Shown here: in pieces, positions 1-37,139 of the stretch
How the letters are laid out: every line of letters starts with the position of its first letter
Position numbering within the stretch: position 1 is the stretch's first letter
Virus record (IMG/VR): IMGVR_UViG_3300011116_000209
Span: 1-37,139 of that record
Direction: 5' to 3' (one strand)
Source: a virus
DNA length: 37,139 nt
The notes under the pieces: generated by a model
Seen by the model: only the letters and a program-made list of their open reading frames with translations
What the model was told of the DNA's origin: nothing
Databases searched by the model: none
Translations under genes and position numbers: made by a program

Positions 1-127
1 AGTCCATCGGCTTCAACCAACCTCGCACACGCCTCACGCTCTACTAATACTTCATCTGGCTGCGATAGTGCTTGGCGTAGTTCGTCTATAGCATCTTGTG
101 CCAACGGTCTTTCAAAACCTGAAGCAA
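1..127. repeat. Left copy of 127-bp exact terminal repeat (circular joint)
   Basis: The first 127 bases are identical to 37013-37139. One open reading frame continues through the joint in frame, so this is best read as the overlap left when a circular or circularly permuted genome was assembled. The odd length of 127 is also a common assembler k-mer size. A true short direct terminal repeat is possible but less likely because the repeat is wholly coding. Confidence 0.95.
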
Positions 128-185
128 ACCTGTAATCTTCCAAAGCCTCTAACGCCATCTCTGCTGCTTTGCGTAGGTCAGTCAT
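1..185 (-). CDS. N-terminal part of junction-spanning modular protein (continues at 37012 leftward)
   Basis: This is the start of the 259-aa protein whose body lies at 36418-37012. Joining 185-1 to 37012-36418 gives 780 nt, exactly 260 codons. The ATG at 183-185 opens with MTDLRKAAEMALEALEDYRF, a short charged helical segment, and continues into LAQDAIDELRQALSQP. A TTG inside the repeat could also be read as a start, but only the upstream ATG explains the uninterrupted frame. The start overlaps the stop of a possible tiny ORF (182-280). Function is unknown; see the entry at 36418. Confidence 0.85.
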   Translation of the reverse strand, partial: MTDLRKAAEMALEALEDYRFASGFERPLAQDAIDELRQALSQPDEVLVEREACARLVEADG

Positions 186-280
186 AGCATCACCAGTACG
201 GCGTAGCCTGTAACGCAACACGCTACAAAGGCGAGGGTGTCAAGCAGCGGAAAGCTCTGCTTTTCGTTTGTCCTTGGCAA
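182..280 (-). CDS. Possible 32-aa membrane peptide
   Basis: A TTG-started frame (TTG at 278-280) inside the end of the annealing-protein gene runs through the 54-bp gap and stops at 182-184, overlapping the next ATG. The translation ends in a hydrophobic stretch (LLDTLAFVACCVTGYAVLVML minus its first residues) that could be one membrane segment. Support is the hydrophobic pattern and the ATGA-type stop/start overlap that is universal in this arm. Against it, the Shine-Dalgarno sequence is poor and the length is very small. It may be only a chance frame. Confidence 0.3.
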   Translation of the reverse strand: MPRTNEKQSFPLLDTLAFVACCVTGYAVLVML

Positions 281-794
281 CCGTGATAGCGGCGATAAAC
301 CCCGCATCTGATTGAGACGCTGTGTACGCTGCTTTCCAATTTGATTGTAAATCTGTGACATTTTTGCTCTCCTCGATTAGTTTTACATAAGCCTCTGGCT
401 CAGGTTTTGAGCCATCCTCGGGTAAATCTTCTCCTGCGTAGATGTATAAGCCTAGACCATGCATTGCAATCCCTTTAGCCAGGCAACGCATAATCGCCGT
501 GTTGACCTGAAAAGCGTCTGGGTTAGGGATAGCCTTGTTCTTGTGGTCAAGGACAGGAAGCTGGCAAGTAAGCGTCTTGCCGAACATCGTAACGTCCACG
601 AATACCATCTTGGTGTCGCCGATGCTGACGTACGGTTTATCGTACGTTTCGCCAAACATCTTGACCGTCCACTCTGCTTGCGGGTCTGCCTTGATTGCCT
701 CTTGCCAAGCCCATGCCCACGACAGGTATGTAAGGTTTCCCTTCTTCTCCGTGTGGTCGTTGACGTTAATCTTTAGTAAATCTACTGCGTTCAT
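240..794 (-). CDS. Single-strand annealing protein, DUF1071/Sak3-type
   Basis: This 184-aa protein matches the DUF1071 (SSAP Sak3) pattern: an N-terminal 'KINVNDHTEKKGNLTYLSWA' block, a central Gx(x)TxxCxLPVxD segment and 'VNTAIMRCLAKGIAMHGLG' near residues 95-117. The family anneals complementary single strands in phage recombination, normally in partnership with a 5'-3' exonuclease. Here the likely partner is the YqaJ exonuclease at 4990-5595, which lies in the opposite transcription arm. The start is ATG at 792-794, behind a strong GAGGAGG Shine-Dalgarno sequence, and it overlaps the stop of the upstream 74-aa gene (ATGA). The Ala/Lys-rich C-terminus is variable in the family. Confidence 0.88.
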   Translation of the reverse strand: MNAVDLLKINVNDHTEKKGNLTYLSWAWAWQEAIKADPQAEWTVKMFGETYDKPYVSIGDTKMVFVDVTMFGKTLTCQLPVLDHKNKAIPNPDAFQVNTAIMRCLAKGIAMHGLGLYIYAGEDLPEDGSKPEPEAYVKLIEESKNVTDLQSNWKAAYTASQSDAGFIAAITVAKDKRKAELSAA

Positions 795-1015
795 TTGAAC
801 CTCCTCATAATGTCGTCATGCTCCTTCAAAGCCTCTAGTAAGTATTTTACCGCAATTCTTACATAGTCCTCGTCCCCGTTAGCGTCCCGTATTGTCTGGG
901 CGCAACCAATCATCTTGCCGTGGTTGCTAGACATTAGGCGTTGGCGTTCCCACAGGGCTTCGGTCTCTTGCTGTTCTTGCTCTTGCTGTTGTGCGTGGGC
1001 TTGGCAATCAGTCAC
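791..1015 (-). CDS. Hypothetical Gln/Glu-rich 74-aa protein
   Basis: The gene starts at GTG (1013-1015), overlapping the TGA of the preceding 37-aa gene, with GGGAGG six bases upstream. Residues 6-20 are a Gln/Glu run (AQQQEQEQQETEALWERQ) and the C-terminal half (VRIAVKYLLEALKEHDDIMRRF) is amphipathic helix. No family is recognised. Tight coupling to the annealing protein downstream suggests an early DNA-metabolism accessory role, but that is only positional inference. Confidence 0.75.
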   Translation of the reverse strand: MTDCQAHAQQQEQEQQETEALWERQRLMSSNHGKMIGCAQTIRDANGDEDYVRIAVKYLLEALKEHDDIMRRFK

Positions 1016-1121
1016 GGTTAGCCTCCCATGCGCGTTCTTGCCAGTAGGAATCGTCGTCCTCGTCCTCCTCGGACTCAGGTTCTTGTGGTGGTGTGTAATA
1101 CCAGTCTTCGTCGTATTTCAT
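1008..1121 (-). CDS. 37-aa acidic protein, first gene of the leftward arm
   Basis: The ATG at 1119-1121 follows a strong GAGGAGGG Shine-Dalgarno sequence. The short product (MKYDEDWYYTPPQEPESEED...) has 13 Asp/Glu among 37 residues and ends at 1008, overlapping the GTG of the next gene. It is the promoter-proximal gene of the leftward arm. Very small acidic early phage proteins often mimic DNA or bind host proteins; no specific target can be read here. The ribosome site, frame and stop/start overlap support reality despite the length. Confidence 0.65.
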   Translation of the reverse strand: MKYDEDWYYTPPQEPESEEDEDDDSYWQERAWEANRD

Positions 1122-1242
1122 ATGCCCTCCTCGGCGTATATGGCGGGATGCCATGAACAGAATCTTACACTACTTTTCGGGGTTGTGTAAGAAATATACC
1201 TAGGACTAACCCTAATGTATGGTTATACAGTAGAATGTAAGA
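1122..1242. promoter_or_regulatory. Divergent promoter region with 8-bp inverted repeat
   Basis: This is the only place where the genome's two transcription arms diverge. TCTTACAC (1163-1170) and GTGTAAGA (1185-1192) form a perfect inverted repeat with a 14-nt centre, the shape of a dimeric-repressor operator. On the minus strand the same arms supply a CTTACA -35-like hexamer (1186-1191) and a TAAGAT -10-like hexamer (1162-1167), 18 nt apart. On the plus strand TG-G-TTATAC (1220-1228) resembles an extended -10 and would give a very short leader before the ATG at 1243, which also lacks a clear Shine-Dalgarno sequence. Confidence 0.55.
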
Positions 1243-1551
1243 ATGTCCCCTACCCAGCGTTCCCTGAAATACCTCCGCGACCAAGGCTACCGTTGCTGGA
1301 TTGTGGAGAGGTGGTGTCCCTATTCCCGCAAGCGGATAGACCTGTGGAACTGCCTAGACATCCTGGCTATCGGGAACGGGGAGACCGTAGGGGTACAGAC
1401 TACCAGCCGTGGAAATGTTGCGGCGCGGGTAAAGAAAATCGAGGAAAACGAGTATTACCCAGAGTTGGTGCGGTCGGGGTGGAAAGTCCATGTCCACGGG
1501 TGGGGGAAGTTAAAAGCGGGCTGGACGCTGAAATTAGTTGAACTTAACTAA
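1243..1551 (+). CDS. PD-(D/E)XK-like (VRR-NUC-type) nuclease-like protein
   Basis: This 102-aa protein begins MSPTQRSLKYLRDQGYRCWI and continues with a basic-aromatic segment, then 'DLWNCLDILAIGNGETVGVQTTS' (residues 43-65), then GNVAARVKKI. The layout (helix, Asp-Ile-hydrophobic strand, second strand with a Gln where Glu/Lys are usual) matches small phage proteins of PD-(D/E)XK-like fold. The motif here is D...VQ rather than D...ExK, so activity is uncertain. It is the first gene of the rightward arm and is separated from the rest of the arm by the structured RNA and terminator at 1552-1914. Confidence 0.6.
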   Translation: MSPTQRSLKYLRDQGYRCWIVERWCPYSRKRIDLWNCLDILAIGNGETVGVQTTSRGNVAARVKKIEENEYYPELVRSGWKVHVHGWGKLKAGWTLKLVELN

Positions 1552-1914
1552 AACCGTGGTATCCTAGCGTTGTCGGAAGTGACGAACCGGCACGTTGGGA
1601 ATAGGAAAGAACCTCTAAGTGAGGCTTGTTTGCACGCACCTATTCCCCGTGCTGGCCTGTCAAGCCCAAGTCTCACTTAGGGGTTTTTTTGTTTCCGACA
1701 GCTACCTAGTCGTCGGCGAAAGACGGCAGGGCTAGGCGGCGATAGGGATACTGTGGGCAGCGTTGGAATATCCTAACCTGGCGGCGAAGTCAGCACCAGA
1801 ACGCGAAAAGGCTGACGAGTCCTGTGGCTCCGAAAGTGCAGGTAAAGGCGGGCGAGGCTAAGGCTAAGTCCGTCCACCAAAAGTGCAGATATATATACAT
1901 AGTAAGGGAGGATT
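1552..1914 (+). ncRNA. Structured non-coding leader/attenuator RNA with interlocked helices
   Basis: This 363-bp gap has no convincing ORF but dense pairing. Helix A pairs 1587-1594 plus 1597-1605 with 1639-1655 (17 bp, a TT bulge and one G-U). Helix B pairs CCUCUAAGUGAGGCUUG (1612-1628) with 1667-1683 and runs into seven U. The order A5'-B5'-A3'-B3' is that of a pseudoknot. An outer helix pairs TGTCGGAA (1571-1578) with TTCCGACA (1693-1700). Downstream, 1705-1709/1732-1736 encloses 1711-1714/1722-1725, 1746-1750 pairs with 1769-1773, and 1776-1780/1839-1843 closes a three-way junction with hairpins 1789-1794/1811-1816 and 1817-1830. It resembles no RNA family I know. It probably regulates the operon beginning at 1915. 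Confidence 0.6.
1612..1690 (+). terminator. Intrinsic terminator formed by helix B of the leader RNA
   Basis: A 17-bp helix (1612-1628 with 1667-1683, two G-U pairs) is followed directly by TTTTTTT (1684-1690). The loop is unusually long (38 nt) and contains the 3' arm of the competing helix A. Formation of A before B is transcribed could hinder or delay the terminator, so this looks like a conditional terminator between gene 1243-1551 and the main rightward operon. Confidence 0.75.
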
Positions 1915-2289
1915 ATGTATAGGAATAGAGAGTACGGTAGCCAGCTTAAGGACTTTTCAGGTCTGAGATGGGGAGCAATATCTCCGACAGATATAGACGC
2001 AATCCTAGAGTTCTCTAACCGACTGTTCATAATCGTAGAGGCAAAATATAAAAATGCCCAAGTTCCGTTTGGGCAAAAGCTCTGCCTAGAGCGACTCTGC
2101 GATGCCATCCAAAGCGAAACCAAGACCTGTGTGCTAATGCTTACGTCGCACGAAAGCGACGGGGATATAGATATGGGTTTGACAATTGTTAGACAATACA
2201 GGGAAAATGGAGTCTGGCACGAATCGCCAGAAATGACTTTGAGGGAAGTCATAGACATTATGAGGAGAAAATATCTTGGAACTACCTGA
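1915..2289 (+). CDS. PD-(D/E)XK nuclease-like protein
   Basis: This 124-aa protein carries 'SPTDIDAILEFSNRLFIIVEAKY' (residues 23-45), a D-x(n)-ExK nuclease signature in the expected strand context, then FGQKLCLERLCDAI as a helix. Such small phage proteins are usually annotated as nuclease-like or restriction-endonuclease-fold proteins. The ATG at 1915 follows GGGAGG, and it is the first gene after the structured leader. The next gene starts inside its 3' end at TTG 2276. Substrate is unknown; a role in recombination or host DNA processing is plausible. Confidence 0.65.
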   Translation: MYRNREYGSQLKDFSGLRWGAISPTDIDAILEFSNRLFIIVEAKYKNAQVPFGQKLCLERLCDAIQSETKTCVLMLTSHESDGDIDMGLTIVRQYRENGVWHESPEMTLREVIDIMRRKYLGTT

Positions 2290-2449
2290 GCTAACACGGC
2301 GAGATTATTTCGCCGCTAAAGCATTACAAGGTTTGCTTGCAAATCCTAAATTAGCCGAAGAAATAAAAAAACAACGCGGCTGGATAGAAGAATCCGCATG
2401 GCAATGGGCTGATAAGGTCTTGGAACTGAGGGAGAAGAATCTTGGATGA
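2276..2449 (+). CDS. Conserved small phage protein, 57 aa
   Basis: A TTG start at 2276 with GAGGAG eight bases upstream gives a 57-aa protein beginning MELPELTRRDYFAAKALQGL, followed by LANPKLAEEI and an amphipathic end rich in Trp and Lys. The 'RDYFAAKALQGLLAN' block is a widespread motif in small proteins from phages of Pseudomonadota, which supports the TTG start. It overlaps both neighbours. Function is unknown. Confidence 0.75.
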   Translation: MELPELTRRDYFAAKALQGLLANPKLAEEIKKQRGWIEESAWQWADKVLELREKNLG

Positions 2450-2822
2450 TTTCGACACCTTCTGGGCGCTATACCCAAAGAAAGTAGCAAAGGCCGACGC
2501 TAGAAAAGCGTGGGCGCAGACAAAGGATATACGGCCAGAATTAACAAATTTGTTAACTGCCATCACAGCCGCTTGCAAGACCGAGTCTTGGATGAAGTCT
2601 GGCGGGGCGTTCATACCATACCCTGCCACCTGGTTGCGTGGGGAGCGTTGGGACGATATACATGAGGTTACCCTGCCAAACGTGGTCAACGAGAAGCCTT
2701 GGCACGAAACGGCCACAGGCATAGAACTCAAAGGTAAAGAACTAGGTTTAGACCCTAGCCAGTTCGAGTCGTTCCCACACTTTAAGGTTGCGGTTATGAG
2801 AGCCGCGCTTAAGTCCGCGTGA
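2442..2822 (+). CDS. Replication-protein C-terminal domain-like protein
   Basis: This 126-aa product starts (TTG 2442) with DDFDTFWALYPKKVAKADARKA and continues to a W-x(n)-FIPYPATWLRGERW motif at about residues 50-68. This FW..YPKK...FIP.P.TWL pattern is the C-terminal module of many phage replication initiators and DnaT/DnaD-like proteins, where it is thought to contact the replicative helicase or its loader. The N-terminal DNA-binding half of such initiators is absent. No helicase or loader gene is present in the genome, so this may be the sole link to host replication. GAGGGAGAAG precedes the start. Confidence 0.6.
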   Translation: MDDFDTFWALYPKKVAKADARKAWAQTKDIRPELTNLLTAITAACKTESWMKSGGAFIPYPATWLRGERWDDIHEVTLPNVVNEKPWHETATGIELKGKELGLDPSQFESFPHFKVAVMRAALKSA

Positions 2823-3190
2823 TTCTCTCCCCGCACAACAGGAACCTAGCCCGTGAGATGGTGGATAACGCACCTGACGGGCATATCCTAGAAGTCCGAC
2901 CACCTAAACGCAGTCTTGACAGCAACAGGTACTACTGGGCGGTCTTGGGTGATATATCCGAGCAAGTAGTGCCAGGTAAAGCCTACGAGCCTAGTATCTG
3001 GCACGAGTATCTACGCGCCTTGTTTTTGCCTGAACGAATGGTGGAGTTGCCAGACGGAAGCATAAAGATGCTAGAACCTAGCACTAGCGAGTTAAATCAG
3101 GCGACGTTCTCGGAGTACACGGAGAAGGTAATAAAGTGGGCACTCGAACACGACGTAAGATTTAGTGATAACACCAGGGGTTTGAGATGA
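2819..3190 (+). CDS. ninB: NinB-family recombination protein
   Basis: This 123-aa protein fits NinB/Orf of lambdoid phages: an N-terminal strand, 'EVRPPKRSLDSNRYYWAVLG' at about residues 25-44 (the family's R-S-x-x-QN-x-x-W-x-x-L-x-D pattern), and a C-terminal helical part with 'ELNQATFSEYTEKVIKWA'. NinB family proteins bind single-stranded DNA and replace RecFOR functions in Red recombination. The start is GTG at 2819, overlapping the previous stop (GTGA), and the end overlaps the next ATG. It belongs with the annealing protein and exonuclease of this phage. Confidence 0.85.
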   Translation: MILSPHNRNLAREMVDNAPDGHILEVRPPKRSLDSNRYYWAVLGDISEQVVPGKAYEPSIWHEYLRALFLPERMVELPDGSIKMLEPSTSELNQATFSEYTEKVIKWALEHDVRFSDNTRGLR

Positions 3191-3732
3191 GGGTCTTGGT
3201 TGCTTGTGAATACTCAGGAACGGTCAGGGATGCGTTTATAAGCATGGGGCATGACGCTATGAGCTGCGACCTTTTGCCGACTGATGTTCCTGGGCCGCAT
3301 TACCAAGGTGACGTAACCGATATCCTTGGTGACGGATGGGACTTAATGGTTGCTCACCCACCTTGTACTCACCTAGCTGTATCTGGTGCTAGATGGTTTC
3401 ATTTAAAGAAAGTAGAACAGGCAGAGGCTTTGGGTTTCGTTAATCTCTTGCTAAACGCACCGATTGAACGCATAGCATTAGAAAACCCTGTGTCGATAAT
3501 CTCTAGCCGGATTAGAAAGCCAGACCAAGTAATCCAGCCTTGGCAGTTTGGACACGGAGAAACAAAGGCGACTTGTTTGTGGTTAAAGGGATTACAAAAG
3601 TTAATTCCGACAAATATTGTCAGCGGGAGAGAGAATCGGATACACAAGATGCCGCCTTCTCCTGACCGATGGAAAAAGCGTAGCACTACTTATACTGGGA
3701 TAGCCAAAGCAATGGCAGAACAATGGGGATGA
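3187..3732 (+). CDS. DNA cytosine methyltransferase-like protein without target-recognition domain
   Basis: This 181-aa protein opens with 'MRVLVACEYSGTVRDAFISM', similar to the SAM-binding motif I of C5 methyltransferases. It then shows 'AHPPCTHLA' (residues 58-66; PPC resembles the catalytic PC motif) and 'LENPVS' (resembles the ENV motif). The C-terminal 'FGHGETKATCLWL' block is typical of this short phage family. It is about half the length of a full C5 methyltransferase and lacks an evident target-recognition domain, so sequence-specific methylation is uncertain. ATGA overlaps occur at both ends of the gene. Confidence 0.6.
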   Translation: MRVLVACEYSGTVRDAFISMGHDAMSCDLLPTDVPGPHYQGDVTDILGDGWDLMVAHPPCTHLAVSGARWFHLKKVEQAEALGFVNLLLNAPIERIALENPVSIISSRIRKPDQVIQPWQFGHGETKATCLWLKGLQKLIPTNIVSGRENRIHKMPPSPDRWKKRSTTYTGIAKAMAEQWG

Positions 3733-4028
3733 CGAAAAATGAAAAAAACCATCTCTCTAAAGTTGCAGCCCTCGGATGCATGGTCTGCCGAAGAATTGGG
3801 TACTCTGATAGCCCGTCTGAAATTCATCATCTGCGGGCCGGTCAAGGATGGGGCAGGAGTTCGCACTACCTTGCAATACCACTATGCCCAGAACACCACA
3901 GAGGTAAAACTGGAGTTCACGGACTCGGAACCAAAGGCTTCCCAAAGCACTACGGATTTACAGAACAAGACCTGCTTGACGACGTAAGGAGCTTACTAGG
4001 TGAAAGCAATAGCGATAGCAACAACTGA
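3729..4028 (+). CDS. Ref-like HNH nuclease (recombination enhancement family)
   Basis: The protein (MTKNEKNHLSKVAALGCMVC...) has C-x-x-C at its N-terminus, 'EIHHLRAGQGWGRSSHYLAI' and 'PLCPEHHRG'. These are the Zn-binding and HNH elements of the phage Ref/RecA-dependent nuclease family. I place the start at ATG 3729, which overlaps the upstream TGA (ATGA) and gives the family's usual MTKxEKxHL start; ATG 3723 would add two residues. The 3' end overlaps the next gene by 29 nt. It is expected to nick or cut DNA at recombination intermediates. Confidence 0.75.
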   Translation: MTKNEKNHLSKVAALGCMVCRRIGYSDSPSEIHHLRAGQGWGRSSHYLAIPLCPEHHRGKTGVHGLGTKGFPKHYGFTEQDLLDDVRSLLGESNSDSNN

Positions 4029-4683
4029 GGGGAAATGCCTTCCAGTACTGGCCGCCTCCGTGACCTTCTACGTCCCGCAGGATGTGACGGTATTCCTAGC
4101 GGGTAGCGACATTATCTTCCCGCGCCACAGGACTGTGAACCTTCCCAACGACGCGACCAACTTTGGCGATGCCTATAACGCCGTGGTAAAGCGGGCGTTC
4201 GAGGAAGTAGACGAGGTGGTGGTCTGTAACGACGATATTGTGTTCAACCCTAGCACCTGGAAGCTGCTTGGCGAGGACGTTGCGTTTCTGCGAGACAAAA
4301 GCATCCCCCTCGGCTGGGTAGCCGCTAGGTCTGATTATGCCCGAGGATTGCAGAATATTCGGCTAGGGCAGGGGAGAATGGAATTTTTTAGATACGAGAC
4401 CGAAAATCTTATTAACATCACAGATGTTATAGCCCCGATTTGTAGTTACATACACAAGGACGCGTGGGTGGACTTCCCGCCCTTGAATTGGTATTCAGAC
4501 GATGTTAACTGCTTGGACATCCAGAAGAAGGGTTTTCAGCACGCCATCAGCAGGGCTTACGTCCACCACGTCGGTTCTCAGACTTGTGGATTTAATGCCA
4601 AAGAACTTATACAATCTGCCCAACCTTGGATTAAGGAAAACAGGCCGGAGTTATACGACTTATGGTTTCGGAAGAAAGACTAA
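4000..4683 (+). CDS. GT-A-like glycosyltransferase (family 2-like)
   Basis: A GTG start at 4000 gives 227 aa. The N-terminal strand MKAIAIATTEG is followed by 'DEVVVCNDDIVFNPSTWKLL' (residues 71-90), where NDD is a DxD-like metal/nucleotide-sugar site. Later come 'NWYSDDVNCLDIQKKGF', resembling the acceptor-side ED motif, and 'AYVHHVGSQTCG'. The fold is that of a single-domain soluble glycosyltransferase with no membrane segment. Its location among DNA-metabolism genes makes modification of phage or host DNA, or of a host target, possible. The acceptor cannot be deduced. Confidence 0.65.
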   Translation: MKAIAIATTEGKCLPVLAASVTFYVPQDVTVFLAGSDIIFPRHRTVNLPNDATNFGDAYNAVVKRAFEEVDEVVVCNDDIVFNPSTWKLLGEDVAFLRDKSIPLGWVAARSDYARGLQNIRLGQGRMEFFRYETENLINITDVIAPICSYIHKDAWVDFPPLNWYSDDVNCLDIQKKGFQHAISRAYVHHVGSQTCGFNAKELIQSAQPWIKENRPELYDLWFRKKD

Positions 4684-5066
4684 AAAACTGGGCGTTCTAT
4701 TGTGCGTGGGGTCATGTTGGCCCTGAACACCGTACCCAATGCGCTAGCGCGGAGGGGAACTACGAGTCCGAGGATGTCTTTGAGGGCGAGGAACCAAGGA
4801 TAGAACCCGATATGTTGGACGGGCAGATGGTAGAAGACGCAGTAAGGGTTTTACCTGATATAAGTCGCAGGGTTTTGAAGGCAAGGTATATACAGTACCC
4901 GTACAACCTGAGCCACAATGTAGCCCAGAGATTACGGATGAGTACAGACAGGCTTGAGGCAGAATTACACATAGCAAAGAGGAGGCTATATGACAGACTT
5001 AACAGAAATAGTCCAAGGTTCGCAGGAATGGTTACAGGCGAGACTGGGGTTTTGCACCGCGAGTAG
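4662..5066 (+). CDS. Sigma-70 region-4/Q-like HTH regulator, candidate late activator
   Basis: This 134-aa protein begins 'EERLKNWAFYCAWGH' and, from residue 55, reads as helices: 'VEDAVRVLPDISRRVLKARY' then 'LSHNVAQRLRMSTDRLEAEL' and 'AKRRLYDRLNR'. Helix-turn-helix segments after an 'LP....R.VLK..Y' helix are the pattern of phage sigma-region-4-like and Q/ArpU-type late regulators. The N-terminal 'NWAxYCxWGH' block recurs in such phage proteins. It overlaps the glycosyltransferase upstream and the exonuclease downstream (77 nt). A role in antitermination of the late leftward operon is an inference. Confidence 0.5.
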   Translation: MVSEERLKNWAFYCAWGHVGPEHRTQCASAEGNYESEDVFEGEEPRIEPDMLDGQMVEDAVRVLPDISRRVLKARYIQYPYNLSHNVAQRLRMSTDRLEAELHIAKRRLYDRLNRNSPRFAGMVTGETGVLHRE

Positions 5067-5595
5067 GGTTAGCGATGCCTTGGCGGGCAAGGATACAGAG
5101 ACCCGCAAGAACTACCTCTGGCAGCTTGTAGCAGAGAGACTCACCAAGATGCCCCAGGCGGGGTTTGCGCCCAACGCGGCCATGCTTCGCGGAACCGAGC
5201 AGGAGCCTATCGCCCGCGCCGCCTACGAAGCCCATAGCGGGGTTTTCGTAGACCAAGTAGGATTCGTCCAACACCCGACTATAAAGTGGCTAGGAGCCTC
5301 TCCTGACGGCTTGGTTGGGGATGATGGTCTGGTAGAGATTAAGAACCCGAACACGGCCACGCACCTGCAATACAGAAAGGCGGGAAAGGTTCCGACCAAG
5401 TACAAGAACCAGATGATGCTCCAACTTGCCTGTACGGGTAGGAAATGGTGCGACTTTGTGAGTTTCGACTCCCGACTGCCGGTCAGCAAGATGCTGTTCA
5501 TCGTGCGGTTCGAGCCAGAACAAAAGGAGGTAGACGAGATGTTAGACAAGATTCAGGTGTTCTTATCAGAAGTGGAGGCCGAGTGTGACGATTGA
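4990..5595 (+). CDS. YqaJ-family viral exonuclease (lambda Exo-like)
   Basis: This 201-aa protein begins EIVQGSQEWLQARLGFCTAS, the conserved 'Q(G)xxxWxxxRxGxxTAS' start of YqaJ recombinases. Catalytic motifs follow: 'LRGTEQEPIARAAYE' (residues 66-80), 'WLGASPDGLVGDDGLVEIKNP' (about 100-120; D of SPDG and E-x-K) and 'YKNQMMLQLACTGRKWCDFV'. The enzyme resects double-stranded ends 5'-3' and loads the annealing protein. All catalytic residues are visible and the length is usual. The start at 4990 lies inside the previous gene, with AAGAGGAGG just upstream. Confidence 0.9.
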   Translation: MTDLTEIVQGSQEWLQARLGFCTASRVSDALAGKDTETRKNYLWQLVAERLTKMPQAGFAPNAAMLRGTEQEPIARAAYEAHSGVFVDQVGFVQHPTIKWLGASPDGLVGDDGLVEIKNPNTATHLQYRKAGKVPTKYKNQMMLQLACTGRKWCDFVSFDSRLPVSKMLFIVRFEPEQKEVDEMLDKIQVFLSEVEAECDD

Positions 5596-5779
5596 CGACT
5601 TAGCGGTAGAGGCGGGACTGTTTCTCAAGGAGGGGGAGTTGTTGTTTAACTTCCACGAAGACTCTCGCACCCAGTTGCAGAGGTTCGCGGACATAGTGCG
5701 CGAGGAGGAAATGTTGCGGTGCGCTAGGATGGCAGAGGAATGGGGATTTAAGAGCTTGGCTCAGGAGATGAGGGGTTGA
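5585..5779 (+). CDS. Hypothetical 64-aa protein
   Basis: The start is GTG at 5585, overlapping the exonuclease end. The product (MTIDDLAVEAGLFLKEGELL...) ends in a long charged helix, 'LQRFADIVREEEMLRCARMAEEW', a motif common at the ends of small phage proteins that tag along DNA-metabolism operons. There is no catalytic signature. The stop overlaps the next TTG. Confidence 0.7.
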   Translation: MTIDDLAVEAGLFLKEGELLFNFHEDSRTQLQRFADIVREEEMLRCARMAEEWGFKSLAQEMRG

Positions 5780-5925
5780 GCCAGCAGGTGATGATAGAAG
5801 CCCTCTACCAAGAGATTATGGGCGTTCTGGAGAAGTTTGACGAGGCACTCCCTCTAGCCTCTGTGGTGGGTGTTTTAGAGGTAATCAAGTACCAGCTTTT
5901 AAATAACACGGAGGAAGACGAATGA
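5776..5925 (+). CDS. Hypothetical 49-aa helical protein
   Basis: This frame starts at TTG 5776 (or GTG/ATG at 5788/5791) behind AGGAG and reads MSQQVMIEALYQEIMGVLEK followed by FDEALPLASVVGVLEVIKYQ, predominantly helical. It stops at 5923-5925, overlapping the next ATG. No family is recognised; the overlap on both sides supports translation. Confidence 0.6.
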   Translation: MSQQVMIEALYQEIMGVLEKFDEALPLASVVGVLEVIKYQLLNNTEEDE

Positions 5926-6035
5926 GAGACGGACTTATATCTGCACACTTCTACGCGCAGGACGCGGCATTTTTCGTGCTATTTATGCTTGGCGTTATTA
6001 TCTTCGCGGGGTGGACAGAGTGGCGGCGTGGCTAA
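5922..6035 (+). CDS. 37-aa single-pass membrane protein
   Basis: The ATG at 5922 overlaps the previous stop (ATGA), with GAGGAAG upstream. Residues 17-31 (FFVLFMLGVIIFAGW) form one membrane span, followed by a charged TEWRRG tail. It is the first of two overlapping tiny membrane proteins before the HNH insertion. Confidence 0.55.
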   Translation: MRDGLISAHFYAQDAAFFVLFMLGVIIFAGWTEWRRG

Positions 6036-6169
6036 TAGCACTCATAGGATTTGTGTATCTTTTTATCGGTATACAGTTAATTTTTGAAGGAAAAATGGGG
6101 CTTGGCGTTAGTTTTATCTTTTACGGTTGCGCTAATGCTGGGTTATATATGGCAGCGAAAGGAATGTAA
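6020..6169 (+). CDS. 49-aa two-span membrane protein
   Basis: A GTG start at 6020, inside the end of the previous gene, gives MAAWLIALIGFVYLFIGIQL, then a short EGKMG turn, then a second hydrophobic segment (LGVSFIFYGCANAGLYMAA). The product looks like a small hairpin membrane protein. Function is unknown; superinfection exclusion or a holin-like role are possible but unsupported. Confidence 0.5.
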   Translation: MAAWLIALIGFVYLFIGIQLIFEGKMGLGVSFIFYGCANAGLYMAAKGM

Positions 6170-6177
6170 TGGAATAC

Positions 6178-6220
6178 GATAATACGATGCTATTGATTTG
6201 TTAATACCACTCGTGTTATC
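6178..6220 (+). other. Hairpin upstream of HNH gene
   Basis: GATAATACG (6178-6186) can pair with CGTGTTATC (6212-6220), 9 bp with one G-U pair and a 25-nt loop. ATTCTTGCTT follows, too weak for a confident terminator. It lies in the 81-bp AT-rich gap that precedes the HNH gene and may belong to the inserted element. Confidence 0.3.
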
Positions 6221-6250
6221 ATTCTTGCTTCGTAACTAAGTTTATAAAAA

Positions 6251-6775
6251 ATGAACCTAAAAAAACTTGGTGGCTGCAAACCAAAACCAGCGGTTTATAG
6301 ATTCAATATGTCGTACAAAAAAGATGAAAAAACCAACTGCTGGATATGGCAAGGAAAGTCCAAAAGCGGGACATCTAAATTATATGGCCGCATAAAAGTT
6401 GATGGCAAAGTAATGCCAGCACATAGATTTTCTTGGGAAATTCATAACGGGCAAAAAACACCGATTGGAATGTTTGTTTTACACCGTTGCGATAACCCAG
6501 AATGTGTAAACCCAGACCATCTTTTTTTGGGTACACATCAGGACAACATGGATGACAAAGTTTCTAAAAACAGACAGGCGAAAGGAGATTCGTTTAAAAA
6601 CAGAAAAGCTGCATTTGGCTCAAAAAACGGTTTGTCTAAACTTACAGACCAAAAAGCAATGCAAATTTTTTTAGATGATAGACCTCAGCGGACAATAGCT
6701 GCTGATTATGGAATTACACAAACATCAGTTTTTTACATCAAATCAAAAAGGACTTGGAGGCATATACATGGCTGA
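6251..6775 (+). CDS. HNH homing endonuclease with C-terminal HTH
   Basis: This 174-aa protein has 'CWIWQGKSKSG', 'AHRFSWEIHNG' and 'VLHRCDNPECVNPDHLFLGT' (residues 77-96), the HNH_3 signature with its conserved CxNPxHLxxGT ending. The last ~45 residues ('KLTDQKAMQIFLDDRPQ...TIAADYGITQTSVFYIKS') are a DNA-binding helix-turn-helix. The gene is visibly more A-rich than its neighbours, lacks a good Shine-Dalgarno sequence, and its 3' end supplies the GGAGG for the next gene. It is a relative of the HNH gene at 30992-31489. Most likely it is a free-standing homing endonuclease inserted between the membrane-protein gene and the DUF736 gene. Confidence 0.85.
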   Translation: MNLKKLGGCKPKPAVYRFNMSYKKDEKTNCWIWQGKSKSGTSKLYGRIKVDGKVMPAHRFSWEIHNGQKTPIGMFVLHRCDNPECVNPDHLFLGTHQDNMDDKVSKNRQAKGDSFKNRKAAFGSKNGLSKLTDQKAMQIFLDDRPQRTIAADYGITQTSVFYIKSKRTWRHIHG

Positions 6776-6998
6776 GTATTCAAACGAAAACACAGGGGTG
6801 TTGTTTAAGAACGAGTCGGACAACGAGAAAGCTCCAGCGTACAAGGGCAAGTTAAACGTGGACGGGACTGAGTACCAACTAGCCGCGTGGATTAAGACGG
6901 GCAAGTCTGGGCAGAAGTTTATGAGCCTCAAGGTGGAACTGCCGAAACCAAAGGCAGAACCTAAGCAACAAGCCTTAGAGGACGACATCCCATTCTGA
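6768..6998 (+). CDS. DUF736-like protein with SSB-type acidic tail
   Basis: This 76-aa protein starts at ATG 6768 with GGAGG eight bases upstream. 'NTGVLFKNESDNEKAPAYKG' followed by a Tyr/Trp strand and 'KTGKSGQKFMSLKVEL' fits the DUF736 pattern, a small beta-barrel. It ends in EDDIPF, the tail by which bacterial single-stranded-DNA-binding proteins recruit partners. An SSB-like function in phage recombination or replication is therefore attractive, given the nearby exonuclease and NinB. The tail is seen directly; the SSB role is inference. Confidence 0.65.
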   Translation: MAEYSNENTGVLFKNESDNEKAPAYKGKLNVDGTEYQLAAWIKTGKSGQKFMSLKVELPKPKAEPKQQALEDDIPF

Positions 6999-7507
6999 CA
7001 CAGCAACAACTAAAAGCCCTGTTTGATTACAGGCGCGGACGACTTGTGTGGAAGCCTCGACCCATTGAGGCTTTCGCCAAGTATTCTGCCTACGTCATGT
7101 GGAACAGACGGTACGCGAATAGGGTTGCCGGTCACATAACCCCTCGCGGTTATCGCAAAATTGCTATATTCAAGAAGCCTTACTTTGCCCACAGGATTGT
7201 CTGGGCTTACCACTACGGGTACTGGCCGGAGCAGGTTGACCACATAAACTGCAAGTTTGCCGATAACAGGATAGGCAACCTCAGAGAGGCCACGCAGATG
7301 GAGAACAGGTGGAACTCCAAGCGTAGAGAAAGAACCAAGTCAAACATCAAGGGGGTCTACAAGAGGAAGGAAAAGTTTTACGAGGCGCACATAATGGCCA
7401 ACTATAAGAGGTACTATCTTGGGAGATTTGTTCGAAAATCTGACGCAGCCAGAGCCGTCACCACCGCAAGAAAAGCGTTGCATAAAACATTTGCTAGGGC
7501 TGGTTAA
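6995..7507 (+). CDS. HNH endonuclease with C-terminal AP2 DNA-binding domain
   Basis: The HNH core is 'FAHRIVWAYHYGYWPEQVDH' then 'INCKFADNRIGNLREATQMEN', followed by 'NIKGVYKRKEKFYEAHI' and 'YYLGRFVRKSDAARAV', an AP2-type DNA-binding domain. The frame is open upstream of the first GTG (7046), and the extra residues (LTQQQLKALFDYRRGRLVWK) match the usual N-terminus of this family. I therefore extend it to a CTG at 6995, which overlaps the previous stop (CTGA); GTG 7046 is the conservative alternative. The next gene begins inside its 3' end. Probably a homing endonuclease. Confidence 0.8.
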   Translation: MTQQQLKALFDYRRGRLVWKPRPIEAFAKYSAYVMWNRRYANRVAGHITPRGYRKIAIFKKPYFAHRIVWAYHYGYWPEQVDHINCKFADNRIGNLREATQMENRWNSKRRERTKSNIKGVYKRKEKFYEAHIMANYKRYYLGRFVRKSDAARAVTTARKALHKTFARAG

Positions 7508-7736
7508 TAGAGGAACCTTTACCGCTACCCCAGAGGAGTTCTATCAAATCGTGATGTCAGAACATGAGGCGAAGATTGAGGGGCTGGCGAGATACGTTTT
7601 GACGCTTCCGACAAAGGAGGCGAGGAGGAAGTGGCTAGACCAGTTTGAGGCCAAGCACAATTTGACAATAGCCGAGGAACTAAAAGAGAGAATTACTCAG
7701 ATTCATAGAGAGCGCGTTCGTGCTTCCGGCGCTTAA
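7419..7736 (+). CDS. Conserved hypothetical protein, last gene of rightward arm
   Basis: A TTG start at 7419 with AAGAGG seven bases upstream gives 105 aa beginning MGDLFENLTQPEPSPPQEKR. It then has 'VNRGTFTATPEEFYQIVMSE' and 'YVLTLPTKEARRKWLDQFE', a helical protein with the look of a conserved phage accessory factor. Its first 89 nt overlap the HNH-AP2 gene in another frame and its last 44 nt overlap the lysozyme gene on the other strand. Function is unknown. Confidence 0.65.
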   Translation: MGDLFENLTQPEPSPPQEKRCIKHLLGLVNRGTFTATPEEFYQIVMSEHEAKIEGLARYVLTLPTKEARRKWLDQFEAKHNLTIAEELKERITQIHRERVRASGA

Positions 7737-8172
7737 CTAGACCAGGCAACTCCTTACCACCGGCCTTAGTCCACGCCATAAAACCTTCCGCAGCACCCTC
7801 AAAGTCGCCACGGTTGTGCTTCATGCGGATGGTTGACCTTTGGAGGTTGCCAAGCCCGACGTTGAAGGAGAAGGAAACCAGAGCGTCAAAGCGGCCTTGA
7901 GTAAGTCCACTTGGACAGAGGCGCAGAACTCCTCGCTCGAATGTAGCCAAGTCTGCAGCCAAGATAGCATCGACTTCTGCCATGCTAAGAACTCTGTCCC
8001 ACTCTGGGGGAAGGGGTATATTTTTGCGTTCATTGAACGGAACCCTTATGTGGTTGGGGTCTATGACGTGGCCAACGCCGCAAGTCCAGAGCAAGGCGGG
8101 GCAACGGTAAGGTTTTGTCCTTACCCCTTCATCCTTCTTTATGCCCTCTATCGCTTCCTTGCTTACTTTCAC
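7693..8172 (-). CDS. GH24 lysozyme (endolysin) with E-C-T active site
   Basis: This 159-aa protein matches T4-type lysozyme: 'KKDEGVRTKPYRCPALLWTC' with catalytic Glu15, then GVGH, 'ALVSFSFNVGLGNLQRST' and the C-terminal 'GLVKRRKHERALY'. The position equivalent to T4 Asp20 is Cys24, and the equivalent of Thr26 is Thr30. Cys at this position is natural in a GH24 subgroup and is tolerated in engineered T4 lysozyme. There is no signal-anchor, so export depends on the adjacent holin. The start overlaps the holin stop (ATGA). Confidence 0.92.
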   Translation of the reverse strand: MKVSKEAIEGIKKDEGVRTKPYRCPALLWTCGVGHVIDPNHIRVPFNERKNIPLPPEWDRVLSMAEVDAILAADLATFERGVLRLCPSGLTQGRFDALVSFSFNVGLGNLQRSTIRMKHNRGDFEGAAEGFMAWTKAGGKELPGLVKRRKHERALYESE

Positions 8173-8672
8173 TTCTTAGCCCAACTTCGTGCGCCAAACC
8201 AAAATCCTAGCACACCGCCGACCATTGCCATCTCATCAGAAGTAAATACAACATCAGAAAATTTAATAACATCGTCAATGTTATTTATCACGTTTGGAAG
8301 CGAAAAGATGTGCCACATAATCCAAAAGTTAATAGCCACTAACTCTAAAATTAAAATGTAGGTCACGGTTGGTCGCACAGTTCCAACATAATTGACGACC
8401 CAAGTGCTTGCCTTTTCCATGACCTTTTTATCGTGGTCGAGGGCTGCGTTTTGCATCTGTGCCTCAGACTGCATGGCAATCTGGTCTGTACGAATCTCCT
8501 CTATTTTTTGCTGTGCAATAAACCCACGTTCTGCCAATGCTAGTTCACGCTCAGTCTGGATACGGGCTAGTTCTAGTTCTTGCTTTTTGTCGGACTTGTC
8601 TTGGAAGAAATCTAAAACACGGGGCAGTCCAGAGATTAGTAGACCGCCAAGGGTAGAAATAAGGGATAGCAT
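8169..8672 (-). CDS. Holin, GTA/3TM-type
   Basis: The protein (start ATG 8670-8672, overlapping the upstream TAA; AAGGA upstream) is 167 aa. A hydrophobic N-terminus (LISTLGGLLISGLPRVLDFF) is followed by a long charged coiled coil (residues ~25-85), then 'VNYVGTVRPTVTYILILELV', a second span (AINFWIMWHIFSLP) and a Gly-rich C-terminal segment ending 'GFWFGARSWAKK'. This order, including 'RPxxTYxL' and 'FWFGxRxxxK', is diagnostic of the 3TM holin family (PF11351-like). It would release the lysozyme encoded immediately downstream. Confidence 0.85.
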   Translation of the reverse strand: MLSLISTLGGLLISGLPRVLDFFQDKSDKKQELELARIQTERELALAERGFIAQQKIEEIRTDQIAMQSEAQMQNAALDHDKKVMEKASTWVVNYVGTVRPTVTYILILELVAINFWIMWHIFSLPNVINNIDDVIKFSDVVFTSDEMAMVGGVLGFWFGARSWAKK

Positions 8673-9121
8673 TACAGGTGTCCTTTGAGGATGTAGTAAG
8701 TGGTGACGATAATTAGCGAGGCTACGAAGCACATAATCTTGAGCTCACGGAGTTTCTTTAGGTCACGACCTAGTTCGTCGCGCCCCTCCTTGACCTCCTT
8801 CATCTGTCGCTCTTTTATGGCTTGGATGTCCTTCCACTCGTAGTCAGCTTTTTCCTTGCCGTAGCGTTCTACAAGCTGCTGGTACAAGTCGTCCTCTGCT
8901 TCTTTCACTTCCTTGAGTCTCCTCCACTCCGCGAAAGCCGTAAGGATGGTGGTGTCGCCCTTTATTACCCGTTGCTTCTTTTGGAACTGTTGCTTGGCTT
9001 GGAGTTCTGCGACCCCAAGTTTCTGTATGTCTTGGACTACCGATTCAATCTCTTTACCCGCCGCAATCGCGCTTTTTATGCCCTGCGCTGCACTTTTTGC
9101 TGAGGCTACTAAATCACTCAT
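8672..9121 (-). CDS. Coiled-coil protein with C-terminal membrane anchor, lysis-region
   Basis: This 149-aa protein has an Ala-rich N-terminal helix (SDLVASAKSAAQGIKSAIAA), a long charged helical centre (WRRLKEVKEAEDDLYQQLVE and onward) and a C-terminal hydrophobic segment (IMCFVASLIIVTTYYIL) ending in KGHL. It lies directly upstream of the holin with TAATG overlap. Similar proteins occur beside lysis genes of marine and freshwater podophages. A spanin-like or membrane-scaffold role is conceivable, but no lipobox or paired partner is evident. Confidence 0.65.
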   Translation of the reverse strand: MSDLVASAKSAAQGIKSAIAAGKEIESVVQDIQKLGVAELQAKQQFQKKQRVIKGDTTILTAFAEWRRLKEVKEAEDDLYQQLVERYGKEKADYEWKDIQAIKERQMKEVKEGRDELGRDLKKLRELKIMCFVASLIIVTTYYILKGHL

Positions 9122-10060
9122 TTATCCCACTTTCTCTCCTCGAAAGTAAGCCACCCCATTTATTACTTCACATAGTTCTGGAGGTAATAACATACCATTC
9201 TTAAACGTCAGGACAACGAATCCAGAACACCAGTTCACAGGATTTTCTTCCGTGTAAACAAACTGGTCGCCACTAGGTTCCGCAAGGGTTCCTGAATCAA
9301 CTCCGTACCTACGCCCGTTGTAGTCCACCCAAGGGGTAACCATCAGTTTATGCAGGTGTCCCGTGACGATGCTTCTGCCAGACTTCAAGGCGTTGTTATA
9401 AGTCGCGTGTTGCCCGTTGTGCCACCGATGCTTGATTATCACCGAGTTATTTATGTCCACCCGCCATCCCGTGTGCCAACCAGGAAAGTACGAAAACAAG
9501 TCCGAAAACTCCATCAGCGCGTCTGCGTGCGTAGCGATATACGAGAACAAACGAGTATCGTGGTTCCCGTAAGTCCACAGCTTAGTAGCGTTCTTAGAAG
9601 CGTTTGCAATCTCGGTTAGACGGTCTTGACAGGCTTCTATCTCTTGCTTTGGGGTAGGGGGGTTAGTTCCCATCAGGGCGGCGTGGCGGCTGATTCTAGC
9701 CCCGTCAAAGACATCCCCGTTTAAGATGATGGTCTTTGGCTTAAATTCGGTCAGCAGAGCAACGAAAGCCTTGTGCGCTACGGTTTCCTCGCCAGGCCAA
9801 TAATGGCAGTCGGAGGCTATAAAGACGTGACCGTTGTCTACGGTGTGGGAGATAACCCTGCGGTTATCTGGGATGTATGTGTTGGCGATGCTGTGCTGTC
9901 TTGCGGCAAAGGATGGTAGGGATACGTCCTTTAGTGCAGCCCGCCTTCGGTAAACCGTACCAACATCTATGCCTAGAACTTGCGAGACCTTTTGTGGACT
10001 GCCGTAGGTCTTAAACGCCGCTATTAGTTCCTCGTCCGACACCTTTTTTAGTGCTACCAC
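9122..10060 (-). CDS. Calcineurin-like metallophosphoesterase with N-terminal HTH
   Basis: This 312-aa protein has two parts. Residues 1-45 contain a helix-turn-helix ('AFKTYGSPQKVSQVLGIDVGTVYRRR'-type, quoted in part). Residues 75-270 are a metallophosphoesterase: 'IASDCHYW' (D-x-H), 'LNGDVFDG' (GDxxD), 'YGNHDTR' (GNHD), a metal-ligand His in 'IKHRWHNG' and 'TGHLHK' (GHxH). All metal-binding positions are present. The fusion suggests DNA-directed phosphodiesterase or nuclease activity. The start is GTG 10060, within the HslV-like gene (50-nt overlap). It sits between tail and lysis genes, an odd place for a nucleic-acid enzyme. Confidence 0.85.
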   Translation of the reverse strand: MVALKKVSDEELIAAFKTYGSPQKVSQVLGIDVGTVYRRRAALKDVSLPSFAARQHSIANTYIPDNRRVISHTVDNGHVFIASDCHYWPGEETVAHKAFVALLTEFKPKTIILNGDVFDGARISRHAALMGTNPPTPKQEIEACQDRLTEIANASKNATKLWTYGNHDTRLFSYIATHADALMEFSDLFSYFPGWHTGWRVDINNSVIIKHRWHNGQHATYNNALKSGRSIVTGHLHKLMVTPWVDYNGRRYGVDSGTLAEPSGDQFVYTEENPVNWCSGFVVLTFKNGMLLPPELCEVINGVAYFRGEKVG

Positions 10061-10481
10061 GCTTCCTCCCGCTAAGAGTCATTACGTCAATTGGCTCATG
10101 GGAGGATGTGTCGTACAGACACGCTAGCTTTACTGCTTCTGCCGGAGATAAGCCTAAGTGCATGGCAGCGATAGCAAAGTTTGCCCCAGTTCCAATTGCC
10201 CAAAAGTCGTTCTTTATCTTCGCAGGAATGATGGTACTCTCGTAAATCCAAATGCCATCACTTCTGAGTTCGAGAACGGTCACATCCGTATCCGAGTCTA
10301 GGTCAGCACCAGACTCCAACGAATTGTAGAACTTTAATAGTTTATCCCAATCTCCGCAACCCCCGTAGACGCTTTCCTGGCCCCTACGGAGTTTCTCTAC
10401 GAGGTAGAACGAGTCATCACCGCTGACCATCGAGTCTGCGGCAATCTCTCCCGTAGACGCTTTGGCCGCGATGGTGGTCAT
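10011..10481 (-). CDS. HslV/proteasome-beta-like Ntn hydrolase
   Basis: This 156-aa protein begins MTTIAAKASTGEIAADSMVS, matching the mature N-terminus of proteasome-type proteases: after Met removal Thr2 would be the nucleophile, with Asp17 and Lys30 as the expected partners. 'IYESTIIPAKIKNDFWAIGT' and 'GANFAIAAMHLGLSPAEAVKLA' match the late strands and helix of HslV. No HslU-like ATPase is encoded. It could cleave virion or host proteins, or recruit host HslU. The C-terminal 20 residues are Gly/Lys-rich. Confidence 0.75.
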   Translation of the reverse strand: MTTIAAKASTGEIAADSMVSGDDSFYLVEKLRRGQESVYGGCGDWDKLLKFYNSLESGADLDSDTDVTVLELRSDGIWIYESTIIPAKIKNDFWAIGTGANFAIAAMHLGLSPAEAVKLACLYDTSSHEPIDVMTLSGRKRGSTKKGVGRGTNSGV

Positions 10482-10639
10482 TTAATCACTAGGCTTAGTA
10501 AAAGAACGATTATGCAGCCAGCAGAGCCGATTAGGATTTGCTCTAGCCGCTTTAGTCGTGCGTTTATCCCAAGATAGCGTTCAGCACAGACAGCCTCGTG
10601 GGTGTCAAGTTGGCCTTTGACCTCTACGATTGTTGCCAT
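10478..10639 (-). CDS. 53-aa protein with C-terminal membrane anchor (XhlA-like)
   Basis: The ATG at 10637-10639 overlaps the upstream TGA (TGATG), and its own stop overlaps the next ATG. The product has a charged coiled N-terminal half ('VEVKGQLDTHEAVCAERYLG') and a C-terminal membrane segment (ILIGSAGCIIVLLLSLVI). The arrangement resembles haemolysin XhlA-type small lysis accessory proteins. Assignment is by shape only. Confidence 0.6.
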   Translation of the reverse strand: MATIVEVKGQLDTHEAVCAERYLGINARLKRLEQILIGSAGCIIVLLLSLVIK

Positions 10640-11154
10640 CAGCTAGGCCATCCATGTGCGCCTACCACCGCAATTAAAGCCTCAACTGTCGTGCAAGCCG
10701 CAATCGCAGTCTCTAGCCTGTCGCACTCAGCCACAATCGCCGCACGTTTAGCGACTACCGTAGCGGGGATGTCTACATTGCGCTCTGCCTTACGCACTAC
10801 CATCCAATCGGTCTGGGCAAGCATCTTGCCAGCCGTGTCCTTGACCTGTGCAGTCCATTGGCTCTTGAGTCCCTTGGTGACCACTTGCTCCGTAGTATCT
10901 TCCATAGCCTCTGTTGCTGGATTATAGACTTGGACGTACAACGGAGTACCGTCTTCTTTGACTTCTAAACGGTCATCAAGCAGCTTAGGCAATGTAGGAG
11001 ACCAGTAGAACCGCTGGTCATACTGCTCTGGGTCTGCTACCTCTACCACGCCTAACTGCTCACGCAAAGCAGGGTCACGCAGGTGCGGGTAACGAACGCC
11101 GTTGATGACTTGTTCAGAGTCGATTGAGATTGGATTACCGTTTAGTTGAAACAT
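10639..11154 (-). CDS. Tail-fibre assembly/chaperone-like protein (DUF4376-like)
   Basis: This 171-aa protein starts MFQLNGNPISIDSEQVINGV, with recognition-type 'RYPHLRDPALREQLGVVEV' and a C-terminal half carrying 'LAQTDWMVVRKAERNVDIPA' followed by 'KRAAIVAECDRLETAI'. This 'TDWxxxRxxExxxxIPxxxxxxRxxxR' pattern is typical of tail-fibre assembly chaperones and DUF4376 proteins. It is encoded directly after the large fibre (2-nt gap), as is usual for fibre chaperones. Confidence 0.7.
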   Translation of the reverse strand: MFQLNGNPISIDSEQVINGVRYPHLRDPALREQLGVVEVADPEQYDQRFYWSPTLPKLLDDRLEVKEDGTPLYVQVYNPATEAMEDTTEQVVTKGLKSQWTAQVKDTAGKMLAQTDWMVVRKAERNVDIPATVVAKRAAIVAECDRLETAIAACTTVEALIAVVGAHGWPS

Positions 11155-11156
11155 AA

Positions 11157-13604
11157 TTACCTCGCAAGAGAATACTTAAAAGGATTGGAAGCCAGACTCA
11201 TGTATATGTAAGTCCCGCCAGAGGCATTTACAGAAGCGTCCGTTGACCGAAGTTTGAAGCCGTTAGAAAGAATGTCTGCTAAATCTGCCGTTCCTTCTGC
11301 ATCAGAAAGATTAGGGTATAGCGGGTCATTGTCTATGTTATAACCTTCACGCTGAAAATCTAAAATAGTCCAGTTGCTAGTCGTATCTGTGCGCTTAACA
11401 AGCAAGAAAGCAGGGCGATGATTTGTAAACACAAAAGGCCCATCCGCAGAGCCATTACCCGTGTACGAACCAAAGGCACTATAACCAGCCACGGGTGCGA
11501 AGCAGTAGGCTACGATTGTTGCCCCGCTAGTATTGTTGTCACCTCCAGTAGTCCAAACACCAAATGTACTAGATGTAATTCCACTACCCCAGTAATTTGT
11601 CGTAACACCAGAACCGCTAGTCAAATCTAAATATATGTATCGGTCTTGTTCGCTACCGCCAGTTAAGGATTGATGCCAACAAACCCATCCACCAGTTGCA
11701 CTTCTTTTCTTAACAATAATAAATCCCGGCTTGACACCAAGGCCGTGGCCAACAGTACCGCCAGTTGCGCCGTTACCCGTATAAGTAACAATCGAGAACC
11801 CGCTAGTAGTGTTTGCTCTTACTGTACTGGTAATACTGCCAGACGTGTTGGTAGCGTTAGAGCCGCCAGCATTCCATACCCAACCAACGTAAGTCCTGCC
11901 GGTTTCGTTTGTTCTGCCGTTAGATGTTCCAGTATTGTCTGCGCCTAAACTAATAGCATTGTTACTAAAACTTGTAATGGCGTTATAGCCGGTGCTTTCC
12001 GCATTAGTTTCGCTTGAAGAAATCTGCGCTCCAGTACCCCTTAGAACATCCCACCAAGCATGACCAGCCGCCCCGCTTCTGCTCTTGTTCCAAATTAACC
12101 CCGGCGCAAACTCTAGAGCAATTGATTGTGTTGAACTATTACCACTCCAAGTCTTGACATCAAAGTAATCATTCGCCTGTGTCGTGCTAGTAGCACCTAT
12201 GGTAGGCGTAGGCAGATTCTGTGTGCAGAGTGCTTTGAAGCCAGAGGGGGCGGTGTAGGAAAAGGCTCTTTGACCGAAGTTGGCATGGCAGGTAGCACCG
12301 CCAGTAGCACCTCCAGTTTGAACTGTTATGAACCAAGTGCTAGTAGTCCCTAAGTCTGTATAGGCTGCGTTGGTGCCAGCAACTGGATCACCGCTTGCCT
12401 GCCAAGTGCCGTTCTTACTAAACCAAAGTTTGGCGTTATCTAGGTCAATAGCAATGCCAATAACGTCACCGTTGGTAAACGAAGTGCCGTAGTTGGCCAG
12501 AGTTCCGTTGCTATATTTCTGACCGTTATAGAAATAACCTCTTGATGCGGTTCCATTTACGGTGGGCAGAGCTGCTTGGTTGTATATTGCAATGCCCATA
12601 GACGCAGAAGCTGACAAAGCCGATGCAATAGTAATCTCTGCGTACCATTTACCTGAAGTAAGTCCTAGGGTTGACGCTCTTAGTGCATCCCCAATTGGGC
12701 CTACTATCTGAAGATTTCCGTTAGATAAAGTAGATGTACCTTGCAGCGCATTGAAAGTAGCATAGTTGCCTCTGACGGAGCCACCAACACCAGTATCGGT
12801 TCCGTAGGATGTGGGCGAGTCTACTAAGGAGTCATTACCAGCACCAGCGGTTACCGAGAAGTTATTAGGTGTCCAGTTGTTACCGTTGCCTGAACTGTCC
12901 TTGCCTAGCGTTGCAGCAGTGGTGTTGCTGTTATCAGCAAACTTGAGGTAGAACCCGTTAGTACCGTATGTGCCAGAGTAGGCTTTAGGCTTCCATACAC
13001 CTGTGCTGGAGTCTGTTTCACCGAATGAGGATGGCGTTAGGGCTTGACCGTCGATGAAGTAAAGTTCTGTTAAATAACCAGAAAAATGATTTGCTGTAAC
13101 TGGGCTTCTTCCTATGTTATTGGCAGAAGTGGTATTCCAGTTATTTGATGTTGCTCCGCTTGGAACCGTATTCCCAGTTGCAGAAAATGCTGTAATACGA
13201 ACCCCGTTTACATAAAGTCTTTGACGGTCTGCGGCAGTTCCATTATTTGAATCCCAAACTGCAACGATGTGATACCAAGCAGATGGGTCACGATAAACTG
13301 CTGAGGTTTGCATAAAATAATCTGCACCAGAACCGTTATAAACTTCAAAAACCAAATTCTGGGAAGAATCGTCATTGCTAAATGAAATTCTATTAGAGTT
13401 ATTTATTGCGTAAACATTTTCTCTAGAAGTTGATATTGTACTACGCTTAACCCAAGCACTCCAAGTCCAGGCAGTTTGACTTCCAGTAGAAGCAGGAGTC
13501 CTGTTCAGATACGCCGAGTCTGCGCTATTGAACCTGAGACTGCGTTCAATCTGATAGCCGCCGCCCCCTGCGGAGGTGTGAGCATTACCTTGAATAATCG
13601 ACAT
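11157..13604 (-). CDS. Large tail fibre / adhesin with LamG-like, SPRY-like and C-terminal repeat domains
   Basis: This 815-aa protein has at least three parts. Residues ~20-220 are a concanavalin/LamG-like domain ('TAWTWSAWVKRST', 'WYHIVAVWDSN', 'GYLTELYFIDGQALTPSSFG'). Residues ~290-450 look SPRY-like ('GKWYAEITIASA', 'GDVIGIAIDLDNAKLWFSKN'). Residues ~460-815 contain two related blocks, 'YTGNGATGGTVGHGLGVKPG' and 'YTGNGSADGPFVFTNHRPAF', each followed by an 'IVKK/LVKR' strand, as in DUF7483-type adhesins. These are glycan- or surface-binding folds, so this is the best candidate for the receptor-binding protein. Composition is rich in Ser, Thr, Gly and Asn. The start overlaps the HNH stop (TAATG). 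Confidence 0.8.
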   Translation of the reverse strand: MSIIQGNAHTSAGGGGYQIERSLRFNSADSAYLNRTPASTGSQTAWTWSAWVKRSTISTSRENVYAINNSNRISFSNDDSSQNLVFEVYNGSGADYFMQTSAVYRDPSAWYHIVAVWDSNNGTAADRQRLYVNGVRITAFSATGNTVPSGATSNNWNTTSANNIGRSPVTANHFSGYLTELYFIDGQALTPSSFGETDSSTGVWKPKAYSGTYGTNGFYLKFADNSNTTAATLGKDSSGNGNNWTPNNFSVTAGAGNDSLVDSPTSYGTDTGVGGSVRGNYATFNALQGTSTLSNGNLQIVGPIGDALRASTLGLTSGKWYAEITIASALSASASMGIAIYNQAALPTVNGTASRGYFYNGQKYSNGTLANYGTSFTNGDVIGIAIDLDNAKLWFSKNGTWQASGDPVAGTNAAYTDLGTTSTWFITVQTGGATGGATCHANFGQRAFSYTAPSGFKALCTQNLPTPTIGATSTTQANDYFDVKTWSGNSSTQSIALEFAPGLIWNKSRSGAAGHAWWDVLRGTGAQISSSETNAESTGYNAITSFSNNAISLGADNTGTSNGRTNETGRTYVGWVWNAGGSNATNTSGSITSTVRANTTSGFSIVTYTGNGATGGTVGHGLGVKPGFIIVKKRSATGGWVCWHQSLTGGSEQDRYIYLDLTSGSGVTTNYWGSGITSSTFGVWTTGGDNNTSGATIVAYCFAPVAGYSAFGSYTGNGSADGPFVFTNHRPAFLLVKRTDTTSNWTILDFQREGYNIDNDPLYPNLSDAEGTADLADILSNGFKLRSTDASVNASGGTYIYMSLASNPFKYSLAR

Positions 13605-14044
13605 TATCGACCCCTACCAAACAAAATTTCCATGTCTGTATACCCACGGGACGCTCGAACAATAAGGCAACCGGGCCTAAGTCCAAATTCTTTTGCCCAG
13701 TCTGTTAAACATTTTTTTATGCCATTATGTTCTATAAACCGTGTTCTTGATGTATTTCTCATTTGTTCAGCAGAAGTTGACCATTTGCAGTTTTCTGGAG
13801 AGTAATCTTTGTTTATGTCAATACGGTCTAATGTCATTCCCTTTGGTCTAGCTCCCATATCTTTGTAAAAGTTTCCAAAGTCCAACCACCTCTCACAAAT
13901 CTTTATTCCTTTTGCGCCATATTTTGCAAATGATTTATGTTTTGTGTAATAACATCTTTGCTTCATTCCACACCAAATTTTATACTCAGGCAAAGAAGAA
14001 AGCCCATGAGTAGTGTTGCGAGCAGATAAATCTGGACGTTTCAT
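13604..14044 (-). CDS. HNH-type homing endonuclease between two fibre genes
   Basis: This 146-aa protein carries 'THGLSSLPEYKIWCGMKQRC', 'YGAKGIKICERWLDFGNFYK', 'DMGARPKGMTLDRIDINKDY' and 'SPENCKWSTSAEQMRNT', the signature of free-standing phage HNH/AP2-type endonucleases. The C-terminal 40 residues resemble a helix-turn-helix ('CLTDWAKEFGLRPGCLIVRA'). It is more AT-rich than the flanking fibres. The ATG overlaps the upstream fibre's TGA and the TAA overlaps the downstream fibre's ATG, so it is docked with no untranslated bases. Confidence 0.85.
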   Translation of the reverse strand: MKRPDLSARNTTHGLSSLPEYKIWCGMKQRCYYTKHKSFAKYGAKGIKICERWLDFGNFYKDMGARPKGMTLDRIDINKDYSPENCKWSTSAEQMRNTSRTRFIEHNGIKKCLTDWAKEFGLRPGCLIVRASRGYTDMEILFGRGR

Positions 14045-14883
14045 GCTAGTGCCCCGGTGGCAGATAAATACACATTCGTGCCGTTAGAGAAATAACTTAC
14101 CCAGTATGTCCCCGTAGCCGATAGTGCGGTCAGGACACCCGTCCCAACCTTGGTGTTGGTGTGCGCGGAAACTGTGTAATTACTTCCGTTTACTAGCAAT
14201 ATATTACCCGATTGACCGCTAGTTATGTTAGTAAATGTTAGCGTAATCGACCCCGTAGGCGTGCAGGTAAAGTTGTTACCGGCGGTCATGTCAAAGCTAC
14301 CATCATTGTCCGTGACCAGAGTTCCCTTGGCCGCGCCTGAGAAGGTACTCCCACCAGAGATAACCTGGGTTCCCGAGAAAGTATTAGACCCGCTAGAGTT
14401 GATGTTCCCAGAGATTATATTTGCGCCACTAAAGGTATTAGTAGTGCCGGAAGAATTGATGTTCCCGGAGATGATGGCAGAGCCGGAGATGGTATTTGTG
14501 CCGGAGAAGATGTTGCCACCAGAGAATGTGTTAGTAGTCCCTGACGAGTTTATATTCCCAGAGATAATCGCCGACCCTGAAATCGTGTTCGTGCCGGACA
14601 GAATATTCCCGCCGGAGAAGGTGTTGGTCGTCCCAGAGGAGTTGATGTTGCCAGAGATTACAGCCGCCCCAGAGATGGTGTTCGTCCCGCTCATCAGGGT
14701 TCCACCGGCAAAGGTAAACGCGTCCCCAGAAGCCCCTGTCTGGAACTCCTTTAGGTGAACCATAAGCTCACGGATGGCGTTATTGATGCTACTTGGGGGA
14801 CACCCCTCGTCGATGTTAATACCTTCTATGTCGGTATTAGCAGAGTTGGTCGTTGAGTATTCTGAAATCTTGGTCTTAGGCAT
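14041..14883 (-). CDS. Repetitive tail fibre protein
   Basis: This 280-aa protein has three parts. Residues 1-50 ('MPKTKISEYSTTNSANTDIE' and 'PPSSINNAIRELMVHLKEFQ') match the N-terminal attachment region of many podophage fibres. Residues 65-186 are Ser/Gly/Asn-rich 31-residue repeats. Residues ~187-280 are a beta-rich C-terminal domain ('GNILLVNGSNYTVSAHTNTK', 'GTYWVSYFSNGTNVYLSATG') typical of phage fibre tips. The protein probably forms a trimeric beta-fibre. An HNH gene separates it from the large fibre. Confidence 0.8.
   Translation of the reverse strand: MPKTKISEYSTTNSANTDIEGINIDEGCPPSSINNAIRELMVHLKEFQTGASGDAFTFAGGTLMSGTNTISGAAVISGNINSSGTTNTFSGGNILSGTNTISGSAIISGNINSSGTTNTFSGGNIFSGTNTISGSAIISGNINSSGTTNTFSGANIISGNINSSGSNTFSGTQVISGGSTFSGAAKGTLVTDNDGSFDMTAGNNFTCTPTGSITLTFTNITSGQSGNILLVNGSNYTVSAHTNTKVGTGVLTALSATGTYWVSYFSNGTNVYLSATGALA
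14326..14691 (-). repeat. 31-residue (93-nt) coding repeats in the tail fibre
   Basis: Three consecutive 31-residue units start at residues 65, 96 and 127 (SGTNTISG, then ISGNINSSGTTNTFSG), followed by a shortened fourth copy from about residue 157. At protein level the units are nearly identical, but the DNA copies differ at many third codon positions. Confidence 0.9.
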
Positions 14884-14886
14884 TTC

Positions 14887-16830
14887 TTACTCCAGTCCGA
14901 AAATTGAGCCATATCCGAGGTTTACCGCCCGGCGTTGCAGTTCTTGCGAAATTGGTTCCATAGTTGCCGTTGTTGCTTTTTGCATAAGCCTTGCCGCCAA
15001 CTTTGGGTCAAGCATTGCGTCTACCAACACCTCACGAATGGCATCGTCTGTGCCATTGTAAAGCCAGTTTAGCGGTGCAGCCACCTTACTAAGAAGTGGG
15101 CTAGTCTCGCCAAATATCTGTTTGCCGACGATTCCACCAATTACGTTGGCGGTGGACATATTCTTAAAGGTGTCGGAACCTGCGGGGCGTGTAGCCCGCG
15201 CCAATACGCCGTCGTCTAAGTCTTGGCTAATACGCTTAACCGTGTTTAGTTGGGCTTTAGATAGGCCCCCAAGGTTTTTGTCTTTCTCTATGCTACGAAT
15301 GGCTTTAACAAAACTGGCTTGGGATAGCAGGTAGTCCCCAGTAATCGGGTCTGGGATGGTTGATTTAACCCTAGAACCAAAGTCTTGCATGGCTTCTAAG
15401 CGTTCAATTCCACGGCTAGAGGCAGCAAATTTCTTGAGATAATCTCTGTATCCTGGAGCGGAAGAGTCAATAGCATCATCAACTGCGGCAATTACACGGT
15501 TTAGTTCTCCACGAGCGGCATCATAAGCACTCTTAGATGGGCCACCACGGTCAGACTTGTCTAACAAACCACGTTCTGCGGCTCGTAAATCTTTACGGAT
15601 TTCGTACAGTTCTGCTGGGTTAGTAGCCCTAGCAATGTCGTCGCGTGTGTCTTCCATCACCGAAATGACCGTTCCGCGCTTACCGGCTGGAGAAGCAAGA
15701 ATGTCGTCAATGGTTTTGTTAACTGTCAGAGCAACGCCGGACTGAAACACCTCTGGTGTCACCGTTGACCTAGCAAAGGCTTCTTCGCGCAGCGGGGTTG
15801 TAATTTCGTCACGCTTTGCAACCGCAGACGCAACGGCTTCTTTGTCTTTTGTCATGCGGTCAAGAATGTTAATTCTGGCCTGATTAGCCATGCTTTGTTG
15901 CTGTGCAAAACGCCCAGTCACATCCATTGACTTAATGGTGGGTTCTACGGAAACCAACCCCACATCCCGTGTGGCTTGTGCCGTAGTCGGACGGTAGCCA
16001 GAAATGGTTGGCTGGTATGTGGCGGCACGCATCATTGCCGTTTCTGGTTCGGCAGCCACCTGACGCAAGACATTGCCAGCAATCACTTCACGGCCAGCTT
16101 CTGTAAACGGGCGAACTAATTCTTTCCCGCCTACGGTCACCCTCTCGGCGGCTGTTTGAACACCTGCTGGGGCAAGTACCCCGCCAAGCAATCCGCTTAC
16201 AGCCTGCCCAACGGGGCCAGCGCCCGATTGTGCCGCTAACTGTGATGCCAATGTACCACCAACCGCTCCAGTTGCCTGTAATCCAAGATTCTCTGAAAAT
16301 GTACGCCTAATTGGTTCGGCAATATTTTCTACGCTAACAGGTTTAGCAATAGTTGGCTCTACACGGGCTTGCGGCGCAACACGAACAGGTGCAACTGGTG
16401 TAGCCACACGAATTGCCGCGCCTGGTAAAACGGCACTTGCTGCCGCACGGTTGATGTCATACACAAGTTTTTCAGACGGACTTGTTGGTACAGGAAGTCC
16501 AGCCCTAGTCATCAGGTTTTCAGTTGCGCCGCTAATGGTTTGCAACTTGCTTCCCGTTATGGCGTTGATGAGGGCGTTTAATGGGTCTCCAACCAACCCT
16601 GCTATGTTAGCAGCCGCACCAGGAAGGGCGCGGGCGGTCAAGCCAACCTGCCGACCAATGCGCTCACCCATAGAAGGTTCTTCAACCCCCTCTTTTGGTT
16701 CTGCGCGGGATTCTGTTTTTCCAGCACGAATATCTGCCACACGGGACTTTAACTCTGGTGAATCTGGCGCAACATCGTCTGGGATGTTGTTTATCGTAAT
16801 CCCGTCTTTTGTTGTAATCGAGTAGGCCAT
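14887..16830 (-). CDS. Large internal virion / DNA-ejection protein candidate
   Basis: This 647-aa protein is dominated by Ala-rich helices. The N-terminus (MAYSITTKDGITINNIPDDV, then 'SPELKSRVADIRAG') recurs in podophage structural proteins. A Gly/Ala-rich hydrophobic stretch ('TGAVGGTLASQLAAQSGAG', 'VSGLLGGVLAPAGVQ', residues ~190-225) could insert into membranes. The middle ('YEIRKDLRAAERGLLDKSDR') and the end are charged helices. There are no enzyme motifs. Position downstream of other candidate ejection proteins and before fibres supports a role analogous to P22 gp7/gp16/gp20 or T7 gp14-16. Confidence 0.6.
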   Translation of the reverse strand: MAYSITTKDGITINNIPDDVAPDSPELKSRVADIRAGKTESRAEPKEGVEEPSMGERIGRQVGLTARALPGAAANIAGLVGDPLNALINAITGSKLQTISGATENLMTRAGLPVPTSPSEKLVYDINRAAASAVLPGAAIRVATPVAPVRVAPQARVEPTIAKPVSVENIAEPIRRTFSENLGLQATGAVGGTLASQLAAQSGAGPVGQAVSGLLGGVLAPAGVQTAAERVTVGGKELVRPFTEAGREVIAGNVLRQVAAEPETAMMRAATYQPTISGYRPTTAQATRDVGLVSVEPTIKSMDVTGRFAQQQSMANQARINILDRMTKDKEAVASAVAKRDEITTPLREEAFARSTVTPEVFQSGVALTVNKTIDDILASPAGKRGTVISVMEDTRDDIARATNPAELYEIRKDLRAAERGLLDKSDRGGPSKSAYDAARGELNRVIAAVDDAIDSSAPGYRDYLKKFAASSRGIERLEAMQDFGSRVKSTIPDPITGDYLLSQASFVKAIRSIEKDKNLGGLSKAQLNTVKRISQDLDDGVLARATRPAGSDTFKNMSTANVIGGIVGKQIFGETSPLLSKVAAPLNWLYNGTDDAIREVLVDAMLDPKLAARLMQKATTATMEPISQELQRRAVNLGYGSIFGLE

Positions 16831-16832
16831 AT

Positions 16833-18065
16833 TTAGTAGTCCACGCTAACATTACGTTGTTGTGATGGTTGTACACCTATTGCTCTACCAGCACGTCTAC
16901 GAATTGCTTCTTCTGTAACTTGTCTGGATTTTTCTTTTTGACGGATTGTGTCGTTTGAATCCCCGACTTGTGGGAAATACTTACGAATCTCTTTCTGCAT
17001 TTCTTCTGGGCCAATAACCGCACCAGACTCAGGTCGTAAGTTAGCGGTTACCCAGTTTTCTTGAGCTTGCTGATATTGTTGGCGAATTGAAGATGTTGCT
17101 ACGTTTTGAAGCGCCTGACCACCCATCCATCTTGGAACAATACCGCCAATTACTTCCGCAACAATTTCTGGTTTTTCTGCCGCATCTTTAAGCAAAACTG
17201 GTTTACCATTTCTTAGTACAGGTTTACCTTGAGCGTCTAAAATTGGGGAATCAAATGTTGTTGTAGCATCTTTCATACGCAAGTAGAAACCGGCAGATTT
17301 TTTCTCATCTTCCGTTGCTTTAACGGATGTATCAATTGTAATTGGGTTTCCTTGTTCGTCTCTTGGTTGTAGTAACCGTCCGCTTCTTGTGTCAAGAACT
17401 TGACCCGTTTCAGTCATTGAAAATGATGGGGCAGATGGAGCTGCTCCTTTTGAAACGCTACCAATAATAGCGCCGCTTGGTCGTCGAAGTTCAATTACAT
17501 TCCCCCTGTCAACCTGAACAAACGGCTCTGCCTTTTCTCCTCCAACTGGAGTGTATTGGCCTGTGTCTACGTTATAGCGAACTTTCATTGGCTGCCCTGT
17601 TGGACTAAAGATTTCTACCAACTCAGTTTTTCCAGAAATATCTCTACGCGCTTGAGAAAACTTTGATAAGTACTCCATGCCAGCAGGAGTGGTCATCAAT
17701 TGATTTGCCACTTCTTGATTTATACCCCCACCAGCGGCTAATAATTTTGGAGCAAGTTCTTGTATTTTTTTTGCTTCCGCTTGCTTGGCAACCAAATCCT
17801 TTACTTGCAACCCTTTTAGAGTATCTGCCAAGGTCTTGTCAAACGACTGTTGGTAAGCCTGTAACCCTACTGGGCCAGCCTGACCGACAATCTGCCCAAT
17901 GCCAGGCCTACCTTGTCCGGGTTGACCACGAGACGCTTGTAGCACACTAAAGAACGTGTTTATCAACGCAGAGTTTTGTGCGCGTTGTTCTGCGGCTTGC
18001 ATTTGCTCTGGGTCTAGCAGTCCGGCTGGTATTCCACCGCCTATAAAGTCTTGAAGTGTAGCCAT
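16833..18065 (-). CDS. Internal virion / ejection protein candidate
   Basis: This 410-aa protein starts MATLQDFIGGGIPAGLLDPE with a Gln-rich helical first third. The middle is beta-strand-like ('VEIFSPTGQPMKVRYNVDTG'). A C-terminal block, 'NWVTANLRPESGAVIGPEEM' with 'EIRKYFPQVGDSNDTIRQKE', is conserved in many podophage virion proteins. No catalytic motif is seen. It is encoded between two other helical virion proteins with short gaps, and is likely delivered with the DNA at infection. Confidence 0.65.
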   Translation of the reverse strand: MATLQDFIGGGIPAGLLDPEQMQAAEQRAQNSALINTFFSVLQASRGQPGQGRPGIGQIVGQAGPVGLQAYQQSFDKTLADTLKGLQVKDLVAKQAEAKKIQELAPKLLAAGGGINQEVANQLMTTPAGMEYLSKFSQARRDISGKTELVEIFSPTGQPMKVRYNVDTGQYTPVGGEKAEPFVQVDRGNVIELRRPSGAIIGSVSKGAAPSAPSFSMTETGQVLDTRSGRLLQPRDEQGNPITIDTSVKATEDEKKSAGFYLRMKDATTTFDSPILDAQGKPVLRNGKPVLLKDAAEKPEIVAEVIGGIVPRWMGGQALQNVATSSIRQQYQQAQENWVTANLRPESGAVIGPEEMQKEIRKYFPQVGDSNDTIRQKEKSRQVTEEAIRRRAGRAIGVQPSQQRNVSVDY

Positions 18066-18074
18066 GTTTTTGCC

Positions 18075-18848
18075 CTAAATTAAGCTGTAAGGATTCTGTT
18101 GTGCTGGTGCAAGAGCCTGATACACGTTTGGCGTACTTGCCATTGGTCTATTTAACAAACCAAGTAATTCTTCGTAACTAACAACTCCAGGTTGTTGCTG
18201 TTGGTTCATTAGCATATAAGGATTAACTTGCGGTTGCTGAGGTCTGTTTAACAACCCTTGCACCATCCTAGCTCCACGGAAAGCGTCTTGCATGGAGATT
18301 GCAGGGTTTGCGCCAGCAATAGGAGTCCCCGCTAACTGAGCTTCTATCGAGCCAGGTATCGCCGTATACGGTGCTGACGACGCGGCGGTTTCAACGCCTA
18401 GGCTTGGCAACTCTGCCTGTAATGAACCCGGTGCTGGTGTAAATGCGTTTTGTTCTACACCAGGATAAGTCTGTTCTGGAGTTACTACTGTTGCATCAGA
18501 GATTGGTGCTGCACTTGCGCCAACCTGACCTGCGCCACCAGACATTGCATCTAAACCTTGCCCAGAATCAAACGCGCCAGTCTCTCCACCACCGCCTGTA
18601 GACGCACCAATTTCTTGGCCGACGGAAGCCGTAACGTAAGTTAAAGCCGCAGCCTTGGCCGCATCTTCTGGGTCTTCGCCCTGAATTAACTTTGTCGTTC
18701 CACGGGCCGCAGCAGCACCAGGTGGGCCACCTAAATAGTAGCCAACAGCAGTAGCGACAGCCTCAACTGGGTCTTCCTTAATTGGTTGAAGAATCTTGTC
18801 GTCAATTGCCGAACCAAGGTTTCTTATCTCTTGAACTGGATTACACAT
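18075..18848 (-). CDS. Ala/Gly/Pro-rich virion protein candidate
   Basis: This 257-aa protein begins MCNPVQEIRNLGSAIDDKIL, then a Gly-rich hydrophobic helix (VEAVATAVGYYLGGPPGAAA) and low-complexity Ala/Gly/Pro/Gln sequence to the end. Two short 'GLLNRP' motifs recur (residues ~197 and ~230). Composition and location fit a membrane-active ejection component, but no family is recognised. The ATG at 18848 overlaps the end of the GNAT gene by 8 nt. Confidence 0.55.
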   Translation of the reverse strand: MCNPVQEIRNLGSAIDDKILQPIKEDPVEAVATAVGYYLGGPPGAAAARGTTKLIQGEDPEDAAKAAALTYVTASVGQEIGASTGGGGETGAFDSGQGLDAMSGGAGQVGASAAPISDATVVTPEQTYPGVEQNAFTPAPGSLQAELPSLGVETAASSAPYTAIPGSIEAQLAGTPIAGANPAISMQDAFRGARMVQGLLNRPQQPQVNPYMLMNQQQQPGVVSYEELLGLLNRPMASTPNVYQALAPAQQNPYSLI

Positions 18849-19284
18849 TTATCTTCTTCCTGCAAAAGAATCCTTCATAGTCATACCCAAGGGCTTTATA
18901 GAAGTCTTTCATTCTGTTGATGTCTCCTATCCCTGTTGAGTAACCTATCCAAATATGCTTTGCTTCGTGCTGTTTTGACCAATCCTCAAACGAACGAATT
19001 AGCCTAACTCCAGTCATCCCGTTTCTGTGTTCTGGGACAACATATAAACCGCTTTCTACCGCTTTTTTGTCTTTAGAGAAATAATGCTCTGTAATAAATC
19101 CAAGCATCCCACCAATTACCTTTTGGTCTTTGTATGCCATCACGCAAAATGTTGATGGCGAACCAATTAGTTGCTCTAATTTCTCTGCTGAAAACTCTAA
19201 ATCTCTTGAGGTGCTTTCTTCGTGCATCTGCCTTGCAAGGCTTATAAACTCCGGCAGGGTTTCTTTTGTTACCTGTCTAATCAA
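18841..19284 (-). CDS. GNAT-family N-acetyltransferase
   Basis: This 147-aa protein has the GNAT order: N-terminal strand/helix 'MIRQVTKETLPEFISLARQM', 'FCVMAYKDQKVIGGMLGFI', then 'SGLYVVPEHRNGMTGVRLIR' with the acetyl-CoA-binding R-N-G-x-x-G loop, and 'MKDFYKALGYDYEGFFCRKK' as the C-terminal signature. It lies, in frame overlap with both neighbours, within the block of candidate ejection proteins. It may modify a virion protein or be carried into the host. The substrate is unknown. Confidence 0.85.
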   Translation of the reverse strand: MIRQVTKETLPEFISLARQMHEESTSRDLEFSAEKLEQLIGSPSTFCVMAYKDQKVIGGMLGFITEHYFSKDKKAVESGLYVVPEHRNGMTGVRLIRSFEDWSKQHEAKHIWIGYSTGIGDINRMKDFYKALGYDYEGFFCRKKINV

Positions 19285-20249
19285 AGAAAGTACCCGCCAA
19301 GCGCACCTAAACCAGCACCGATGTACTGGCTAGGAACTCCAAACGCAGAACCTCCTAAGAAGTTTCCTGCCATGTAACCTAGTCCAGCGCCGCCTATTGC
19401 CTGACCAAGCCTGTTGGTCTGTGCCTGTGGCTGTTGTGGGTATACGCTCGATGCCATTGGAGTGCCGTAAACCGACGACAGGTAGGACTGCAATTGCGAG
19501 TACGGAAGTTGCTGTGAATACTGAAACCTCTGAATCTGTTCTTGCAGGGGTTGTGCCGCAATCTGTTCTTGCGCCGCACCAACTTGTGCCAATGCCTGAG
19601 AAGGAAGAAACCCTTGCTGAAAAAACGATGGGGCGGCTTGGGCTAGTGCTGCCTGTTGACCTTGCGCCTGTTGTTGCAATGCACGCTCACGAGCATAGTC
19701 CTGCCCCACGATGTTGGAGGTAACGTCGCCCAATGCCCTGCCATAGGCTTCCGTAGCCCCGCCAAGGGCACGCTCCATTGCGCCTGACCCATAGCGTCCA
19801 GCCCGTGAATAAAGGCTTGCAACGCCCGGTAGCACCTGTTCGCCAAACTGCTGTGTCAGGGGGCGGGTAGCCGCCTGAACCATTGCTTCACGATACGGGG
19901 AGCCTTGCAGAAAACCACCTGCGGCTGTCTGCCCAATCTGGCCCAAAGAGGCTTGGTAGGCTTGCTGTGCTTGCTGGAGCAACGGTTGACCGGCTGTTAT
20001 TGCCGCTTCCTGTTGTTGCAACGCGGAAAGGGTTTGTTGGCTTGGGGAGACGTACATCTGCCCCTCAAACATTTGTGGTTGTGCGCCGAAGAACAGTTGT
20101 TCTGCCCTTTGTAAACCGCGCTCTAAGTAAGGGCGAAGGCTTGGGTCAATTTTTGACTCGCCACCACCCGGTGCTAAAAGACTAGGTAACGGCCCAGTAC
20201 CAGGAACTGTTGTGCCAGGGATAGGGTTTCCGAAAGCGTCATAAGCCAT
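19281..20249 (-). CDS. Gln/Ala-rich internal virion protein candidate
   Basis: This 322-aa protein begins MAYDAFGNPIPGTTVPGTGP and is then very rich in Gln and Ala ('QQAQQAYQASLGQIGQTAAG', 'ALQQQAQGQQAALAQAAPSF'). It ends in a glycine-zipper hydrophobic region ('LGQAIGGAGLGYMAGNFLGG' and 'IGAGLGALGGYFL'). A Gln-rich helix plus C-terminal glycine zipper is typical of podophage proteins that form a channel across the cell envelope. No enzymatic motif is seen. Confidence 0.6.
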   Translation of the reverse strand: MAYDAFGNPIPGTTVPGTGPLPSLLAPGGGESKIDPSLRPYLERGLQRAEQLFFGAQPQMFEGQMYVSPSQQTLSALQQQEAAITAGQPLLQQAQQAYQASLGQIGQTAAGGFLQGSPYREAMVQAATRPLTQQFGEQVLPGVASLYSRAGRYGSGAMERALGGATEAYGRALGDVTSNIVGQDYARERALQQQAQGQQAALAQAAPSFFQQGFLPSQALAQVGAAQEQIAAQPLQEQIQRFQYSQQLPYSQLQSYLSSVYGTPMASSVYPQQPQAQTNRLGQAIGGAGLGYMAGNFLGGSAFGVPSQYIGAGLGALGGYFL

Positions 20250-20268
20250 ATATCACCTATTATAAAGA

Positions 20269-21048
20269 TTATCCAACCAAAATGTAAGCATAAGTCTTGT
20301 TTGCCGTACTGTTGGCATAGTGACTTATCGTTGCCTGACCCTGCTGTTGGGCAGAGACGTAAATGTTCGAGTACGCCGACGGTGCGACATACTGCATGGT
20401 CGCTATGACCGACGGGGTTGCCGGTGTGTCTGGGCTAGTTCTAGTCGGCAACTGCTGAATACTGACAGCTACATCGTCCGTTGCCCACACGATTTCCATG
20501 TAGTCATTGGCGTTCAGTTCTATAAAGTAATTCAACGCCGCAATAATGTGTCCGTCTACACCACCGTGGCTGTTTGGGACTGAGTACCGGCTGTTAGAAG
20601 CGGCGATATTCGTACCATTCTTACGAAACCATATATCAATGTCGTGAATCTGGCTGTCCGTATTAACGAACTGCGCGCTAAATTGCAGGTTATAAATCCC
20701 GTAGTTCCGCACGTTCATTCTGGAACTGTTCGACAAATACACCCCGTTTGAGTAGTCCGTGGTGTTAAGCGTCATTGGGTACGCCGTGGTCGTATTAGCC
20801 GCTACTTGGTCGGTAGAGTCCTGAAACGCACCGTAGGGCGCGGTGTCAGCTTCTGCAGCGTCCGAGAACGGAATCAGGACAATTTTTGTATCTACAGAAA
20901 TACGCTCGTCGTACAGGGTAGTGCTTGTGGCATTGCCCGTAGCAAGGGTAATAGTCCCCGTGTTATTGGACTTGCCGTTCATCAGGTTGTTGACCACCTC
21001 GGAAATCTGCCGAGGGTCGCCGCCTTGGTACGGTAGAACTCTAAACAT
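20269..21048 (-). CDS. Virion protein with C1q-like beta-sandwich
   Basis: The start is ATG 21046-21048 (MFRVLPYQGGDPRQISEVVN), overlapping the upstream TAA (TAATG); an upstream in-frame start would run 54 nt into the previous gene. The 259-aa protein has an N-terminal helix followed by strands: 'YGIYNLQFSAQFVNTDSQIH', 'DIDIWFRKNGTNIAASNSRY', 'YFIELNANDYMEIVWATDD'. This is the trimeric C1q/TNF-type jelly-roll pattern seen in phage decoration and tail appendage proteins. It may be a head decoration or tail-side adhesin. Confidence 0.6.
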   Translation of the reverse strand: MFRVLPYQGGDPRQISEVVNNLMNGKSNNTGTITLATGNATSTTLYDERISVDTKIVLIPFSDAAEADTAPYGAFQDSTDQVAANTTTAYPMTLNTTDYSNGVYLSNSSRMNVRNYGIYNLQFSAQFVNTDSQIHDIDIWFRKNGTNIAASNSRYSVPNSHGGVDGHIIAALNYFIELNANDYMEIVWATDDVAVSIQQLPTRTSPDTPATPSVIATMQYVAPSAYSNIYVSAQQQGQATISHYANSTANKTYAYILVG

Positions 21049-22475
21049 TAGCGAGTACCCGCTTGCTGAATCTCTACATCCACCCCAATTGCGGTTGTCC
21101 AATCACCAGAGGGTTGGAGTTTTACGCGGTGGTAACGCCCGTAAGACCTAGCGCCTATGCGGTTCTCGCTGTTGGCAGCCGTGACCGTCGGGAAGGATAC
21201 CGTCTGGTTTAACTGCAACCGCGAGGCGATAGCCGCACTACCCGTCCCGTTATCTACGATGGGTTTAATCATCGTAATCATGGACTGATTGGTGTCTGAC
21301 GCAATATCTGCCGTCTCAATCGTGGCGGTCTTAGGATTGCCGGTGAAGGTAATCAGCTTGTTGCCGTTAATTCCAAGGAGAAGCAGTTTCCCGCCTAGCC
21401 ATGTCCGACTGTCTAGCGGAATGGATAGCGCGTCTAGGCTTGCGCTAAACGCATCCAACCCATCTAGGGTTATGGAAGGTGTAGACACGGGAGCCACACG
21501 GGTAGCCGTGGAGTCCGAGTACGACCACTTGCCTGTCGGGACGTGGTAGACCAAGACCCTGTAATCCAAGTCAACTGTGGGGTAGCCCCAGACCACTAGG
21601 TTATTGATGGGGTCGATGGCGGCACTCATGTTGCCTAAGTCTGATTCTTTTAACGAATTAAAGAAGTATCGGTTGACCTTCTCCGCACCTATGTTTTTCA
21701 GGTTCTGCCCGTCACAGGCGTAGAACCCGTCGTCGCCTAAGAAGTAAGTAATACCCTGCCATTGGATGACCGAGTTAGGCTCAAAACACCCACGGTTCCT
21801 AGCAATGTTATCGAACTGGAATATCAGCGGGGTTCCAACGTAGGACATCCGAACGATACTGCGCTCTAGCAAGACTAATCCGAACTCGCCACCCGTCACC
21901 CCTTGCACGAACCCGCCGTCAGGCACATCTTGGAAGTCTGCCTGTGTTGTGGCAGAGGTAGTCCAAGTCTTCTCGTTGTTGATTCCTGACCATTGGATTC
22001 TGCTTTTGTAGGCGCTCTGGTAACCAGACACCACGAAGTCCCGCACCACGGTCACGAACTTGGCCTTGGGTGCGTCTGCGGCTAGGTCTGCAAAGGTAGT
22101 CCCAGACATAACGTCTATGTACTGCATGGTATTGGACTCGTTAGCCGCAATCAGGGAGTTCCCGAACTGCGTGAACTTCCAACCCGTGTCGCCGCTGTAA
22201 GTAATTGGGGAAATGTCGTCCCAAGTAAAGTCGTTGGTATCCAACTTGAATAACCGCGTGGTTCCGGCGGCGTAGATACTTGTAATACTGTTCGTGTCCT
22301 TGGCGGCAGCCGCAGCCGTTAGGTTTTGCGGTGCGGCATCAGAATAGTCCACCTCTTGCGGGAACGGGCCGTAGCCTACCGCCTTTGGAAAGCAGTTCTT
22401 AGCCGTGGTCAGCGCACCGATAACCCCTGGCTGGTCAGGTAGCCACTCTCCAAAGGTAACTCTTGTTATTGCCAT
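21048..22475 (-). CDS. P22 gp10-like tail hub / packaged-DNA stabilisation protein
   Basis: This 475-aa protein begins MAITRVTFGEWLPDQPGVIG and contains repeated beta-blade strands: 'SIYAAGTTRLFKLDTNDFTW', 'TQFGNSLIAANESNTMQYID', 'TYFLGDDGFYACDGQNLKNI', 'NLVVWGYPTVDLDYRVLVYH'. This beta-propeller-like layout with 'KNxxP' near the N-terminus is that of podophage tail hub proteins such as P22 gp10, which plug the portal channel. The length is as expected. It sits among the tail genes and overlaps both neighbours. Confidence 0.7.
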   Translation of the reverse strand: MAITRVTFGEWLPDQPGVIGALTTAKNCFPKAVGYGPFPQEVDYSDAAPQNLTAAAAAKDTNSITSIYAAGTTRLFKLDTNDFTWDDISPITYSGDTGWKFTQFGNSLIAANESNTMQYIDVMSGTTFADLAADAPKAKFVTVVRDFVVSGYQSAYKSRIQWSGINNEKTWTTSATTQADFQDVPDGGFVQGVTGGEFGLVLLERSIVRMSYVGTPLIFQFDNIARNRGCFEPNSVIQWQGITYFLGDDGFYACDGQNLKNIGAEKVNRYFFNSLKESDLGNMSAAIDPINNLVVWGYPTVDLDYRVLVYHVPTGKWSYSDSTATRVAPVSTPSITLDGLDAFSASLDALSIPLDSRTWLGGKLLLLGINGNKLITFTGNPKTATIETADIASDTNQSMITMIKPIVDNGTGSAAIASRLQLNQTVSFPTVTAANSENRIGARSYGRYHRVKLQPSGDWTTAIGVDVEIQQAGTR

Positions 22476-23437
22476 GTGTTACTTCCCGAAGATTGTTGTG
22501 TCCAAACGTCGCTTTGGTCAGGAATAGGTGTCCATGTGTCAGAACCCGTGGTTACTTGTGTCCATGTATCGCTCTGGATACTGATGGCAGACCATGTATT
22601 TGGTTGGTCAGGTACTAAAGCCCATTCCTCGCCGAACTTGTACATCGTGCAGGTAAGCTGTCCGTTGCTTGCCACCTGCCCTGAAACTGAGTAAATAATC
22701 CCCGCCAGAGCCGTCAGAGTTCCCGTCGCCACGACATCGCCGTGGACATCGAACGAGAACCCTGCGTTTGCGGTCAGGAACCCTTCTGCCGTTATAGAAC
22801 CGTCTACAAGGCGAAGTCTTACCGCGTCTGATACTAGGTTGCCAGAGGCATTTATAGCCCCTACAACGTCCCGTAAACGCGCCGCAAGCGCACTTACCGA
22901 GCCTACCGCAGAAATGCTACCCACCACGCTTGCAATTGTGTTGGCGGTTGTGTTTACCTGCCCGTTGGCAGAGACGCTACCATCCACAAACCTTGTGCGT
23001 TGCACAGAAGCAACAACCTCGCCAGCAGAGGTAATAATTGCCCCTACGAGTCTGGTTCTAGTACCGTCCGCAGAGACCGTCCCCGCACTATTAACCGCAC
23101 CCTGAATCGTACGCAATCTCGTACTACTTGCCGAGACCTGTCCGTTAGCCGTAATCAGGGCTTGGGCGGTCTCAAAGAACTGAGGTATAGCGTTTACAGT
23201 ACCCACGCCCGTGATGTTCTGGGGGGCGTAGATAAGGCAGATTTCCGTAGTATCTAGCGTCCAGATGGGGTCATCTAGGCTAAATGCCAAGTTGTCGATA
23301 CTGCTACTAAAGTAGTCTAACTGCTCTAGCGTGTACGGGCCTTGTATCCCGCAGTCCATCCAGTTCGCGTCTAGCGAGAACGGTAAATCGTCGAGACTCC
23401 CGAAGCGGTCTAATTCTTCAAGGGTCAGTAACGCCAT
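22466..23437 (-). CDS. Beta-repeat tail/structural protein with C-terminal Trp decapeptide repeats
   Basis: This 323-aa protein has three repeat regimes. The N-terminus has two related blocks, 'LDRFGSLDDLPFSLDANW' and 'LDYFSSSIDNLAFSLDDPIW'. Residues ~90-270 are about eight 20-25-residue beta repeats of the form 'VVGAINASGNLVSDAVRLRL'. The last 47 residues are exact 10-residue Trp repeats (DTWTQVTTGS and relatives). It is likely a fibrous or shaft-forming tail component. No known family is recognised. Confidence 0.6.
   Translation of the reverse strand: MALLTLEELDRFGSLDDLPFSLDANWMDCGIQGPYTLEQLDYFSSSIDNLAFSLDDPIWTLDTTEICLIYAPQNITGVGTVNAIPQFFETAQALITANGQVSASSTRLRTIQGAVNSAGTVSADGTRTRLVGAIITSAGEVVASVQRTRFVDGSVSANGQVNTTANTIASVVGSISAVGSVSALAARLRDVVGAINASGNLVSDAVRLRLVDGSITAEGFLTANAGFSFDVHGDVVATGTLTALAGIIYSVSGQVASNGQLTCTMYKFGEEWALVPDQPNTWSAISIQSDTWTQVTTGSDTWTPIPDQSDVWTQQSSGSNTWQ
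22469..22609 (-). repeat. 30-nt coding repeats encoding Trp decapeptides
   Basis: Four full 10-residue units (NTWSAISIQS, DTWTQVTTGS, DTWTPIPDQS, DVWTQQSSGS) and a final NTWQ give an exact 30-nt period at the C-terminus of the protein at 22466-23437. Confidence 0.88.
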
Positions 23438-23824
23438 TTAGTCCAACGTAACCGTCAAATTGCCAGAAGTAATCTTGAGAATGTCGCCTGTGTCGATGGT
23501 CTTGGCAGTCGTAAGCGCGGTGTGCATGAGTAGGTTGCCGCTAGTAACCGCGTCCAGAATCCCGATATAGCCCACGGAACCCCATGAGGCTGTGCATTGC
23601 GGGAAGGTAACATCCGCGCTAGAGGTAACGATTCCACCCGAAGCCGTGGTAACGGACAGGGCTTGGCGGGCATAGGAGCCACCAGAGACTTCCGTACCCG
23701 AACCAGCGTCCGTTGGGTCTGATGTGTAGAGTCCAACGTACACCGTCGTGGGGGAGGTGTAAGAAGTGTTGCGGAGAACGTGGTCTAGGACTTTGTTCTC
23801 TAAGTAGTTGCTAAATTCTGCCAT
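23438..23824 (-). CDS. Conserved phage structural protein (tail-fibre-like annotation family)
   Basis: This 128-aa protein begins MAEFSNYLENKVLDHVLRNT and continues 'YTSPTTVYVGLYTSDPTDAG', 'GGSYARQALSVTTASGG' and 'WGSVGYIGILDAVTSGNLLM'. The pattern 'LxNxxLDHVxxxxxYTxPxxxYVGL' is a widespread small virion protein in podo- and siphophages, often labelled tail fibre protein. It is wholly beta-rich after the first helix. The exact virion location is unknown, but it lies between the adaptor and tail genes. Confidence 0.7.
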   Translation of the reverse strand: MAEFSNYLENKVLDHVLRNTSYTSPTTVYVGLYTSDPTDAGSGTEVSGGSYARQALSVTTASGGIVTSSADVTFPQCTASWGSVGYIGILDAVTSGNLLMHTALTTAKTIDTGDILKITSGNLTVTLD

Positions 23825-23828
23825 TTGA

Positions 23829-24449
23829 TTACCTCGTTGTAACGGTCATAACTAAGGGAACACCAGAAAACTCACTCTCCTCGTCGGAGGTGTTGATTCT
23901 TGCAATTGCTTGGTTGTAGAGGCTCGACCACGTTTGTGTACGCGGGTCGTTCATCAGGTACGGCTCTGCCTCCAGGAGACTTGCGTACAGTAGCGCGTCT
24001 GGGTAGTTAGCCAAGAACTCGTTGCTAGTATTGCTTACAGACAGTACGGCGGGCTTGAAGTAGTAAAGCATCTGCAAGACGTAGGCACTATCAGGCTTGG
24101 GCGCGAACTCTAGCTCGTTGCCACGCATGGTGTAAAACACCGGCAGCCCAATCTGGTCTGCGCGGGCGTTGCTAGAGAAAATGCTTGGTGATGTGTAGGT
24201 GACTACCGTTCTCGGAAGCCCCTGAATAAACACATCGCGGATAGAGAGAAAGTCGCTTGGCAACCCTACCGTCGGGTCGTTTACGGTCATCGTTGCCGTG
24301 GCCGTTTTGAGCATCCTGCGGGTACGAATGTCGCGGGATAGGCGCAACTCCGCTAGGCTGATAAAGTCGGGAATCTGGCTGGTAAGGTCACTCCGTCCGA
24401 GGTAGTTCGCTACCGATGTCTGGAGGTCGCTGAAAGTCGCTAGGGCCAT
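23829..24449 (-). CDS. Head-tail adaptor protein
   Basis: The start at ATG 24447-24449 gives 206 aa beginning MALATFSDLQTSVANYLGRS, with 'IPDFISLAELRLSRDIRTRR', then 'LPSDFLSIRDVFIQGLP', 'FYTMRGNELEFAPKPDSAYV' and 'FLANYPDALLYASLLEAEPY'. This is the gp11/adaptor-like family (T7/P22 head-to-tail adaptor) that binds under the portal ring. The frame is open upstream to 24491, but the family N-terminus favours the ATG. It overlaps the glycosyltransferase gene by 62 nt. Confidence 0.75.
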   Translation of the reverse strand: MALATFSDLQTSVANYLGRSDLTSQIPDFISLAELRLSRDIRTRRMLKTATATMTVNDPTVGLPSDFLSIRDVFIQGLPRTVVTYTSPSIFSSNARADQIGLPVFYTMRGNELEFAPKPDSAYVLQMLYYFKPAVLSVSNTSNEFLANYPDALLYASLLEAEPYLMNDPRTQTWSSLYNQAIARINTSDEESEFSGVPLVMTVTTR

Positions 24450-25128
24450 TGTAGTCGTTCCATGAATAAGTGTAAGACCCAACGTGCCCAATTGCGTTGG
24501 ACAGGTTGTGGTCTAAATAAGTATCGAATCCTGCGTCTTTTGCCTTGATGCAGAAGTACACATCTTCCCCTAGCAACTTGTCGCCAGGTATCTTCTCGAA
24601 CCAGAACCACGGTCTCGGGGTATTCTCAAACACCTCCCGCTTGACCATCATCACCCCGCAACCAATCGCGGTCACGCACTCTAGGTGGGTCTTGTCTTTA
24701 GAGACGATTGGAATCCAATGATTCTCTTTCTTCTCAAAGTCTATCTCTAGGTTCTTTGCCGTAGGTCTGACCGGCGAGGTTCTCGTCGTGGCGTTCACCC
24801 CAACTATGGGCTTATCGTGCGCCAACAAGACTTCTATCGTGTTCTTCGGGAACCTCATGTCTGCGTCTATCCACAGAATGTAGTCCGCGCCTTCTTTTAT
24901 TGCCTCTGCCGCCAGCTTCTCGCGCTGGTCAAATATCAGGGTTCCGGCAACCGTGTAAACCGCTTGGTGTCCAGACCTGTTTCTTGCGTCGTAGGCACAT
25001 AGCACCGCCAAGTCAAACGCCGTTCCTATCTCCATCTCTCCACGAGAAGGGATACAAATGGCGACTTTCTTATCGTCCCACGGTGTCTTTTGTTGCTTTT
25101 GCTTAATCTTGTCGTGAATCTTGCCCAC
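24388..25128 (-). CDS. GT-A glycosyltransferase in the head module
   Basis: This 246-aa protein begins with basic residues, then 'KKVAICIPSRGEMEIGTAFD', 'REKLAAEAIKEGADYILWID' leading to 'WIDADMRFP' (DxD-like metal site, residues ~90-98), 'HDKPIVGVNATTRTSP', 'TAIGCGVMMVKREVFE' and 'LLGEDVYFCIKAKDAGF' (the ED acceptor-side motif). All core motifs of a GT2-like enzyme are present, with no membrane spans. It sits between the capsid-linked genes and the adaptor, which suggests a virion-related role such as glycosylating a capsid or tail protein. That link is only positional. Confidence 0.75.
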   Translation of the reverse strand: MGKIHDKIKQKQQKTPWDDKKVAICIPSRGEMEIGTAFDLAVLCAYDARNRSGHQAVYTVAGTLIFDQREKLAAEAIKEGADYILWIDADMRFPKNTIEVLLAHDKPIVGVNATTRTSPVRPTAKNLEIDFEKKENHWIPIVSKDKTHLECVTAIGCGVMMVKREVFENTPRPWFWFEKIPGDKLLGEDVYFCIKAKDAGFDTYLDHNLSNAIGHVGSYTYSWNDYNGPSDFQRPPDIGSELPRTE

Positions 25129-25445
25129 TAAACTCTCCCCGGCCTTGTCCGTAAAAAACGGTTTGCCGGGTCATTTAGAAAAGCCTTCATGCGTTTCTGG
25201 TCTACCACAGCGAACCCCCTCATAATTCCCTTCACATTCAGGTCTGCAATGACCGAATTGGGAATCTCCGCTACCCGCGCACCATCACCCCACCGGGCGC
25301 GTTCATCTATCTGGTTATAAGAAGCCTTGTTAGCCTCTAGGATTGGTGCGACGTTTTGTTCGTCCCTGATGACAAGCCCGCCATCTCCGTCCGCAAACCA
25401 AGTACGTTTACCCTCTATCGTTACTTCTTCGCCCAACTTTTGCAT
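25128..25445 (-). CDS. Conserved hypothetical head-module protein
   Basis: Starting at ATG 25443-25445 (GGGG upstream), the 105-aa product has 'MQKLGEEVTIEGKRTWFADG', 'VAPILEANKASYNQIDERAR', 'ARVAEIPNSVIADLNVKGIM' and 'AFLNDPANRFLRTRPGRV'. The 'ILExNKxxYN' and 'LNDPxNRFLRTxPGxV' elements recur in small proteins just downstream of podophage capsid genes. Function is unknown. A terminator lies between it and the capsid gene, so it is likely expressed at a lower level than the capsid protein. Confidence 0.7.
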   Translation of the reverse strand: MQKLGEEVTIEGKRTWFADGDGGLVIRDEQNVAPILEANKASYNQIDERARWGDGARVAEIPNSVIADLNVKGIMRGFAVVDQKRMKAFLNDPANRFLRTRPGRV

Positions 25446-25456
25446 ATTTACCCCAC

Positions 25457-25488
25457 AAAACCGACGGTGGGAATTACCCACCGCCGAT
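25457..25488 (-). terminator. Intrinsic terminator after the capsid gene
   Basis: On the minus strand, the arm complementary to 25477-25486 pairs with the arm complementary to 25461-25471 (10 bp, one G-U) around a TAATT loop, followed by TTTTG. It lies 12 nt beyond the capsid stop codon. Such partial terminators let the abundant capsid transcript end while allowing some read-through into downstream head genes. Confidence 0.75.
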
Positions 25489-25499
25489 TCTATCACAAG

Positions 25500-26453
25500 T
25501 TACGCTGCTTTGATGTCAAATACACCGCCGTGTGCTTTCTCGTTACGAACTTCGAGGGTCAGTTCGGCAAGAATCTGAGTCTTGTCAGAGTCGCCGGTCT
25601 TAGCCAGGTCATTCGTCTGGAAAGGACGGAGGTAAGCAAGGGCTGCGTACTCGGAGTCGAGCATCAGGGCATCCGTAGAACGCATGAAGCGGTCAGGAAC
25701 GATGCTGATGAGACCGAAGTCCGAGAGGTAAGCACCTGCGGCAGCCACGATAGTCGTGGGTTCTGCGCCGGTCACATAACGCTGCTGTGCAACACCAGCA
25801 AAACCAGACACAGTTGCCTTGAGTCCGGGAGGAACAACCAACATTTTCGGTGTGCCGCCGTCTTCAAAGATTTGCTGTGCTACGTCCTTGAGCATGGACT
25901 CAAGGAAGGTGCGGGTTGTGGTATCCGAACGAACGTCGGAACCGTCACCTGTCGGGTTTGTACCAGCCGAACCCTTAGATACGTTGCTGGTGATGTAGGA
26001 CAGGAGCGAACCCATCTTACGAGCGCCAGAAGTGGCCGTACCGTTGGTCTTGGCTTGGTTAGCCGTGATGATTGTCTCGATGTCGCGCTTGATTTCGGAA
26101 GCGGCTTTAGCCAACTGGTAAGCCTTCTCAGACTTACGGCCAGCCTTGTCTACTGCCTCAAGCGTGCCAGAAACCTGAACGGTCTTACCAACGATTTGCG
26201 TGAAGTTGCCAACACGGGTCGTGGGAGCCAACGAGGAAGCGGCTGCGTCATCACCTTCGATGAGGGCGTTAGCAGTCGTAGCGGCGGCCAATGCGTCGGT
26301 CTGCCACTCGTGGTTGGTCTGGGTTGCGCGAGCCTTGCCGATGGACGACATGATAGGCGTGTCGGTGGGGCTGATGTCATAAATGACGTTTGCTAAGTCT
26401 TCGCGGACACCGATGCTGGTGTACCGCAGGTAGGTATTTGAGGGTACTGACAT
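25500..26453 (-). CDS. Major capsid protein, SU10/DUF5309-type (HK97 fold)
   Basis: This 317-aa protein matches the DUF5309/SU10 capsid family: N-terminal 'VREDLANVIYDISPTDTPIM' and 'SSIGKARATQTNHEWQTDAL', 'RVGNFTQIVGKTVQVSGTLE', 'RDIETIITANQAKTNG', the axial-domain 'FEDGGTPKMLVVPPGLKATV', and C-terminal 'LAELTLEVRNEKAHGGVFDI'. The length fits. It follows the scaffold gene directly, and good codon use with an AGGAG site suggests strong expression. No protease domain is seen nearby, so scaffold-assisted assembly without a dedicated prohead protease is likely. Confidence 0.92.
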   Translation of the reverse strand: MSVPSNTYLRYTSIGVREDLANVIYDISPTDTPIMSSIGKARATQTNHEWQTDALAAATTANALIEGDDAAASSLAPTTRVGNFTQIVGKTVQVSGTLEAVDKAGRKSEKAYQLAKAASEIKRDIETIITANQAKTNGTATSGARKMGSLLSYITSNVSKGSAGTNPTGDGSDVRSDTTTRTFLESMLKDVAQQIFEDGGTPKMLVVPPGLKATVSGFAGVAQQRYVTGAEPTTIVAAAGAYLSDFGLISIVPDRFMRSTDALMLDSEYAALAYLRPFQTNDLAKTGDSDKTQILAELTLEVRNEKAHGGVFDIKAA

Positions 26454-26463
26454 TTAATTCTCC

Positions 26464-27408
26464 TTAGAGGAATCGTTCTAGTAAAGCCGCCGCGTCTCGC
26501 GGGCGACCAGTTTGTTTGAGTTGCTTGGTCAATTTCTTGACCGCCTCTCCGTCCTTATCAAGGCGAGGAGAGCCGACCCCAGGTGCTAATGACTTGGGAG
26601 CCTCTGCCACTCTTTTGGAGACGGCAGGTTTTGACTTCTGCAATTTTTCGTATTGCATAGCCCGATACAGAGTCAGGACGGCACGGTGGTCGTACACCTG
26701 CGACAACTCTTGGTCTGTCCACCCAACCGATTTGGCGTAATCTTTTATCTCCTTGCGGATAACCTCGCCCTTTACCTCATCTCCGAAGTCAGGGATGGCA
26801 GAACGTAGACGCTCGGCTTCCTGTTGGATGTGAGACTTAAGCCTCTCCTGATGTTCGGCGGCTTGCTTGGCTTGGAGTGATTCGCGTTCGGCGCGGACAG
26901 CTTGTAGCTGCTTTTCGCGTTCCATGTTCTCTGCCATCTTGACCGCGTACCCAATGGGGTCTTGGTCTTTTAAGGCAGTCAGGTCTTCCGCAGGTTGTGT
27001 CAACATTTGCTCGATGACTTGCAACCGTTGGGCATAGGTGTCCCGTAATTTGGCGGCTTCCTCTATCTTCGTGCGCTCGGATTCGACTGCCTTGCGCTGT
27101 TCGGCTAGAGATTGCGTCTTTTTGGTGTAGTCAGATGTGCGTGAGTAGCCCTTAATCAGTTCGTCTAAGTCCACTTCCAGTTCTTCGTTGTCAACCTTGA
27201 CCCGAAACCGTTGTGGTGCTTCGACTTCCTCTTGGACTTCTTCGCCTTCCGCTTCCTCAGATTCCTCGGCTTGCGCTTCGTACTCTTGGGTTTCTTCCTG
27301 TGCTAGTTCCTCGGCTTGGCCTTCCGGCTGCTCTGGCTCCAACATCCCGAAGATTTTGGCGGCTGCATTGTCTACTGTTGCACTCCCTTGCGGGTTGGTG
27401 TCTTCCAT
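26464..27408 (-). CDS. Scaffolding protein
   Basis: This 314-aa protein has an acidic N-terminus (Glu/Gln/Ala runs to residue ~65), a 'RFRVKVDNEELEVDLDELIK' motif followed by 'GYSRTSDYTKKTQSLAEQRK' as in many phage scaffolds, a long coiled coil, and a basic C-terminal end ('DAAALLERFL') that would bind the capsid shell. It lies between portal and capsid genes. Such proteins direct procapsid assembly and leave the head before or during packaging. Confidence 0.88.
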   Translation of the reverse strand: MEDTNPQGSATVDNAAAKIFGMLEPEQPEGQAEELAQEETQEYEAQAEESEEAEGEEVQEEVEAPQRFRVKVDNEELEVDLDELIKGYSRTSDYTKKTQSLAEQRKAVESERTKIEEAAKLRDTYAQRLQVIEQMLTQPAEDLTALKDQDPIGYAVKMAENMEREKQLQAVRAERESLQAKQAAEHQERLKSHIQQEAERLRSAIPDFGDEVKGEVIRKEIKDYAKSVGWTDQELSQVYDHRAVLTLYRAMQYEKLQKSKPAVSKRVAEAPKSLAPGVGSPRLDKDGEAVKKLTKQLKQTGRPRDAAALLERFL

Positions 27409-27426
27409 TTAGAACTCCTACTGTGG

Positions 27427-27660
27427 TTAAAAAACCATAAACTTGCGTTTCTTGTCCATCTCCTTCGTTGCGGCTATGGACTTGAGTGACGCAATAAATT
27501 CTTCTAGCCCCTTGAGTTTTAGACGCTCGCGTTCACGAACATCTACATCCTCGTCAGAACTGTCTAATATGTTGTTAATATACATCAGCCGTTGCTTTTC
27601 CACAACAGCCATAAAGAACTCGTCGTTTAGGTAGGCTATCGCCCGTTCTGTTTCGTTCAA
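27427..27660 (-). CDS. Small helical head-module protein
   Basis: This 77-aa protein begins MNETERAIAYLNDEFFMAVV and is almost entirely charged helix ('ERERLKLKGLEEFIASLKSI', 'KEMDKKRKF'). It lies between portal and scaffold, overlapping the portal stop (ATGA). Proteins of this size and place occur in many phages with P22-like portals. The role is unknown and may be assembly-related. Confidence 0.7.
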   Translation of the reverse strand: MNETERAIAYLNDEFFMAVVEKQRLMYINNILDSSDEDVDVRERERLKLKGLEEFIASLKSIAATKEMDKKRKFMVF

Positions 27661-29753
27661 CCAGGTATCTCCACGCCTTGACCGCGACCTTGGGAAACCT
27701 CAAATGCTTTGAGTTGCGCCTCGGCTTGGAACTCGGCACTCTTGAGTTCCATCTGTGCGGCGGCCTTCTCCCTAGCCAACTGAATGTCTGCGGCGGCTTT
27801 CTCGCGCTGTAACTGGATGTCTGCCTGAGCCTTCGCCTGTTGTAGCTGGATGTCCGCTTGCGCCTTGGCTTGGTTAATCTGCATCTGGGCTTGCGCCTGT
27901 TGCATGAGGGCGGCGGTAGCGGGGTCAGGTTGTGGTTGTTGCGGTTGCAACATCGCCTGTTCCATCTCCGGCGTAATCTCGCGGAAGAACTCGTTGGTGT
28001 CCTTGAACCCTGCGGACTCGATGAACCGACCCAAGGTGTTGCGGTACTGACTTGGGGACACGAGAGGGTTAGCCATACCCATCTGGGCAAGAATCTGCTC
28101 CTGCTTTTGCAGGATTGCGGCCACCATCGCCATCTGTTGCTCACGGTTACCGGTACCCAGACCTACGTTTACCGTCAGGTCGTACTCGTTACTCCACTCG
28201 CGTGGGTCGATAGCCACGAACTTGCCACGCATCCGCACGATTCTTTCCTTGTCCTGATACTTGCAGACAAGGTGCAGGATGGACTTGAACAGGTCTTTTA
28301 CCCCCGTCTCGGCGAATATCCTAGCAATCAACTCAACCTTCGCGGCTCCTGCGTTTTGAACCATCGCCACGGCTGTCGCGGTAGTGTTTTGCAAAATGTT
28401 GGGGTCTAAGCCCTGAGAAGCCTGTGTAACGCCTGTGCGCTTCTGCTGTATCTCGTCCATGTAGGCAAGCATTGGGAAGGCTTGTCCGGCCACCAGAGGC
28501 ACTTGTAGGGGCGTTATGGCGGCGTTGTTCTTGACCCGCACGATACCGCCTGGGGTAACCGTCAGCATATCGTCTAGGTTTACCTGCCCATCGACAACGG
28601 CCATCCGAGCGTTGTTGGAGAGGTACAGGTTATCCAACATCTGACGTGTAATCGTGGTCTTAATCTTCTGGATGTCCACCACGCGGTCGGCCAAGCTGTG
28701 CCCGAAGAACTTGTGGGGCATCGGGATTGGGCATACCGAGCAGAACGGGATGAAGTCGCACTCCTCGTTCTCTAGGATTGTGCCGCCAGCGAAGAACACA
28801 CGGCGTAGTTCGGCAATGCCGTCCTCATCAAAGTCAGTCCTGATGTAGCACTCGAACGTCTCAATCTCGTCCATGCTTGTGTCGAGGCTGGGGTCGTCCG
28901 GCTGCTCTCCGTTGGGGAACCGCGCCACCCTCTCGGGGGTGAATGTCAGGTCGTCGTAGGCTGGCAAGAGGTCAATCTCATCAGTCTTAAAGCCCATGCT
29001 GATTAGCTCGGAACGGGTGGTCAGTCTACGGTGGGCTACGAATGGCGCGTCAGAGATACGGCGAGCCTTCTTGGAGATTAAGAACTCCTCTGGCGGTACG
29101 TTCTCGACCTTGACCGAACCCTTCTTGTTTATCTTCTTGACCGTGACGTTGTACGCGAACACGGGTTGCATTGTCATTTCTGGCGCAACACCCGTCTGCT
29201 GGGCAAGCATCATCTGCTCTGGGGTTGGAGGAACTGGAACCTCGCCTACCTGAATCTGGCGTTGCTTGACCACTTCCATCTGCCCGTCTGCTAGTAGCAG
29301 GGTCAGTTCTTCCTCGGACAGGTTCTCGTACTTCTCCTTGTCCACGGATGTCTCGTCGTTCCACCAGACCTTGATGACCCCTGCTTTTTGGAGGAGCGCG
29401 TCCTTGAACCAAGTCTGGAATACCTCGAAGCCTGGGTTGTCGTTCATCAGCACCCAGTTGCAGTACTCGGTGGCTTGCTTGGCCTTCTGTTCGTCGCCAG
29501 GTGATTTGGGTTCGAACCGCACCACGTCGTCGGATTGGGTAAATACACGCAGGAGTTGTGGCAACGCTCCGTCTACGGCTTCTGCGACTTCCCCTGTAAC
29601 GATGGTAGACCGCCCCTCGACCTCGTTGCCGTAGGGTTCGCGGTTGTACGCCATCAGCGCGTCGCGGCGTTCCTCTACGGTCTCGGTATTGATGTAGCCG
29701 AGTGCATTGTCTATCTCGTTTTCAATGATGGCTTGTAGGTCAAATTCTTGCAT
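27657..29753 (-). CDS. Portal protein, P22-type, with C-terminal helical barrel
   Basis: This 698-aa protein contains portal features: 'RRDALMAYNREPYGNEVEGR', 'STIVTGEVAEAVDGALPQLL', 'FTQSDDVVRFEPKSPGDEQ', 'LLQKAGVIKVWWNDE', 'YIRTDFDEDGIAELRRVFFA', 'TTITRQMLDNLYLSNNARMA' and 'SQGLDPNILQNTTATAVAMV'. These match P22-like portals of podophages and SU10-type phages. Residues ~620-685 are six 11-residue repeats (AQADIQLQQAK type), a hendecad coiled coil likely forming the long barrel. The dodecameric ring would bind terminase, adaptor and capsid. Confidence 0.92.
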   Translation of the reverse strand: MQEFDLQAIIENEIDNALGYINTETVEERRDALMAYNREPYGNEVEGRSTIVTGEVAEAVDGALPQLLRVFTQSDDVVRFEPKSPGDEQKAKQATEYCNWVLMNDNPGFEVFQTWFKDALLQKAGVIKVWWNDETSVDKEKYENLSEEELTLLLADGQMEVVKQRQIQVGEVPVPPTPEQMMLAQQTGVAPEMTMQPVFAYNVTVKKINKKGSVKVENVPPEEFLISKKARRISDAPFVAHRRLTTRSELISMGFKTDEIDLLPAYDDLTFTPERVARFPNGEQPDDPSLDTSMDEIETFECYIRTDFDEDGIAELRRVFFAGGTILENEECDFIPFCSVCPIPMPHKFFGHSLADRVVDIQKIKTTITRQMLDNLYLSNNARMAVVDGQVNLDDMLTVTPGGIVRVKNNAAITPLQVPLVAGQAFPMLAYMDEIQQKRTGVTQASQGLDPNILQNTTATAVAMVQNAGAAKVELIARIFAETGVKDLFKSILHLVCKYQDKERIVRMRGKFVAIDPREWSNEYDLTVNVGLGTGNREQQMAMVAAILQKQEQILAQMGMANPLVSPSQYRNTLGRFIESAGFKDTNEFFREITPEMEQAMLQPQQPQPDPATAALMQQAQAQMQINQAKAQADIQLQQAKAQADIQLQREKAAADIQLAREKAAAQMELKSAEFQAEAQLKAFEVSQGRGQGVEIPG
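27699..27896 (-). repeat. 11-residue (33-nt) coding repeats in the portal barrel
   Basis: Six hendecads cover portal residues ~620-685: AQAQMQINQAK, AQADIQLQQAK, AQADIQLQREK, AAADIQLAREK, AAAQMELKSAE, FQAEAQLKAFE. Exact 33-nt spacing is kept although the DNA copies differ. Confidence 0.85.
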
Positions 29754-31034
29754 TTAGACAATCCATTTCGTGTTAATCGGTAGCGGTTTGCCCCATGTGC
29801 TAGTGGTATTCAAGCCAACAGCGAGATACCTAAAGGCATCCGCAGCGTGACTTGACCAGTCATGCAGGGGTTTGTCGTAGTAAACATTGCGCTTCTCATC
29901 GTACTCGCGGCGGTAGTTGCGTAGTGCATCTGCGCCTTGTTTAGTTCGTGGATGGAAGTAGCAATTAGGTAAAAGCCTTCTAACGGCTTGTATCCCATCG
30001 TCGATAGACATTCTTGGGCAGACGGTGATATTGAGTCCAAGGTCTTGTAAGACTTCTTTTCTGCTCTTGCCTGTGCCGAGCTCTCGTACCTCAACGTCGT
30101 GGGGCAAGATGTGTTCAGCCTTTGTGTAATCATTTTGCTTTATCCAGTTGACGTACCAATCTAGTCCTTGGCCGTGGTTCTCAACATAGTCAACGAGCCG
30201 CCTCTCCTGCCCCGCAACCTGGCAAACCCATATAGCTGTGCTATCCCCAACCCCCAAGTCCCAGGCCGTGTATGTCTTGCAGAGGCTGTCTGTGGCGAAC
30301 TCGGTAAAGCGTTCAGGTGCAAGCGTATTAAGTATTGCGCCGTAATACGCACCTTCAATCGCTGCATTAAAGGAACACTCAAATTCCGTTGCGAACTTGT
30401 CGTCGCCCATCTCTTTCTTGGCAGCTTCAAGTTCCTCTGCGCTGATAATACCTGTCTGCGAAGCCTTAAATTCAAGTAACGCCCACCCTTCCTCTTTCTC
30501 TGCCCTGTCGCGCAAGTCCTTAAAGTGGTTGGCTCCCTTGGGAGTACCAATAAATAGTGCCCACCCGAGTCTGTCGGTCAAGGCGGGCCTCAGGACTTCG
30601 TTCCAGACCTTCGGGTTCATGTCCCCTACCTCGTCCAGTACCACGCCGTCTAAGTATATTCCTCGCAGGGAATCTGGGTTGTCTGCACCGTAGAGGCTTA
30701 TGCGCCTTCCGTAGAAGTCTACCCTGAGCTCGCTTATGTTAGCCGTTGGGGTCAGGGGTTCCGTAAACTTTAGCAGGTAGTCAAACGCCACCCGCTTGGC
30801 TTGGGAGTAGGTAGGGGCAACGTAGGCGTACCGTGGGCTTTCCTTGCCGCAGAGCATGGCTGCGCGGATAAGGTGGTTTATGGCAAGTACAGTTTTTCCT
30901 AGCCTTCTGTGAGCAACGACAACACTAAACCGATGCTTGTCCAACGCATCGTGGATAGCCATCTGCTGCTCCCTTGGCTTGTACGGGATTATTATTTCGT
31001 GTCCGTTAGCCAAGTCCAATTTTTGCCCCTCCAT
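29754..31034 (-). CDS. terL: Terminase large subunit
   Basis: This 426-aa protein has the ATPase half with Walker A 'AHRRLGKT' (residues ~41-48), 'YVAPTYSQAKRVAFDYL', Walker B 'GVVLDEVGDM' (~129-138) and motif III 'ALFIGTPKG'. The nuclease half has 'YTAWDLGVGDSTAIWVCQ', 'ILPHDVE' and 'DWSSHAADAFRYLAVG'. All catalytic Asp positions are visible. ATG 31034 has no clear Shine-Dalgarno sequence. A GGAGGGG lying just inside it would place the true start at TTG 31019, five codons later. Both lie within the HNH gene. It drives headful or site-specific packaging through the portal. Confidence 0.95.
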   Translation of the reverse strand: MEGQKLDLANGHEIIIPYKPREQQMAIHDALDKHRFSVVVAHRRLGKTVLAINHLIRAAMLCGKESPRYAYVAPTYSQAKRVAFDYLLKFTEPLTPTANISELRVDFYGRRISLYGADNPDSLRGIYLDGVVLDEVGDMNPKVWNEVLRPALTDRLGWALFIGTPKGANHFKDLRDRAEKEEGWALLEFKASQTGIISAEELEAAKKEMGDDKFATEFECSFNAAIEGAYYGAILNTLAPERFTEFATDSLCKTYTAWDLGVGDSTAIWVCQVAGQERRLVDYVENHGQGLDWYVNWIKQNDYTKAEHILPHDVEVRELGTGKSRKEVLQDLGLNITVCPRMSIDDGIQAVRRLLPNCYFHPRTKQGADALRNYRREYDEKRNVYYDKPLHDWSSHAADAFRYLAVGLNTTSTWGKPLPINTKWIV

Positions 31035-31489
31035 ATTTCGTATATGGCGGCTCTTGATACTCCAAACTTTTTAGCCAAACCTGTTGCTGTGTGCTTACCT
31101 TTATCCGCGTAAGCACGTTTAATCTCTAGCGCAGATTCTTCTGTCAGTTTTGCGCCAACCGATTTTTCGCCCTGATTGTTGGGAACCTTTAATCTTCCGC
31201 AATCAACCATATAACGCTGATTTTGCTTCCTAGTGCCAGCTTCTAAGTGGTCAGGGTTGACGCAAGATGGGTTATTGCACAGGTGCATAACCACGCAATC
31301 CTCTGGAATGTCACCCTTGTAAAGCGTATAGGAAAGACGGTGTGCCTTCATGGTTCCCTGCTTCCTTGAACCAATCCCAATCACGCCGTAACCATGTTCC
31401 TTTGTGGCGGCAGTCCAAACCCAGCAGCCAGACCACGGAACCGGTTGAAATTTCTGTTCAAACCGTTCTTGTAGGGTCATTTCTGCCAC
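30992..31489 (-). CDS. HNH homing endonuclease wedged between TerS and TerL
   Basis: This 165-aa protein has 'PWSGCWVWTAATKEHGYGVI', 'KAHRLSYTLYKGDIPEDCVV' and 'MHLCNNPSCVNPDHLEAGTR', the HNH_3 signature, then a C-terminal HTH ('LTEESALEIKRAYADKG', 'GLAKKFGVSRAAIYEIWRG'). It is clearly related to the HNH protein at 6251-6775 in both domains. The gene overlaps TerS by 13 nt and TerL by 43 nt. Such insertions next to terminase genes are known to help homing or to assist cleavage at packaging sites. Here homing is the simpler reading. Confidence 0.85.
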   Translation of the reverse strand: MAEMTLQERFEQKFQPVPWSGCWVWTAATKEHGYGVIGIGSRKQGTMKAHRLSYTLYKGDIPEDCVVMHLCNNPSCVNPDHLEAGTRKQNQRYMVDCGRLKVPNNQGEKSVGAKLTEESALEIKRAYADKGKHTATGLAKKFGVSRAAIYEIWRGKNWTWLTDTK

Positions 31490-31803
31490 GAAATCTTCAA
31501 CTCTAGCGGAGTGTCCTTGTCGCCCACTACCTCTGTCCTAGCGAGTTTGGGGATGTGGTACTCGGCTAACTTCTGCATGATGTCCAATGCCTTGTCGGGC
31601 TGGGGCTTTATGCCCTTGACCTCGTCCCCATCCGCAACGGATGTGAGCCACTTGTCCATGTTCTCGGCGTTACGCTCTAGTAGGTTGGCAATAGCCTCCC
31701 TTACGATACTTGTGGACTTGTTAGGCACTCCCGCAGGTCTTCCCTTTCCCGCGTTGGGTGGGAGTCTACGTTCTGTAACTTCTTCTACTTTACTGATTTC
31801 CAT
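31477..31803 (-). CDS. Terminase small subunit candidate
   Basis: This 108-aa protein has a basic 'AGKGRPAGVPNKSTSIVREA' N-terminus, a helix (AIANLLERNAENMDKWLTSV) and 'PDKALDIMQKLAEYHIPKLA'. This layout is found in small terminase-like proteins directly upstream of TerL in podophages ('KGRPxGxxNK' start). It would recognise phage DNA and load TerL. Assignment rests on the motif and gene order rather than on a full domain match. Confidence 0.7.
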   Translation of the reverse strand: MEISKVEEVTERRLPPNAGKGRPAGVPNKSTSIVREAIANLLERNAENMDKWLTSVADGDEVKGIKPQPDKALDIMQKLAEYHIPKLARTEVVGDKDTPLELKISWQK

Positions 31804-31852
31804 GTCCGAATCCTATTGGTTGTTCGGGATAAGTGTTGCTATTCTACAACAA

Positions 31853-31927
31853 TTATAAACCTAGTTTTGCAAGAATACGCTTGGCTAGTAGTTTTATGTC
31901 CGACCACAATGCTTGTAACTTTTCCAT
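31853..31927 (-). CDS. 24-aa peptide before TerS
   Basis: The ATG at 31925-31927 stands one base after the upstream stop and behind AGGAAGG. The product MEKLQALWSDIKLLAKRILA plus KLGL is a short amphipathic helix. There is a good ribosome site and frame, but no homology can be judged at this length. The remaining 49 bp up to TerS hold a weak TGTTG/CAACA hairpin and the TerS ribosome site. Confidence 0.45.
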   Translation of the reverse strand: MEKLQALWSDIKLLAKRILAKLGL

Positions 31928-31928
31928 G

Positions 31929-32459
31929 TCAATCCTTCCTGAGTATGACTTGCAGGGCATCTACCGCACGAGGGGTTCTTATGACGGTCTCTGTGGGAAC
32001 CTTTTGCTCCCGCATCTCGTGACCTAAATCCGAGAGTTCGAAGCCCATCTGCGTACAGGTGAACTTCTCGTCCCAGTTTAGATACCAATGCCAATCTGTG
32101 TAATATAAGAATGAGTTTTCGTTGAACGCCCGTACATGAGTCGGGTCTTGCCACGCGCCTAGACTTAAGTCGTAGGGCACATGGATGTGCATCTCGCCAC
32201 CGCGCTTAAGTAAGTCTCGGCAATTAGTCATTGCTGTCACAAGGTCAGGAATATGCTCCAAGACATCGTTGGCGATTATCTCGGTGACCATCCCCTTCTC
32301 TACTGCGAACCGCCCCAAGCGGGTGTCTATAACCTCACCCCACGGGACTTTTGTAATGTCTAGAACCCAGTCGGGTTTCTTCTCCGGCTGGATGTCTGCG
32401 TTTATGCAGTCCTTGCGCCAATCTTTTCCTGAGCCAAGGTTAAGTTTTACGGTAGACAA
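31929..32459 (-). CDS. SAM-dependent methyltransferase (class I)
   Basis: This 176-aa protein starts at TTG 32459 with GGGGAG nine bases upstream. 'VKLNLGSGKDWRKDCINADI' is motif I (LNLGSG), 'EIIANDVLEHIPDLVTAMTN' is the NDVLEH motif of Methyltransf_11-like enzymes, and 'LLKRGGEMHIHVPYDLS' is motif post-III. The substrate is unknown. It is paired with another methyltransferase just upstream, and the two overlap by 20 nt. Phage methyltransferases of this type may act on sugars, lipids or proteins rather than DNA. Confidence 0.8.
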   Translation of the reverse strand: MSTVKLNLGSGKDWRKDCINADIQPEKKPDWVLDITKVPWGEVIDTRLGRFAVEKGMVTEIIANDVLEHIPDLVTAMTNCRDLLKRGGEMHIHVPYDLSLGAWQDPTHVRAFNENSFLYYTDWHWYLNWDEKFTCTQMGFELSDLGHEMREQKVPTETVIRTPRAVDALQVILRKD

Positions 32460-32940
32460 CTATGAAATCTCCCCAATGGTTGTCTAATAATTTTGTGTAT
32501 TCAAGCGTGCAATTATAACCGTTGCGCTTTGCCCACTTTAGTAAAGCCTTGGCAGCGTCTGGGTAGAACCTCCAACAATCCTGTGGAAAAGCGTGGTACT
32601 CGCCTCTGGACGGGGCGTTTATGTAGAACAACCCACTAGGCTTTAGAATCCTCACGCCCTCTAGGAAGGTTAGCCAGAACATCTCGGCGTGTTCAAAGCA
32701 ACTACTTGTTACCACAATGTCCGTAGAGCCGTCAGGTAGGGGGAACTTGTACTCGTCTTCCAAGACTATGTCCACGCCATCTGCGTGGGAGTAGTCTAGC
32801 CCCGTGTAAGAATAGTGCTTGGGGCATACGTCCTTGAGGGAGCCGTTGACATTCTGCGACCCTATCTCCACCACAGAGGCGGCCTCTAGGGGGTACTTGT
32901 CGAAAAACTCAGTCGCGCTTTGTAGTGCGCTTGCGTGCAT
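32440..32940 (-). CDS. SAM-dependent methyltransferase (class I)
   Basis: This 166-aa protein has 'EAASVVEIGSQNVNGSLKDV' as motif I, 'YSYTGLDYSHADGVDIVLED' as motif II, 'STDIVVTSSCFEHAEMFWLT' matching the SxxxEH motif, and 'GVRILKPSGLFYINAPS'. It resembles methyltransferases from surface-polysaccharide gene clusters. It begins at an ATG overlapping the upstream TAA. With the second methyltransferase and two glycosyltransferases, it may belong to a glycan- or virion-modification set. Confidence 0.8.
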   Translation of the reverse strand: MHASALQSATEFFDKYPLEAASVVEIGSQNVNGSLKDVCPKHYSYTGLDYSHADGVDIVLEDEYKFPLPDGSTDIVVTSSCFEHAEMFWLTFLEGVRILKPSGLFYINAPSRGEYHAFPQDCWRFYPDAAKALLKWAKRNGYNCTLEYTKLLDNHWGDFIVVYRKT

Positions 32941-33278
32941 TATTTGGGCTTGTAGCGGGCTTTGAGTCTTGTCCCGAGGGCTTTGAGTTCTTGGAGGTCT
33001 TCGCGGTTTTGCGGGACTTTGGCCGCCCAGCGTTTGAACTGGAGGGCTGCGGGCGTAGCCTCTCCGTTCTTGTCTTTGAGAGGGTGTCCAGCAGTAAGGG
33101 CTTGGGCTGCTTTTCGGTAGATGAACTTGGCGCGGTCGTACTTGTCGCCTGTTGAGGCTCCTTTGAGCGACCTAACAGGTGCGCGAACATCTCCACCAGA
33201 CCGATTATGTTCGGCCATCTTTTTCGTAGTTGCTCTGTCATAGGCTTCAAACCGCTTGGCAGCGTCCCTTATCTTCAT
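32940..33278 (-). CDS. Hypothetical basic protein
   Basis: This 112-aa protein is Lys/Arg/Ala-rich: 'MKIRDAAKRFEAYDRATTKK', 'DKYDRAKFIYRKAAQALTAG', 'EDLQELKALGTRLKARYKPK'. No domain is recognised. It belongs to a run of four small basic proteins directly upstream of the methyltransferases and terminase genes, coupled by ATGA and TAATG overlaps. A nucleic-acid-binding role is possible from charge alone. Confidence 0.65.
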   Translation of the reverse strand: MKIRDAAKRFEAYDRATTKKMAEHNRSGGDVRAPVRSLKGASTGDKYDRAKFIYRKAAQALTAGHPLKDKNGEATPAALQFKRWAAKVPQNREDLQELKALGTRLKARYKPK

Positions 33279-33436
33279 TTCTTGGCTTGCGCCCCGCGCA
33301 TATTAGCAAGCAGGGATGGGTACTTTGTCCCCGTGGACTTGGCGAACCGCTTGGCGGCTGCCTTCTGGTTGGGGCTAAGTGCCTTTGGCTTTCCCAGACC
33401 TTTGGGTCTAGCCTTCTCGTAGACTTCTTTCTTCAT
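33275..33436 (-). CDS. 53-aa basic conserved phage protein
   Basis: The ATG at 33434-33436 overlaps the upstream TGA. The product starts MKKEVYEKARPKGLGKPKAL, continues SPNQKAAAKRFAKSTGTKYP and ends in MRGAQAKK. The 'RPKxLGKPKxLSPxQKAxA' motif is frequent in tiny basic proteins beside phage terminase regions. Function is unknown. It overlaps the next ATG. Confidence 0.7.
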   Translation of the reverse strand: MKKEVYEKARPKGLGKPKALSPNQKAAAKRFAKSTGTKYPSLLANMRGAQAKK

Positions 33437-33591
33437 TTCTTCACCTTCGTTGGGAGCTTCTTGAGGCTAGACTGCCCTTCCTTGACCATCTTCTTGGCTA
33501 CCTTCTGGGGGACACCCGTAGCCTTGGCGACCTTTGGGGAGGCGGCTGCGGCGAACATTAGTTTGGCTTGGGCTTTAGAGCGAAACGGCAA
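33433..33591 (-). CDS. 52-aa DUF3008-like basic protein
   Basis: A TTG start at 33591, with AAAGGAG nine bases upstream, gives MPFRSKAQAKLMFAAAASPK, matching the 'MPxxSKAQxxxxxAA' opening of DUF3008-like small phage proteins. It then continues VAKATGVPQKVAKKMVKEGQ and a basic end. Its first 17 nt overlap the end of the upstream HNH gene. The start region closely resembles that of the HNH gene itself. Role unknown. Confidence 0.65.
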   Translation of the reverse strand: MPFRSKAQAKLMFAAAASPKVAKATGVPQKVAKKMVKEGQSSLKKLPTKVKK

Positions 33592-34096
33592 TTGGGCTCT
33601 CCTTTAATTTGTTACAAAATCCACCTGTTTGAAACAATTCGTTTGCTGCCTTATGAACATCTGTATGGCAAGAATGGCAAAGTGTAATCCCATTCCATAA
33701 CTCAAACTTATACATTGGAAATCTTACAACAGGCGCTTTATGGTGTGACGTTAGATTGCCACCGATATTCCCGCATTGAGTACAAGTATAATTGTCGCGC
33801 TCAAAAACCGCTTTTCTCCACCAAGCAAACTCTGCCTGATTTCTTGGCCTTTTGACCTGAAAACGGTCTTTTTTCCACATCGGGTGGTTCTCACCGTGAT
33901 GACTTTTTTTGGCATTTGCTTCTTTTGTATTTGCCATTGACTGTGCCAGTTTTGTAATTTCTGGCGTTATGTAAGCCTTGGCACGACAAGAATGGCTGCA
34001 AAACTTCTTTCTTTCAATGTCCCTAGAACTGTTCAGGACAAGTTTAACCTTACAATGCCCACAAAATTTAGAAACCGTCCTAAATTTGAAAGGCAA
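33575..34096 (-). CDS. HNH endonuclease with N-terminal zinc finger
   Basis: This 173-aa protein has an N-terminal C-x-x-C ... 'KKFCSHSCRAKAYITPEI' zinc finger, a NUMOD3-like linker ('HHGENHPMWKKDRF'), then the HNH core: 'AVFERDNYTCTQCG', 'NLTSHHKAPVVRFP' and 'ELWNGITLCHSCHTDVHK'. It is AT-rich compared with its neighbours. The start is TTG 34096 behind AGGAG. It is likely a homing endonuclease inserted in front of the DUF3008-like gene, with which it shares a similar start region and a 17-nt overlap. Confidence 0.85.
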   Translation of the reverse strand: MPFKFRTVSKFCGHCKVKLVLNSSRDIERKKFCSHSCRAKAYITPEITKLAQSMANTKEANAKKSHHGENHPMWKKDRFQVKRPRNQAEFAWWRKAVFERDNYTCTQCGNIGGNLTSHHKAPVVRFPMYKFELWNGITLCHSCHTDVHKAANELFQTGGFCNKLKESPIAVSL

Positions 34097-34129
34097 TTTG
34101 AATCTCCTGTTAGGCAGTTAAAGAGGTCT

Positions 34130-34471
34130 TTAATCCGATTCTTCTTCGGATTCTTCTTCTTCCATGCTTTCCCACGCATCGCAGACATTATCCGCGCTGC
34201 ACTTGAACTCGTAAACGTCGCAGAACACCTCGTTCTTGCCCAGACCACAGCCCTTCAACTTCATCCCGTACTCGCAGTTGCCGCACTTTTCTTTGCCCTC
34301 GCTAGGGCCGTATTTGGCGGTCAGGATGGCTTTTTGCTTGTTGCCACGGTTGACTATCTCGTCCTGGGTGGCAAGCGGACAGGAGCCTTCCTCGTCGAGG
34401 AGACCGCCTTCCATCTCCTTGGACTCCTTGGGTTTGCCAAGCAGCCCAATCATTATGGTTGTGCCCTTCAT
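34130..34471 (-). CDS. Cysteine-rich acidic protein, possible metal binder
   Basis: This 113-aa protein begins MKGTTIMIGLLGKPKESKEM. The second half has six Cys in 'KCGNCEYGMKLKGCGLGKNE' and 'FCDVYEFKCSADNVCDAWE', then an acidic tail (EEEESEEESD). Spaced pairs C-x-x-C, C, C-x(6)-C and C suggest a zinc or Fe-S site. Comparable small Cys-rich proteins precede terminase regions in aquatic podophages. Function is unknown. Confidence 0.65.
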   Translation of the reverse strand: MKGTTIMIGLLGKPKESKEMEGGLLDEEGSCPLATQDEIVNRGNKQKAILTAKYGPSEGKEKCGNCEYGMKLKGCGLGKNEVFCDVYEFKCSADNVCDAWESMEEEESEEESD

Positions 34472-34539
34472 TTCTTGGGAGCGTACTTACCCGGTTTGGC
34501 GGGCTTCTTCATGGGCTTCATGGGTTTTTTGCCGTACAT
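34468..34539 (-). CDS. 23-aa Lys/Pro-rich peptide, first gene of the late operon
   Basis: The ATG at 34537-34539 has GGAGA nearby upstream. The product MYGKKPMKPMKKPAKPGKYA plus PKK resembles the tiny 'MYGKK...' basic peptides common in phage structural operons. Its TGA overlaps the next ATG (ATGA). It is the first reading frame after the terminator at 34555-34594. Confidence 0.6.
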   Translation of the reverse strand: MYGKKPMKPMKKPAKPGKYAPKK

Positions 34540-34554
34540 ATCGTTCTCCGTTTC

Positions 34555-34594
34555 GGTAAAAGAAAACCCCCCCGACTTTTGGCCGAGGGGGTTT
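34555..34594 (-). terminator. Strong intrinsic terminator before the late operon
   Basis: Read on the minus strand, AAACCCCC (complement of 34587-34594) pairs with GGGGGTTT (complement of 34564-34571), plus inner C-G pairs, followed by TTTTCTTTT. The loop is about 9-12 nt. The terminator ends about 16 bp before the ATG of the next gene, leaving no room for a promoter in between. Confidence 0.85.
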
Positions 34595-34647
34595 GAGGGC
34601 TTGAAGGAGCAATGCTGAGGAGGAGGCGCACTACTCCACCGATGATG

Positions 34648-34878
34648 TTAGTCTTTTTCTGAAGTTTTTGCAATAGTTTTTGGGACATACCCCCAAATGT
34701 TTTTTCGCCCAAATTCTGCGGTTAGTTGTTGCCTCTCCAACCTACCCGATTTCATCAGGCTGGCAAGTGACCCAGAGATTATTCCTGGCGACATCCCCAA
34801 GTCGTTCTTGAGTGTGTTCAGGGTTACGGGTTCCGTGGCCGAGCTGATGGCTTCTAGGATTCTAGTTGTGTTTTTCAT
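34648..34878 (-). CDS. Winged-helix DNA-binding protein
   Basis: Taken from ATG 34878 (AAAGGAAAG just upstream), the 76-aa product reads MKNTTRILEAISSATEPVTL, then 'NDLGMSPGIISGSLASLMKS' (helix-turn-helix) and 'RLERQQLTAEFGRKNIWGYV' (wing). This is a minimal MarR/ArsR-like winged helix. A second winged helix is encoded at 35081-35290. Both could bind the divergent operator or regulate early leftward transcription. Confidence 0.7.
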   Translation of the reverse strand: MKNTTRILEAISSATEPVTLNTLKNDLGMSPGIISGSLASLMKSGRLERQQLTAEFGRKNIWGYVPKTIAKTSEKD

Positions 34879-34978
34879 CTTCTTTCCTTTTATTACAGTC
34901 GTATCCAACACGGTTACGACCATCCTTACTTGTGACATAGCCTACGATTCCGAGGGCGAAGGCTGCGTAGAGAACCAA
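34862..34978 (-). CDS. Possible 38-aa membrane protein
   Basis: A TTG-started frame (34976-34978) fills the gap between zinc-ribbon and winged-helix genes: MVLYAAFALGIVGYVTSKDG followed by a basic, hydrophilic tail with one Cys. One short membrane span and a cytoplasmic tail are plausible. It overlaps both neighbours, but its ribosome site is weak. Confidence 0.45.
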   Translation of the reverse strand: MVLYAAFALGIVGYVTSKDGRNRVGYDCNKRKEDEKHN

Positions 34979-35115
34979 CGCTTCTGTTGACAGTCCATGC
35001 ACTTCCATTGCTTGTTCCCCTTCCTGATTATATAACTTCCGTTTTCCTTGTTCCTTTCCCGCTGGCAGGAAAAGCAGAACTTAGTCTTCAAGACCCCGTC
35101 CATCTTTAGGTTCAT
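34942..35115 (-). CDS. Zinc-ribbon protein
   Basis: The product has 'KTKFCFSCQRERNKENGSYI' and 'RKGNKQWKCMDCQQKRWFST': two CxxC pairs 23 residues apart, a zinc ribbon. Frames open to 35163, but ATG 35115 or 35103 avoids an 83-nt overlap and gives the usual short N-terminus. The gene overlaps the winged-helix gene by about 20-35 nt. It may be a small DNA- or RNA-polymerase-binding regulator. Confidence 0.7.
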   Translation of the reverse strand: MNLKMDGVLKTKFCFSCQRERNKENGSYIIRKGNKQWKCMDCQQKRWFSTQPSPSES

Positions 35116-35290
35116 CTCGACGAACCCTATAAAAGGTTCGCGCACCGACTCTGACTTCTTCAACTTTGCCCTCCAGTAGCAACGAGACGCAGACGTTGTA
35201 CGCCTTGCTCTTGCTGACCGAGAACCTCTCTGCCAGGTGGGTTGGGTGAACTGGCTTCTTGCTTGCCAGAATGTAATCTTCGATTTTCAT
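35081..35290 (-). CDS. Winged-helix DNA-binding protein
   Basis: This 69-aa protein begins MKIEDYILASKKPVHPTHLA, with 'ERFSVSKSKAYNVCVSLLLE' as the helix-turn-helix and 'GKVEEVRVGARTFYRV' as the wing. This is a compact winged helix similar in scale to the one at 34648-34878. It starts 131 nt inside the end of an upstream frame (35160-35369). The ATG follows AGAAGATG-type spacing rather than a strong Shine-Dalgarno sequence. Confidence 0.75.
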   Translation of the reverse strand: MKIEDYILASKKPVHPTHLAERFSVSKSKAYNVCVSLLLEGKVEEVRVGARTFYRVRRDEPKDGRGLED

Positions 35291-35369
35291 CTTCTACCAT
35301 CTTTCTATATCTTTTCATGGACTCTCTCAGGTCGGTTCTATCGGCGGGGATATAGGTAAACCTACTCAC
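35160..35369 (-). CDS. Hypothetical protein with long out-of-frame overlap
   Basis: The GTG at 35369 overlaps the stop of the 58-aa gene (GTGAGTAG). The first half, MSRFTYIPADRTDLRESMKR then YRKMVEDENRR, looks like genuine protein. The second half is Gly/Gln-rich and shares its DNA with the winged-helix gene in another frame, so it may be unconstrained. Possibly the true product is short, or the two frames were once joined. Confidence 0.45.
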   Translation of the reverse strand: MSRFTYIPADRTDLRESMKRYRKMVEDENRRLHSGKQEASSPNPPGREVLGQQEQGVQRLRLVATGGQS

Positions 35370-35538
35370 TTTTGCCCTCTATCCCGTTTACCCACTTGTA
35401 GATTTCGTGTGCCGAGTTCTCAATTTCCTGACATAACGCCGCGATGGCGTTTCTGTCGGGAGCATACGTGTTAGCCATCTCATGCTGGAGACGATTGCCA
35501 CAATAAATAATCCGCACCGCGTGTTCACTCTCATACAC
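35362..35538 (-). CDS. 58-aa conserved-type hypothetical protein
   Basis: The GTG at 35536-35538, with AAAGGAG seven bases upstream, gives MYESEHAVRIIYCGNRLQHE, then MANTYAPDRNAIAALCQEIE and NSAHEIYKWVNGIEG. 'ANTYAPDRNAIAxLxxEIE' is reminiscent of small helical phage proteins. It is coupled to the next gene by an 8-nt overlap. Function is unknown. Confidence 0.65.
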   Translation of the reverse strand: MYESEHAVRIIYCGNRLQHEMANTYAPDRNAIAALCQEIENSAHEIYKWVNGIEGKSE

Positions 35539-35559
35539 AGTTATTCTCCTTTAACTTTG

Positions 35560-35886
35560 TTATACACCACTCTTGCTGTTTCTATTAGCGCAAGGCCACG
35601 CTTGTTTTAGTGCTTGGTTTATCAAGGACTCTGCGGTTTTGTGTCTCATAGACGGGTTGTTATCTAAGTAACTCCTGACCATATCTGACACCTGCCCGAC
35701 TGTTACATTGCTTGGCGAACAAAATGTGACGCTAACGTACACGTCAAACACCCCCTGAATAAATCCCAAGGCAAGCATTTTATCGCCAAAGTCGCCGTTC
35801 ATTTTTCCGTGTAGGTTGTTGCCGGTCATAAACTCAGCACTAGCCATGCACGGGACAAACAACAAACTGGCAAGTAGTTTCCTCAT
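35560..35886 (-). CDS. Rap1a/Tai-like immunity-family protein with signal peptide
   Basis: This 108-aa protein begins with a signal peptide (MRKLLASLLFVPCMASA, cleavage before EF). The mature part has 'FMTGNNLHGKMNGDFGDKML', 'GFIQGVFDVYVSVTFCSPSN', 'VTVGQVSDMVRSYLDNNPSM' and 'RHKTAESLINQALKQAWPC'. This matches the Rap1a/Tai family of periplasmic proteins that neutralise type VI secretion amidase effectors, including the two Cys likely forming a disulfide. In a phage it might protect the cell, inhibit lysis enzymes or act in exclusion. Confidence 0.78.
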   Translation of the reverse strand: MRKLLASLLFVPCMASAEFMTGNNLHGKMNGDFGDKMLALGFIQGVFDVYVSVTFCSPSNVTVGQVSDMVRSYLDNNPSMRHKTAESLINQALKQAWPCANRNSKSGV

Positions 35887-36083
35887 GTGTTCTTCCTTTT
35901 CAGTCTTTTGTTAATCTGCGCCGCTAGTTCCTCCACGTCGCTGTAAACATCCGAACCCCAGAGATTACACGACTCTGCAATCGCCTTGAGTTCTAGGATG
36001 TCTATCTCTACCCACGGTCTTGCGGGGGTAAGGTCAACGACACGGCGTTTGTTACATTGGTAGTTCAACTGTTCGCCTGTCAT
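35883..36083 (-). CDS. Hypothetical 66-aa protein with modular C-terminus
   Basis: This 66-aa protein starts MTGEQLNYQCNKRRVVDLTP and continues 'ARPWVEIDILELKAIAESCN' and 'SDVEELAAQINKRLKRKNT'. The C-terminal 'FA/AQINKRLKxKN' helix and the 'W(V/A)xxxxxDI' element resemble those of the two genes upstream. It overlaps both neighbours (ATGA). Function is unknown. Confidence 0.65.
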   Translation of the reverse strand: MTGEQLNYQCNKRRVVDLTPARPWVEIDILELKAIAESCNLWGSDVYSDVEELAAQINKRLKRKNT

Positions 36084-36421
36084 GTGTTCTTCTCCTTTAG
36101 TTTGGCTTCGATGGCTTTGGCAAATTCAAACTCATCTTCAATCCCTATTGATTCGTAAATGTCTGTTTCAGTAAGACCGGCCCATTCTTTTACAGACTCT
36201 GTATAACAAAGACATGATTCAAACTCTGGGCTATCTTCATCTATAACCATATAGTCCCAATCAGGGCAAGAGTGCTTGCGCTTTAACATCGCTGTTTCAC
36301 TCTCCGCCGACCTAGTACATTCTTGGCATAACCGACTAAATTGAATCTCAATTTCTTTTGGTATTCCGTGGTTTTGCAAAGCAATAATTAAATCTACTGC
36401 AGCCTCTCGTAAGAAACTCAT
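36080..36421 (-). CDS. Hypothetical 113-aa protein with WxGLTxxDI module
   Basis: This protein starts MSFLREAAVDLIIALQNHGI, contains six Cys in the middle ('FSRLCQECTRSAESETAMLK', 'SPEFESCLCYTES') and ends 'VKEWAGLTETDIYESIGIED' then 'FEFAKAIEAKLKEKNT'. The WxGLTxxDI...FAxAIEAKLKxKN block is a recurrent C-terminal module in proteobacterial phages and also ends the adjacent 259-aa protein. Function is unknown. Confidence 0.7.
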   Translation of the reverse strand: MSFLREAAVDLIIALQNHGIPKEIEIQFSRLCQECTRSAESETAMLKRKHSCPDWDYMVIDEDSPEFESCLCYTESVKEWAGLTETDIYESIGIEDEFEFAKAIEAKLKEKNT

Positions 36422-37139
36422 TGCTTCTCTCCGTTTCTATGCCTCAATGTTGCCTCGCAAGCCCTAGCAAACGCTTCGCACCACTCTGGCCTATCCCTAT
36501 CAAAATCCAGCAATTTGACCATCTCAACATAGTTAAATGCGTCGTGTATGTCATCATCCGTCAGCCCAACCCATTCACGCTTTGGCCTCGGTGTGTAGAG
36601 CATAGGCGCTGTATATACAGGGATGGCTCCCGCGTCTGTTTCGCTGCAGTGCTCAAACCCACCAAAAGGTTTTTCATTATCTTCACGCACATAAATGAAA
36701 GGCTCCTGTTCACGTGTTGCCGCCTTAAACCCTTCTTCCCACCCTTCGTGATAATCGGATACAGGTGGTGTGTACTTAAAATAAATGGTTCCACCGCAAG
36801 CACATTGCACTGAAGGCCAAGGATTATGTTTACGTTTTTCCGTTTCATCGACACGTTCTTGGCTCATGTTTACGGCATCGACATCGGGGGTAACTTCAGG
36901 GGTGCAGTAGTTAGGTTTACCCCCGCAGTAGGTCTTAACTGGTGGCTTTTCTGACCTTGCTCGTATTCTTCCTGCCGCTTTAATAAACACTAAGCCTTCA
37001 TCACCACGGGCTAGTCCATCGGCTTCAACCAACCTCGCACACGCCTCACGCTCTACTAATACTTCATCTGGCTGCGATAGTGCTTGGCGTAGTTCGTCTA
37101 TAGCATCTTGTGCCAACGGTCTTTCAAAACCTGAAGCAA
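36418..37139 (-). CDS. Modular phage protein spanning the circular joint
   Basis: This is the main part of a 259-aa protein that continues through the joint to ATG 183-185. Segments in order: an N-terminal Ala/Glu helix, 'EVLVEREACARLVEADGLAR', a Cys-containing region ('PSVQCACGGTIYFKYTPP'), 'HEGWEEGFKAATREQEPFI' and C-terminal 'KREWVGLTDDDIHDAFNYVE' with 'EWCEAFARACEATLRHRNGE'. It looks like a mosaic of short modules shared among phages. The final module matches those in the next two genes. No enzymatic motif is seen. Confidence 0.75.
   Translation of the reverse strand, partial: ASGFERPLAQDAIDELRQALSQPDEVLVEREACARLVEADGLARGDEGLVFIKAAGRIRARSEKPPVKTYCGGKPNYCTPEVTPDVDAVNMSQERVDETEKRKHNPWPSVQCACGGTIYFKYTPPVSDYHEGWEEGFKAATREQEPFIYVREDNEKPFGGFEHCSETDAGAIPVYTAPMLYTPRPKREWVGLTDDDIHDAFNYVEMVKLLDFDRDRPEWCEAFARACEATLRHRNGEKQ
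37013..37139. repeat. Right copy of 127-bp terminal repeat
   Basis: Identical to 1-127. Remove one copy to obtain the 37012-bp circular sequence. Confidence 0.95.

Follow-up and report, generated by a model that had tools for sequence, protein, structure and literature searches.

Introduction

In classical attenuators, the antiterminator normally has an arm in common with the terminator, and the usual explanation of how attenuators work is a strand that has to pick one of two partners. Such attenuators, like leaders of the T-box and pyr type, have two mutually exclusive folds, a terminator and an antiterminator (PMC7430163), and in the preQ1 riboswitch an intrinsic terminator is controlled by an RNA of the pseudoknot type (PMC11625349). 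In the satellite phage P4, termination results when CI RNA pairs with two stretches of its own leader, seqA and seqC; pairing within the same untranslated early transcript controls termination ahead of the replication genes (PMC4825925). IsrK in prophage Gifsy-1 has a single promoter and start, from which both a small terminated RNA and a messenger produced by readthrough are made (PMC4825925), and put of HK022, a structured RNA, opens an early phage transcript and is tied to terminator readthrough (PMC9378689).

Here we analyzed positions 1 to 37,139 of the virus record IMGVR_UViG_3300011116_000209 in IMG/VR, a stretch of 37,139 nt that is referred to as the window. It carries an early leader that may resemble the above systems in the respects just named, and in which two long helices, A and B, cross over a span of ~130 nt, with B running directly into a U-run. 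Compared with P4 immunity, the leader has no Rfam match, its helices cross without common strands, and no integrase was found in the 18 records searched. The short form of IsrK switches the long one at translation, whereas the switch proposed here is one of termination, again with no Rfam match. Unlike the two folds of a classical attenuator, A and B occupy disjoint bases and have no common arm, so their exclusion, if any, would come from order. While put has two stem-loops in about 70 nt and no terminator of its own, the present element has neither that size nor that shape; and while preQ1 is a small ligand-bound pseudoknot with a loop that is part of the antiterminator, both crossed helices here exceed a helical turn in the large leader classes. 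The known RNA RF02932 adjoins the element and follows most of the leaders studied, but it is a separate RNA and its model does not cover the element.

Results

Layout of the element in the window

The features of the locus, all on the + strand, are the following.

1538–1565, +: promoter-like TTGAAC-N16-TATCCT, which shares bases with the end of the ORF upstream (from sequence and conservation)
1571–1578, +: 5′ arm of the outer helix, close to where the transcript is inferred to start; 8/8 pairs with 1693–1700, paired in class I relatives
1580–1605 (1580–1584, 1587–1594, 1597–1605), +: helix A, 5′ arm; 22 standard pairs, permutation tests; inner part hypervariable among relatives
1612–1628, +: helix B (terminator stem), 5′ arm; 17/17 pairs, near-invariant within classes II, III and S
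1632–1652 (1632–1636/1648–1652), +: alternative hairpin E; predicted fold and arms in relatives
1639–1662 (1639–1655, 1658–1662), +: helix A, 3′ arm; pair check and permutation tests
1667–1683, +: helix B (terminator stem), 3′ arm; pair check, 17/17
1684–1690, +: U7 tract, intrinsic-terminator-like; U-run kept in all classes
1693–1700, +: outer helix, 3′ arm, in readthrough RNA only; 8/8 in the pair check
1702–1820, +: Rfam RF02932 (Betaproteobacteria-1 RNA); 79.9 bits against a gathering threshold of 49.4
1915–2289, +: opening ORF of the operon that follows, with a match in neither Pfam nor PHROG

All claimed pairs of A, B and the outer helix were standard in a pair-by-pair check of 1571–1700. 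The core of A joins 1587–1594 to 1648–1655 and 1597–1605 to 1639–1647 in 17 standard pairs with a 2-nt bulge at 1595–1596, and five further pairs (1580–1584/1658–1662) extend it. The arms of B reach 23 nt with an A/U extension, and the base of the stem, CCUC/GGGG, is directly followed by U7, as in the sequence of an intrinsic terminator. The original prediction, made from the sequence alone, was thereby borne out in its geometry: its coordinates for A and B and the U7 held (17 standard pairs in A, 17/17 in B), the order A5′-B5′-A3′-B3′ was confirmed on the window sequence, its loop lengths of 6, 10 and 11 nt were correct, and its outer helix (1571–1578/1693–1700) pairs at 8/8 positions. Since the outer helix uses bases past the U-run, it is confined to readthrough RNA in the window.

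The promoter-like sequence, TTGAACTTAAYTRAAWCYGTGGTATC, was found in 40 viral stretches, where it precedes the same kinds of leader. No promoter was listed for the region by a consensus scan, because the two hexamers match only 8/12 consensus bases; the promoter-like call rests on conservation and on the perfect TATAAT of a compact family of leaders (see below). A5′ starts 14 nt past the −10-like TATCCT in the window, and a −10-like hexamer lies 10–20 nt ahead of A5′ in most leader clusters, so that the RNA would begin approximately with the element and, with B active as a terminator, also end with it. Upstream, two overlapping open frames on the + strand, 1215–1541 and 1243–1551, lie in DNA common to the relatives. 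Judging from the sequence, the frame 1243–1551 is more likely to be the real upstream gene than 1215–1541; it resembles a small nuclease by eye and has no Pfam or PHROG match.

RF02932 and the downstream operon

An Rfam search of 1500–1960 with E up to 10 returned only RF02932 and a chance mir-240 match far below the cut-off; that no Rfam family covers 1552–1700 agrees with the original prediction, which named no RNA family with this layout. RF02932 lies just 3′ of the outer helix, outside the interlocked element. Its transcription probably depends on readthrough, given that it begins 18 nt past the start of the U-run. In 25/33 leader clusters, no more than about 25 nt separate the U-run from RF02932, and this gap is so short that it leaves no space for a separate promoter outside the element. 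At many other loci, no such terminator was found and RF02932 directly follows another gene. The RF02932 core pattern occurs in at least 119 viral stretches and 18 genome contigs, the named organisms among the latter being all Betaproteobacteria. No paper on RF02932 was found in the literature searched.

Several further observations concern this RNA. The isolated Acidovorax phage AP1 (OM049504.1) carries an unannotated RF02932-like RNA between a primase gene and the next CDS (L205:4001–4098), and RF02932 also follows a toprim/primase-like gene, as read from the DNA, in contigs such as L081, L083, L181 and L185. Within 1702–1895 of the window, two similar 15-nt repeats, CCGAAAGTGCAGGTA (1830–1844) and CCAAAAGTGCAGATA (1877–1891), come after RF02932, which suggests that the RF02932 domain may be longer than its Rfam model.

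Downstream on the + strand follow the ORF 1915–2289, a replication-initiation-like ORF, NinB, a methyltransferase and a RecE-like exonuclease. The original prediction had placed the element at the entry of the main recombination operon; given these genes, that is correct only in part, and the Sak annealing gene is located elsewhere, to the left on the − strand. Neither a tyrosine nor a serine integrase, as expected of a temperate element with P4-type immunity, was found in 18 records, and no HTH_3 repressor matched above the cut-off; these records may be fragments. Classical lysogenic immunity, lacking an integrase or repressor match, is unlikely and was set aside.

Leader classes and covariation of helix A

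As a BLAST search with the region found no match among isolated phages or plasmids, relatives were drawn from IMG/VR: 30 loci were reached via the upstream ORF (frame 1215–1541) and the 40 viral stretches via the promoter-like sequence after that ORF. Nearly all relatives are metagenomic, and their hosts are inferred from RF02932 alone. Behind the promoter-like sequence, at least three large leader classes, I (with the window), II and III, are mutually unrelated in sequence, and all show the order A5′-B5′-A3′-B3′-U. Further unrelated leaders upstream of RF02932 repeat the layout, including the compact family with an A of ~7–9 bp and a B of 21 bp. In classes I–III, A has 19–38 bp and B 21–25 bp, and the B stem comprises 19–26 pairs in the 33 leader clusters. 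From class to class, the sequences of B and of the outer helix change while their pairing is kept, the outer helix being clear in classes I–III only. Members of a class share ancestry and sequence counts therefore overstate the independent events; the recurrence of the layout in unrelated sequences is unaffected by this. Judged from these comparisons, the element is a widespread architecture in dozens of related phages, not a one-off. The original prediction had missed the adjacent RF02932, and its view of a single case was too narrow.

In class I, the inner part of A came out misaligned by MAFFT, and covariation in this class was tested by permutation of partners instead of by that alignment. 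Among leaders with a common B, the cognate duplex of A5′ with the loop was more stable than duplexes with permuted partners in class I (−30.9 vs −22.2 kcal/mol, p=5e-5), and the same was found in class II (−31.3 vs −28.9 kcal/mol, p=1e-3), class III (−42.7 vs −31.4 kcal/mol, p=5e-5) and the compact family (−13.6 vs −10.6 kcal/mol, p=2.5e-4); class V gave p=0.04, and classes IV and VI were too small. In the compact alignment, 98.9% of A cells are paired, and both-side changes occur in 4/7 A pairs vs 0/21 B pairs. The covariation score of the compact A was reached in 0/500 shuffles, a count that is not a probability as the leaders are related, and it was lost when the partners were slid. The covariation check that had been proposed for the element was accordingly positive for A in four classes, by permutation tests and by the compact alignment.

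Perfect helices of at least 7 bp ending no more than 5 nt from B3′ were present in 14/32 leader clusters, which had been picked by their position upstream of RF02932 and not by the presence of A, vs 7/413 control stems, namely other long stems with U-runs in the same DNA (p=4e-13). Shuffling of A in single sequences, which is underpowered for helices of 7–9 bp, gave p<0.05 in 14/36 and 9/32 clusters in two runs vs 7/119 controls. The B arms have an average identity of 0.96–1.00 in classes II, III and S, compared with 0.57 (II), 0.54 (III) and 0.60 (S) for the inner half of A, and class I has the same trend (B 0.83 vs inner A 0.58). On the sequences compared, the terminator is nearly fixed while the crossing helix varies with its pairing kept.

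Some relatives depart from this layout. L020 and L021 have the promoter-like sequence, followed by a leader with nested helices and with neither a U-run terminator nor the crossed element; these leaders lead into a different ORF, of replication type by reading of the sequence. In other stretches (L005, L008, L012, L016, L022; L030, L036; L039; L042; L049), other RNA-like blocks replace RF02932 after the U-run. Leader class and downstream block appear to combine freely, as if they were swapped as modules at the outer helix.

Folding energies

The minimum free energy (MFE) of 1552–1710 lies 5 s.d. below that of dinucleotide shuffles. The folding model is pseudoknot-free and scores A and B separately, not together. 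For RNA starting at 1571, A was the MFE fold at every nascent end point tested from 1655 to 1683, and B was preferred only from 1690, at the U-run (−47.9 vs −44.8 kcal/mol for A). With the end at 1700, the B state has −59.0 vs −54.1 kcal/mol for A plus the outer helix, the latter two forming a single nested structure in the best A-state fold, where the outer helix continues directly into A. By this calculation, A is predicted to form before B. From the geometry, A may then hinder B: B5′ would lie inside the loop that A closes, and the polymerase would keep hold of the 3′ end. A partial B of about 8–10 bp, under one turn, might form despite A, which could make the exclusion incomplete. A averages −13.6 and B about −33 kcal/mol in the compact family; with A so much weaker, B may win there.

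Hairpin E has arms in relatives such as GCACG/CGTGC, CATCG/CGATG and GCACT/AGTGC, which were read from the sequences, a fixed-register counter having failed on several rows. The predicted fold gives modest support to the idea that E would display the variable 3′ arm of A in its loop when B is formed.

Discussion

We consider, with a probability of roughly 0.68, that the rightward early transcript begins with a conditional intrinsic terminator, that is, an attenuator. Both helices, their crossing order, the covariation of A, the energy-based order of folding and the place of the element relative to the promoter-like sequence and RF02932 were all computed. The competition of A and B at a conditional terminator, as originally proposed, is supported in that A is the MFE fold from 1655 to 1683, B takes over only at 1690, and A covaries. 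A role at the DNA level, as a replication origin, was set aside: the strand-specific U-run, the promoter-like sequence and the G-U pairs favour RNA.

We infer that the crossed helices exclude each other topologically and that readthrough is regulated, and the switch might work as follows. The nascent RNA would pair helix A first, and A would enclose B5′ in its own loop. B3′, with the 3′ end held by RNA polymerase, could not easily wind round B5′, and the terminator would be delayed or weakened. The polymerase would then read through, the outer helix would tie the 5′ end to bases past the U-run, continuing A, and RF02932 and the early operon would be transcribed. If A were blocked or late, B would form at the U-run and an RNA of ~120 nt would be released. 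The original prediction had also offered a riboswitch or the target of a phage antiterminator; the results point to neither a ligand nor a protein, and the hypervariable A argues against sequence recognition by either, so that a ligand or a sequence-specific protein reading A is unlikely. The deciding factor may instead be RNA pairing or an effect that does not depend on sequence, such as polymerase speed or pausing. Nothing matching a topological pair of terminator and antiterminator was found in the literature searched, and the switch, which would work like an attenuator, is apparently undescribed and without an Rfam family match.

Among the other explanations, a ligand-sensing riboswitch is hardly to be expected: the leader is structured and its terminator is like an expression platform, but no Rfam riboswitch matched at E up to 10, the classes have no aptamer-like core in common, and A is hypervariable. 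Antitermination in the manner of put, with the A-state RNA bound by RNA polymerase or by a protein of the host or the phage, and the polymerase then ignoring B and later terminators, deserves little credence. The site just past an early promoter is that of HK022 putL, and put acts in cis on intrinsic terminators (PMC9378689), but its two stem-loops in about 70 nt contrast with crossed helices and a hypervariable A; RF02932 could have such a role, yet it lies downstream of B. The locus could also be a plain small-RNA gene, in which A and B coexist as a pseudoknot, the RNA acts elsewhere or resists nucleases, and the downstream RNA is unregulated readthrough. Promoter-like sequence, element and terminator indeed make a complete unit, and the short A of the compact family (7 bp) may coexist with B. 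We nevertheless regard this as improbable, since the outer helix of classes I–III draws on bases past the U-run, RF02932 is too near for a promoter of its own outside the element, and an A of 19–38 bp in these classes is hard to combine with a B of 21–25 bp.

Somewhat better placed, and still tentative, is self-recognition, whereby the terminated leader, with B formed and the A arms exposed, would act in trans: by pairing with the A arms of nascent transcripts from phages of its own type, it would block A in cis and promote termination, giving negative feedback on the early genes or excluding phages that have the same A. In the very leaders (II, III, S) in which B is 0.96–1.00 identical, the inner half of A reaches an identity of only 0.54–0.60, its pairing is preserved despite the variation, hairpin E presents the variable part of A3′ in a loop, and P4 CI RNA, which brings about termination by pairing within its own leader, is a precedent (PMC4825925). 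On the other hand, a second copy of the A arms was sought in the window and not found, the 18 records with no integrase and no HTH_3 match above the cut-off make classical lysogenic immunity unlikely, and hypervariability can equally be drift under a pairing constraint. A more speculative extension, which we think rather unlikely, is that exclusion by topology alone frees the antiterminator in this class of phage leaders to become an identity tag, in which case the terminated leader would shut the early genes of phages with the same tag, as an RNA-only analogue of plasmid incompatibility in apparently lytic phages.

The conditional terminator favoured here places RF02932 in a genomic context. 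If confirmed, it would represent a distinct principle of RNA switches, with helices on different strands that are linked by order alone and recur in many unrelated sequences, and it would explain how the control helix varies freely beside a fixed terminator. It would also provide an RNA decision point ahead of the early genes in many phages of Betaproteobacteria-type hosts.

What the first reader, a model, noticed from the sequence alone, without database searches (positions are those of the whole stretch)
1701..1914. Second structured domain with a three-way junction and repeated AAAGTGCAG
Beyond the terminator, the non-coding DNA stays highly structured: 1705-1709/1732-1736 around 1711-1714/1722-1725, 1746-1750/1769-1773, and a three-way junction closed by ACCTG (1776-1780)/CAGGT (1839-1843) with hairpins at 1789-1816 and 1817-1830. 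AAAGTGCAG occurs at 1833-1841 and again at 1880-1888, near the start of the 1915 gene. CCTAGC at 1563-1568 can also pair with GCTAGG at 1731-1736, linking both domains. It may be an independent ncRNA or a put/nut-like antitermination site.
Basis: partly seen in the sequence, partly recalled or inferred. Interest (0 to 1): 0.6.

Follow-up and report, generated by a model that had tools for sequence, protein, structure and literature searches.

The report
Pseudoknotted phage RNA with self-matching loop
The stretch is a real, strongly folded noncoding RNA carried by many phages and some bacterial jumping genes, and one of its loops copies the sequence at its own far end, which hints that the RNA pairs with its own DNA; what it does is not known.

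Summary
Window 1702-1820 is a full-length match to Rfam RF02932 "Betaproteobacteria-1", a family whose function I could not find (79.9 bits, cut-off 49.4). In 64 nonredundant relatives five helices (P1, P2, PK1, P3, P4; interleaved pseudoknots) covary strongly. The RNA extends past the Rfam model through hairpins P5 and P6 to about 1891. Their differences are mostly those that keep X1 able to pair with the complement of X2 (runs of 11 nt or more in 45 of 90 loci, 14.4 in shuffles). RNA2 usually occurs once per phage, near the head of a rightward replication/recombination operon, often just after a promoter-terminator module (D1). It also occurs in Acidovorax phage AP1, as solitary genes in Paraburkholderia, and within 5 kb of the Tn7-type gene tniQ in seven genomes. 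Best guess: X1 pairs with the template strand at X2 (an R-loop, as in ColE1 RNA II). Put-like antitermination is a rival. Function remains undetermined.

The parts
1538..1565 (+). inferred promoter of the leader: TTGAAC (1538-1543), 16 nt, TATCCT (1560-1565); transcript start near 1571-1573
   Evidence: read by eye; 8 of 12 consensus positions, so not listed by the scan; other phages have TTGACA/TATAAT-like boxes at the same place before D1. Inference.
1571..1690 (+). D1: structured module ending in a terminator hairpin and seven T; a 5' segment (GGGAATAGG 1597-1605) pairs into the terminator interior (CCTATTCCC 1639-1647)
   Evidence: fold z = -6.55 (1571-1700); in 38 D1 modules the terminator stem scores 9.9 vs 5.7 shuffled and the pseudoknot 7.2 vs 5.9 (max 6.4). 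No Rfam family matched it apart from a chance-level miRNA match.
1702..1820 (+). RF02932 core of RNA2
   Evidence: cmscan 79.9 bits, E 2.6e-13, model 1-120 of 120 (alignment)
1705..1736 (+). P1: 1705-1711/1730-1736 and 1712-1715/1724-1727 with a conserved two-base bulge
   Evidence: helix 1: 92.4% of cells paired, 7 of 11 pairs changed on both sides
1745..1774 (+). P2 stem 1745-1750/1769-1774 with the invariant loop sequence ACTGTGGG
   Evidence: helix 2: 6 of 6 pairs compensated; loop invariance
1760..1804 (+). PK1: P2-loop GCGTT 1760-1764 with AACGC 1800-1804
   Evidence: helix 3: 4 of 4 pairs compensated, 83.5% of cells paired
1778..1799 (+). P3: CTGG 1778-1781/CCAG 1796-1799, interleaved with P4
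   Evidence: helix 4: 95.3% of cells paired, 4 of 4 compensated
1789..1816 (+). P4: GTCAGC 1789-1794/GCTGAC 1811-1816
   Evidence: helix 5: 98.4% of cells paired, 3 of 6 compensated, 3 invariant
1821..1842 (+). P5 hairpin CCTG/CAGG presenting GGCTCC and X1 in its loop
   Evidence: obs 4.47 vs 4.10 shuffled (max 4.38); weak statistically
1830..1844 (+). X1, CCGAAAGTGCAGGTA: internal copy of the self-matching sequence
1847..1874 (+). P6 hairpin GGCGGGC 1847-1853/GTCCGTC 1868-1874
   Evidence: obs 7.56 vs 5.72 shuffled (max 6.33)
1877..1891 (+). X2, CCAAAAGTGCAGATA: copy at the 3' end of the conserved element
   Evidence: in Paraburkholderia conservation falls off after X2
1915..2289 (+). first gene after RNA2 (124 aa; looks like a PD-(D/E)xK nuclease to me, no PHROG or Pfam match)

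Best explanation
RNA2 (about 1702-1891) is a cis-encoded, doubly pseudoknotted noncoding RNA made as part of the leader of the rightward replication/recombination operon. SHOWN by comparison: membership of RF02932, the five covarying helices, and the co-evolving X1 and X2 copies. SHOWN as a bias: X1 differs from X2 mostly by changes that keep X1 able to pair with the complement of X2. INFERRED: when RNA polymerase has transcribed X2, the P5 loop displays X1, and X1 pairs for about 11-15 nt with the template DNA strand at X2 behind the polymerase, starting an RNA-DNA hybrid (R-loop). The folded core would hold that loop in place. MOST LIKELY USE, inferred: opening DNA there or priming replication, as ColE1 RNA II does; next, holding or controlling the transcription complex at its own locus.
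For: X1/X2 covariation and its direction (a 15-nt run in the window, a 17-nt run in L271 with six G-to-A and one T-to-C difference). No complement of X was found near the element or conserved elsewhere in the phage stretches held, so the other DNA strand at X2 is the only partner found. Of 40 virus records 38 have one match, one has a second sub-threshold match and one has none. Downstream genes run in the same direction for about 6 kb and include primase/helicase, RecE-like exonuclease, RecT and DnaB-like genes. About 100 bp after X2 are A+T-rich and C-poor on the RNA strand (C about 0.11-0.15, G about 0.24), which would favour an R-loop. Precedent: the persistent RNA II hybrid that primes ColE1 (PMC5043065, passages read).
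Against: No direct evidence of an R-loop or of an origin. Pooled third-position GC skew does not change at RNA2 (left + genes -0.014, right + genes -0.013). Some members lack X1 by eye (L094, L119, L275; the L303, L307-L311 and L181, L211, L222 groups), so pairing is not the core function. Solitary chromosomal copies and copies near tniQ are not obvious origins. G in X1 could also serve pairing with CUCC inside the P5 loop. X1 C with X2 T, which does not fit the rule, occurs in L026, L115 and L117. A C-poor leader may simply be an ordinary unstructured 5' UTR (no control run).
Confidence: 0.33

Rival explanations
1. Put-like RNA antiterminator: the folded RNA2 binds the elongating RNA polymerase and lets it read the long operon downstream, with D1 as an upstream conditional terminator.
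For: Leader position after a sigma70-type promoter and a terminator module, same strand as about 6 kb of downstream genes. HK022 put RNAs lie downstream of early promoters and act without dedicated phage proteins (PMC9378689, passages). Close relatives swap D1 and RNA2 modules at one place, as regulatory modules do.
Against: RNA2 lies downstream of the D1 terminator, so it cannot help RNA polymerase past it in cis. No excess of terminator-like sites downstream (+ 36, - 47 in 115.8 kb). One copy, not two. Does not explain X1/X2 or solitary chromosomal copies.
Confidence: 0.22
2. Guide-like or structural RNA of mobile elements acting in trans: X1 is a recognition loop used by a protein to find DNA matching X2, in phages, Tn7-type transposons and recombinase/RepB islands.
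For: tniQ (PF06527) within 5 kb of an RNA match in seven genomes (RNA places; TniQ places); TnsAB-TniB-TniQ in L303 and L311, TniA-TniB-TniQ in L304, L306, L312. Serine recombinase with two RepB/ParB-type genes on the same stretch in L304, L305, L306, L310. Solitary promoter-bearing copies. X1 sits in a hairpin loop.
Against: The phages carry the RNA once per genome, and no such transposase was noticed beside it. The TnsAB-linked members lack X1. X2 is not shown to be at a transposon end. The linkage was not tested statistically.
Confidence: 0.2
3. P4-type immunity leader: X1 and X2 are twin targets of a separate complementary small RNA that forces early termination of the operon (as seqA and seqC in phage P4, recalled).
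For: Two like sites in a leader, a terminator nearby, allele-like swaps between close relatives.
Against: No complement to X found in cis or conserved elsewhere. D1 changes completely while X stays the same (L126, L129, L141, L144). A common third strand would allow A-to-G as often as G-to-A; among distinct X1 the counts were 0 and 9.
Confidence: 0.12
4. X1 and X2 are binding sites of a protein, in RNA or DNA, and their match reflects protein specificity rather than pairing.
For: Repeats of about 9-13 nt that diverge between phages but match within one.
Against: The differences are biased to the two wobble-compatible kinds, which a protein site would not predict.
Confidence: 0.1

Closest known systems
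Rfam RF02932, Betaproteobacteria-1 RNA
   Same: Full-length match over the cut-off; same conserved loops (ACGGCAG, ACUGUGGG, GGCGAAG)
   Different: The Rfam model (120 positions, three helices) lacks PK1 and P3 and everything 3' of P4: P5 with X1, P6, and X2
HK022 put RNA
   Same: RNA element in the leader of an early phage operon
   Different: put is about 70 nt, two stem-loops, two copies per phage (PMC9378689); RNA2 is about 190 nt, doubly pseudoknotted, normally single
ColE1 RNA II primer
   Same: Works-like only: a structured transcript that forms a persistent hybrid with its own template DNA (PMC5043065); that an upstream G-rich loop pairs with the template is recalled
   Different: No sequence relation; no origin, RNase H dependence or antisense RNA I shown
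Phage P4 immunity leader (recalled)
   Same: Two like sites in a leader with terminators
   Different: No complementary third RNA found
IS110 bridge RNA and Tn7-type RNA-guided systems (recalled)
   Same: A loop-displayed sequence that matches DNA; some members lie beside tniQ
   Different: No dedicated recombinase noticed next to the phage copies; guide function untested

Membership tests
RF02932 Betaproteobacteria-1 | score above the curated gathering threshold | tested here: met
   79.9 vs 49.4 bits
RF02932 Betaproteobacteria-1 | whole model aligned with its three helices | tested here: met
   positions 1-120, untruncated, two non-standard pair sides marked
RF02932 Betaproteobacteria-1 | conserved base-paired structure in relatives | tested here: met
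   31 pairs, 91.0% of cells paired vs 67.6% shuffled; covariation 0.558 vs 0.151
HK022 put RNA | about 70 nt, two stem-loops | tested here: not met
   five-helix core plus two hairpins; put description
HK022 put RNA | two copies, one per early operon | tested here: not met
   one match over the cut-off in 39 of 40 virus records, none in 1
HK022 put RNA | suppresses termination in cis without phage proteins | not testable with these tools
   needs a transcription assay
ColE1 RNA II-type primer | part of the RNA pairs with its own template strand | tested here: inconclusive
   the pattern of X1/X2 differences fits; no physical evidence
ColE1 RNA II-type primer | located at a replication origin | tested here: inconclusive
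   pooled GC3 skew shows no switch
P4-type immunity leader | a complementary small RNA | tested here: not met
   none in the flanking sequence nor conserved elsewhere in the stretches held
IS110 bridge RNA | adjacent DEDD recombinase | not tested
   none noticed among Pfam/PHROG matches, but no search was made for it

The most novel reading that the evidence does not exclude
RNA2 is a self-addressed DNA-binding RNA: a loop that co-evolves with, and base-pairs to, the DNA at its own 3' end, shared by tailed phages, Tn7-type transposons and recombinase islands. It would be either a protein-free origin-opening R-loop RNA for phage replication or a guide RNA of a Tn7-like system without Cas proteins.
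Probability: 0.2. Interest if true: 0.9.

Novelty: new variant of a known kind. Interest (0 to 1): 0.68.

Why it matters
I found no function for RF02932 in the library searched. The comparison places it in phage early leaders and near transposons, gives its full extent and pseudoknotted fold, and yields one sharp, testable rule (X1 pairs with the complement of X2). If true, a phage RNA would act on its own DNA by base pairing, which is known for ColE1-type plasmids but which I know of for no phage leader RNA (recalled, not searched).

Tried and rejected
Hidden-gene, tRNA-like and known-ribozyme readings: no other Rfam support in the window, no tRNA or tmRNA, and covariation instead of codons. 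A third strand pairing both X copies: not found. P0, the pairing of the D1 start (TGTCGGAA 1571-1578) with the linker after the T-run (TTCCGACA 1693-1700): fits the window but is only marginal over 41 D1 candidates (6.36 vs 5.92 shuffled, max 6.25). Replication-origin signal by GC skew: none pooled, though a few phages (L255, L251, L249) show the expected pattern. Terminators downstream: no excess. An unanchored search for the X repeat gives many chance matches (7.86 vs 7.18 shuffled) and was replaced by the anchored and wobble tests. I built no covariance model of my own. The alternative RNA in place of RNA2 in L123, L124, L136, L137 (five contigs) was not worked out. DNA searches of named phages with the window, a Paraburkholderia copy, L012 and L194 gave nothing; the plasmid search gave nothing.

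Rows dropped: 13 of 37 genome contigs pattern matches were set aside by eye as chance. L176 and L180 were left out of A1 as truncated (64 of 66 representatives used). L278 was dropped as a chance match. L024, L028 and L094 were dropped from the D1 test (38 of 41 used). In one search, 37 of 77 loci failed the anchor patterns and were not counted; several of those show the repeat by eye.

Full report
WHAT IS THERE. The window is a 37,139-base virus record. Bases 1702-1820 match the whole RF02932 model (Betaproteobacteria-1 RNA) at 79.9 bits, E 2.6e-13. Searches of the paper library for the family name or number found nothing, and a paper I recall as the likely source (doi 10.1093/nar/gkx699) is not held, so I found no function for the family.

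RELATIVES. In the bacterial and archaeal genome collection it gave 37 stretches, of which I judged 24 real by eye, mostly Paraburkholderia, Caballeronia and Burkholderia. Further viral scans gave 16 stretches, 3 of them new, and 28 diverged candidates. The isolated phage Acidovorax phage AP1 (OM049504.1, host Paracidovorax oryzae) carries it in an unannotated gap after its primase gene, and MW202545.1 (Manatee Spring) carries it after a TTGACA/TATAAT promoter and a D1 module.

STRUCTURE. On 64 nonredundant sequences (A1) I counted 31 pairs in five helices: P1, P2, PK1 (P2 loop with the segment after P3), P3 and P4. 91.0% of cells are standard pairs (67.6% in shuffles), 24 of 31 pairs show changes on both sides, and the covariation score is 0.558 (0.151 shuffled; at most 0.155 when partners are slid). 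P3 and P4 interleave and PK1 links the P2 loop into the P4 loop, so the core is doubly pseudoknotted. A single-sequence fold would not have shown it (z -1.1). The structure was drawn from these same sequences, so the paired percentage leans towards it; the double-sided changes are the stronger argument.

3' DOMAIN AND THE REPEAT. The conserved region goes on past the Rfam model (28 loci printed). In most of them a hairpin P5 shows GGCUCC and X1 in its loop, hairpin P6 follows, then YYCACC and X2. P6 is supported (7.56 vs 5.72, max 6.33), P5 only weakly (4.47 vs 4.10, max 4.38). X1 and X2 match within a locus: 8.1 of 11 positions vs 4.0 shuffled, max 4.7 of 1000 (84 unique pairs); 6.95 of 8 vs 3.45, max 4.40 of 2000 (40 nonredundant loci). 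Among 26 distinct X1, substitutions at positions 1-7 in the 24 with at least half identity were G-to-A 9, A-to-G 0, other 4. Allowing the wobble pairs of X1 with the complement of X2, runs of 11 or more occur in 45 of 90 loci (14.4 in shuffles); the mirrored rule gives 10 (3.8). Three loci (L026, L115, L117) have C in X1 and T in X2, against the rule. No complement of X was found nearby or conserved elsewhere in the stretches held.

CONTEXT IN PHAGES. Of 40 virus records, 39 have one match over the cut-off, one of them with a further sub-threshold match; the record without (of L136) has a different RNA in the same place. Genes for about 6 kb downstream run mostly in the same direction. In the window these include an O-like replication protein, NinB, a methyltransferase, a RecA-dependent nuclease and a YqaJ exonuclease. 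In 24 phages 120 downstream ORFs include five each of primase/helicase, RecE-like and DnaB-like matches and four RecT. In many phages D1, a terminator module with a covarying pseudoknot, sits between a promoter and RNA2. Among close relatives D1 and RNA2 are swapped independently: the same RNA2 with different D1 (L126, L129, L141, L144), a diverged RNA2 with its own X in both copies (L127, L128, L130), or another RNA (L123, L124, L136, L137). So X2 belongs to the RNA2 module.

CONTEXT IN BACTERIA. In Paraburkholderia and relatives RNA2 is a unit of roughly 360 bp with its own promoter-like upstream region, up to 4 copies per genome, in intergenic places among ordinary genes; conservation falls after X2. 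It is patchy: 8 of 61 and 14 of 77 genomes of two genera. Comparing these places with TniQ matches, I count seven genomes with tniQ within 5 kb (G010, G093, G102, G116, G140, G162, G190). Their operons are TnsAB-TniB-TniQ or TniA-TniB-TniQ in the five that were read. Three loci (L304, L305, L306) lie on stretches with a serine recombinase and two RepB/ParB genes, and a fourth (L310) about 3 kb from such a set. No formal base rate was computed.

MECHANISM. The shown facts are the fold, the co-evolving repeat and its biased differences. The complement of X2 exists with certainty only as the other DNA strand, so I commit to X1 pairing with that strand during transcription, by analogy with ColE1 RNA II (PMC5043065, passages). 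Use in replication or in operon control is inferred; the skew test gave no origin signal. Put-like antitermination (PMC9378689, passages), a guide-like RNP and an immunity leader remain open, with the evidence for and against each given in the rival list.

VERDICT.

Noticed in passing
window 1571-1690: D1: a pseudoknotted terminator module with very different alleles in near-identical phages; no Rfam family matched it.
   Followed up: partly
L123/L293 and L136/L294, directly after D1: A different, apparently structured RNA replaces RNA2 in close relatives of the window phage; five contigs found.
   Followed up: no
L012:4325-4382 (+): Hammerhead_II ribozyme match, 38.1 bits (cut-off 37), in a phage contig.
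   Followed up: no
L303, L304, L306, L311, L312: Tn7-type operons (TniA or TnsAB, TniB, TniQ) within a few kb of an RF02932 RNA in Burkholderia-group genomes.
   Followed up: partly
L304, L305, L306, L310: Serine recombinase followed by two RepB/ParB-type genes on the same stretch as the RNA.
   Followed up: partly
L312:114-2678 and 2965-5082: ZorD/DpdE-like helicase-nuclease and another protein with PADLOC defence matches on the same stretch as the RNA.
   Followed up: no
window 1894-1921: TATACATA (1894-1901) and TATGTATA (1914-1921) could form a hairpin over the ribosome-binding site and start codon of the 1915 gene.
   Followed up: no
L069:2347-2778: The first gene after RNA2 in this phage reads as an RNase H; one RNase_H match among 120 downstream ORFs.
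   Followed up: no
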